Shown here piece after piece: positions 1 through 38,078 of a stretch of DNA of 38,078 nt. The stretch covers positions 1 to 38,078 of IMG/VR virus record IMGVR_UViG_3300024343_000042; one strand, 5' to 3'. Under the pieces are notes generated by a model. That model did no database searches. It had not been told where the DNA came from and saw nothing but the letters and a program-made list of their open reading frames with translations. The DNA comes from a virus. Position numbers and translations under genes: made by a program. Each line of letters begins with the position of its first letter. The first letter of the stretch is position 1.

Positions 1-239
1 CCGAACGTAGTACTTGTAGTATGACTAGTATTATAGGTAGTAGTGGTACCCTTAGTTGTATTATATGTAGTATTATAGCTAGTTGTCGTAGCGTGACTAG
101 TACCGAACGTAGTAGTTGTAGAGTGACTTGTATTATAAGTAGTCGTAGTACTCTTAGTTGTATTATACGTTGTATCGTAAGTAGTAGTCGTAGCATGACT
201 CGTTCCAAACGTAGTAGTTGTAGAGTGACTAGTATTAAA
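1..239 (-). repeat. 102-nt tandem repeats inside the Thr/Ser-rich gene
   Basis: Two full units (138-239 and 36-137) and the first 35 bases of a third (1-35) encode a 34-residue motif of the order Y/F-N-T-S-H, S-T-T-T-T, F-G-T-S-H, A-T-T-T-T, then a Lys-containing spacer. Unit length keeps the reading frame, so copy-number change would alter protein length without breaking it. Confidence 0.8.
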
Positions 240-797
240 CGTAGTGTTATACGAAGTTACATGACTAGTACCATAAGAAGTTAGAGTAGTATGGGTTGTA
301 TTACGATTCGTAGAGTACGTAGTTGTAGTGCTCTTACTTGTAGCATACGTAGTGGTTGTACTATGGCTAGTTCCGAACGTAGTAGTCGTAGAGTGAGTAG
401 TATTATAAGTAGTTGTAGTAGCATGACTAGTACTATGGCTAGTTTGTGTAGCATATGAAGTAGTATAAGTAGTCGTCGTATCCTTAGTAGTACTTGTAGC
501 CCTAGTAGTGTTGAACGAGGTAGTAGTAGAATGCGAGGTAGTCGAGTCCGTATTATAACTAGTATTATAGGTAGTAGTGGTATCAAAACTAGTCGTAGTA
601 TCAAAGGTAGTAGTGGTATCGAATGAAGTAGTAGTACTTCTTGAAGTTTCGTAAATAGCCGTCCACGTAGTAGCAAGTGTGCCGTTATTGTTAACGACTA
701 CATAATTCGCAGAATAAAGAGTACCAGCATCTCCTTTTACGAAGATCTGGGAAGGCGTTTTTAGCGTTCCGTTATCATTAACCTTAATAGTTGCCAT
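1..797 (-). CDS. Thr/Ser-rich repeat fibre or adhesin protein, partial (runs off left edge)
   Basis: An open frame of at least 265 codons starts at ATG 797-795, three bases after the stop of the upstream fibre gene, and has no stop before the window edge. The first ~50 residues are ordinary sequence (begins MATIKVNDNGTLKTPSQIF). The rest is almost pure Thr, Ser, Tyr, Phe, Asn and His, built from short blocks such as YNTSHSTTTT and FGTSHATTTT, with sparse Lys and Arg. Near the edge the blocks form a 34-residue higher-order repeat. By position, last in the fibre gene block, it is probably a virion surface or host-contact protein. Similar Thr/Ser/aromatic repeats occur, as I recall, in other marine phage structural genes, but I cannot name a function. 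Overlapping + strand frames here are shadows. Confidence is high that it is coding, low on role. Confidence 0.8.
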   Translation of the reverse strand, partial: MATIKVNDNGTLKTPSQIFVKGDAGTLYSANYVVVNNNGTLATTWTAIYETSRSTTTSFDTTTTFDTTTSFDTTTTYNTSYNTDSTTSHSTTTSFNTTRATSTTKDTTTTYTTSYATQTSHSTSHATTTTYNTTHSTTTTFGTSHSTTTTYATSKSTTTTYSTNRNTTHTTLTSYGTSHVTSYNTTFNTSHSTTTTFGTSHATTTTYDTTYNTTKSTTTTYNTSHSTTTTFGTSHATTTSYNTTYNTTKGTTTTYNTSHTTSTTF

Positions 798-800
798 GAT

Positions 801-2288
801 CTACACCACATACCAAACGTGTCCATTAGGAAAACCTGTCGCACTTGAGGGCGCTGTTGCGGTAACCGTTTGTGTTCCTACAGCTTTAGCCGCCGATGTG
901 ATTGCACCTGTAATTGTAAGAGCTGCAAAAGTAGGACTGTTACCAGTAGCTACTCCTTGGTTTAAAGCCTTTACTGAAGCTATACTTGTTAATTCCGAAT
1001 CCATCAAAGCACCCGCTGAAGTTACGTTGGCAGTATCAGTAACATCTGCACTGGCTTCAATAGCATTGAGTTTACTGTGGTCTGCATTAGTGAAGTCATT
1101 AGTCGTAAGACCTCCATCACCTACACTATAAGTAGTATCTGTAGAAGAAATGGTACCATTAGCCGCTATTGCTACATTAGTGCCAGCGGTTAGAGCAGCT
1201 ACTACGTTAGTAGTGTCAGTAACATCTGCATTCGCTTCGACAGCATTGAGTTTACTATGGTCTGCATCAGTAAATACATTGGAATCACTTGCGGCTTCAA
1301 CGGCTGTTCTTATCTCTGCATCTGTCTGATCTGCAGTTGCACTCGCCTCGATAGCACCTAGTTTGGAATGATCGGCATCCGTGAATGTATTTGAGTTAGA
1401 TGCAGCTTCAACTGCTGCAGCTATTTGAGCGGCACTTACTGCACCAGTATTACCAGCTACACTTAATACGGCATCTGTTGGGGTGGCGAGTAAGGTGTAG
1501 TCGTTCATGGTTCCAGCTGAACCACCGTTATGACAATAAGTTTTATTCTCATCTGAGCGAACTACGATGTCGCCTTCCTGAGCTGTAAGAGCTAGATGAG
1601 CTGATTGATTGGCTGCGGTTTGTACTGTTGTTAAAGCGACTGCTGTAACACTAATCGCACCACCTCCAGATATAGCTACACCTGTTCCTGCCGATAATGC
1701 TGCAACAACATTTGCAGTATCGGTTACATCGGCTGAAGCTTCAATAGCGTTGAGTTTGCTGTGGTCTGCATCAGTAAATACGTTCGAGTCACTGGCTGCT
1801 TCGACAGCTGCCCTTATTTCTGCATCCGTTTGATCAGCCGTTGCACTTGCCTCTATAGCATTAAGCTTGGAGTGGTCGGCATCTGTAAATACATTTGAAT
1901 TTGTAGCGGCTTCAACGGCTGCTCTTATTTCAGCATCCGTTTGGTCTGCTGTAGCACTAGCTTCGATAGCGTTGAGTTTACTATGGTCTGCATTAGTGAA
2001 GTCGTTAGTCGTAAGACCTCCGTCACCGACTGAATAAGTAGTGTTAGTATAGTTACTGGCATGAATTGTTCCTGCACTAGCACCTGTCCAGTCGATATGG
2101 CCATCACCAATCGCTGCCACTGCCGCAGTTACAAAAGCCGTAGTAGCTAGTGTAGTATTATTTGTACCACTGTTCTGAGTGGTTGAAGTTAATGTAGAAG
2201 CTAATTGTAATACTCCACTAGAGTTTACAACCTCTACTCCACCTACTTCTAGTCCATTTTTGACTCTAAAATTATGATTTGTTGCCAC
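801..2288 (-). CDS. Tail fibre-like protein with six DHSKLNAIEA repeats
   Basis: This 495-residue protein has a short N-terminal head (starts MATNHNFRVKNGLEVGG) that may anchor it to the virion, then repeats of about 37 residues containing FTDADHSKLNAIEASA and DQTDAEIRAAVEAA. I count six copies of the DHSKLN core, some shortened, separated by glycine-rich beta segments. Repeats of this kind are typical of trimeric phage fibre shafts. The start codon is GTG (2288-2286), preceded by a GGGGAG ribosome site nine bases upstream. It is the first gene after promoter 2343-2371, so it is separately transcribed. Partner and receptor are unknown. Confidence 0.8.
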   Translation of the reverse strand: MATNHNFRVKNGLEVGGVEVVNSSGVLQLASTLTSTTQNSGTNNTTLATTAFVTAAVAAIGDGHIDWTGASAGTIHASNYTNTTYSVGDGGLTTNDFTNADHSKLNAIEASATADQTDAEIRAAVEAATNSNVFTDADHSKLNAIEASATADQTDAEIRAAVEAASDSNVFTDADHSKLNAIEASADVTDTANVVAALSAGTGVAISGGGAISVTAVALTTVQTAANQSAHLALTAQEGDIVVRSDENKTYCHNGGSAGTMNDYTLLATPTDAVLSVAGNTGAVSAAQIAAAVEAASNSNTFTDADHSKLGAIEASATADQTDAEIRTAVEAASDSNVFTDADHSKLNAVEANADVTDTTNVVAALTAGTNVAIAANGTISSTDTTYSVGDGGLTTNDFTNADHSKLNAIEASADVTDTANVTSAGALMDSELTSIASVKALNQGVATGNSPTFAALTITGAITSAAKAVGTQTVTATAPSSATGFPNGHVWYVV

Positions 2289-2342
2289 GGTTCACATCTC
2301 CCCTAGGCCTGCTTTATTAAGCTAACTTTAATTGTTTGATAC

Positions 2343-2371
2343 AGTATAAGAGATTTGAGGTATTTTGTCAA
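2343..2371 (-). promoter_or_regulatory. Sigma-70 promoter P8
   Basis: Read on the minus strand: TTGACA at 2371-2366, 17-base spacer, TATACT at 2348-2343. An A-rich stretch lies just upstream. The spacer contains ACCTCAAA, close to the C-rich word seen in four other promoters here. It drives the 495-residue fibre gene and the partial gene at the left edge, and occupies most of the gap 2289-2396. Confidence 0.85.
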
Positions 2372-2396
2372 GCATTATTTTTAATACCTCTATAAT

Positions 2397-2804
2397 TTAT
2401 ACTGCTATTGTCTGTAGAATGACCTTATAGGCCATCGTATCACCAGATGCAGGCGTTACAAGTAGTCTCACATTTGCTCCTGAGATATCTGCGGTAAATG
2501 TGGCCTCAGCTGCGGCACCTGTGTATATTGTCCCATACTCTGTAATATTGGCAGTTGAGCCGTCATGAGTAAGTAATAACTCTGTAACATGATAAGTACT
2601 GTCTGTAGAGTTTGTTACTTGAATAACGTACTTTGCTGATCTATAAGTTGCTTTTGCAAATGTAATTATAGATTTTTGAGCGGTACTCGTACTAGTAGCT
2701 GTGCCGGTTTCTTTAGCTGCTACAGCATCCTTGTTTTTACTTCTTTTTACAGTCCCATCAGAGCTAAGTAGTTCTGCTAGGAGTCTGCCTTTTGATTTAG
2801 CCAT
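2397..2804 (-). CDS. Small fibre or decoration protein, paralogue of the next gene's C-terminus
   Basis: The 135-residue product has a basic N-terminus (MAKSKGRLLAELLSSDG) and a C-terminal domain of about 100 residues that matches the last 100 residues of the adjacent 260-residue gene: both contain TNSTDSTY, ITEYG, HTGAA or YTGAA, EATF, ADIS and TPASGDTMA in the same order. This is direct sequence evidence of duplication. The shared domain is probably a beta-rich domain of the distal tail or fibre. Twelve bases separate it from the upstream gene, so both are likely co-transcribed from promoter 5693-5721. No function recognised. Confidence 0.75.
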   Translation of the reverse strand: MAKSKGRLLAELLSSDGTVKRSKNKDAVAAKETGTATSTSTAQKSIITFAKATYRSAKYVIQVTNSTDSTYHVTELLLTHDGSTANITEYGTIYTGAAAEATFTADISGANVRLLVTPASGDTMAYKVILQTIAV

Positions 2805-2816
2805 CTCTATGCCTCC

Positions 2817-3599
2817 TTAGACTATGATACTGTGTCGGACAACTTTGAAAGCCATGGTATCCCCAGAGGCAGGAGTTGCACGAAGTCTTACGCTTCCTGA
2901 TGATATATCAGCATCAAAAGTAGCTTCCACTGCTGCACCTGTATGTATAGAACCATATTCAGTTATTTCAGGAGTTGTTCCATTATGAATTAATAGTATT
3001 TCTGTTATCTGGTAGGTACTATCTGTCGAATTTGTAATTTGAACCGTATATCTTGCTGATCTAAAAGTCGATGCTGCAAAAGAATTTACTGTAGTGACTG
3101 AGGTAGATGTAGTGGTTGCTGTACTTCCACTTATATTTGCCTGAGTATCTATAGTAAGTGCTGTAGTGCCAGCAGAGGATTTATATGCGGAGATTTGAAC
3201 TAAATCGCCCGTTGTAGCACCCGTAGTTAAAACAACCGAAGTGCCATTAGTTGCAGTATAATCTGCACCTGACCCTTCGTCGAGTAGAATACCATTTAAA
3301 AAGACTTGAATTTTAGCAGGGGTGCCGGTGTCGTATGCTAAAGTGGCACTGTACACATCCGATCCCGAAAAAGTAGTTTGATTACTCGTTGCAACATACT
3401 CATAGGTTGTGTGAGTAGATGTTAGAGTATCACTAGAAGAGCTTCCACCAATTTCTACAACAGAGTCAGAGCCATCGTTTTTCTTGATGTACATCTTTCC
3501 GTCATACGTATTGATGGCTACCTCACCTAAAGCTAAAGCGGACGTAGCAGGAATTGCGCCCTCCGTAGAGGAGCGCTTTAATTTGATCGTTTGTGCCAT
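2817..3599 (-). CDS. Tail fibre protein with KRSS-type N-terminal anchor
   Basis: The 260-residue product begins MAQTIKLKRSS and continues with a LALGEVAINTYDGKMYIKK segment, a head motif shared with the next upstream fibre gene and common at the N-termini of marine phage fibres, probably the attachment part. A middle domain (about residues 60-145; YATSNQTTFSG, IQVFLNGILLDEG, DYTATNG) resembles the beta-domain found in many phage fibre proteins. The last ~100 residues are duplicated in the downstream 135-residue gene. The ribosome site is GGGAGG. Role in the virion is inferred from composition and place. Confidence 0.75.
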   Translation of the reverse strand: MAQTIKLKRSSTEGAIPATSALALGEVAINTYDGKMYIKKNDGSDSVVEIGGSSSSDTLTSTHTTYEYVATSNQTTFSGSDVYSATLAYDTGTPAKIQVFLNGILLDEGSGADYTATNGTSVVLTTGATTGDLVQISAYKSSAGTTALTIDTQANISGSTATTTSTSVTTVNSFAASTFRSARYTVQITNSTDSTYQITEILLIHNGTTPEITEYGSIHTGAAVEATFDADISSGSVRLRATPASGDTMAFKVVRHSIIV

Positions 3600-3617
3600 A
3601 TGGCCTCCCTAAAACTT

Positions 3618-3629
3618 GCGTATATACGC
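3618..3629. other. 12-bp perfect palindrome between fibre genes
   Basis: GCGTATATACGC lies in the 49-base gap between two fibre genes. On the minus strand it is followed by AAGTTTT, too short a T run for a convincing terminator. It may be an RNA hairpin affecting the downstream ribosome site, or chance. Confidence 0.4.
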
Positions 3630-3648
3630 TAGAGATTTTTTAATTTTT

Positions 3649-4953
3649 TTAGAATGTTCCGCCGTCTACGTTGCCTGTATATGCAGAGCCCCAGCTAGAA
3701 GCTGTAAGAACGCGAGAGTAAGCAGGCGTATCTCCATCTCCTACTACCCAGTATTTAGCAGACTCATCCCAGTAAAGTTTTGTATTTGTAGAAGTACCCC
3801 TTTCTATTTCTAAACCAGCATCTGCTGAAGGAGTTCCTGTTTCATCACTGTTTAATGTCATAATAGCATCGCCAATATTGACAGTATTAGAATTAACAGT
3901 AGTAGTTGTGCCGTTTACGGTAAGATTACCAGTAACAATAACGTTACCAGAAGCAGTCATATTAGCTGCAGTGATATCGTCAGAAGTAAGTGTACCGTCT
4001 ACAGCTACGTTGTTGAATGTTACGTTAGAAGTAGTTGCAACAGCCTGTCCGATAGAAAGAGTAACTTCATTTGCGCTAACAGCACTAGCTACACCAGTTC
4101 CACCAGAAATAGTAAAGGTTTCTCCACCGGCTATAGCATCTGCAGTTCCTGAGTCTGCCGCAGCAGTCCAAGAAGTTGCTATGGCTGAAGTAGATATTGC
4201 AGTAACAAGACCTTTTGCGTTAACAGTAACTACTGGTACAGCAGTGGTAGAACCAAACTGCCCTACATTACTGTTAACAGTAGCAAGAGTACCTGCTGCA
4301 GTTACATTACCAGAACCGTCAAAAGAAGGTGAAGTATATGCTAAGTCGCCTGTGATTGCAATAGTTCTTCCTGAGGCAAAAGCTGTTGCTGTTGTAGCGT
4401 TACCAGAAGTATTCTGAGTACCTGATGCATTAACACCAGGAAGGTTAATATTAGCAGAACCGTCAAATGATACTCCACCAATAGTACGTGCAGTCTCAAG
4501 AGCAGTAGCAGTATCAGCATTACCAGAAGTATCTTGGGTACCTGCCGCATTAACACCAGGAAGGTTAATATTAGCAGAACCATCGAAAGATACTCCACCG
4601 ATAGTGCGTGCAGTTGCAAGTACTGTTGCTGAACCAGCATTACCAGTAGCAGTTCCTGCACTTCCTGTTACGTTACCTGTTACATTACCTGTTAAATTTG
4701 CTGTAATAGTACCGGCTGTAAAATTACCGGAACCATCTCGAAGGACTATCTTACTTGCAGTATTTGCTGCGGTTGCGCCTGCAATAATGTCAGTATAATA
4801 CTTACCACCGATTGCATCTATATCACCAGAAGCACCTCCTGGTCTACCAACAAATAATTTATTACTATTTGATGAATACGCTAACTCTCCATTCGCGAGC
4901 GAAGTAGGGGTTGAAGTACTAGAACTTCTTTTGATTAAAATTGTTTGAGCCAT
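3649..4953 (-). CDS. Tail fibre protein with SFDGSANINLPGVN repeats
   Basis: The 434-residue product starts MAQTILIKRSSS followed by LANGELAYSSNSNKLFVG, the same anchor type as the 260-residue gene. Residues ~75-210 carry short TGNVTGNVTG blocks and two near-identical copies of ARTIGGVSFDGSANINLPGV joined by GTQ-TSGNA linkers, plus a third weaker copy. Such repeats are characteristic of long fibre shafts in marine and T4-like phages. The C-terminal part (NVIVTGNLTVNGTTTTVNS, DAGLEIERGTS) is also familiar from phage structural proteins. Probably a trimeric fibre contributing to adsorption. Confidence 0.8.
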   Translation of the reverse strand: MAQTILIKRSSSTSTPTSLANGELAYSSNSNKLFVGRPGGASGDIDAIGGKYYTDIIAGATAANTASKIVLRDGSGNFTAGTITANLTGNVTGNVTGSAGTATGNAGSATVLATARTIGGVSFDGSANINLPGVNAAGTQDTSGNADTATALETARTIGGVSFDGSANINLPGVNASGTQNTSGNATTATAFASGRTIAITGDLAYTSPSFDGSGNVTAAGTLATVNSNVGQFGSTTAVPVVTVNAKGLVTAISTSAIATSWTAAADSGTADAIAGGETFTISGGTGVASAVSANEVTLSIGQAVATTSNVTFNNVAVDGTLTSDDITAANMTASGNVIVTGNLTVNGTTTTVNSNTVNIGDAIMTLNSDETGTPSADAGLEIERGTSTNTKLYWDESAKYWVVGDGDTPAYSRVLTASSWGSAYTGNVDGGTF

Positions 4954-4971
4954 TGAGGGTCTCCGTTAGCC

Positions 4972-5331
4972 TTAAAAGGCTCCTGCGTCAAGAAGGTCGT
5001 CGGTATTTGTGACTACTAAATTAGTCCATGCAAATACTCCTGAGCTTATTTCGCGATATATTTTCATTTCATTTTCAGTGGTATCGTACCATGTGTCGCC
5101 TTCTTGAACATTTGTTCCGGTTGGCGTATCCGAAGTACGAAAGTCTTGATCTGCAAGTTGTTCTAAAGCTGTCTGAACATTTGTTGCTGTAATAGTCCCG
5201 TGGGGTGTAAAAGGCAAGGACCCGGCAGAAGTAGCTGCCCCTAAAGCAAGAGTACTACTTTCTATAGTAGTAGTACTCTCTGTAATATCGACACCGTTAA
5301 CAACGGGAGTTAGTGCTATACTTATCGTCAT
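4972..5331 (-). CDS. Small fibre-associated structural protein
   Basis: The 119-residue product is Thr-rich with a TNVQTALEQLADQDFR segment, seen in many fibre head or shaft proteins, and a GDTWYDTTENEMKIYRE segment that resembles short beta domains of phage fibres. Its ATG overlaps the upstream stop as TAATG, so translation is coupled to the 113-residue gene. Probably a virion component near the fibre base; function not known. Confidence 0.7.
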   Translation of the reverse strand: MTISIALTPVVNGVDITESTTTIESSTLALGAATSAGSLPFTPHGTITATNVQTALEQLADQDFRTSDTPTGTNVQEGDTWYDTTENEMKIYREISSGVFAWTNLVVTNTDDLLDAGAF

Positions 5332-5672
5332 TATCTAGTTATCTCCCTAGTCACTTCCACAGTACCTTGAATTAGTCTAGTAACTGTTGCATCTGAGGCT
5401 GTATATACTTCCATATCATAATAAAAGGTTCCCGCAGTTAAAGCAGAAGAAGTAGCTGCATTTAGTGACATAACTATTGTTCCTGCCGTAGGAGGGGATT
5501 CAACAGTACATGTAAAAGTTGCGGCTACTGCCGTAGTATTTTTTGACGAACGCATCTGAGCCCGAGCACTAAAGCCCGATAAGTCTTTTACTGTTCCGTC
5601 TTCTTTGATAACCATTGAAACCGCAAAGTCGGAACCTTGGTCAATAACTAGGTTGTATCGGGCTGCACTCAT
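5331..5672 (-). CDS. Small tail or baseplate structural protein
   Basis: The 113-residue product begins MSAARYNLVIDQGSDF and contains DLSGFSARAQMRSS, a pattern I associate with a beta-sandwich structural protein widespread in marine phages, with some likeness to upper-baseplate N-terminal domains. It is the first gene after promoter 5693-5721, with GGAG three bases before the ATG and a leader of about 14 bases. It heads the block of five short-to-medium fibre genes. Family assignment is from memory. Confidence 0.7.
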   Translation of the reverse strand: MSAARYNLVIDQGSDFAVSMVIKEDGTVKDLSGFSARAQMRSSKNTTAVAATFTCTVESPPTAGTIVMSLNAATSSALTAGTFYYDMEVYTASDATVTRLIQGTVEVTREITR

Positions 5673-5692
5673 TTCATTTTCTCCATTACAGA

Positions 5693-5721
5693 ATTATAGC
5701 TATTTTGGGTTGTTATGTCAA
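5693..5721 (-). promoter_or_regulatory. Sigma-70 promoter P7
   Basis: Minus strand: TTGACA at 5721-5716, 17-base spacer, TATAAT at 5698-5693, a full consensus. An A-rich run precedes it and the spacer contains AACCCAAAA. It lies directly after the J gene and makes the fibre block independent of the tail operon. Confidence 0.9.
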
Positions 5722-5742
5722 GTTTTATTTTTTTCATGGTAT

Positions 5743-8700
5743 TTATCCTAGGTATCCAATGCGTACTCGTAATGCTGAAGCATCTCGTATGTCTATTCTA
5801 GAATTTCCGCTATTATAGTCCATAAAAATACCTGCACTACCAGTACTATTATTAGAAATTTGCATTTGTTCTGCTGTTACAGCATTAGCATTTATTTCAC
5901 TTGCTGTTACAGCATTAGCAGCTATCTCACTTGCTGTAACAGCATTAGCAGCTATCTCATTGGCAGTAACAGCATTAGCGGCTATCTCATTGGCAGTAAC
6001 AGCATTAGCAGCTATCTCATTGGCAGTAATAGCATTAGCAGCTATCTCATTGGCAGTAATAGCATTAGCAGCTATCTCATTCGCTGTAATAGCATTTGCA
6101 TTTATTTCGTTTGCTGTAATAGCATTTGCATTTATTTCGTTTGCTGTAATAGTATTTGCAGCTATCTCATTAGCAGTAATACTGTTTGCTGTAATATCTA
6201 ATTGACCTTGGGAATCAACAGTTACGGGTCCGGTAAAGGTAAGAGTTGCTGTATTTGCTCCCGTTATATGTCCGTCATCGTGGCTGACAGCAGATAATAG
6301 TGTTACTGTCTGATCTCCGTTTCCATCCGTTCCTATAGGGCTTAGTGTGCCTGCAGGACTTGCGAAACCGCCTGATACATCGTCATGATTAAACGTTGTT
6401 CCGGATAGACTAATATTAGTACCGCCTGTATAAGTAGTATTAGTATAGTTACCTGTATGGATATTCGTAGAACCTTGATCTGCAGTCCAGTCTATATGTT
6501 CGTTTGATATAAAACCAGTTAAGTCATCATGAGTAAAATCACTACTAGTATAAGTGGTGTTAGTGGAAGAAATAGTAACAACACCATTAGACTCTGCTAA
6601 TGTTACATTAGTGCCCTTTTTAAGCATTAAATCTTCTGTGGAGGTCAGAGTATTATTAGCAGAGCCATTACCACTAGTATCAACCTTTATTGTTCTAAAT
6701 GTATTAGTGTTATCACTAGCAGGAATAGTAATTGTCTTGGTTTCTACACCTGTTATATGCCCTTGAGAGTTGGAACTAACTCCTCCTATAGCTGTAAAAG
6801 TACTTCCATATCCAGGAGCTGCAGTAGACGTTGTATTACTTCGAGAAATATTATCATGATTAATAGTTAAAGTCTCATTACTGGATTGATTAGCTGTAAA
6901 GTTTCCTCCACCTCCCAAAGCGGTCCCTGCCGATATTGTTAGAGTAGCATTATTAACTGTAGCTTCTGCGGGCAAAGTAATTGTTTTAAGATTTGCAGCA
7001 GTAATATGTCCTTGTGTATTAGTAGTAACACTATCTACTGCTGTAAACGTGCTCCCATGAGCAGGACTTGCGGAACTAGTAGTATCAGTGCGACTTGTGT
7101 TATCATGATTAAATGTTATGGTTTCATTACTCGACTGGTTTACGGTAATGGCTCCTCCACCGCCCAAATACGTACCGGCAGAGAAAGTTATTGTAGCATC
7201 ATTTGCAGCTGCACCAGCAGGCATAGTAATTGTTTTAACATTTATACCTGTTACATGGCCTTGTGAATTAGTAGTAACACTGTCTACAGCCGTAAAAGTT
7301 GAACCTGCAGAAGGAGAAGCACTACTAGTTGCATCACTTCTTGATATATTAGAATGAGATATAGTAGCCTGAGCACCTGAGGCTGATACATCTAAAGCAG
7401 TGGTACAGTTCAGTATACCGGCAGAACTTAGTCGAGTAGTTCCATCTTCTTTAACAGTAATAGTAGCATTTACATCAGCAGAACCCCCTGAAATAGAAGC
7501 TCCAGAAATAGTAGCTCCAGAAATAGTTACATTTGAACCGTCCCATAGAATATACTCATTTGCATCTCCAAAAACAAATTTTCCTGCAGTTAGATCAATA
7601 AAAGCACCATTCTCATCCCCAGAGGGCGCAGCATTTGCATCTGGAATATAATCAGTTACATTACTTCGCATAGTACCTGCTGTAATACTTCCAAGATTTG
7701 CTGAGATAGCAGATACACTAGATACGTTTATCTGATCTTCGCCCACAGCATTATCGGCAATTTCATCATTACCAACAGAATCAGGGCCCATCTCGTCATT
7801 AGTGACACCACCTGCTTCGATATAGTCTCCTGCAGGTTTAAGCATTGCATCAATTTGTGAATAAGTTTCTGCCAACACTAAACCACTAGAAGTTTTATAA
7901 ACTCTAGCAATTATTACATCATTGGTGTAGTCAATACGAATATTTGGAATAAAACCTGAAACACTACTATGTGCAGTATCGGTAGCTACTTCTAAATATA
8001 GTACAGTGTTGCTCTCTACTGCAGCAACTCTTATTTCTTCACTACCGAGTTTTAAAACATCTCCTTGTTCAATTTGGGTAGTAAATGCTGTACCTGATCC
8101 CGTAACTTTTGAAGATTCTGCTGCTTTAGTAAATGTACCAGTTAAAGCACTTCCAAACCTATTAGTAGTATTACCCGTACCTGTATCATACCAATGAGCA
8201 GTACCTGACCCTGTAGGTTTGTAGTATTTTAAAAGTTTAAATCTATCAGTAGCATCACTAAAATCCATTAGTATATAAGCATGTTCTACAATGAATTCTC
8301 CTTCACTGTTTCTGTCACTTTCTGACCATGTTATATTTGGCAAATCACTGCAATCTTGCTGCCATGCTGTAGCGGTTGTATTTGTATTATTTACCCAAGA
8401 AGAATCGCTTCCTGGGTGCTTAATTCCATACCCAGATCTTTTTGCTTTAAAAGTGTTTCCGTCAACAGTATAGCCTACTGTTGTAGTACCAGCAACCGGT
8501 ACGTCATCTACTAGTCTAGGAATATCTCTGTCTTTATGATTATTACTAACGTGTACTTTTATAATTACTGGCTCAGAAACATTATTCAGAGTATTAATTA
8601 CTCTTACTGCAACACTATAAGTTCCAACTGTTAGATTTCGAAGAAGAATGCTGGTTGTATTAGGATCCATAACTCTTATAGGATTTTTTACTTTATCAAA

Positions 8701-11700
8701 ATTATGAACAATTTCATATCCTGATAAATGTTCATACGTACCCAGTACTTCTCCGACATTCGCAGGAGGAGTCCAAGAAATTCGCAGAGCCCCTCCTCTT
8801 CCAGCAAACTCTGGTGTATTTCGCGACCTAACGTCTTTTACGGGAGGCACGGTATCCAGAGACCTAACAGCAGGATAAACTGTATCTGCTACAAACGTAG
8901 TAAAATCTTCATCGACTGCTGCAAATTTTTCATCATAATGCTCTACTGCAGTAAAAGAGTATTCACTATTTGCACCTTGAGAAACAGCAAGGACTTTGTA
9001 TTGTTTTGCAGATCCTTTAACTTCTGAGCCTCCAGCAGTAGTTTCCGTAAGAACCCACATAGCCTCTGCATTCGGTACTTCACTAAATGCAGACTGTACA
9101 GTTATAGTATTTGTAGTCCCTGAAGATGTAGTTACAGTTTCAGTTTCTATTCTATGAGTATCTGCCCAGTTAAGAATTAAAGCGTCTGTTCCACCTGAAG
9201 TTGCTTTTGCGTTTACAGCTTTTTCTTCAGTATTAATATCTTGAAGAGTATAAGTCCCGTTTCCATTACTGTCTATATAAGCTTGTTTTATTAAATCGCC
9301 TTTAGCATAAACTGTACCATTAATAGTTACAGTCTCTGTGGCAAATGCACCAGGTTGGTCGAATATAACACTTAGTGTATAAGTACTGCCCGCAGCTAAA
9401 GTAACAGAACTATCTAAAGGTATAGAACTAACAGATCTAGTTGTTCCAGAATTTGATATTCTTCCTCCATATCTTGTGGCGTAACGATCAGCATCCTGAA
9501 CATTTATAATATCCCCCGGCAATATAAAGGAAGAATTAAGAGAACTTTTAAACGATACAATCTCTCTTTGATTGGCCGCAGTCCACAGCTTCCATCGTCC
9601 ATAACGCAGAGCTTGGCCTTCGGTAATAGCCCCCATAGCTACAGAATCTTGACTTATAATTTTTCCTGTCTCTGCTATATTTTTTCTATCTTCTACCAAC
9701 AAAGGAGAAGCCTTGTAGTTTGCATCAGGGTCAATCCAAGAAACTACACATTGATTTATTCGAGTTTTACTACCTGTACCTTCGTAGCTAAAGGCTCCAT
9801 CTATCACGTTGGCTTTAGTAAAAGTATACACAGGCCCGCTAGGAGCATCTATTATAGGAGATACTTGTCCATCAAAGTAATAAACCATGCTTCTAAATAC
9901 TGTTGCTATATCTTTTACTACTTTATAAGCATCTGCTTGTTTTTGGAAATATAAATTACAAGTAAAACGAGGCTCTGTACCACCCTTACCGTCGTCTACT
10001 AGTTCGTCACAATATCTCGCAATACGATACAGCATGTATTTATCAATATGTTCTTCTTGTAAAAAGTCTCCTAAACCATACCGATTATTAGTAAGTATAT
10101 CGTAAAAGACCCAAGCAGGATTATTTGTATAAACAGCAAAACGTCGAAATGCTCCGTCCCAGTCTTGATATGTCGAAGTTACTACTCCTGTAGACACATT
10201 TCGAGTATATGTTGATACACCTGCATTTTCTTCTCGTGTTACGTAGTTAGAAGGTACTTTTACTTTTAACCCTCTGGCATGATAGCCTCTTTTTGGCATT
10301 CCTTGAAACTGTTGCGACGTAAAACCTACTTTTGCCATGGCACAGTAGGGGTGGCTAAGTTTGTCTTTTATTACACAAGTAGTATTAGTTATACTCGCTG
10401 CGGATATACCCTGCCAGTCATGGTAAGTCTCGCCTTTAGATTTGTATCCCGGCCCTGTATGATTACTCATTCTTTTTATAGTTAATTTAAAGTCTATAAA
10501 AGGACGATACTGTTGTAGATCTATTTTCTGTACAAATGTAACTGCATTTACATACTCTCCTGAATGTAATACTTCTCTATTTAAAATATCTGTATTTTCA
10601 AAAGAACTTTGTCCAGGTCTCTTCACCTCAAAGGTTATAGAATATTGTGTATAAGTAGGTTGATTATTGCCTTTTCCACTAACCGCGTAATGCCCGCTTC
10701 CATATGCCCAAGTAAACCGTGCTTCATCGACTTCTTGTATTTGAGCCGCACTTAAGTTAAAACCAGCACTGGAGCTTCCTACAAGCACTTTTGCTGCTTG
10801 AGTGCCGTCTCCGTATCCAGAAGTTTGTTCTATTGTTCCTCCTGCACTCGGACTATTACTTATTGAAGTAGATCCATGACCTCCAATATCTATAAAAGGT
10901 TCTTGGCTTTTAGTACCTACTCTGAATTGAGTTGTTAGTGCTTCGTAGTTTGCAACTTGGGTCTGCGTAACAGTATCTACATCCTCAACTATAGTTCCTG
11001 TTACGTCATATTTGTAGGAACCTGTGGTACCTGCCCATGCACTTGCCAAAGTAACTGTTGAGCCAGAAATACTAGAAATCTCTATAACTCTATCTACTTC
11101 TAAACTATACGTTCCAGAAGGCTTCCAAGTACCTCCACCTCCGCCGGAGCCTACCGTAAAAGTAGCTACTGTAGTATCGGTACGCCTAGATATAAACCCT
11201 TGTCCGTGCCCTTCGTTGTCCTCTCCATCACTATCGCTTGTAGTTACTAATGTACAAGGTACGTAAGATAAGATACTCGAAATAGAAGATACCATTGCAG
11301 TAGTAAAGAAAGAGCTACCTGCTGTTAAAGTACAATGGATCGCTGCATCAATACTAGACACTCTTGGATTTGTAGCTGTAACATTAATGCTACCATAGCC
11401 CTTTTTAACTACAAGGTACTTTTTACCGTTATCGGCTAATACAATAGATCCATCTGATATTGTGGCAGTAGTTGAATTATTGGTTAAAGATATAGTTGCT
11501 TTACTAAGTCTAGCGGAAGTTGCTGCTTGTGAAAGAGGGGCCGCTCTATCATCATTTAAATATATGGAGGCTTGTCCGTCTACTAAACCTTGAATCGGTC
11601 CTTCAGATATTAAATCCGTGACAGAAATGGTTTGACGTTGTTGTCCACCTACGTGTGAATTGTACGATTCTAGGTACTCTTGATATCCTTTTGGTCCAGC

Positions 11701-11706
11701 TGGCAT
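5743..11706 (-). CDS. Central tail tip / host-specificity protein (lambda J-like)
   Basis: At 1987 residues this is the largest gene and sits just after the L, K and I homologues, as J does in lambda. J-type proteins form the trimeric tail tip that contacts the receptor and begins DNA ejection. The N-terminus (RQTISVTDLISEGPIQGLVD) is typical of the family. Residues ~600-700 (NLYFQKQADAYKVVKDIA, YYFDGQVSPIIDAP) match the phage-tail hub domain, followed by fibronectin type III-like sequence (about residues 960-1060, LRISWTPPANVGEVLGTYEH). After ~1380 come 83-residue beta repeats and, near the C-terminus, a run of 10-residue TANEIAANAI repeats, probably a trimeric shaft. It is much longer than lambda J (1132 residues) because of these additions, so a side-fibre function may have been merged into it. 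Confidence 0.92.
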   Translation of the reverse strand: MPAGPKGYQEYLESYNSHVGGQQRQTISVTDLISEGPIQGLVDGQASIYLNDDRAAPLSQAATSARLSKATISLTNNSTTATISDGSIVLADNGKKYLVVKKGYGSINVTATNPRVSSIDAAIHCTLTAGSSFFTTAMVSSISSILSYVPCTLVTTSDSDGEDNEGHGQGFISRRTDTTVATFTVGSGGGGGTWKPSGTYSLEVDRVIEISSISGSTVTLASAWAGTTGSYKYDVTGTIVEDVDTVTQTQVANYEALTTQFRVGTKSQEPFIDIGGHGSTSISNSPSAGGTIEQTSGYGDGTQAAKVLVGSSSAGFNLSAAQIQEVDEARFTWAYGSGHYAVSGKGNNQPTYTQYSITFEVKRPGQSSFENTDILNREVLHSGEYVNAVTFVQKIDLQQYRPFIDFKLTIKRMSNHTGPGYKSKGETYHDWQGISAASITNTTCVIKDKLSHPYCAMAKVGFTSQQFQGMPKRGYHARGLKVKVPSNYVTREENAGVSTYTRNVSTGVVTSTYQDWDGAFRRFAVYTNNPAWVFYDILTNNRYGLGDFLQEEHIDKYMLYRIARYCDELVDDGKGGTEPRFTCNLYFQKQADAYKVVKDIATVFRSMVYYFDGQVSPIIDAPSGPVYTFTKANVIDGAFSYEGTGSKTRINQCVVSWIDPDANYKASPLLVEDRKNIAETGKIISQDSVAMGAITEGQALRYGRWKLWTAANQREIVSFKSSLNSSFILPGDIINVQDADRYATRYGGRISNSGTTRSVSSIPLDSSVTLAAGSTYTLSVIFDQPGAFATETVTINGTVYAKGDLIKQAYIDSNGNGTYTLQDINTEEKAVNAKATSGGTDALILNWADTHRIETETVTTSSGTTNTITVQSAFSEVPNAEAMWVLTETTAGGSEVKGSAKQYKVLAVSQGANSEYSFTAVEHYDEKFAAVDEDFTTFVADTVYPAVRSLDTVPPVKDVRSRNTPEFAGRGGALRISWTPPANVGEVLGTYEHLSGYEIVHNFDKVKNPIRVMDPNTTSILLRNLTVGTYSVAVRVINTLNNVSEPVIIKVHVSNNHKDRDIPRLVDDVPVAGTTTVGYTVDGNTFKAKRSGYGIKHPGSDSSWVNNTNTTATAWQQDCSDLPNITWSESDRNSEGEFIVEHAYILMDFSDATDRFKLLKYYKPTGSGTAHWYDTGTGNTTNRFGSALTGTFTKAAESSKVTGSGTAFTTQIEQGDVLKLGSEEIRVAAVESNTVLYLEVATDTAHSSVSGFIPNIRIDYTNDVIIARVYKTSSGLVLAETYSQIDAMLKPAGDYIEAGGVTNDEMGPDSVGNDEIADNAVGEDQINVSSVSAISANLGSITAGTMRSNVTDYIPDANAAPSGDENGAFIDLTAGKFVFGDANEYILWDGSNVTISGATISGASISGGSADVNATITVKEDGTTRLSSAGILNCTTALDVSASGAQATISHSNISRSDATSSASPSAGSTFTAVDSVTTNSQGHVTGINVKTITMPAGAAANDATITFSAGTYLGGGGAITVNQSSNETITFNHDNTSRTDTTSSASPAHGSTFTAVDSVTTNTQGHITAANLKTITLPAEATVNNATLTISAGTALGGGGNFTANQSSNETLTINHDNISRSNTTSTAAPGYGSTFTAIGGVSSNSQGHITGVETKTITIPASDNTNTFRTIKVDTSGNGSANNTLTSTEDLMLKKGTNVTLAESNGVVTISSTNTTYTSSDFTHDDLTGFISNEHIDWTADQGSTNIHTGNYTNTTYTGGTNISLSGTTFNHDDVSGGFASPAGTLSPIGTDGNGDQTVTLLSAVSHDDGHITGANTATLTFTGPVTVDSQGQLDITANSITANEIAANTITANEINANAITANEINANAITANEIAANAITANEIAANAITANEIAANAVTANEIAANAVTANEIAANAVTASEIAANAVTASEINANAVTAEQMQISNNSTGSAGIFMDYNSGNSRIDIRDASALRVRIGYLG
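5870..6190 (-). repeat. 30-nt tandem repeats encoding NAITANEIAA units in J
   Basis: About ten consecutive 30-base units near the 3' end of the J gene, several of them identical or differing by one or two bases. They encode 10-residue units of the form N-A-I/V-T-A-N/S-E-I-A/N-A. The even spacing of Ile/Val and Ala suggests a regular trimeric fibre shaft. Confidence 0.9.
6703..7356 (-). repeat. 249-nt repeats encoding 83-residue beta modules in J
   Basis: Two full units (7108-7356 and 6859-7107) and a partial third from 6858 down. Each unit carries GSTFTAV, NSQGH or NTQGH, KTIT(M/L/I)PA, and in the complete units LGGGG and NQSSNET. The exact 249-base spacing between equivalent HDN codons shows they arose by duplication. 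Confidence 0.85.
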
Positions 11707-11723
11707 TCTTATAATCTCCTAAA

Positions 11724-12428
11724 TTATGGCTCTTTGTATGATGCGGCTTCTTCCGGTACATCGAAGATTTGGCCTGCGCTTGTTGTGCCTCCGCTTCCAG
11801 ACGGTATAACATTATTACTGCCTGTTCTTCCTCCATTACGTACATCTACAGCTATAGGTCTTCCAGGCACTCGGAGTTCTCCATATAGTAAGGGTACAGG
11901 ATCACCCTCTACTTGATTACTTGCTCCTCCTGAAAATATGTAATTAGTAGGGTTATCTTGATCAACTGCAGGGTCAGGAGCCATGAGCTGTTGTATACCC
12001 ATTATAGCTAAGTTTGTTCCCATCATGAACCCTGCTATGGCGGCTTGTTGTCCAATAGTCAAAGCCGCGCCCTCTCCCATTGCTGCCAGAGCACCTGTTT
12101 TGCCGAACACTAGGGGACCTAACCAAACTATCAATATGACTGCCGCTATAATTTTTGCTACGCCAGACTTTGAGCCTGCAGGAGCAATAGCAAGAGTAAT
12201 ATCACCTTCTTTCAAAGGTAGTAGTAGATCTTCTTGATCAATCTGTTCTCCTGCAGTCTCTACAATAAACCCAATGTCTTCTTCATGACATTTTCGCAGG
12301 TAGGGTAGAAAATCAGGACGATTTGCGTTTATACACCTAAAAACATCTCTGTAATTGTCTGTATGTACGGTGAACTTATTCCCGAAACGCTCGCCTAAAT
12401 CTCCTTGCAGGTAAACACTATGTTGCAT
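11724..12428 (-). CDS. Tail assembly protein I-like
   Basis: The 234-residue product lies between the K-like and J-like genes, matching lambda I (223 residues) in order and length. The N-terminal half (VYLQGDLGERFG, EDIGFIVE) is a ubiquitin-like beta-grasp type seen in this family. The middle has two hydrophobic stretches (about residues 90-112 and 125-148), a usual I-family feature, followed by a conserved NYIFSGGASNQVEGDPVPLLYG segment split here as NYIFSGG and EGDPVPLLYG, and a GxLRVPG ending. It acts in tail-tip assembly and is not always found in mature virions. It overlaps the K-like gene by 11 bases. Confidence 0.85.
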   Translation of the reverse strand: MQHSVYLQGDLGERFGNKFTVHTDNYRDVFRCINANRPDFLPYLRKCHEEDIGFIVETAGEQIDQEDLLLPLKEGDITLAIAPAGSKSGVAKIIAAVILIVWLGPLVFGKTGALAAMGEGAALTIGQQAAIAGFMMGTNLAIMGIQQLMAPDPAVDQDNPTNYIFSGGASNQVEGDPVPLLYGELRVPGRPIAVDVRNGGRTGSNNVIPSGSGGTTSAGQIFDVPEEAASYKEP

Positions 12429-13119
12429 ATCTATAAACTCCAGTTATATACTTTTTCCAAAAAGGGTATAAATTTTCTCGGCATGATAGCCTATTTTCTG
12501 CATGATGGTAGAGTAAGTCTTCTCCGAGATATACTCCGCAATGGTTGCCTACACTTGCTCTTATTGTAAAAATAAGTAGATCACCTTTTTGCATATTTCC
12601 TTCAACTTTTTCAAAACCCCAAGTAGCTATGTACTCATCGGTAAAATAATCTAGACCTTTCTCCCACCAGTCATCTTCAAAGAGAGGGCGGGAAGGTATA
12701 TCTAAACCTTTTGTAATATAGTAATCTCTTGCCGCTGAAAAACAATCATTTACTCCAAACTCGTAATCTCTACCATACAATGTAGGAGCAGGCAAGCCTT
12801 CAGGCTGTACAATATTTAACTCCATATCAGGATAATTAAATATGTAATATGGTATTCCAGTAGCATTGCAATATTTAATATCTGTTTCAGAAGGCTCATT
12901 GCTTGCATCTGGATGACTATGTACTATTGCTGTTATATCTCCTCTATGCGATATATCTATATACTGCTTCGAAGATATTACAAAGTCGTCCTCTTCTGTG
13001 GCTACATTATCACAAGGAAACCATTTTAGACTTCCCTTTATTACTGCTAGTACTCCACAACCTTCTCGAGGGTACTCTTTTTCAAAATGCTCTTGCATTT
13101 CATCTAAAAATTGCATCAT
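12418..13119 (-). CDS. Tail tip peptidase K-like (JAMM metalloprotease + NlpC/P60)
   Basis: The 233-residue product has the two domains of lambda K. The N-terminal JAMM domain shows E19 in REGCG and the full zinc motif H67-x-H69-P with S77 and D80 (HSHP, then SETD). The C-terminal NlpC/P60 domain shows catalytic Cys126 in NDCFSAARDYY and His193 in GNHCGVYLG. In related phages this protein processes tail-tip parts or cleaves peptidoglycan during entry. All key residues appear intact. It starts two bases after the L-like gene ends. Confidence 0.92.
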   Translation of the reverse strand: MMQFLDEMQEHFEKEYPREGCGVLAVIKGSLKWFPCDNVATEEDDFVISSKQYIDISHRGDITAIVHSHPDASNEPSETDIKYCNATGIPYYIFNYPDMELNIVQPEGLPAPTLYGRDYEFGVNDCFSAARDYYITKGLDIPSRPLFEDDWWEKGLDYFTDEYIATWGFEKVEGNMQKGDLLIFTIRASVGNHCGVYLGEDLLYHHAENRLSCRENLYPFWKKYITGVYRYAT

Positions 13120-13121
13120 AA

Positions 13122-14234
13122 TTAAAACTTCAATGTGCCAGGGAATGATCCGAACGGTAAAGTTGCGGCTGTGTTTTTATCTGATTTAGGCGCTTCATTG
13201 TTTGCTGAGTCAGCAACGGGAATAAAACCAAACCTACATTTACATGATTGCATAGTTTTTCCACAAAGATCCTCTCTTTCCCAATAACTACTTTTATAAC
13301 GTAGCGTATCTGTTGCAGGGGCTGGAGGGACTATAGCTGCTGAAGAAGTATGTGCCTGTATACATTTCCAAATAGTTTTTTCACCAGTAGCTCCATGTCT
13401 TACTCTATCACCCTTAGCGTAGGAAGTACTAGTAACCCAGTCATCCCACAAGAAAACTTCTTTCCAGTAACTAGAAGTACTTGAAGGTGTCTGATTCGTA
13501 TGAGCAATTAAACATTGCCAGTTTTTACTGTTGTGTGTAACATAACTAGAAGTTGTATACGCAGTTGAACTACTATGTGCAATAGAGCCGCTAGGTAAAG
13601 CGTCAAGTAAAGGCGAATCATCTATATTAAAGTAGGGATTGTGTGTATAATCTCCGTACTGAACAGCACTATCAGCCGCCCAACTACAACCATCTTGTTG
13701 ATACTTCCAGCTACAATATTTTCCAACTACTACTCTACGAGGTAGTTTTATGTTCTCTAAATCGAAAGGCATTGCTACTTCTAATACAAGTGCTATATTA
13801 GACTCTGAAGCTATTCTATCAATTATATATTCTTGCTTGCGAAATTCTATAGGAGGAGTTGCATCACCAGACTCTCCATATAAATATTTCTTTAATGTTT
13901 GTCTTCGTATTATTTTACAATCAACCAAGTCATCGTTATTAAAGTCTCCGAGCTGTTCTGCGAATAACCCGCCCAGGTTTGCAATAGTTAAAGAAGGTCT
14001 TGAGGAAGCTCCATCGGCTTGTAGGTCTAGGCCGTCTATAATTATTGGGAATGGAATATATTCTCTTTCAGTATAAGGACTAGTACTTTCTCTGAAGTAA
14101 ATATTCGTTAGATCGTCGTCCACACCGGGATGAAACCGCAAAACTGTACCATTTGGCAAAGTTATTTCAAATAGATCTATTAGACCAGAATCAATTTCTT
14201 GCGTCTGTGCATCAGTTGCAATTAAATTTGTCAT
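13122..14234 (-). CDS. Minor tail protein L-like with Fe-S cysteines and two inserted CBM-like modules
   Basis: The 370-residue product is longer than lambda L (232 residues). The N-terminal ~165 residues are ordinary L-type (LIDLFEITLPNGTVLRFHPG). The C-terminal domain of lambda L holds a 4Fe-4S cluster on Cys173, 182, 205 and 212. Here Cys174 and Cys183 keep the first spacing (9) and Cys324 and Cys331 keep the second (7), but 140 residues separate the pairs instead of 22. The insert holds two repeats with the pattern of type 5/12 carbohydrate-binding modules: SSTAYTTSSYVTHNSKNWQC with a following SSYWKEV, and WVTSTSYAKGDRVRH with KTIWKCIQAHTSS and SSYWER. The start overlaps the M-like stop as ATGA. 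Binding of cell-surface sugar by the insert is inference. Confidence 0.88.
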   Translation of the reverse strand: MTNLIATDAQTQEIDSGLIDLFEITLPNGTVLRFHPGVDDDLTNIYFRESTSPYTEREYIPFPIIIDGLDLQADGASSRPSLTIANLGGLFAEQLGDFNNDDLVDCKIIRRQTLKKYLYGESGDATPPIEFRKQEYIIDRIASESNIALVLEVAMPFDLENIKLPRRVVVGKYCSWKYQQDGCSWAADSAVQYGDYTHNPYFNIDDSPLLDALPSGSIAHSSSTAYTTSSYVTHNSKNWQCLIAHTNQTPSSTSSYWKEVFLWDDWVTSTSYAKGDRVRHGATGEKTIWKCIQAHTSSAAIVPPAPATDTLRYKSSYWEREDLCGKTMQSCKCRFGFIPVADSANNEAPKSDKNTAATLPFGSFPGTLKF

Positions 14235-14611
14235 GCCTCAAAAACTCTCTTTAATGTTAGGGAAAGACTATAAAAATTGTCATAGTCATAAACTACAGAA
14301 TAATCTGTAGATACTACCTTTACGTCTCTTTCGCCGGTACGAGTAGTATTATTTGTGTCTGGCAAAGTAAGTGTAAACTTTGTTACCCCTGCTTTTGTGT
14401 CTAAGAAAGAGACTATATCATCAATATCTGCTTTCGGTCTTGTTGCAAAATTTAAAGTGTAAGACTCTTCTAAATTATTAATGCCGTCCACAATACGCTG
14501 TTCGTAACCATCTCCAAATTTTGCAGTACGCATTCTCGGAGTGCTACTCTTTGTCATTGCTTTATCAGGCGTTGCATATGTAGTGCCTGTGTATATAAAA
14601 CCTATTGCCAT
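14231..14611 (-). CDS. Minor tail protein M-like
   Basis: The 126-residue product has the features of the phage minor tail M family: PRMRTAKFGDGYEQRIVDGI near the start, a YTLNFATRP strand and a C-terminal LSLTLKRVF. Length and position between the tape measure and the L-like gene agree with lambda M (109 residues). It belongs to the tail tip, at the base of the tape measure. Its ATG overlaps the tape measure stop as TAATG. Confidence 0.9.
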   Translation of the reverse strand: MAIGFIYTGTTYATPDKAMTKSSTPRMRTAKFGDGYEQRIVDGINNLEESYTLNFATRPKADIDDIVSFLDTKAGVTKFTLTLPDTNNTTRTGERDVKVVSTDYSVVYDYDNFYSLSLTLKRVFEA

Positions 14612-17600
14612 TATGCTACTCCATACGGATTAAGTATTCCGCCTGATCTTTTTTGATTTTGCAGTTCTACTTGTACAGCCTTGGCGATAGAATTGCCAAG
14701 TTTATCCATATCTGGGCCAGTACTTCCTTCTCTGCTGGTTTGTCCGTCTGTTGATACGTTTACTACAATATTATTATTTGTTGCGCCACTGTCCTTCATT
14801 TCTACTGGGATTGATCTTCCGTTTGGTAGAGGAACAACTGCTTCAGTTCCGTGAAGCATTGCAGGATATCCTGAAGTAGAACCTCTTGCAACTCCACCAG
14901 CAGCGTAACCTTGCATTCTCTTACCTTGGGAAAAAACTCCTCCATTACGAGGTCCGTTACTCAATAAAGAATTGGGTTGGTGCATAAAACCCCCCATCGA
15001 ACTTGGGACCATGGAAGAGCTGCTACCAAGACTGCTGGCTTGTGGGGCCGCCATTGGCATCGGTCCGGTAAAAAAGGACATAAGCATTCTCATAACCATC
15101 ATTTGGATAATCATTTGAGAAATTTGAGACAATATACTTATTGCCATGCTTGCAAAAGCTTGCTTAGCACTAGCAGTACCTGTCACAATAGACTGGAAGG
15201 CGTTATTCATTGCACCCGCTATGCCGTCAAAAAGTGCTTGTTTTTGCTCGGCCATTTTATTAAGCAGTGTTTGTGCTTGTATTTCTGCATATAAAAAGGC
15301 TTGTTCCTGTTCGTTATAGTGTATGTTTTGTGATTTTAATTCATTCATTTTAATATTAAAAGCTGTCATAGCAGGATTCATGGATATAGACTCTGCTTTT
15401 AATCGTGCTGATTCTGTATCTGCTTTAACATTTAACATTGCTATTGCATATCTATCATTATAAAGGGCTATTTCTTGCTTTATAAGAGCTAATCCAGCAC
15501 GTGCACCTTCTTGAGCTGCGCTAGCTGCATTTATCTGGGCTTGAGAAGAGGTTGCATCGCCTGTTCTGGTCGAAAGATTAGTATTTGCATCTTCGAGAGC
15601 CCTTTTTGCTGTTGCTAGTCGTTTTTGTTGGTCATCTTTTATGGCTATATGCTCTTCATTAACTCTTGCTTGTCCATATGTACCTGTACCGCCTGCTCTA
15701 ATCTTTGCCAATCTAAGAGCTGACATAGTTTGAGCTTTAGTGAAAGTAAGCATCTCTCTTTGTTGTTCCAATAGCTGACCTTGTATTGCTAATTCGTTGA
15801 TTGCTATATTATTTTTGGCTATTCCTAAGTCTCGCAAGTATTCTGCCTGTGTTACTTTTATTTCGTTGGCATCGATATTTTCATTTATAACTCTTAGCTC
15901 TTCCTTCTGTGCCTCAGTAAGATTAACTTTCTGCTTTCCTTCTTCATCAAGATAGATACCCTTCTTAGCCATAAGTACTTCCTGTGCCAGTAATTCATCA
16001 TTAACAGAAGCTCGTAGAACCAAGTTTTTTGCCATTATGTTCTGCATCTTATCTTGTATAGTTACACCTACGGTTTGAAACTTTATAGAGTCTTTTGCGG
16101 CTGTGCTTTGCTCTGACTCTAGCCTAGTAATCTCTGCTTTCCTTGTCGCAAGATTCTTATTAAACGCTTCTAGGTTTTTTGTTTTTTCTCCCATTTTTTC
16201 TGTACTAGCAATGTCGCCTTCAAGCTGCTTGCTTAACCTTTCTCTCTCCTTGTATGTCTCCCTATAAACGTCGAACATTTCTGTATCAATAACATCAGCA
16301 CCGAACGACTCGATTAGGTGATCAGCACCTGCTAAAGCTTGTTTATTATCAAACTTATACGTGTTTAACTCGCTAGCTTGACGGCTGTTTTCTCTTTTAA
16401 GACCTTTAAAGGCGATTTTCTGTGCTTTAATTACTTCTTCTACATTAGTTATTAAAGCAGACGCAAAAGGTTTTTTCATAGTACCAGTAAGTTTTGTAAA
16501 TTCCGTATCCATAGAATTAATTTTAGAAGGAAGCTTTTCAAGTGTCATAGCTAAGTTTTGTATATCATTCGAAATGTTAATATATTCTTTTGCTGCATCA
16601 GCAGTTATTATCTCTCCTTTCTGTAAACTACGGTGTAGGCCGAAAAACCCGCGATCTAGGTGTGCAGCTGCGTGAGCTGTCATATCTAACCTGTTAAACA
16701 ACTTCTTATACTCGCGAGACCCTTTATCAGTACGTTTAGCCAACATGTTCATATCTGTTATTAGCGCACCAACGTCTAAACTTGCAGTAGCCTTGCCCCT
16801 AGTTTGTATCATCTCTGCGGAATTAAGCATACTATAGTCTTTCATAACCTCAACAGTACGCTCCAACTCCAGCCTTAGCGTTTCGTATTTTTCGGTTAAG
16901 TTTTCGGTATCTTTAGCTAGTTTCTTGGCGGCTTCACTAGTAGGGAATATTGCCTCTTTAATCATTTTAAAGCCATCATAAGCTATGGATAACATAGAGA
17001 GCCAAAAGAATGCTTTTCCTAGGACCTTACCTGCTGAAGCTGCTGCAGAACCCAGTTTTGCAAAAGCTACTGTTGCACCAGCAGCCATAGAGGTTAATTG
17101 CATTGAAAAACTTTTTACAGCAAATTGGCCTTTCTTCATATGGAAATTAAATTCTGTCATGCCCTTTTTATGTATCGCGCCTCTTATTTCGTAACTCCTT
17201 TTTAGATCCGCAACTTGTTGGGCATTCATATTTCTTAAAATACCGGTTCTTTTCTTTGCTGAAGTTCTTATTTGCTCGTCGGCATGAGCAAGGGCTTTTT
17301 TCGCAGCTGCTCTTGATTTTTTAGAAGAAGAATCTCCTCTTAAATAGTCTAAGGCTCCTGCTCCAGATTTAGTGCCTCCTGAGGTACCTTTTAGTATATT
17401 TGATGCGTTTTGTTTGGCTGCTTTGTGAGAATCCATTTGCGCGGTTTTTAATTTTTCATAGCTCCTTTTTGTTCTTTCAAGCCTTAGTTGCACAGCTTTT
17501 TGATCTCTTTTTACCTGTGCAGCAGTAGCTTGGCTAGACTCTTTCCAGGCCGTCATACTTGGAAGAACTTGCTTAAGTAATCCACCTGCAAATAAAGCTA

Positions 17601-18471
17601 CTGCTCCTGACAATGCGAGCATGTTATTCGCTAAAAAACTTGCTGTTGCGGCAAGAGGTCCAGATATTCCTGATTTTATTGTATTAATTATATCATCAAA
17701 CGATTTTGCAAACTGGTTTAAAGCGAAAGCAGTTGGATCCATCATTTTTTCCATGGCCCCAAACTTACGTTCCGCCTGCTCTAGTACTTCATTAGCCACT
17801 GCTTGGCTTCGTTCGAATTCATTTAAATCTCCTGCCGACTTTCCTATTACTAACCCGTATTTGCGAGTAGCATTTTCCAAACGAAGTATAATACCTAATT
17901 CATCAAGTAGTTCAGGCTCTGCTTTGGTAACACCTCTTATCAGTCTATCGAAAGAGTCTCCTAAATCTCTTCCCAAGGCTATAGACGCATTTTTTGCTGC
18001 TGCACCTAATCTAGCTAACTGGTCAGGACTTATACCAGAAGCTGTACCAATAGCTGCAGCTTTTGCTGCTTCTGCATACTTTAACTGTCCATTAGTAGCA
18101 TTTACTAAAGAGTCGGATATTGTTTTATAGGCTACACCAGTTACTGCACCCATTGCTTTTTGACCTTCTAGTAGATTAGTGAAATCCATTGCGGATTTTA
18201 AAAAGTTAAAAGCGGCTGAAACGGCAAAAGCAGTGGCAGCTAGAGTTGCATAAACCCCTACTAGACCTCCTGCTCCTTGTGCCATTTTAGAAAAGTTTTT
18301 ACTTGCCCCAGAAGATGCCTGTGCGGCACCTTTAATATTACGATCAGCTGTACGAGAGGAATCACCCAGGTTGTCAAGGTTCTTGGCTGTTTTTTTAGAT
18401 TCTACTCCGAGCTTTTTAGTGCCGCCCTTATCATTAACTTCTACATCAAGAATAATTTTATTTTTTGCCAT
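14611..18471 (-). CDS. Tail tape measure protein (lambda H-like)
   Basis: The 1286-residue product follows the tail assembly chaperone pair, as usual for tape measure proteins, which set tail length and pass into the host envelope during ejection. It is rich in Ala, Lys, Glu and long helices, with hydrophobic segments at about residues 69-91 (GLVGVYATLAATAFAVSAAF), 265-295, 455-500 and 1105-1135 (QMIIQMMVMRMLMSFF). The C-terminus has the common AVVPLPNGRSIPVEM motif. At about 0.15 nm per residue, a known rule, the tail should be near 190 nm. No peptidase or lysozyme domain was recognised. Start overlaps the upstream stop as TAATG. Confidence 0.92.
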   Translation of the reverse strand: MAKNKIILDVEVNDKGGTKKLGVESKKTAKNLDNLGDSSRTADRNIKGAAQASSGASKNFSKMAQGAGGLVGVYATLAATAFAVSAAFNFLKSAMDFTNLLEGQKAMGAVTGVAYKTISDSLVNATNGQLKYAEAAKAAAIGTASGISPDQLARLGAAAKNASIALGRDLGDSFDRLIRGVTKAEPELLDELGIILRLENATRKYGLVIGKSAGDLNEFERSQAVANEVLEQAERKFGAMEKMMDPTAFALNQFAKSFDDIINTIKSGISGPLAATASFLANNMLALSGAVALFAGGLLKQVLPSMTAWKESSQATAAQVKRDQKAVQLRLERTKRSYEKLKTAQMDSHKAAKQNASNILKGTSGGTKSGAGALDYLRGDSSSKKSRAAAKKALAHADEQIRTSAKKRTGILRNMNAQQVADLKRSYEIRGAIHKKGMTEFNFHMKKGQFAVKSFSMQLTSMAAGATVAFAKLGSAAASAGKVLGKAFFWLSMLSIAYDGFKMIKEAIFPTSEAAKKLAKDTENLTEKYETLRLELERTVEVMKDYSMLNSAEMIQTRGKATASLDVGALITDMNMLAKRTDKGSREYKKLFNRLDMTAHAAAHLDRGFFGLHRSLQKGEIITADAAKEYINISNDIQNLAMTLEKLPSKINSMDTEFTKLTGTMKKPFASALITNVEEVIKAQKIAFKGLKRENSRQASELNTYKFDNKQALAGADHLIESFGADVIDTEMFDVYRETYKERERLSKQLEGDIASTEKMGEKTKNLEAFNKNLATRKAEITRLESEQSTAAKDSIKFQTVGVTIQDKMQNIMAKNLVLRASVNDELLAQEVLMAKKGIYLDEEGKQKVNLTEAQKEELRVINENIDANEIKVTQAEYLRDLGIAKNNIAINELAIQGQLLEQQREMLTFTKAQTMSALRLAKIRAGGTGTYGQARVNEEHIAIKDDQQKRLATAKRALEDANTNLSTRTGDATSSQAQINAASAAQEGARAGLALIKQEIALYNDRYAIAMLNVKADTESARLKAESISMNPAMTAFNIKMNELKSQNIHYNEQEQAFLYAEIQAQTLLNKMAEQKQALFDGIAGAMNNAFQSIVTGTASAKQAFASMAISILSQISQMIIQMMVMRMLMSFFTGPMPMAAPQASSLGSSSSMVPSSMGGFMHQPNSLLSNGPRNGGVFSQGKRMQGYAAGGVARGSTSGYPAMLHGTEAVVPLPNGRSIPVEMKDSGATNNNIVVNVSTDGQTSREGSTGPDMDKLGNSIAKAVQVELQNQKRSGGILNPYGVA

Positions 18472-19303
18472 TAGCCCTTCACGTTATGGGTGTACTTCTT
18501 TCCACCGCCTGCAGATTTACGCTCTGCTGCTTTTTTCTGCTTTTCTGATTTATCCATCCTATGCGCTACTACTATACCTTCCCACATCTTCATTAGGTAT
18601 AGCATGGTTTTAGGATCTTCTACTTCATAGAGATTAAACAAGTATTCTATATTTGTCCAACTTTTACCCAAGTAGGAACCCGACATACCATCCCAGTTAT
18701 CTTCGAGAAACCCAAATATAAAAAATGCCACTTGGACTTCAGAAGGTAAATCTGAAACCACTAGCGGCATCTTATCGGGGTCTGGCTCTTCTCCTAACTG
18801 TTCACAGATATTCAAATATCTATCCATGTCAATTTGATCTGATTGTTTTACGTATTTTTCAAGCAGACCTCGTATTTCGTCTACTTGTTTCCAGTAAAAT
18901 TTTCGAGATCACTCACAGTCTCAGTAACCCAAGTGTCAAAATCACTTGCATTTCTCATAAGTAATTCTGAGTTATCCTGTGTAAACGGAAGTACGTCTTC
19001 GGGGTCAAGAGCAGAAACATCTACCAATAGAAGCTCTTCTAGGTACTTATATTTTAAGCCTGACCATCCTTTGATTACTGCTTTACAATATTCTACTAAG
19101 AACTTTTCTTCATCTAAACTTTCTTCTGGTTGATGAGTTTTTTTATTCCATTTGCTAGAAATACATCTTTTACGAAGTTTTACTAACTCTTCTCTGGCTA
19201 AATAACAGAGATCTACTGTCATGCCCTTATGTCCAGGGAAGTCTATTGTTACGGTTTTACTAGAGGTCATAAGACTCGCTAGTGAAATAGGTGTATCTGT
19301 CAT
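18471..19303 (-). CDS. Tail assembly chaperone, frameshifted G-T-like form
   Basis: A -1 shift at the slippery site 18902-18896 would join the first 136 residues of the shorter chaperone to the overlapping frame, giving 277 residues. The joined frame reads YWKQVDEIRGLLEKYVKQS just after the slip and stays open to the stop that overlaps the tape measure start (TAATG at 18471). The extension part also contains an ATG at 18827, but no clear ribosome site, so frameshifting is the better explanation. In lambda the G and G-T products coat the tape measure during tail assembly in a fixed ratio. The C-terminus is basic and helical (KSEKQKKAAERKS). Confidence 0.88.
18881..19303 (-). CDS. Tail assembly chaperone (lambda G-like, unshifted form)
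   Basis: The 140-residue product begins MTDTPISLASLMTSSKTVT and carries a Cys/Leu-rich helical core (LCYLAREELVKLRKRC), like chaperones lying between the tail tube gene and the tape measure. It ends at TAG four codons after the slippery heptamer. AAGGA lies seven bases before the ATG. It is the first long gene after promoter 19379-19407. The product is probably absent from the mature virion. Confidence 0.88.
   Translation of the reverse strand: MTDTPISLASLMTSSKTVTIDFPGHKGMTVDLCYLAREELVKLRKRCISSKWNKKTHQPEESLDEEKFLVEYCKAVIKGWSGLKYKYLEELLLVDVSALDPEDVLPFTQDNSELLMRNASDFDTWVTETVSDLENFTGNK
18896..18902 (-). promoter_or_regulatory. Programmed -1 ribosomal frameshift site
   Basis: Minus-strand heptamer A AAT TTT in the zero frame fits the X XXY YYZ rule: both tRNAs can re-pair after slipping one base back. 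It lies just upstream of the G-like stop, and the -1 frame runs openly into the downstream chaperone frame. I did not fold the following RNA to look for a stimulator. Confidence 0.85.
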
Positions 19304-19306
19304 GTT

Positions 19307-19366
19307 TTAATCCTTGTTATTAAATAGTGTGACTAAAGAGAAAGTAACTAATATGTGTTCTTTCAT
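19307..19366 (-). CDS. Possible 19-residue leader peptide
   Basis: The 70-base leader between promoter P6 and the G-like chaperone holds a short ORF (MKEHILVTFSLVTLFNNKD). Its stop TAA overlaps the AAGGA ribosome site of the chaperone gene, which could couple the two. Its own ribosome site is weak and it starts only about six bases from the predicted transcript start. It may be chance. Confidence 0.3.
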   Translation of the reverse strand: MKEHILVTFSLVTLFNNKD

Positions 19367-19378
19367 TTCTTATTACAT

Positions 19379-19407
19379 AGTATAGGGGAAACAGACATAA
19401 AAGTCAA
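19379..19407 (-). promoter_or_regulatory. Sigma-70 promoter P6
   Basis: Minus strand: TTGACT at 19407-19402, 17-base spacer, TATACT at 19384-19379, with AAAAATAGTTC upstream, the same lead-in as P3 and P5. It lies just past the terminator of the tail tube gene and restarts transcription for the chaperones, tape measure and tail tip genes. Confidence 0.85.
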
Positions 19408-19431
19408 GAACTATTTTTGAGTAGGGGTACG

Positions 19432-19458
19432 AAAAAAGAGGGCCGAAGCCCCCTTTTT
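19432..19458 (-). terminator. Rho-independent terminator after tail tube gene
   Basis: On the minus strand a run of A precedes GGGGGC, a UUCG loop, GCCCTC and then six T. The stem is six pairs, one of them G-U, extended by A-U pairs. It follows the tail tube stop by about 23 bases and precedes promoter P6. Confidence 0.9.
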
Positions 19459-19480
19459 AGCGTACTTACAGACTAACTTA

Positions 19481-20635
19481 TTATGCAGGTACTGGTCCAA
19501 CATACACAATCGTTGCTTCATCTGCGCCACCGATAGTGGACGGAAGAGCGTGGAAGGTAGTCTCAAGAGAGATAACATCTTCGATAGAGTGTGTAGGAAT
19601 TTCCAAGTGACAAGTTGGTAAAGTAACTTTCATAGTTGGAGATGCAGTTCCTCCAATATCAAATACTAAGTTAAAGTCATTTGTAATTGTTTCATCAGAT
19701 TCGATTAAATCTTCCCAAAGATCTGCACTTCCAGCAGTACTATTACTTAAGTAGCAAGTAAAGCTTCCACCAATATTACGAGTTCCAGTTACATGACCAA
19801 TAGGCTGGTTAATAACACCTAAAGTTTCAGGAGTAAGGAAAGTAATATTGTTTTCAAAGTTAAGGCTACCACCAGTTAGCGTCAAGGTATAAGTGCCTAC
19901 AATATCTTCAGCTGTTGTTGCAGTTGCTGTTAATGTGGTTAGACGGTTACGAATAAAGTTATTTGTAGCATCGTATCCTTCATTAATAGTTACAGTAGGT
20001 AACGCGGTTACTTCAGTGATCATCGAAGCAAAACCAGCCCAGTTAATAGTACTGATGCCGTCAAGATCAAAATCAATACCTGCTGAGTTAACTACTGCTC
20101 CGTCTAGTTTATAAATAGTATGAGTACCTGAAACAAAAGTTCCTTGTCCCATTACAAAGTAAATGTCTAAAACTTTAAGATTTGAAACATTTGAACCACC
20201 GAAACCAATAGTCAAACCAGAAGTAGTACTTTGAACATTAGTCCCTGCCCACTCTGCTTCAGTTGTACTTGCAGATTTTGTGAATACGTCATTTGCTACT
20301 AAAGCAGCCCATAGCGCCTCTTCGACACAGTGTATATGTGCATCACAACCTGTATTTTCCCATACAGTACCGCTCCCAGGTGCTGATGTAAAAGGTCGTG
20401 CATAAGTTGAGAAAGACCACTCAGCCGGTGCGTAAGAGTCGTTAAACATACGACGACCTCTACGGCTTCCGCCTGCTGCTGCTTCCATTTCATTCAGAGT
20501 AATCTCTGAAGTGTTTGTTGCTTGAGAGAAAGAGAATCCGTCAAGTACGGGTATCTCCCAGTATGTAGGAGCAGACGCGTGTCTGTCTGATACAATTACT
20601 CTGGTATCTCTGCTAAAAAATAAATTATCGGCCAT
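19481..20635 (-). CDS. Major tail tube protein (lambda V-like)
   Basis: The 384-residue product lies in the V position, after the U-like gene and before the chaperones. The N-terminal region (FSFSQATNTSEITLNEMEAA, SRRGRRMFNDSYAPAEWSFS) is a pattern of marine phage tail tube proteins, and the rest is beta-rich with Ile/Thr/Gly strands. It is longer than lambda V (246 residues), so it may carry an extra Ig-like or decoration domain. A good AGGAG site precedes the ATG. The strong terminator directly after it fits a product needed in many copies. Confidence 0.88.
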   Translation of the reverse strand: MADNLFFSRDTRVIVSDRHASAPTYWEIPVLDGFSFSQATNTSEITLNEMEAAAGGSRRGRRMFNDSYAPAEWSFSTYARPFTSAPGSGTVWENTGCDAHIHCVEEALWAALVANDVFTKSASTTEAEWAGTNVQSTTSGLTIGFGGSNVSNLKVLDIYFVMGQGTFVSGTHTIYKLDGAVVNSAGIDFDLDGISTINWAGFASMITEVTALPTVTINEGYDATNNFIRNRLTTLTATATTAEDIVGTYTLTLTGGSLNFENNITFLTPETLGVINQPIGHVTGTRNIGGSFTCYLSNSTAGSADLWEDLIESDETITNDFNLVFDIGGTASPTMKVTLPTCHLEIPTHSIEDVISLETTFHALPSTIGGADEATIVYVGPVPA

Positions 20636-20698
20636 AGTTAATCTCCTATGTTATCTTGAAAAGACATGGACGTGAATTTTTATTCGTGCCAGTATTTT

Positions 20699-21151
20699 CT
20701 AATAATGAACCTCTAAAAGCATCTCTCCGACACCCATTGGCTCTAATACACCTTCATCAGTATCAATACTAATGACTGTGATTTGGTGAGTATATTGATC
20801 TGCGTTATTGCGATCTTTATACAGTAAACGAGAGTTTTCTTCTACCACTGTTTCGACATCTTCTAGTAGTTCGTCTAGAGCTTGTACAGCATCTTCTGCT
20901 TGAACATAACATCTTATAGTGACGGTTAAAAACCTATCTTTTTGTCCGCCGCCCTGATACTGTCGTGTTTCAGAGCCTGCATTTAGGTGAACTGCAGGAA
21001 ACTCCTCCACCTCATCCCAAAACTTTAAACGAGGAGAAACATTTTGATTTAAATTTGTTAAATATGCTCCTGACCCGTCTATATCTTTTAATTTGCTAAC
21101 AAGGCCATCTACAATGCCTAATCGTCGCGTTGTAAAATCTCTTGATGCCAT
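20699..21151 (-). CDS. Tail terminator protein (lambda U-like)
   Basis: The 150-residue product has the length and gene order of tail terminators, which cap the tube and join it to the head. The middle strand region (KDRFLTVTIRCYVQ) and helix (ALDELLEDVETVVEENSRLL) are typical. The ending (VGEMLLEVHY) fits the final beta strand of the family. Start overlaps the upstream stop as TAATG. Confidence 0.78.
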   Translation of the reverse strand: MASRDFTTRRLGIVDGLVSKLKDIDGSGAYLTNLNQNVSPRLKFWDEVEEFPAVHLNAGSETRQYQGGGQKDRFLTVTIRCYVQAEDAVQALDELLEDVETVVEENSRLLYKDRNNADQYTHQITVISIDTDEGVLEPMGVGEMLLEVHY

Positions 21152-22443
21152 TATACTCTCCTAGTGTAGAATCTTCCGATTGCGAACTTTGCTGCAATTT
21201 CTCGAATAGACCTATCAATTAATTCGCGAGGGTCTCTATTTCCATCTGCCCAAGGCGGAGTACCTATACCGTCTTCAAACACTTGATAAGGATTCTTTTG
21301 ATAAGTATACCCAAAACTTGGGAATCCTTTTGGAGTTTGAACTACGTCTGTTACTTCTACACTTGCTGCAAATCTTCCAGTTTGGTTTTCGAGTCCTGGA
21401 GCCCCCATATTCTTTCTTACTGTGTTCGGTAATTCTTTGTTAATTAAACCTATTAAGTGTAAGGGCTGGCTTGCTGCCCCTCTACGTGCATTTGCTCTAG
21501 TTCTAGGTTTTTTTAACTTCTTTCGAGAAACCTTTGAAACTTTTGCACTTTTGGACTTAATAGTCTTTTTTGTGCTTGTCTTTTTTGGTTTCTTTCTCTT
21601 TTTTGAAGGGTCTAATGTCTCTACAAACTGCTTTTCTATATCTTGTAATATAGTGGGCGAGCCTTGTAGGTTCAGTATGTCTACGTCCTCAAAATTCTTT
21701 TTAAATGCTTCAGTATTGCCCTTTATAACCTCTGAAAAAACACCCCCTACCCAAGAAGACAAACGACCTTTAAACTGATTTAATTCTTCATGCTCTGCCT
21801 CTAGGCGTATAGTGCCACTAAGGCCTTTCATAATGTCTGCATCTTTTTTCCACTCTATAGATACATCGGGCGCTGTTTCGGCTATGGATTTTAACTTTTC
21901 AATCAGTTGCAGCTTATTTTCTTGACCTGTTCCCTGTATTTTATCCATTTTATCTATTTCGCTTACAATTAAATATAGAGCTAATAGTTCTTTTCTTCTC
22001 GGGTCTTTAGTAGACATTTTTTGAAGTACTAAAGATATATTACCTCTTAAAATACTGATATCTTTATGCCCTAGCTGATAGTTTTCTTGCAATTCCGGTA
22101 TTAATTTATTTCGTAGGCGATTTATCTGCCTAAAATTTTGAGTCTGCTCTTTTGTCTGCTGCCCTGTTTTAAAGGAGAACTTTCTACCTCCGTGCTCAAA
22201 CATCTTATTAGAATTACTTTTAAGCTCTTCCTCACTCATTCCCTCAGATGCTTTATTATACGAATCTATAAATGATTCATACCTTTTCTCATAGGCTTCG
22301 TCTAGTAGCATAATTTGTTTGACATCTGGGTTTTTATCAATAATTCTTCTTATGTATTTAGATCTTACGCTTATACCATCAACTTGATCTTGTATTAATT
22401 GCTCTAATCGTAACCTGGCTTTTGATAGGTTAATTTTCGCCAT
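21151..22443 (-). CDS. Head-tail joining / tail completion candidate with long helical N-terminus
   Basis: The 430-residue product sits where lambda Z or HK97 gp10 would be. The last ~110 residues (NQTGRFAASVEVTDVVQTPK, YQVFEDGIGTPPWADG, RELIDRSIREIAAKF) resemble tail completion proteins. In front are ~270 mostly helical, charged residues and a very basic linker at about residues 278-320, rich in Lys with KKRKKPKKTSTKK and RKKLKKPRTRANARR. The linker could bind DNA or the portal crown. The long N-terminus is unusual for the family and I do not recognise it. Start and stop overlap neighbours as TAATG. Confidence 0.65.
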   Translation of the reverse strand: MAKINLSKARLRLEQLIQDQVDGISVRSKYIRRIIDKNPDVKQIMLLDEAYEKRYESFIDSYNKASEGMSEEELKSNSNKMFEHGGRKFSFKTGQQTKEQTQNFRQINRLRNKLIPELQENYQLGHKDISILRGNISLVLQKMSTKDPRRKELLALYLIVSEIDKMDKIQGTGQENKLQLIEKLKSIAETAPDVSIEWKKDADIMKGLSGTIRLEAEHEELNQFKGRLSSWVGGVFSEVIKGNTEAFKKNFEDVDILNLQGSPTILQDIEKQFVETLDPSKKRKKPKKTSTKKTIKSKSAKVSKVSRKKLKKPRTRANARRGAASQPLHLIGLINKELPNTVRKNMGAPGLENQTGRFAASVEVTDVVQTPKGFPSFGYTYQKNPYQVFEDGIGTPPWADGNRDPRELIDRSIREIAAKFAIGRFYTRRV

Positions 22444-23030
22444 TAGAAGTTCTTATATAGATCCAAGACTCTTTTAATATGGTCTGGGAACGCTACGTTA
22501 TTACGTTGACTAGAGGAAGATTGATTTTGTATACTAGCTCCTGCCATGGTTTGGCGCCCCTTATGCTCATCTTTAGCATAATAAGTTATTAAATCAATCA
22601 CAGCTAACTGTAGATCAGCGGGACATTCTGAATATCCTGCTTTATATGTAACTTCTACAGCTCCTGGTCCAAGAGGCCAATACGTAAAGCCATTTGACCC
22701 ATTAGATCTAAAGATACTATCTGTTGAAGTATCTACATAATAGTCTACATCAACCACTAACGTTGTGTAATCCGAGGCTATACCACTCCGCTCTTTTACA
22801 GAAACAACAGTAGTTACAGGGCTTTCTTCTAACTGAATAGAAGTAACATTAAAGTGGTTATTAAAGTATTCTACTTTATTTGAAGCATAATAGTCTACAA
22901 AAGTATTATTACAGTAAGTTTTTACTAATTGACTCACAGAGGTTATAATAGTGTCTAGGCGAGCATCTTCCTTTGAGCTTTCAATCTTCTCAGAAATCTT
23001 GTATTCGTCTAGTGTTATTAAATTTGCCAT
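22443..23030 (-). CDS. Head-tail connector (HK97 gp6-like)
   Basis: The 195-residue product contains the connector pattern: an N-terminal helical part (DARLDTIITSVSQLVKTYCN), a beta region (VEYFNNHFNVTSIQLEESPV), GPGAVEVTYKAGYSECPADL and helix LQLAVIDLITYYAKDE. These proteins form the ring below the portal. It is the first gene after the capsid terminator, with no promoter seen in the gap, so it depends on read-through. Confidence 0.85.
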   Translation of the reverse strand: MANLITLDEYKISEKIESSKEDARLDTIITSVSQLVKTYCNNTFVDYYASNKVEYFNNHFNVTSIQLEESPVTTVVSVKERSGIASDYTTLVVDVDYYVDTSTDSIFRSNGSNGFTYWPLGPGAVEVTYKAGYSECPADLQLAVIDLITYYAKDEHKGRQTMAGASIQNQSSSSQRNNVAFPDHIKRVLDLYKNF

Positions 23031-23050
23031 AAGGTCATAAGTCCATTAGT

Positions 23051-23080
23051 AAAAACTCGGGGGCGAACCCCCAAGTTTTA
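23051..23080 (-). terminator. Rho-independent terminator after capsid gene
   Basis: On the minus strand: a 12-pair stem (AAAACTTGGGGG against CCCCCGAGTTTT, one G-U pair) with a UUCG loop and a T run. It begins 15 bases after the capsid stop. Downstream tail genes have no new promoter until P6, so it is presumably leaky and lowers their expression relative to capsid. Confidence 0.92.
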
Positions 23081-23094
23081 TTACTCTTCTACAA

Positions 23095-25080
23095 TTAAGA
23101 TGCAGCGTATTCAATACGAACAGAAGGAAGGTCGCCAACAGCGCCCGCATAAAGCTCGGTGAATCCGAGTGACTGAGATGCAACAACAGCAGTACGCTGG
23201 TTTGCAGTCTCGTAATCACTTTCGATGTTAACACCACGTAGACGTGGAACAACATAGTTGTGAACGTTAACAGCACAAGCAGCTGTCTTGTTCGCAGCAC
23301 GAGAGAAGTGATCAGATACGACAACTGGAGATCCATAAACAGAACCCATAGTACCAGTTACCTTAGCAGCTAGATCAGAACCAACTTCGCTAACATCAGA
23401 GAAAGCAGGATCATTTACTAAGTTGTAGTACTCTTCCATGTTGACGATGTAAGCAACATCAGCAGGGTTAATACCATACTTGCCCATTTCGCCACGAGCT
23501 GACATTAAGTTAGCAGCAGTAAGGTTCACAGAACCGTTAACAGCTAAGTCAGTTACAGTAGTTGAATCACCGGCTAAGAAAGAACCAGATCCATCAGTAC
23601 CAGCTCCACCAACAAGACCTACAATACTAGAGTTACCAATAGTAAATGCGCCATCAATTGCACGAGCGTGAGCACGAGCTAGAGCTGACAAGATCATTGG
23701 AAGGATAGTTACAACGACTTGCTCGTCAGTATCAGCACCAATATAGGTACCAGAGATAAGACGCTTAGCAAGTGCAGTTACTTCACGCAATTCAAACTCG
23801 TTAGCAGCTACTTGGGTACGGTTCTCAAGGATACCATCACCAATTCCGCCTGAAGAGAAAGTTGCAGCGTTAGTGTCATCCATCAAAGGAAGTACAGTTG
23901 CACCAGAATTAACAGCTAGCTCTCTGAAGAGTCCAGCAACTTTCTGAGAAAGTCTAACTTCTTCTTCAAAAGTAGTTGAAACGATAGTATCTAAAGTACC
24001 AGCGTTAGTGTCGAACTGAACACCTACTTTTTCTTTAAGATCTTGTGCGAACTTAGTGTTCCAGCCCTTACCAGTGATTTTACCAAGTACAGAGGCATGG
24101 AGGAATTCCTTACCAAACTTAGTTAAATCGCCGCCACGGTTCTGGAAGCTTTTCTTGCTATTTTGCATAGCTTCGATTTCAGAAGACTTCTCTTCCAAAT
24201 CGCTTTTGTGTTGTGCTACGATAGATGCGATGTCTGCATCTTTCTCAGCCATTTTTGACTCCATATCAGCCATAAGAGCTTCAACGCCAGACTGAATACC
24301 AGTCTTAACTTTGATGTCCTGTGCTTCAACAATTTCAGCTTGTTTCTCAGCTTCGAGTTTCTCAGCTGCTTTTTGCTCGGCTTGCTTCATTGCGATTTTT
24401 GCAGCAGTATCTTCTGCTACCTTCTTTGCAAAAGCTTCCAAGTCGATGTTTTGATTATCCATCTTGATCTCCTGATCTGCGGAGTTGTCCGCGCTTTTAG
24501 GTGTGTTGTCACTAGCTATTCCCGAAGTAATAACTTCATCCTTAGCCAGAGACTGACCTGCTAGATCTACACGATTAGTGAAAGTTTTTTTGAATTCTTC
24601 GTACTCTTCAGTAGAGTCAAAAGACTTCGCGAGCGAAAAAGTAGCTGCTTGATTGCACGGTACAGATACAACTGATACCTCAAATAACTCAGCGTCCTTA
24701 ATCATTAATCCGTCGGTTTCCTTAATATAATCAGCATCCTTGACTCGGAAACCTACGGAAAAGGCCCCAAGAACACCGTCTTTTACTAGCTCAGCTACGT
24801 TGGCAGGTGCCGACTTGCTGATTTTTGCTTCCAACTCTAGGCCTAGATCTCCTGCCTTCATGCCGGTTGCTCTACCAATAGGTCTATCATAGTCATGATT
24901 AAATAGAATAATTGGATTTTTTTCAAAGTTCTTTAGTCCACCTTTCTGCCAAGCTTCTGCTGAGATGGAGTCACCCGCGCGATCAAAGTCAGCTGTGCTT
25001 GCCATGCCCCGAATCATGATAGATCCATCATCACTTTCAAGAGCTTTAAAGGTAGAGGTAAGATTAAAGATTTTATTCAT
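23095..25080 (-). CDS. Fused prohead protease - major capsid protein (HK97 type)
   Basis: One 661-residue frame holds two proteins that HK97 makes separately. Residues 1-~160 are an S78-type prohead protease: GMASTADFDRAGD, His62 in NHDYDRPIGR, Ser108 in GAFSVGF, and ELFEVSVVSVP. Residues ~207-310 are a charged coiled coil like the HK97 delta (scaffold) domain. From ~315 the sequence is an HK97-fold capsid (GGDLTKFGKEF, TFEEEVRLSQKVAGLF, ending in VRIEYAAS). The chosen ATG (25080) overlaps the end of the upstream gene; an earlier in-frame ATG at 25170 lies inside that gene. A strong ribosome site before Met207 suggests that capsid is also made alone. Cleavage between scaffold and capsid near residue 310 is inferred. 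Confidence 0.9.
   Translation of the reverse strand: MNKIFNLTSTFKALESDDGSIMIRGMASTADFDRAGDSISAEAWQKGGLKNFEKNPIILFNHDYDRPIGRATGMKAGDLGLELEAKISKSAPANVAELVKDGVLGAFSVGFRVKDADYIKETDGLMIKDAELFEVSVVSVPCNQAATFSLAKSFDSTEEYEEFKKTFTNRVDLAGQSLAKDEVITSGIASDNTPKSADNSADQEIKMDNQNIDLEAFAKKVAEDTAAKIAMKQAEQKAAEKLEAEKQAEIVEAQDIKVKTGIQSGVEALMADMESKMAEKDADIASIVAQHKSDLEEKSSEIEAMQNSKKSFQNRGGDLTKFGKEFLHASVLGKITGKGWNTKFAQDLKEKVGVQFDTNAGTLDTIVSTTFEEEVRLSQKVAGLFRELAVNSGATVLPLMDDTNAATFSSGGIGDGILENRTQVAANEFELREVTALAKRLISGTYIGADTDEQVVVTILPMILSALARAHARAIDGAFTIGNSSIVGLVGGAGTDGSGSFLAGDSTTVTDLAVNGSVNLTAANLMSARGEMGKYGINPADVAYIVNMEEYYNLVNDPAFSDVSEVGSDLAAKVTGTMGSVYGSPVVVSDHFSRAANKTAACAVNVHNYVVPRLRGVNIESDYETANQRTAVVASQSLGFTELYAGAVGDLPSVRIEYAAS
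24462..24473 (-). promoter_or_regulatory. Internal ribosome site for a separate capsid product
   Basis: AGGAG at 24473-24469, six bases before the in-frame Met207 codon (start base 24462) of the fused protease-capsid gene. Starting here gives a 455-residue delta-domain plus capsid protein, the normal HK97-like layout. Confidence 0.7.
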
Positions 25081-25435
25081 TATCTTTGCCCTCTGTAACT
25101 GCTGGTTTAACAGCAGGCTTAACCGCGGCCTTAGGTGCAGGCTTAGGTTGTACTGGCTTTGGTACTTCAACCTGAGGTGCAGCTACAGGTTCTACGGGTT
25201 TAGGAGAGGGCTTACTATTATGCATTTGCTTAAGCTCTTCCCAATATGCGCTTTGTTTCATACAAGTTATCATTCCTGGGTATCCACCAAAGATATACCG
25301 AATAGTGGTACCAGCTACAGGTTGACGATTGCCTAAGGCAATATAATCGTGCTCAGTATACAACTTCTTTTCTCTTAGAAAAAATGCTGCTAAAAGCTTG
25401 ATTGCCTTATGTATTTTTATTCTATTACCCTTCAT
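25073..25435 (-). CDS. Pro/Ala/Lys-rich protein between portal and protease
   Basis: The 120-residue product has an ~80-residue folded N-terminal part (KIHKAIKLLAAFFLREKKLY, DYIALGNRQPVAG) and a C-terminal tail made of Pro, Ala, Lys and Val (KPVQPKPAPKAAVKPAVKPA). I prefer ATG 25435 because GAGGAG stands just before it; the start overlaps the portal end by 11 bases. Not recognised. The position hints at a head assembly role. Confidence 0.7.
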   Translation of the reverse strand: MKGNRIKIHKAIKLLAAFFLREKKLYTEHDYIALGNRQPVAGTTIRYIFGGYPGMITCMKQSAYWEELKQMHNSKPSPKPVEPVAAPQVEVPKPVQPKPAPKAAVKPAVKPAVTEGKDNE

Positions 25436-26615
25436 CTGCAGTCTCCTCAACTGGTCTACCACCCTCGTCGGGGTTGGCGGCTGAACCTGCTATATTTGCA
25501 GGTACTCTAATTTCTTCTGTTCCATCTATTGCAGGGAATCCTAACCTTTCCCGAGCTTCAGCTGCAGTTATAATACCACCATTTACTAATGACGTATAAT
25601 ATGCTGATGCATCCCTCAACTCTGGCTGTAGAGCGGGGATCTCGGTAATATCTTCAACACACTCAAAACCATAGAATCGAGTCATTGCAAAATTAATTTT
25701 TCGAACGATAGGAAGTATAGTCTCCAAATAGTAGAGTCGTAAATTCGGGCGAATATTAGCGTTGTTGCCAGAATCTAAAAGAATTGGAGGGATTCCGAGT
25801 GCCTTTAAAATGATTTTTTCATTTTCTAAAATAGCATTTTGAAAATCCAATTCTTTAAAACTTACATTTGAAATCGCATCTACTTCGATGCCACCGTCTA
25901 AAATTAAAGGTCGTCTGCCACCCGCATCAGGTCTATAACGCTGTTGCCAAGCTAAGATCATACGATCTTTAATTTTATCAGAAAGGGTGTTCGGTGACTT
26001 AAGTACAAGTCCGGGAACAGCACCATTCTTAAAGAAGTTATCCTGAAATTTACGCATAGAAGATACAAGATTCATTGTACGCGCTGCAGGACTTAAACGA
26101 GGAACTCCACGATATATAGAGTGGAAAGAGTTCTCTTTAACGTGTATAATTTCATCAACAGTAAAATCTACATCATGTAGTGAATAGTGAGACACATAAG
26201 TATCTTCATCTGCATGAACAGTAACCTTATCTGCAGGAAGATGATACATATAAGCACCATCAAAGTAGACAAAGATATTACCATCAATTAAAAAATCTGT
26301 AATTAAGTTTCTACGAAAAGAGTTGACATCTTGATAGGGATTTGGCTCTCTATTGAGTAGGGACTCTACCTTAACTCTTTTTATGCCTTTAATAACACCT
26401 TTAGTGCTAGTATTGGGCTTAACGAGAGTAGGAATCTCGGCTACATCATCTACGATCATGTTTACGCCACGATTTACAATCTCTAATTGCTCATAGGCAC
26501 GTTCATAGCTTAGAGTATCTTCTCTAGAGCTTTCCACGGTTCCTATGTCATGGAACTGAGCAGGGTTTAGTTTCTCTGCATTCGCTCCTTTAAAAATATT
26601 GTTATACCAAGCCAT
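25425..26615 (-). CDS. Portal protein (HK97 family)
   Basis: The 396-residue product fits HK97-like portals in length (HK97 gp3 is 424) and in the core: VNRGVNMIVDDVAEIP, NPYQDVNSFRRNLITDFLID, GNIFVYF, a P-x-R-L-S-P-A turn (VPRLSPAARTMNL), FFKNGAVPGLVL, and the ILKALGIPPILLD stretch that forms the tunnel region. The portal is the twelve-part ring through which DNA is packed by terminase. The acidic C-terminus is probably flexible. It overlaps the HNH gene end by 14 bases. Confidence 0.92.
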   Translation of the reverse strand: MAWYNNIFKGANAEKLNPAQFHDIGTVESSREDTLSYERAYEQLEIVNRGVNMIVDDVAEIPTLVKPNTSTKGVIKGIKRVKVESLLNREPNPYQDVNSFRRNLITDFLIDGNIFVYFDGAYMYHLPADKVTVHADEDTYVSHYSLHDVDFTVDEIIHVKENSFHSIYRGVPRLSPAARTMNLVSSMRKFQDNFFKNGAVPGLVLKSPNTLSDKIKDRMILAWQQRYRPDAGGRRPLILDGGIEVDAISNVSFKELDFQNAILENEKIILKALGIPPILLDSGNNANIRPNLRLYYLETILPIVRKINFAMTRFYGFECVEDITEIPALQPELRDASAYYTSLVNGGIITAAEARERLGFPAIDGTEEIRVPANIAGSAANPDEGGRPVEETADEG

Positions 26616-26967
26616 GTTTTTCTCTTTGAATCTCTACCCAACGCATTTGCTTTTTAGCAGTTCCTAGCGAGGGATCTTTACCATAAATTGAATGCAGCTT
26701 TAAATGATGCGTATGACATAAAGTCACAGTATACTCATAAAGCTCGGCAGAGTGTTCTTCTATAAAGTCATCCCGAAGTGCCTGTATGTACTCAGGGTTG
26801 TGTTTATTCTTTGTAAGCCACTGGTTAAGTAGGGGCGTTAAACTATAATAGTGGTGAAAGTCAAGCTGTTCTGTTTCATTACAAATCTCGCAAGCGCTTC
26901 CTTTCTCATACTTGGACTTTGCCTTATCTCGTACATACTTTACAACATCACGTTTTAACTTAGGCAT
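26602..26967 (-). CDS. HNH endonuclease-like protein
   Basis: The 121-residue product shows a zinc-type HNH pattern: Cys26-x2-Cys29 (CEICNETEQLDFHHYYSL), His38-His39, then Cys84-x2-His87 with HHLKLH. HNH proteins beside terminase assist DNA cleavage during packaging in many HK97-type phages. Here it lies after the large terminase and has its own promoter P5. A homing nuclease is an alternative, but the small size and place between terminase and portal favour the packaging role. Confidence 0.82.
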   Translation of the reverse strand: MPKLKRDVVKYVRDKAKSKYEKGSACEICNETEQLDFHHYYSLTPLLNQWLTKNKHNPEYIQALRDDFIEEHSAELYEYTVTLCHTHHLKLHSIYGKDPSLGTAKKQMRWVEIQREKHGLV

Positions 26968-26999
26968 TTCCTTTCGTTTCCTGATTTTTCATTAGAAGA

Positions 27000-27028
27000 A
27001 TTATAGCGGCTTTAGGGTGTCTTGTCAA
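27000..27028 (-). promoter_or_regulatory. Sigma-70 promoter P5
   Basis: Minus strand: TTGACA at 27028-27023, 17-base spacer, TATAAT at 27005-27000, full consensus, with AAAAATAGTTA upstream and ACCCTAAA in the spacer. It sits in the gap after the large terminase and drives the HNH, portal and capsid genes. Confidence 0.9.
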
Positions 27029-27051
27029 TAACTATTTTTGCACAGGTATCA

Positions 27052-28356
27052 TCAGAAGGTTATATTTGAGGTTATGAACGAATAAAGCGCATATCGAAGT
27101 GCATCTGCCATGTGCGAAGCTGCGTTGTGTTTCGGTTTTTCCCTTGCTAAATTAGGATTTGGGTCCCACTGGTAGGCATCTACACAAATAAGCGATTCTT
27201 TAGCTTCTTGGTCGATGACAAGTTTATCGTTGTCAATAATCCCGGCAACATGTCCAATTCCGTCGAGTACAGACTTCTTCGCGTTAATAGTGGAGATTCC
27301 ATAGTTCTGCGCGAAATCGAACCTTGTTTGTTGAGCTGCTGAATCAATATAAATGTAATCAATATCCCAACGATCAATAAGTTTTTGTATCTCACCTGCG
27401 TGTTGCTCAGTTGTCCTCTCCGCGTTTAAATACTCGTCTACTAAATAGAACGTTTCAGTGTCCCAGTCATATGCAATTACACAGAAGGCAGTAGGGTCTT
27501 TATATCCAACGTCCATTCCTGCAAAAACATCCATTTTACTAGTATCAAATTGTGATAGATCTTGTACTTGTGTTTCAAAATTAAACTTCCATATCTGGCC
27601 TTCATAAGTATTAAAGTCAGCTTCGTACTCTTGCCGAAACTCGGCTTCTGACATAGACTTACGGGCTTCTGAAATGTCGCTTTCTGACATTCGAGGATTA
27701 TCTCTATAAGTAGCTCGTATGCTACACCACTCTGGAAACTCCTCTGAAAATCCTCGATAAAAGAACTCGGAAAACCAGTTGTTACGACCCCGTGGCGTGG
27801 ATATAAATAAAGCCTTGGAGTTTTCTTTGTCAAGTGTGGGTCTTAGTGCTACGTTAAATGCATCTTTACCATCTGCCAGTGCTGCTTCGTCGAATATAAT
27901 TAGGTCATAACTTCTACCTACTGTAGAGTCTACTTGATTGACAGAACCCATACGTATAGTAGAGCCGTTAGAAATTTCAATAACTTTATCTTTTGCGTTG
28001 TCTTTAGTAACTTCTAAATCGAAATGCTTAATAAGATTTCTTTGAAGATCAAAAGAAATCTGAGACAAGGAGTAGTTAGGTGACATGATAAGAATATTGG
28101 AGCCAGGCACTAGAGACACTAGCTGTCCAATAATGTTCGCTATGTACGTTTTGCCTTGCCTCCGGGAGACGGCTGCACAGACAAAACGGTACTTAGGATT
28201 ATTTATCGCGTTGATAATTGCTATCTGCGATGGTAATGCCTTGACCCCTAGTAAATCTAGATATGGGTCGACAGGAAGTTTTAGAAACCTTGCCTCAGAT
28301 GTTAAATCTACTATTTCATCGGAGAGAATATCTCTCCTACTTATTTCTACTGCCAT
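27052..28356 (-). CDS. terL: Terminase large subunit
   Basis: The 434-residue product is the packaging motor ATPase and nuclease. ATPase motifs: SRRQGKT at 64-70 (Walker A-like), DLIIFDEAA at 151-159 (Walker B with catalytic Glu) and ISTPRG at 185-190 (coupling motif). Nuclease acidic residues: Asp282 in GMDVGYKDP, Asp338 in IYIDSA and Asp418 in ASHMADALRY. All expected residues are present and the length is normal. It starts six bases after the preceding Cys-rich gene and belongs to the transcript from P4. Confidence 0.95.
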   Translation of the reverse strand: MAVEISRRDILSDEIVDLTSEARFLKLPVDPYLDLLGVKALPSQIAIINAINNPKYRFVCAAVSRRQGKTYIANIIGQLVSLVPGSNILIMSPNYSLSQISFDLQRNLIKHFDLEVTKDNAKDKVIEISNGSTIRMGSVNQVDSTVGRSYDLIIFDEAALADGKDAFNVALRPTLDKENSKALFISTPRGRNNWFSEFFYRGFSEEFPEWCSIRATYRDNPRMSESDISEARKSMSEAEFRQEYEADFNTYEGQIWKFNFETQVQDLSQFDTSKMDVFAGMDVGYKDPTAFCVIAYDWDTETFYLVDEYLNAERTTEQHAGEIQKLIDRWDIDYIYIDSAAQQTRFDFAQNYGISTINAKKSVLDGIGHVAGIIDNDKLVIDQEAKESLICVDAYQWDPNPNLAREKPKHNAASHMADALRYALYSFITSNITF

Positions 28357-28362
28357 TTTTAT

Positions 28363-28635
28363 TTACATTCTATAAGTATTGTAATTTGCTTTTTTGAGTG
28401 CTTCTTCAACACTCTCCTCAGAAACCTCTTCAACCTCAAACTCTTCTTCACACTCACAAGGATCACATTCGCAATCTTCGCACTCCTTTATAAAGTAGCC
28501 ATTATCATCAAGCTCGAGAATACCCATAGCAGGTGCATTTTTAGCGATTGCTGCTTTTGCGGCTGCTTCAGTAGCGAATTTTTTAATACGCCCATTTTCG
28601 TAAAAACACCATCTACCACGTTTTTCAAATATCAT
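28363..28635 (-). CDS. Small protein with Cys/Glu-rich cluster
   Basis: The 90-residue product has a short aromatic, Lys-rich N-terminal part (RGRWCFYENGRIKKFATEAA) and a middle CEDCECDPCECEEE cluster followed by a very acidic tail. The closely spaced cysteines could bind metal. Aligned closely with the terminase operon, preceded by an AAGGAG site. I do not recognise it. Confidence 0.7.
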   Translation of the reverse strand: MIFEKRGRWCFYENGRIKKFATEAAAKAAIAKNAPAMGILELDDNGYFIKECEDCECDPCECEEEFEVEEVSEESVEEALKKANYNTYRM

Positions 28636-28645
28636 AATATTCTCC

Positions 28646-28807
28646 TTAAGATTCCTTCTTCACTAGAGTCCAGATACCGTATCCTAAGCCAACCCAAGCG
28701 ATTAATTTTGCGAGTCCACCAAATAATATTACTGAGCCGCAAATACCTATTAACATTGCGCCATCCCAAGATGTACGCTCTTTCATTGCCAGTTTAAGCC
28801 ATTTCAC
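28646..28807 (-). CDS. Small membrane protein (53 residues, GTG start)
   Basis: This short gene encodes KWLKLAMKERTSWDGAMLI followed by a hydrophobic stretch (ICGSVILFGGLAKLIAWVG) and a WTLVKKES end. I choose GTG 28807 because AGGGGAA lies before it; ATG 28786 has no ribosome site. It overlaps the DUF1353 gene by 14 bases. Small phage membrane proteins with the same KERTSWDG motif exist as far as I recall. A holin or holin regulator is possible from context. Confidence 0.7.
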   Translation of the reverse strand: MKWLKLAMKERTSWDGAMLIGICGSVILFGGLAKLIAWVGLGYGIWTLVKKES

Positions 28808-29378
28808 AATGTGTTCCCCTCTTCTTATGACCGTTCCAAGCTACGAATCCTGCTAGACGCAGAGACCAGTACGCGAGGTAGTTTAAAACTCTGAAACCAT
28901 TGACTTCGATACAAATATCTCGGAATATACCATCCATATATTTTTGATCGTGATAACCAATCGTAGTTCCATCCGCCTTCATAAGAGTAGCATATTTATA
29001 ACCGTAGTCATGAACTAAGCCGCCCATTAGAAGTACTCCAACCGGAGAGAGGAATGTTGCGAGGAATTTAGGAACTGATGCTCCATCAAATTCAAATCCT
29101 GCAGGTACCTTATAATCTACTCCGTTAATACTATAGTGAAATTCTTTTGCTATAACCCACTTGCGAGTGCCTAACAACCACATTAATATACCTTTCCAAA
29201 AGCCTTTATCTTTTGTTGCTATTGGTACAGGTTGCATTACTGGCATTCTTGGGTATTTAAAATCAATTATCTTCTCTTCTTTTTTATCAACCTTGTTCAC
29301 TATGAAGCCGATAAGTACTAATACCCCAAGTACTGTCCATTGCCAAAAAGTCATTGCTAAATCAAGTAACATTTCCAT
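28794..29378 (-). CDS. DUF1353 family protein with N-terminal membrane anchor
   Basis: The 194-residue product has a membrane segment at about residues 10-28 and then a DUF1353 domain: VPAGFEFDGASVP (91-103), GLVHDYGY with His123 and Asp124, and HDQKYMDGIFRD. DUF1353 is common in phages and has no settled function. Its place among small membrane proteins suggests a role at the cell envelope, perhaps in lysis, but this is inference. ATG overlaps the upstream stop as TAATG. Confidence 0.85.
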   Translation of the reverse strand: MEMLLDLAMTFWQWTVLGVLVLIGFIVNKVDKKEEKIIDFKYPRMPVMQPVPIATKDKGFWKGILMWLLGTRKWVIAKEFHYSINGVDYKVPAGFEFDGASVPKFLATFLSPVGVLLMGGLVHDYGYKYATLMKADGTTIGYHDQKYMDGIFRDICIEVNGFRVLNYLAYWSLRLAGFVAWNGHKKRGTHCEMA

Positions 29379-29698
29379 TATTTTTTCCCTGCGTATGCAT
29401 TGGCTCCAAAGAAAGCTGAAACCAGAGCTGCGATAGCTACAAAGTAAGTGGGAGCAATATCACCAATTATTTTTGCGGCGCTATCCAACCCAAATAATGA
29501 TGTGCAAAAAATGCCGAAAGGATAAAAAAGCATTCCCCATAAGGAAAACCATGTCATCTTTCTCATTGCATCACGCTGTGCATCTTGATCTTCTAATTCT
29601 TTTCTACGAAACTCAAGATACATTTCTTGTTCGGTTTCAGTGACCTGTCCGTCACCATTTGTGTCTGCGGGATGGAACCCTGTCTTCTCTTCACTCAT
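29378..29698 (-). CDS. EF-hand membrane protein, holin-like
   Basis: The 106-residue product has a perfect EF-hand calcium loop, D12-x-N14-x-D16-G17-Q18-V19-T20 with Glu23, then a charged helix, and two membrane segments at about residues 49-68 and 84-102. Two membrane segments and small size fit a class II holin. The calcium loop at the cytoplasmic or outer face is unusual for a holin. Start overlaps the upstream stop as ATGA. Confidence 0.78.
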   Translation of the reverse strand: MSEEKTGFHPADTNGDGQVTETEQEMYLEFRRKELEDQDAQRDAMRKMTWFSLWGMLFYPFGIFCTSLFGLDSAAKIIGDIAPTYFVAIAALVSAFFGANAYAGKK

Positions 29699-29937
29699 TT
29701 TAGTACAGCCTTCGGCATCCTTGCCGTTTTAGCTCCCTGCTGGCTGAAACGATTTGAGTTTTCCATAAAGCAGTTACGCTGCTTGGAGTTTCCTAGGGCT
29801 TGTTGACACCAATCTAATTCCTGTATAAGTCTGTTATACCACAAAGAGTCGTACTGGTTATTATTTGGATTATCCCTTTCCTCCATTAACTGGTCCATAC
29901 GCATAGTTATATAGTCGGGCTGTTTGCGTTTTGACAT
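29695..29937 (-). CDS. Hypothetical 80-residue protein
   Basis: Polar product (MSKRKQPDYITMRMDQLMEE, QYDSLWYNRLIQELDW) with a helical middle and a basic end. No membrane segment and no motif recognised. It is packed tightly between the 25-residue basic ORF and the EF-hand gene, which supports it being a real gene. Confidence 0.65.
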   Translation of the reverse strand: MSKRKQPDYITMRMDQLMEERDNPNNNQYDSLWYNRLIQELDWCQQALGNSKQRNCFMENSNRFSQQGAKTARMPKAVLK

Positions 29938-29942
29938 TATTA

Positions 29943-30020
29943 CTACTTACCTCTTTTCTTAGGCTTCTTTTTCTTAGGACGCCCCACTGTTGAACCGTAT
30001 GTACCTTTACCTTTTGGCAT
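29943..30020 (-). CDS. 25-residue basic peptide
   Basis: A tiny gene encoding MPKGKGTYGSTVGRPKKKK followed by PKKRGK. Its ATG overlaps the upstream stop as TAATG, which argues for translation. Very basic peptides starting MPKGKGTYG appear, as I recall, in other phage genomes near packaging or lysis genes. DNA or RNA binding is likely from charge alone; no function known. Confidence 0.65.
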   Translation of the reverse strand: MPKGKGTYGSTVGRPKKKKPKKRGK

Positions 30021-30247
30021 TATTGTGGAACTCCCATTTGAGACAAAGTAACTACTAAGCCTGCTAGGAACATGATTACTGTTCCTCCCATTACAATCAT
30101 ACGACTTTCTATTCGTCGCATGGATTTATCTAGTTCTTCGAGTCTATAAAAGCATGTCTTCCAACGCTCTTCACATTGAGCCTCGTGACGATAAAAATCA
30201 TTCTCGAGAGTCTGAAGTCCTTGGCTATTCTTAACTATCTGTTCCAT
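30020..30247 (-). CDS. Small membrane protein with coiled coil
   Basis: The 75-residue product has an N-terminal helical part (LENDFYRHEAQCEERWKTCF, RLEELDKSMRRIESR) and one C-terminal membrane segment (about 50-68, VMGGTVIMFLAGLVVTLS). This layout resembles XhlA-type holin-associated proteins. It overlaps the small terminase end by 17 bases. Confidence 0.7.
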   Translation of the reverse strand: MEQIVKNSQGLQTLENDFYRHEAQCEERWKTCFYRLEELDKSMRRIESRMIVMGGTVIMFLAGLVVTLSQMGVPQ

Positions 30248-30695
30248 TTAAAAGTTTTTCCATTAGCTTACCATAATTTCCCTGACCAAATGGAACAGCT
30301 TCATTAATCTGTACATTTGTCTGGTTCTTTATGTTTCCGCCCTGTGCTTTCTCAAGATCAGTCTGTGCTTTAATCTCGTCGATACGCATTTTATGTGCCA
30401 TTTGTAACAGATCTGCTAAGTCTTTGCTGGAGTATACGCCAGATTCCTGGGCTTCTTCTAGCTTGGATGCAATCATGTCATCTAATAAGGAACCGATGTT
30501 GTTCTTGTTACGGTAACCCATGTCCAAGTACACTGTATCAATATACTTTTTTACTTCTCGTTTATTAAGCACTTCTATCACTTCATGTTCTGCTACTTGA
30601 AGATGCTCACAAACTCCCTTAATATTGCCAAACATCAAATAGCTATTCGCAACTTCGAGGCCTTCTGGACTAATTGTAGTTAATTCTTTTGTCAT
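30231..30695 (-). CDS. Terminase small subunit candidate
   Basis: The 154-residue product has an N-terminal helix-turn-helix-like part (GLEVANSYLMFGNIKGVCEH, VAEHEVIEVLNKREVKKYID), a middle helical region and an NVQINEAVPFGQGNYGKLME tail, the usual plan of small terminases that recognise the packaging site and recruit the large subunit. The large subunit lies ~1.9 kb downstream in the same operon. The ATG is only one base from the predicted transcript start of P4 and lacks a ribosome site, so it may be leaderless. Confidence 0.68.
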   Translation of the reverse strand: MTKELTTISPEGLEVANSYLMFGNIKGVCEHLQVAEHEVIEVLNKREVKKYIDTVYLDMGYRNKNNIGSLLDDMIASKLEEAQESGVYSSKDLADLLQMAHKMRIDEIKAQTDLEKAQGGNIKNQTNVQINEAVPFGQGNYGKLMEKLLNGTDS

Positions 30696-30702
30696 GGTTT
30701 AG

Positions 30703-30731
30703 ATTATACTCAGTTGAGGGTATTTTGTCAA
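30703..30731 (-). promoter_or_regulatory. Sigma-70 promoter P4
   Basis: Minus strand: TTGACA at 30731-30726, 17-base spacer, TATAAT at 30708-30703, full consensus, A-rich upstream, ACCCTCAA in the spacer. The -10 box ends seven bases before the ATG of the small terminase candidate. Confidence 0.9.
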
Positions 30732-30748
30732 GAAATTTTTTTCTCAGG

Positions 30749-31207
30749 TCAGTCAGATAGTGGATTGTCTAGTGCTCTTTGCAACTTGGCTTCGAGTCTA
30801 TCTTCTAGCTCTTTCATGTCTCTATCCGTGTCGGACTTTAATGAATCTCGCTTTGTTTCAAAACGCTCATTTGCTTTATCAATCATTACTCTTACTTTTT
30901 CTTCGGAGTCACGTACTTGATCTTCAACACGGTCTGCTTGTTTCTCAATAGAAATAATATCATCTCGTAACCCTGATTTAATATCCCGAGTGTATTCAAT
31001 AGCATCATCTAACTTTTGTATTATTTGCGTATTTCGTGCTTCAATAGCATCTGTATCAATATTAGCTATGACTTCCTTCATATCCATGTAATCATCGTAA
31101 AATTGAAAACCTGCCCATGCACCACCACCAAGAGTTGAAAGCGCTGTTAGCATTACCATCATTTTTCCGCCTTTGAAGGTCATGCCCCCAATCTCAAACT
31201 CTGCCAT
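30749..31207 (-). CDS. Membrane-anchored coiled-coil protein (exported cassette gene 6)
   Basis: The 152-residue product has one membrane segment at about residues 15-34 (KMMVMLTALSTLGGGAWAGF) and then ~115 charged helical residues (DRVEDQVRDSEEKVRVMIDK). An inner-membrane anchor with a long periplasmic or cytoplasmic coil fits a spanin-like or scaffold role. A strong GGAGGAG ribosome site is built from the Glu codons that end the upstream gene. The family appears, from memory, in other marine phages next to the same neighbours, without function. Confidence 0.72.
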   Translation of the reverse strand: MAEFEIGGMTFKGGKMMVMLTALSTLGGGAWAGFQFYDDYMDMKEVIANIDTDAIEARNTQIIQKLDDAIEYTRDIKSGLRDDIISIEKQADRVEDQVRDSEEKVRVMIDKANERFETKRDSLKSDTDRDMKELEDRLEAKLQRALDNPLSD

Positions 31208-31669
31208 TTACTCCTCCTCTACTGGTGTAGGCCGTTCTATATCTATGAACTGTAAGTTTCTTAAATTCGATATTTCTTGTTTTAACTTTATTACTTCCAT
31301 TCTTTTAACCTCAAGTTCTAGTTCATATAAAGTATTGCAGTTAATTCGTTCCCTTGGCCCACCTATAGGAATATTTATTTTTGCATATACTCCTACATCT
31401 TGAGGCGACATACTAGGAATTGAGTAGTCTTGCTGATTATAAGTGTTATAGTACTGTTGAGAATATGGGTCGTCGTTGTTAAGAAAACCAACTACACCAA
31501 ACTCTATATTAGAAGCTGCTCCGATAGCGTTTTGGCACTCAAAAGTACCTGCACGGATTCTATCGTAAGCGTAAGTCTGCCCCATACCGGGCAAATTCAT
31601 GTTTAACGATGTATTCTCTCCCCAAGCATAGGAACCCACTAACAATAGTAGTATAACTAGATATTTCAT
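31208..31669 (-). CDS. Exported protein with C-terminal coiled coil (cassette gene 5)
   Basis: The 153-residue product has a clear signal peptide (MKYLVILLLLVGSYAWG, cut before ENT), a middle part with LPGMGQTYAYDRIRAGTFEC, a conserved-looking QDVGVYAKINIPIGGPRERI strand pair, and a final helix (LYELELEVKRMEVIKLKQEI). Two Cys in the mature part (FEC and INC) may form a disulfide. It starts four bases after the previous gene. Probably periplasmic or surface located; I do not know its function. Confidence 0.75.
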   Translation of the reverse strand: MKYLVILLLLVGSYAWGENTSLNMNLPGMGQTYAYDRIRAGTFECQNAIGAASNIEFGVVGFLNNDDPYSQQYYNTYNQQDYSIPSMSPQDVGVYAKINIPIGGPRERINCNTLYELELEVKRMEVIKLKQEISNLRNLQFIDIERPTPVEEE

Positions 31670-31673
31670 AGAC

Positions 31674-32048
31674 TCACTTTTTTATTTTTGAACAAATCCT
31701 CGATGCGATAATAGACGGGTCTTTGACCGTATTTAATATTTTTGATTTAGAGCATATATAATACGCCCTCTTCAAGTCTGCTTTTCGAATATAAATATCT
31801 GAAGAATGATGATCTAAATATTTAGTTCTTATTAGACTTGGTGCTGCTGCGAATGGTACTGGAACCCAATCTTTATCAAATACCCTTATTGAATAGTAGT
31901 TAATTTCCTTTCTACTATTGAATAAATGCATTTCTGTGGTATACAATCCCTGAATGTGGGAAGGTCTCATCTCAGGATGAGTAGGTGTCCATTGGTGAGC
32001 ATTTACATACCCACCAATGGTAGCCAACAATATAATAATCAATCTCAT
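31674..32048 (-). CDS. Exported PapD-chaperone-like small protein (cassette gene 4)
   Basis: The 124-residue product has a signal peptide (MRLIIILLATIGGYVNA, cut before HQW). The mature part (LFNSRKEINYYSIRVFDKDW, VPVPFAAAPSLIR, DIYIRKADLKRAYYICSKS) has the strand pattern of the N-terminal domain of fimbrial chaperones, and ends ASRICSKIKK with two Cys suited to a disulfide. The likeness is by eye and moderate. Lies directly after the pilin-like gene, as chaperones do in fimbrial operons. No usher gene is present in the window. Confidence 0.65.
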   Translation of the reverse strand: MRLIIILLATIGGYVNAHQWTPTHPEMRPSHIQGLYTTEMHLFNSRKEINYYSIRVFDKDWVPVPFAAAPSLIRTKYLDHHSSDIYIRKADLKRAYYICSKSKILNTVKDPSIIASRICSKIKK

Positions 32049-32543
32049 TTACTGAGCAATACACTCCGCAGTTACTACCGCTGAGTAGTTTCCAGCAGGG
32101 AAAGCCTTCTCGTAGCCATATTCGGCTTCAGAGGTGACTTCAAACCAGACACTACCTGCAACAGATAGATCGAATTCAGTAGTATTGTTATACTCTACTT
32201 TATTAGTATTAAATGCTGACATGGTTGAGTCAGACATCTGTCCTGCTTCACTGTCTCCAGTCCAAGTAACCGTATCTGTAAGAGAGGGGCTAGAAGTAAA
32301 GGAATCTGGGTGAGTTATCTTCGCTACATAAGCATCTGCAGTGACGATGTCATAACGAATTATAGGCGTTACTCCGCCGTCTGCGGGATCAGTACTTAGA
32401 GCATCACCTGCTGGGTTACCATATACGCCGTCTGTATCGGTAGTAATAATACATTTAGACTCTACAGTTCCGTTAATAGGGGTTGTGGCATATGCTCCTG
32501 CACAAGCCATAAGCGCCGTTAGTAATATTAGTGGTTGTTTCAT
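32049..32543 (-). CDS. Exported pilin-like / coat-protein-U-like subunit (cassette gene 3)
   Basis: The 164-residue product has a signal peptide (MKQPLILLTALMACAGAYA, cut before TTP) and a beta-rich mature chain. One Cys lies near the start (VESKCIIT) and one in the last strand (VVTAECIAQ), and the end GNYSAVVTAEC matches the closing strand common to fimbrial and spore-coat-U-type subunits. This suggests an Ig-like fold with a disulfide tying first and last strands. Polymerisation is not shown. Confidence 0.68.
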   Translation of the reverse strand: MKQPLILLTALMACAGAYATTPINGTVESKCIITTDTDGVYGNPAGDALSTDPADGGVTPIIRYDIVTADAYVAKITHPDSFTSSPSLTDTVTWTGDSEAGQMSDSTMSAFNTNKVEYNNTTEFDLSVAGSVWFEVTSEAEYGYEKAFPAGNYSAVVTAECIAQ

Positions 32544-32580
32544 AATTTAAAGTTTCCTAGTGCGAAGCACTCTTTGATAA

Positions 32581-33453
32581 TTAATTATCGTATTGTTGCT
32601 GTACCATTTCGTCATGCAATAATTGCTGAGCAAATGTAACCCGCCTTGCCTTCTTATTGTCTTGTAGTTCCTTATCTTTAAAAGCTAGTACATCATTGTA
32701 AACGCCGCCATTTAAAGCGGTCTTATAAGTAACAGGAATAAAGTTCATTGAAAATAGGGCTTGTTCCTGTAGTTGGGCTGCATCTGATAATACTGAACTA
32801 TTTAAGCCACCAAGCATCTTCTCTAAATTTACTTTAATTTTATCAGTGCGTTTCTTTCTATCATACTCTTCTTGCTCTTTATCTTCCTGCTCTGCTTTCT
32901 TTTCCATCTCTAGGCGAACAAGCTCATCTTGTAGTGGGTCATTGTATTCCACTACAGGAATTATATCTTCCAGATTGTAGGGTACTTTATAATCTGGGCA
33001 GTCGGGGCTGGTTTGAGGGTCGAAACAAGTATCATACTGGTAAGTATAAATCACAGAAGGGTCTATAACAGAGCCTTCTCCTTCTATTTCAATTGAACCG
33101 TCTCCCCAGTATTCTATACCAATACGACCCACAGGTATAGCTTTATAAATTGTGTTTCCTTCTAGGCCTGACCAGTCATCTGTTTCTCGAAAGATGTAAC
33201 CGTCTCCTAAAGCATTCTCATTCTGTACATGGACTAACATGTCTGCATCAATATCTTTGACTGCGGTATACCTATACACAACATTTCCCACAGTAAGACC
33301 GGCTTGCTGCGGGAGGACGTTTGTCATTACCCAGTTTAGACCAAAAGCTGCTGCATTGCTCGTACTGCCATATACATCATCAGAGGAAGAGTAAGAGGCC
33401 GAGCAAGCTAGCAATACCGCCAACACCGAATAAGGTATCTTTCGTAGTTTCAT
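32581..33453 (-). CDS. Outer-membrane-type lipoprotein (cassette gene 2)
   Basis: From ATG 33453 (CGGAG seven bases before) the product is 290 residues with a lipobox LLAC at 14-17 and Ser at +2, which in Gram-negatives favours the outer membrane. Mature features: GEGSVIDPSVIYTYQYDTC with Cys143 and Cys152 in a DTCFDPQTSPDC loop, a charged coiled coil at about 176-213, and a DNKKARRVTFAQQLLHDEM end. A longer start at 33480 has no ribosome site. It overlaps the upstream gene by 74 bases, so its signal is coded over that gene's C-terminal membrane segment. Confidence 0.75.
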   Translation of the reverse strand: MKLRKIPYSVLAVLLACSASYSSSDDVYGSTSNAAAFGLNWVMTNVLPQQAGLTVGNVVYRYTAVKDIDADMLVHVQNENALGDGYIFRETDDWSGLEGNTIYKAIPVGRIGIEYWGDGSIEIEGEGSVIDPSVIYTYQYDTCFDPQTSPDCPDYKVPYNLEDIIPVVEYNDPLQDELVRLEMEKKAEQEDKEQEEYDRKKRTDKIKVNLEKMLGGLNSSVLSDAAQLQEQALFSMNFIPVTYKTALNGGVYNDVLAFKDKELQDNKKARRVTFAQQLLHDEMVQQQYDN

Positions 33454-33940
33454 CCATTTTCTCCGATTCTTCTTCTTCAACAGGTATTTCGTCTGAGTGT
33501 GCTAACCAACCTGCTTTTGCTTCTTCGCCAATCATGCCGTCGTAAGGACAAGGTGTTCCTGCCATCATCATTGCATCAAATACTCGCTGATCTTGACACA
33601 TTACAGAAACTGCTGCTACTTTCATACCCATATCGTACAGGGTTTTCGCATTCTTCAATTTCTCACAATTCATGTCTCTTACGGTAGTTCCCATAGAGAT
33701 GCCGAGTATCTGGGTTTGCACTGCACCCGCAACTCCTACCGTACACAAGTCAGAATTGGATATATTCATCGTTGGTGTAATTGCTGACGGGGGTGGTGAT
33801 TTTAATGTCGTAGTAGTTTCAGACGTTATATCACTCTTTACTGTACTATCAGTTGTAACTACGTCTCCAGGTATTACTGTGTCGTCTTGAGCAAAGATAG
33901 TCGAAGAGACTAGGAGTAAGGTTATTAATGTCTTTTTCAT
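33380..33940 (-). CDS. Exported four-cysteine protein with C-terminal membrane segment (cassette gene 1)
   Basis: The 186-residue product has a signal peptide (MKKTLITLLLVSSTIFA, cut before QDD), a Thr/Ser-rich stretch to about residue 60, a compact domain with four Cys (SDLCTVGVAGAVQTQI, DMNCEKLKNAKTLYDMGM, VMCQD, GTPCPYDG), an acidic linker and a C-terminal hydrophobic segment (GVGGIASLLGLLLFL). That ending could anchor it in the inner membrane. First gene after promoter P3. Conserved, as I recall, in several marine phage groups beside the same lipoprotein, always without function. Confidence 0.75.
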   Translation of the reverse strand: MKKTLITLLLVSSTIFAQDDTVIPGDVVTTDSTVKSDITSETTTTLKSPPPSAITPTMNISNSDLCTVGVAGAVQTQILGISMGTTVRDMNCEKLKNAKTLYDMGMKVAAVSVMCQDQRVFDAMMMAGTPCPYDGMIGEEAKAGWLAHSDEIPVEEEESEKMDETTKDTLFGVGGIASLLGLLLFL

Positions 33941-33974
33941 GTGTTACCTATTAGTTTTATTTTTAATTCAACCA

Positions 33975-34003
33975 TTATACCTCACCACGAAAATTTTGTC
34001 AAG
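33975..34003 (-). promoter_or_regulatory. Sigma-70 promoter P3
   Basis: Minus strand: TTGACA at 34003-33998, 17-base spacer, TATAAT at 33980-33975, full consensus, with AAAATAGTTC upstream as in P5 and P6. It drives the six-gene exported cassette. Confidence 0.9.
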
Positions 34004-34019
34004 AACTATTTTCGAGGTG

Positions 34020-34097
34020 CTATACATAAATGTCTAGATGAGTGCCTAAACGGGTCAGTGGAAACCCATACTTCTTATAGAGCCATCTATAATGCAT
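34020..34097 (-). CDS. Possible 25-residue gene after the 640-residue protein
   Basis: A short ORF (MHYRWLYKKYGFPLTRLGTH then LDIYV) whose ATG overlaps the upstream stop as TAATG, with AGGA seven bases before it. It ends just before the -35 box of P3. The sequence is compact and protein-like, rich in aromatic and basic residues. Not recognised. Confidence 0.45.
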   Translation of the reverse strand: MHYRWLYKKYGFPLTRLGTHLDIYV

Positions 34098-36019
34098 TAC
34101 GTTATCCTAGCAAATACAAAATGACCGTCTGGGTGATGGCTTGTTGCTTCTCTACTGCCGGGGTTGGTGCCGTAGGGACCTGCAAAAGCTATCATATGCA
34201 TAGTTATACTTATGGAACTAGAACTTGTTATTGTACATCCGGGAATATGAACTCCTCCTCCGAAGTCATTTATACCATAACTGGCGTTCTCCCCTTCTAG
34301 CAGCATATCATTTGACCGATATTTAACCCACCCTGATAAACAGTTTCCTAATAAGTATGTATTGGCCGGATCCATTTCATGTAGACCTGTTATACCCTTT
34401 ATCTGACCTGTACTTATCATTCTTCCGATTGGAGGGTTAGTAGGGTTAGTAGTTCCTGCGACAGGAGCTGTTACTCCGTCATACCCAGTTGTTACATCGT
34501 AGTTTCCATTTTGGTTAGTTCCAGTAGTGAACTGATTTGCAGGAACTACATTATTTATCACTGCTTGTCTCCAGTCTGAACTCCACTTCAAATTATTAGA
34601 GCTATCACGTACTTCTAGACCATATGAGGAGGAAGAACCTCCATAAGAAACAGGAGTGGCATTCGAGGAGGAAACTAACATAGCTATTGTATAATCTGAG
34701 ATATCGCCTCCAGCAGGCAATAGGCACTGAACATACCTATATGAACCATCAGAGTGAGTACTATGAACTCTGGGCGGTAATAGCAATGCTTGATTATCAC
34801 ATTTTATTGCAGCTATGGGTACGCTACCGCTTGCTGGATATCGTCCCGAAGTGAGCTCTACTGTTATATACCTTCCTCCCTCACTAGGGTTTCCTTCATC
34901 AGTTATATTCGACTGACTAGTATCCAAGTTTATTATTTCTCTAACTCCATACACTTCTGAAAGACTATCTATTACTAGCCCCGAGTCTCCGTTTAGTATC
35001 TCTAATCCATTACTGGGCTGAGTGCCCCCTATAGTAGAGCCTGTATGTTGTAGTACTGTTACTTTACCTGTAAACGCTGAAGAAGTTCTAGCTATTCGAA
35101 CAGTTGTACCACTTACAATAGTCATTGCTACATTCTTTGATATATCTACCCCTGTTGTAGAGTCTTTTATATTTATTACACAGTTTGAATTAGTTAAACC
35201 AGTTAAGCTTGTATTTAAGTCTACATGACTACTTGTTGAAGTAGTAACGGACGATTCATATATCTTGCGAAGGACAGTGTGCCCTGCAGTAAAAGAAGTT
35301 ACAGCAGTGCCGGAATCATCGTATATAGCGAGCCCATATGCATCTATAGTAGGATTATTTGTAGTAGCCGCTATAGTTTTTGTTACACTGTAAGTCAATC
35401 CAGTTGGTACCCATATATTTTCTCCTCCATTAGCAGTGGTAACTAAAGACTGTATGGAATAAGTTTCTGGTATTCCTATATCACTAGGGACATCGCTTAC
35501 AGTAAGTGCACCGTGTCCTGTACGAGTATAGTCTGTTCCTCCTGCTGTTACTTTATACTGGGTTATACTAGCGTTGGTGGAACTACCACTGTTAATAATA
35601 GTTATAGTATGACTAGTATCGGTCGGGAGTATCTCTATAGTGTGGTCTGAGCCAGTCAGATCAATAGTATTATCAGGTTCTTCATAGGATATGGGTACAG
35701 TAAAGTATCTTGTAAGACTTCCGCCTGTAGAAGTTACTCCAATAGCGTCCACTGTACCAAGAGTTATATTTGACTTAACCGTTTTAGACTGATTCGAGGT
35801 GGTTAAAGTAAGATTACTAGTATTTGTCCAGAAATTACTGTTAAACCCAGACATGGTGGTAGTGGCATTATTGGTAAGTACTTTAAAGTTTACAACATCT
35901 CCTGCTGCAAGCTCGTAAGCAGTCCCTGATGTAGTAGCAGAGCCACCGACACCTACCCAAGTAGGGAACCAAACAGGGCCACCCTGTACTAAAATGATAG
36001 ATACTTGATGAGTAGCCAT
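34097..36019 (-). CDS. Large beta-rich, fibre-like protein in the speD operon
   Basis: The 640-residue product starts MATHQVSIILVQGGPVWFPT and is rich in Thr, Ser, Gly and Asn, with several apparent Ig-like blocks (DVVNFKVLTNNATTTMSGF, IDLTGSDHTIEILPTDTSHT). From about residue 330, NGLEILNGDSGLVIDS and later YGLEVRDSSNNLKWSSDWRQ resemble receptor-binding tips of phage fibres. The C-terminal ~90 residues (SISITMHMIAFAGPYGTNPG, HPDGHFVFARIT) look like a compact His-rich tip. It has no signal peptide. It is probably a virion fibre or decoration protein, although it lies over 20 kb from the tail genes. Confidence 0.65.
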   Translation of the reverse strand: MATHQVSIILVQGGPVWFPTWVGVGGSATTSGTAYELAAGDVVNFKVLTNNATTTMSGFNSNFWTNTSNLTLTTSNQSKTVKSNITLGTVDAIGVTSTGGSLTRYFTVPISYEEPDNTIDLTGSDHTIEILPTDTSHTITIINSGSSTNASITQYKVTAGGTDYTRTGHGALTVSDVPSDIGIPETYSIQSLVTTANGGENIWVPTGLTYSVTKTIAATTNNPTIDAYGLAIYDDSGTAVTSFTAGHTVLRKIYESSVTTSTSSHVDLNTSLTGLTNSNCVINIKDSTTGVDISKNVAMTIVSGTTVRIARTSSAFTGKVTVLQHTGSTIGGTQPSNGLEILNGDSGLVIDSLSEVYGVREIINLDTSQSNITDEGNPSEGGRYITVELTSGRYPASGSVPIAAIKCDNQALLLPPRVHSTHSDGSYRYVQCLLPAGGDISDYTIAMLVSSSNATPVSYGGSSSSYGLEVRDSSNNLKWSSDWRQAVINNVVPANQFTTGTNQNGNYDVTTGYDGVTAPVAGTTNPTNPPIGRMISTGQIKGITGLHEMDPANTYLLGNCLSGWVKYRSNDMLLEGENASYGINDFGGGVHIPGCTITSSSSISITMHMIAFAGPYGTNPGSREATSHHPDGHFVFARIT

Positions 36020-36285
36020 TAACTTACTTCCCCACTAATAATATGGGTTTTAATTGTACCAAAGGATGTGTTAAACCCTTGTATAATAACTCTATAAGGC
36101 CCTGGAGCAAGCAAAGATACAGTACATACATTATCTGACGAAGTATAAGTACAGTTCTCTCTTGCTATGGCCCAAGCTGCTGCCGTAATAGAAATAGCAA
36201 GAGTATCTGACAAGCTAACATCCTGTACAGAAAGGGTGCGACCTCCTCCTGTAGAAAGGTCAACGCTAGAAGTATGAGTAGCCAT
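36019..36285 (-). CDS. Small beta-rich protein in the speD operon
   Basis: The 88-residue product starts MATHTSSVDLSTGGGRTLSV, shares the MATH start with the next gene, and ends in strand-like GPYRVIIQGFNTSFGTIKTH. Two Cys (ENCTY and NVCTV) could pair. Both its start and stop overlap neighbours as TAATG, so it is translated together with speD and the 640-residue gene. A partner domain of that larger protein is a reasonable guess. Confidence 0.65.
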   Translation of the reverse strand: MATHTSSVDLSTGGGRTLSVQDVSLSDTLAISITAAAWAIARENCTYTSSDNVCTVSLLAPGPYRVIIQGFNTSFGTIKTHIISGEVS

Positions 36286-36644
36286 TAGTCAGCATGCCTC
36301 GTTATAAAGTTAACCCGCATTTTTTCTGGAGCGAAGTACTCCTGCACGATTTTCTGCGCTAGATCAATATCATACTCTTTGCAACTAAAGATGTCGAAGT
36401 ATGCTGTACCGTCTAAATCCATGAAATGGGCGCAAATATTTGAAGTTGTAATTAATTGCATCAGGCTGTATCCTTGTTTAGGGTCTCCAGGCAACAGATG
36501 CTCGATTATCGGCTCTCCAGCGGCAACCATGTCTATTTGTTTCACTAAGTCTTTAATGAAAAAGTATATAACGGAGCGCTCGGATATATTATCGTTGCAT
36601 CCACTACAGTCTAGCATTAAATGGTAACCCCAATATGAACTCAT
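36285..36644 (-). CDS. speD: SpeD-like pyruvoyl-dependent decarboxylase
   Basis: From ATG 36644 (AAGGAG seven bases before) the product is 119 residues, the size of class 1b S-adenosylmethionine decarboxylases. The fold markers are present: GYHLMLDCSGCN at the start and FDIFSCKEYD near the end. Against the Thermotoga enzyme, Ser60, Ser68 (pyruvoyl-forming), His73 and Cys88 keep the spacing of Ser55, Ser63, His68 and Cys83. The cleavage-site Glu is replaced by Thr67, and the family's HTWPE signature reads HFMDL, so substrate contacts differ. AdoMet decarboxylation feeds spermidine synthesis; a different substrate such as ornithine or arginine is possible. The earlier ATG at 36677 lies upstream of the promoter's predicted start. 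Confidence 0.82.
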   Translation of the reverse strand: MSSYWGYHLMLDCSGCNDNISERSVIYFFIKDLVKQIDMVAAGEPIIEHLLPGDPKQGYSLMQLITTSNICAHFMDLDGTAYFDIFSCKEYDIDLAQKIVQEYFAPEKMRVNFITRHAD

Positions 36645-36668
36645 GTTTTTTCTCCTTTTATGACGCCA

Positions 36669-36697
36669 AGTATACAACAGTTATCAAAAATTGTCAA
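36669..36697 (-). promoter_or_regulatory. Sigma-70 promoter P2
   Basis: Minus strand: TTGACA at 36697-36692, 17-base spacer, TATACT at 36674-36669, with GAAAAAAATTC upstream. The leader to the speD-like ATG is about 18 bases and contains AAGGAG. Confidence 0.87.
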
Positions 36698-36742
36698 GAA
36701 TTTTTTTCAAGTTGGGGTATGGGGAGAATGGTTTGGGCAAGT

Positions 36743-37354
36743 CTATAATGATAGAAAGGATTCAAATACTTGCTTACCGAGCAGCGGGTGCACGCAGTTA
36801 CGTAAAACTTGACAAGGATCGTGGTTTGTACCATAGTATAGCTTTTCGTCAAAGTGAATATCTAACCAGTCCTGTAGCATCTTTTTTCCTTTTAAATTCT
36901 GTACATTTATAAAGTTAGCAGGTCGAGCAACATCTTTCGCTACGATAGGAAAGTTTGACCAAAAGTAGTGACGCCCTACAACACAAGTGGGAGGTATTAG
37001 AGGCTTGTAGTAGGGTTTTACGTTTTCTACTACCCAGTGTCCTTTGTAATAAGTCTGTAAAAATATAATCTGCTGGTATAAATCCATTTCAGGATATTTT
37101 GGAGAGGTTCTTGAGTTTGCTCTTGCCATTGCGCTATGAGACTGACACGGAGGACTGCTCCAAATAAAATCAAACTGATCAAATACATCAAGCAGTAGTG
37201 AGTGAGCATCTTCCACAAATACATCGTCTTCGGGATGAAGTTTTTCGTAGACTGCTGCAATCTTGGGGTCAGACTCGATTGCAACAACAGCCACATCTTC
37301 CCAAAGTTTTCTGTTGCCTCCAAGACCTGCATATAAGTTTAGTACATTTATCAT
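36743..37354 (-). CDS. Small C5-cytosine DNA methyltransferase
   Basis: From ATG 37354 the product is 203 residues. I prefer this start because GAGGAAA stands just before it and ATG 37378 lies at or upstream of the predicted transcript start. Motifs: NLYAGLGGN (AdoMet site), IESDP with following VFVEDAH, SSPPCQSHS with catalytic Cys70, and VVENVKPYY (E110-N111-V112). A target-recognition domain and the last conserved motifs of full-size enzymes seem missing or very reduced, as in other short phage forms. It would methylate cytosine in phage or host DNA, perhaps for protection from restriction. No cognate nuclease is seen nearby. Confidence 0.88.
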   Translation of the reverse strand: MINVLNLYAGLGGNRKLWEDVAVVAIESDPKIAAVYEKLHPEDDVFVEDAHSLLLDVFDQFDFIWSSPPCQSHSAMARANSRTSPKYPEMDLYQQIIFLQTYYKGHWVVENVKPYYKPLIPPTCVVGRHYFWSNFPIVAKDVARPANFINVQNLKGKKMLQDWLDIHFDEKLYYGTNHDPCQVLRNCVHPLLGKQVFESFLSL

Positions 37355-37380
37355 AATTGTTTCCTCATTTTGAATCATAT

Positions 37381-37409
37381 ATTATACATAAGTTGGGGGA
37401 GATTGTCAA
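37381..37409 (-). promoter_or_regulatory. Sigma-70 promoter P1
   Basis: Minus strand: TTGACA at 37409-37404, 17-base spacer, TATAAT at 37386-37381, full consensus. The spacer contains CCCCCAAC. It starts the leftward gene series. Confidence 0.92.
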
Positions 37410-37458
37410 CAATTATTTACACCTTTTTGGTTATTTGAAATTTACTTGAGTAGTACGT

Positions 37459-37573
37459 GTGGGGGACCGCGGCCGAGCCGCGCTATGCATAGTCGAATAA
37501 CCGCCCCCACCTGGAGGCCAGGCCACCCCTGGCTTTGCGAGGTGCTATTCATTTGTAAATTGCATAGCACCTC
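37459..37573. other. GC-rich structured region between divergent gene blocks
   Basis: The 341-base gap 37355-37695 contains no gene I can support. Its centre is GC-rich and dense in inverted repeats: GTGGGGG (37459-37465) pairs with CCCCCAC (37504-37510) and encloses a CGCGGC/GCCGCG hairpin (37468-37482) and the palindrome CTATGCATAG (37483-37492); then GCCAGG/CCTGGC (37517-37533); then GAGGTGCTAT (37539-37548) with ATAGCACCTC (37564-37573), ten perfect pairs. It may be a replication origin, a structured RNA or a regulatory region. The closed part is too short for a tRNA. Confidence 0.6.
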
Positions 37574-37583
37574 TGAAACGCAC

Positions 37584-37612
37584 GTCGCAAATAGATAAGT
37601 CGGTGTCGCAAA
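37584..37612 (+). repeat. Direct repeat GTCGCAAA upstream of + promoter
   Basis: Two copies at 37584-37591 and 37605-37612, 21 bases apart, about two helical turns, ending seven bases before the -35 box of the rightward promoter. A possible operator or activator site. Confidence 0.4.
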
Positions 37613-37618
37613 AAAAGC

Positions 37619-37647
37619 TTGACATACTGGGCGAATGGGTGTAGAAT
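37619..37647 (+). promoter_or_regulatory. Rightward sigma-70 promoter
   Basis: TTGACA at 37619-37624, 17-base spacer, TAGAAT at 37642-37647. It reads towards the + strand gene at 37696. Confidence 0.8.
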
Positions 37648-37654
37648 GCTTGCA

Positions 37655-37683
37655 TTGACTAGGAATTCCCCTGCTCATAATAT
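37655..37683 (+). promoter_or_regulatory. Possible second rightward promoter
   Basis: TTGACT at 37655-37660, 17-base spacer, TAATAT at 37678-37683. If used, the transcript would start almost at the ATG 37696, leaving little or no leader. Weaker than the promoter before it. Confidence 0.4.
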
Positions 37684-37695
37684 AGGTATAAAAAT

Positions 37696-37998
37696 ATGAC
37701 TACTCCAAATTACACTCCCGAAATGGTTGCTACTTTGCGCGCTTCTGCTCCCTTGGATTTTGACAAGGCGCAAGCACTCGCGAAAACTCTTGACCGCAAT
37801 GTGCGCTCTGTTATCGCTAAGGCGAAAAGAGAAGGCATCGAATATATCAGCAAGCCGGCTCCGGCCAAGAAAAAAGCCGCACCTAGCAAAGCCGATATGG
37901 TCGCGGCCATATGTGATGCGCTAGATATGTCTGATTGTGTAGGGCTAGAAAAATCTACTGGCTCGGCACTCAATAAACTCTTGCAGAACATCGCTTGA
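37696..37998 (+). CDS. Small basic phage protein with HTH-like N-terminus
   Basis: The 100-residue product starts MTTPNYTPEMVATLRASAPL and has a helix-turn-helix-like segment (DKAQALAKTLDRNVRSVIAK, AKREGIEYISK), a basic Lys/Ala/Pro linker and a helical C-terminus. Proteins with the same RSVIAK-REG pattern are frequent in marine phages at the start of the early region; their function is not settled, with DNA binding the usual guess. It is visibly more GC-rich than the leftward genes. Its stop codon overlaps the -35 box of the next promoter. Confidence 0.78.
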   Translation: MTTPNYTPEMVATLRASAPLDFDKAQALAKTLDRNVRSVIAKAKREGIEYISKPAPAKKKAAPSKADMVAAICDALDMSDCVGLEKSTGSALNKLLQNIA

Positions 37999-38030
37999 CA
38001 CTAATAGGTTTTGCCCTGTATAATCAGGGC
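37995..38030 (+). promoter_or_regulatory. Rightward promoter with -10 box inside an inverted repeat
   Basis: TTGACA at 37995-38000, 18-base spacer, TATAAT at 38019-38024. The -10 box is flanked exactly by GCCCTG (38013-38018) and CAGGGC (38025-38030). A dimeric repressor bound here would block the promoter. There is no T run after it, so it is not a terminator. Confidence 0.75.
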
Positions 38031-38047
38031 TTAACCACTGGAGAATT

Positions 38048-38078
38048 ATGATGAATAGATACGATTTTTGCGGATATA
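38048..38078 (+). CDS. Start of a + strand gene, partial
   Basis: ATG at 38048 or 38051 (MMNRYDFCGY in view) after GGAG at 38040-38043. The second ATG has the better spacing. Too short to assign; it should be the second gene of the rightward, presumably early, block. Confidence 0.6.
   Translation, partial: MMNRYDFCGY

Follow-up and report, generated by a model that had tools for sequence, protein, structure and literature searches.

A conserved six-gene cassette of exported proteins, with a predicted chaperone and pilin-like pair, in marine phages

Here, we describe a set of six genes that recurs as one conserved block in marine phages and encodes, side by side, a predicted fimbrial chaperone N-domain and a predicted pilin-like subunit. 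In the analysed stretch of viral DNA (38,078 nt; hereafter, the window), the cassette consists of six contiguous minus-strand ORFs (30749-33940). Our tentative reading is that a mobile operon, expressed late, remodels the infected cell's envelope and most likely assists lysis. To our knowledge, a chaperone-pilin pair without an usher is undescribed in lytic phages; our literature search recovered a curli precedent and nothing on the cassette or on a usher-less phage pair of this kind. If the reading is correct, it would imply donor-strand folding by a minimal one-domain chaperone and would give names to protein families now labelled ‘hypothetical’ in hundreds of viral contigs. More generally, many marine phages appear to refit the infected-cell envelope with an unrecognised machine, and the occurrence of three of the genes in cultured Vibrio phages makes such an effect on the host envelope testable at the bench.

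Organization and spread of the cassette

The first-pass annotation had described six adjacent genes with their own consensus promoter, a layout that our analysis confirms. A perfect sigma-70 site (TTGACA-N17-TATAAT, 12/12 consensus match; minus strand, 34002-33974) precedes g6 (33940-33380; 186 aa), which combines a signal peptide with a domain, usually of four cysteines, corresponding to the function-unknown entry PHROG 20531. In addition to the signal peptide, g6 carries a hydrophobic C-terminal tail (154/157 relatives). Its 3′ end overlaps by 74 nt with g5 (33453-32581; 290 aa counted from the ATG, the ORF list beginning at an upstream TTG), an exported protein with a conserved N-terminal domain and a charged, helix-like C-terminal half ending in H..[ML]V..QY; the overlap of the HMM matches is retained in 211 of 212 full cassettes. 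Then follow the pilin-like exported Ig-type protein g4 (32543-32049; 164 aa), the candidate chaperone g3 (32048-31674; 124 aa) and g2 (31669-31208; 153 aa), an exported protein with an R[IL]NC motif, a C-terminal coiled-coil-like stretch and, when mature, exactly two cysteines (139/139). The last gene, g1 (31207-30749; 152 aa), encodes a short cytoplasmic N-terminus, a single transmembrane helix (GGG), a periplasmic coiled coil and an ‘NPL’ end shared by all 132 relatives; its PDB profile matches were dismissed as coiled-coil noise. A second perfect promoter (minus strand, 30731-30703), directly past g1 and outside the cassette, drives the TerS operon and, because it begins the next transcription unit, brackets the cassette. 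Six perfect sites occur in the whole window, against 0.05 expected from base composition, and a perfect promoter lies 60-74 nt ahead of g6 in 20 of 153 distinct relatives, with differing spacers, compared with none in shuffled sequences.

The previous census of exported proteins stands in part. Signal-peptide-like N-termini are found on g2, g3, g4, g5 and g6 in nearly all relatives, and g1 has the anticipated membrane-anchored coiled coil, but the lipoprotein assignment of g5 is rejected as a family trait, because only 14 of 159 relatives have a lipobox (in the window it reads LLAC); the others resemble SPase I substrates.

The six genes are a rigid module, conserved as one block beyond chance, as the earlier view of them as a single system would have it. 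Indeed, all six, in the order g6-g5-g4-g3-g2-g1 and on the same strand, are present in 104 of the 109 distinct loci with enough room, and the complete cassette was found in 213 of 285 loci; the scans yielded 564 relatives of g4, 568 of g3 and at least 553 of g6. The backbones of the carriers vary: they include lambda-tailed siphoviruses, with lambda-type tail genes in the window, and T4-like phages, T4 gp23 being present in 11 of 40 cassette contigs.

It had also been suggested that single members occur in other marine phages. Members do exist outside the cassette, but as two separable sub-modules. The g4-g3-g2 triad stands alone in the cultured Vibrio phages Ceto, K478b, D460, 2.275.O and their relatives (g3 in 179 records), whereas g6 and g1, together with a g5-like gene, stand alone in SAR11 and Roseobacter phages. 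Because both occur separately, the cassette gives the impression of two functional units joined together, g4-g3-g2 and g6-(g5-like)-g1. In the six-gene cassettes and Vibrio triads examined, g2 always follows g3. The cultured relatives were reached only through a weak g2 match in Vibrio phage 2.275.O, tblastn having returned no match to the g3, g4 or g5 of the window among 50,697 phage records. A bacterial origin was considered and discarded: the single match in genome contigs falls on a short contig of a Bacteroidetes MAG that is likely viral.

A predicted chaperone N-domain beside a pilin-like subunit

Pfam and PDB sequence-profile searches with the cassette proteins gave nothing usable, and the assignments of g3 and g4 come from predicted structures and profile-profile comparison. 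On its AF2 model (pLDDT 93.1), g3 comprises the whole PapD-type N-domain without any further domain. Of the 21 Foldseek matches at E<=1e-3, 20 are fimbrial chaperones (best, 6e-5), and the model superimposes on FimC with a Z of 11.0 (rmsd 2.6 over 99 residues), residues 17-124 corresponding to FimC 1-115. The protein stops at the residue matching FimC 115, so that the second, C-terminal Ig-like domain of PapD-like chaperones is absent; relatives range from 122 to 153 aa. A basic residue at the place of the cleft anchor FimC Lys112 is retained (residue 121 in the C-terminal register; K/R in 150/150), and K148 of precursor FimC is invariant in 8 K-12 chaperones. Near the mature N-terminus, H18 and P22 are invariant, and no conserved Arg of the Arg8 kind was seen at the sequence level. 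Mature g3 has exactly two cysteines in 150/150, Cys99 and Cys119 lying on strands equivalent to F1 and G1. In hhalign, g3 combined with the Vibrio members matched K-12 chaperones at 72.6% (E 3.2e-5, 95 columns), compared with 0.9% for the marine family alone.

The AF2 model of g4 (pLDDT 92.2) ends in a final strand (158-163). It supports a pilin-like assignment: the top Foldseek matches are CfaB, FimF and the PapG pilin domain, with FimG and CsuA/B also within the first 13. In VIA, g4 comes closest to generic Ig-type domains (Z ~7), a score inside the noise band reported for that tool, and a BFVD search found no clear viral relative of g4. The N-terminal extension (Nte) carries a donor-strand-type signature, I-x-G-x-V..SKC, with I/V/L-x-G-x-V/I before the Cys in 149/149, and matches K-12 pilins in hhalign at 68.5% (E 4.6e-5) versus 1-10% for other family pairings; when the Vibrio members are included, g4 matches pilins at 74.9%. 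Gly at -14 is found in 147/149, as in K-12 pilins (19 checked), and the mature protein has exactly two cysteines in 148/149 (Cys31 and Cys161 in the window). Thus, the pilin-like member and the neighbouring fimbrial chaperone N-domain proposed in the first-pass annotation both hold up: rather than being unrelated to these classes, the g3 and g4 folds agree with them, and rather than being scattered, the homologues share a conserved neighbourhood.

These features raise the question of a true surface appendage, which had been among the candidates, with g4 forming thin fibres that would reach the outside by way of a pore, either of the host or not yet recognised, and favour aggregation. The pilin-type fold and donor-strand N-terminus of g4 are consistent with this scenario, and there is a precedent in the phage-borne curli (type VIII secretion) system of pelagiphages, for which aggregation, or ‘sibling capture’, has been proposed as the role (PMC9599517). 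However, no usher (PF00577) scored over the cut-off in any of the 41 records searched (40 cassette contigs, some of which may be fragments, and the window), the E. coli control being positive, which leaves a classical appendage unsupported. Furthermore, g4 has Ala at position -2 (146/149), where pilins have a penultimate aromatic residue, the chaperone lacks its C-domain, and the cassette proteins of the window gave no Pfam match of the CsgG pore or CsgA/B repeat kind. We therefore regard an appendage as improbable.

Genomic setting and possible roles

Lysis genes are frequent neighbours of the cassette, outside the block itself. GTA_holin_3TM and GH19 genes are located 0.3-0.7 kb downstream, in four loci a phage lysozyme gene ends ~20 nt ahead of g6, lysis-type neighbours in pelagiphages include a lysozyme (HTVC033P) and an M15 peptidase (HTVC023P), and in Ceto a holin and an endolysin lie right downstream of the triad. 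A recognised endolysin is nearby in only about one fifth of the distinct loci, and some proximity is expected by chance in small phage genomes. Because the cassette lies between tail-fibre and holin/endolysin/terminase genes in unrelated phages, an auxiliary role in lysis seems to us the most likely one, and from gene position we infer late expression.

This lysis-related reading starts from what the computation supports: one strong host-type promoter, six genes whose products carry conserved cysteine pairs and are predicted to be Sec-exported or anchored in the inner membrane, the chaperone-like and pilin-like genes side by side, no usher, and two modules that also occur separately. Beyond this, g3 and g4 would meet in the periplasm, where donor-strand complementation may take place, a G1-type edge strand of g3 filling the open groove in g4. 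With no usher, g3 and g4 could stay together as a stable brick, or g4 could form a short chain through N-terminal strand exchange; g2, through its coiled coil, along with g5 and g6, might join this product, and g1 would tie the assembly to the inner membrane. Late in infection, such a complex would target the outer envelope and help to breach or loosen its outer layers. A simple spanin role fits poorly: g1 suits the inner-membrane half of a two-component spanin, but the lipoprotein half is missing in most relatives, and a g1-g5 pair was rejected given the non-conserved lipobox and the separate, annotated Rz-like spanin of Ceto. A separate Rz-like gene is present in some cassette contigs too, and the outer-membrane step of lysis may already be covered by these genes. 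Possibly, although we are somewhat doubtful, the usher-free donor-strand system and the four other exported proteins constitute a new envelope-spanning or surface organelle exchanged between unrelated marine phages.

What we infer as the best account is, then, an envelope complex that is produced late, put together through donor strands without an usher and active around lysis; superinfection exclusion follows closely behind. In the latter scenario, rather unlikely in our estimate, the exported complex would occlude the phage receptor or block periplasmic DNA entry, also shielding progeny from debris. Tail-fibre or receptor-region genes do lie upstream of the module in the window (fibre, 34097-36019), CRP-810, S28C10, D460, K478b and Ceto; the triad of Ceto and D460 has a small lipoprotein-like ORF after it; the D479 triad comes shortly after RIIA/RIIB; and a host-type promoter makes early expression possible. 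Yet six proteins far exceed the needs of known exclusion factors, and the module is not bound to one fibre or host type and has no known receptor. The location inside the structural-gene region, adjoining fibre and terminase genes, might indicate virion components or maturation factors that pass through the periplasm, but tailed phages assemble in the cytoplasm, which does not fit with proteins that have signal peptides, a membrane anchor and invariant pairs of cysteines, and cassette homologues also adjoin replication genes in T4-type contigs, making this the least probable of the alternatives.

Relation to known systems

Among known systems, the chaperone-usher pathway (PapD/FimC; FimA/PapA/Caf1/Csu) provides the closest folds. 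The cassette shares with it the chaperone N-domain, the basic residue at the Lys112 place and, as in FGL chaperones, two cysteines on F1/G1-like strands, as well as a predicted Ig-fold subunit with the I-x-G-x-V..C extension and Gly at -14, encoded next to the chaperone gene. Unlike this pathway, the cassette is phage-borne, has no usher and is linked to four other exported proteins; g3 has one domain and no visible Arg8 equivalent, and g4 replaces the penultimate aromatic with Ala and places its cysteine pair at the first and last strands.

Phage i-spanins, which include lambda Rz and T7 gp18.5, resemble g1 in the N-terminal transmembrane helix, the periplasmic coiled coil and the proximity to lysis or terminase genes, but the cassette has no conserved outer-membrane lipoprotein partner, g1 has its invariant NPL end, and Ceto encodes a separate spanin. 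T5 Llp, a superinfection exclusion lipoprotein that masks FhuA, is likewise exported to the envelope, and its gene is a neighbour of receptor-binding tail genes; it is, however, a single small lipoprotein with no Ig-fold pair.

The uncharacterised g6-(beta protein)-g1 module of SAR11 phages and roseophages (HTVC115P, HTVC023P, HTVC033P, Mosig, S28C10, CRP-810) has the same gene order as the cassette, a g6-like 4-Cys domain and a g1-like transmembrane coiled coil with the NPL end (91% in hhalign). It differs in lacking g4-g3-g2 and in its longer middle protein with a Glu-rich linker, for which hhalign (4.6%) does not support homology to g5, the sole common part being the C-terminal motif, in HTVC115P. 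Finally, the pelagiphage curli cluster is common to unrelated marine phages and has been proposed to alter the surface of the infected cell (PMC9599517). No CsgA/B, CsgF, CsgG, FecR or adenylate cyclase was recognised in the cassette, the folds differ and the hosts likely differ, but both are multi-gene blocks of exported proteins carried by unrelated marine phages.

Conservation and setting of the six-gene block

The 38,078-base window comes from IMG/VR as a virus record. Besides lambda-type tail genes it encodes TerS, TerL, the portal and further head-tail proteins, and on its minus strand six ORFs, g6 to g1 in transcription order, lie between a putative fibre gene (640 aa; 34097-36019) and TerS (30231-30695). 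The first-pass annotation had read these genes as one system, and their distribution bears this out: with HMMs built in this analysis, complete and colinear cassettes were found at 213 of 285 loci, or at 104 of 109 when distinct g6 are counted once and 4.7 kb of room is required, the remaining 5 being SAR11 or similar phages holding a partial set. A g5-only scan reached at least 53 viral contigs, and the full set of six, in unchanged order and orientation, was present wherever room sufficed; relatives by scan, as lower bounds, number at least 564 for g4, 553 for g6 and 568 for g3. Spacings are tight, only the g2-g1 gap varying much (up to 844 nt). Of 212 full cassettes, 211 show an overlap between the g6 and g5 HMM matches, which places the coding sequence of the g5 signal peptide within that of the g6 hydrophobic tail. 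The flanking genes vary widely, from TerS/TerL in window-type phages to T4-type genes (RegA, gp59, clamp loader) in other contigs, and gp23 is present in 11 of 40 large cassette contigs; thus, the block is a unit that moves between phage backbones.

Several further genes lie close by. A 106-aa protein whose start resembles an EF-hand and which has two TM helices (window 29378-29698, minus) is encoded in the vicinity of the cassette at 68 of 170 loci, in many cases 4-18 nt downstream of g1, and is possibly a seventh member or a holin. T4-type contigs encode a 153-aa protein of no recognised family between g2 and g1 (contig L022:8218-8676 and similar). Cassette genes also occur on a 6.3-kb contig of a Bacteroidetes MAG (L059, DNHN01000359.1), which is probably viral and misbinned.

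A perfect sigma-70 promoter precedes g6 and a second lies between g1 and TerS; in relatives, the site is conserved 60-74 nt upstream of g6 despite a diverging spacer. The perfect-site search (TTGACA-N16-18-TATAAT) yielded six promoters in the whole window against 0.05 expected, the five others at 5721, 27028, 30731 and 37409 (minus) and 37995 (plus). Because other minus-strand operons have promoters of the same kind, the earlier statement that the cassette has its own strong promoter is true, yet nothing special to it; it appears that host-type promoters drive the late operons of this phage. An S-adenosylmethionine decarboxylase gene (36285-36677, minus; Pfam 1.6e-16) adjoins a DNA methyltransferase-like ORF (36743-37378).

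Export features and sub-modules

Signal-peptide-like N-termini are found on g2 to g6 in nearly all relatives, and mature g2, g3 and g4 contain, almost without exception, exactly two cysteines, g6 usually four. The lipobox behind the designation of g5 as a lipoprotein is genuine in the window, yet only 14 of 159 relatives have one. The g1 product is a coiled coil with C-terminal NPL in 132 of 132 sequences; inspection revealed no signal peptidase site, and its TM helix scores signal-like in a crude test. Despite its annotation as 'lysozyme', roseophage CRP-810 gp51 (L286:7333-7755) is a TM coiled coil of the g1-like kind, with NPLGR as its C-terminal sequence.

Parts of the cassette also occur separately. 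Cultured Vibrio phages, reached through a weak g2 match, include K478b (g4 1.7e-7, g3 1.1e-5, g2 2.2e-10), Ceto of the Demerecviridae (g4 2.5e-7, g3 5.1e-8, g2 2.5e-11) and D460, all with g4-g3-g2 in cassette order. In D479 and 2.275.O, a g2 relative has a g3-like ORF before and a g4-like ORF after it, assigned only by position, size and cysteines and, for g3, also weak HMM scores. Relatives of K478b g3 occur in at least 179 Vibrio phage records. In SAR11 and Roseobacter phages, g6 and g1 relatives (g1 91% in profile alignment) flank a different exported protein. The six-gene cassette thus looks like g6-g5-g1 with g4-g3-g2 inserted within. The g2 genes of Ceto (L301:7324-7701) and K478b (L300:4450-4839) overlap g3 and are annotated partially or with a late start. 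A lipoprotein-like ORF of 61-67 aa that follows the triad in Ceto (L301:7649-7852) and D460 (L302:5637-5822) recalls Llp of T5.

Predicted folds of g4 and g3

The pilin-like character first ascribed to g4 finds support in its predicted model (pLDDT 92.2), for which Foldseek places CfaB, FimF, the PapG pilin domain, FimG and CsuA/B on top. Given the modest E-values (1e-3 to 2e-2) and the MSCRAMM-type Ig domains ranked first by VIA (Z about 7), this fold evidence is suggestive, not decisive. Independent sequence backing supports the pilin reading: profile alignment pairs its N-terminal I-x-G-x-V..C segment with 19 K-12 pilins (68.5%, E 4.6e-5; other family pairings, 1-10%), and Gly occupies position -14 in 147 of 149 sequences. 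Unlike chaperone-usher pilins, with their penultimate aromatic residue, g4 has Ala there.

For the neighbouring g3, the proposed fimbrial chaperone N-domain is corroborated. Its AF2 model (pLDDT 93.1, 87 sequences) matches the FimC N-domain over 99 residues (Z 11.0, rmsd 2.6 A), a span that opens with the first mature residue and closes at residue 115; Caf1M, SafB, DraB, FaeE and PapD come next. In Foldseek, chaperones take the top ranks (20 of 21 matches below 1e-3). MSP/VAP domains and an exo-chitosanase domain also match, with Z up to 10, and possession of this fold is thus not by itself confined to chaperones. Once Vibrio g3 are added, the g3 profile can be aligned with K-12 chaperones over 95 columns (72.6%, E 3.2e-5), a region that takes in the G1 strand 'IKLYYR'. 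Where FimC has Lys112, 150 of 150 g3 sequences have K or R. The two invariant cysteines of g3 lie on strands equivalent to F1 and G1, the strands that carry two cysteines in FGL chaperones, Caf1M among them; unlike PapD-like chaperones such as FimC, g3 lacks the second domain. In six-gene cassettes, an invariant His (residue 18 of the window protein) starts the mature chain in the motif AH-x-[WF]-T-P, recalling N-terminal-His copper proteins; Ceto-type g3 are without it.

Proposed role at the cell envelope

No usher was found in the window or in 40 cassette contigs, some of which may be fragments, and a classical pilus is therefore unlikely. Unrelated lysis genes recur beside either sub-module: a GTA-type holin and GH19 endolysin downstream of g1, a phage lysozyme immediately upstream of g6, an M15 peptidase after the g1-like gene of HTVC023P, a lysozyme adjoining the sub-module of HTVC033P, a holin and endolysin downstream of the Ceto triad, and an endolysin 2.6 kb after that of D460. 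Upstream, the neighbours commonly include tail-fibre genes. These neighbourhoods lead us to favour, as an inference, a late role in which the cassette would act on the envelope around lysis; superinfection exclusion, likewise inferred, comes close behind. The pelagiphage curli cluster provides a precedent for marine phages bringing surface-protein modules (PMC9599517).
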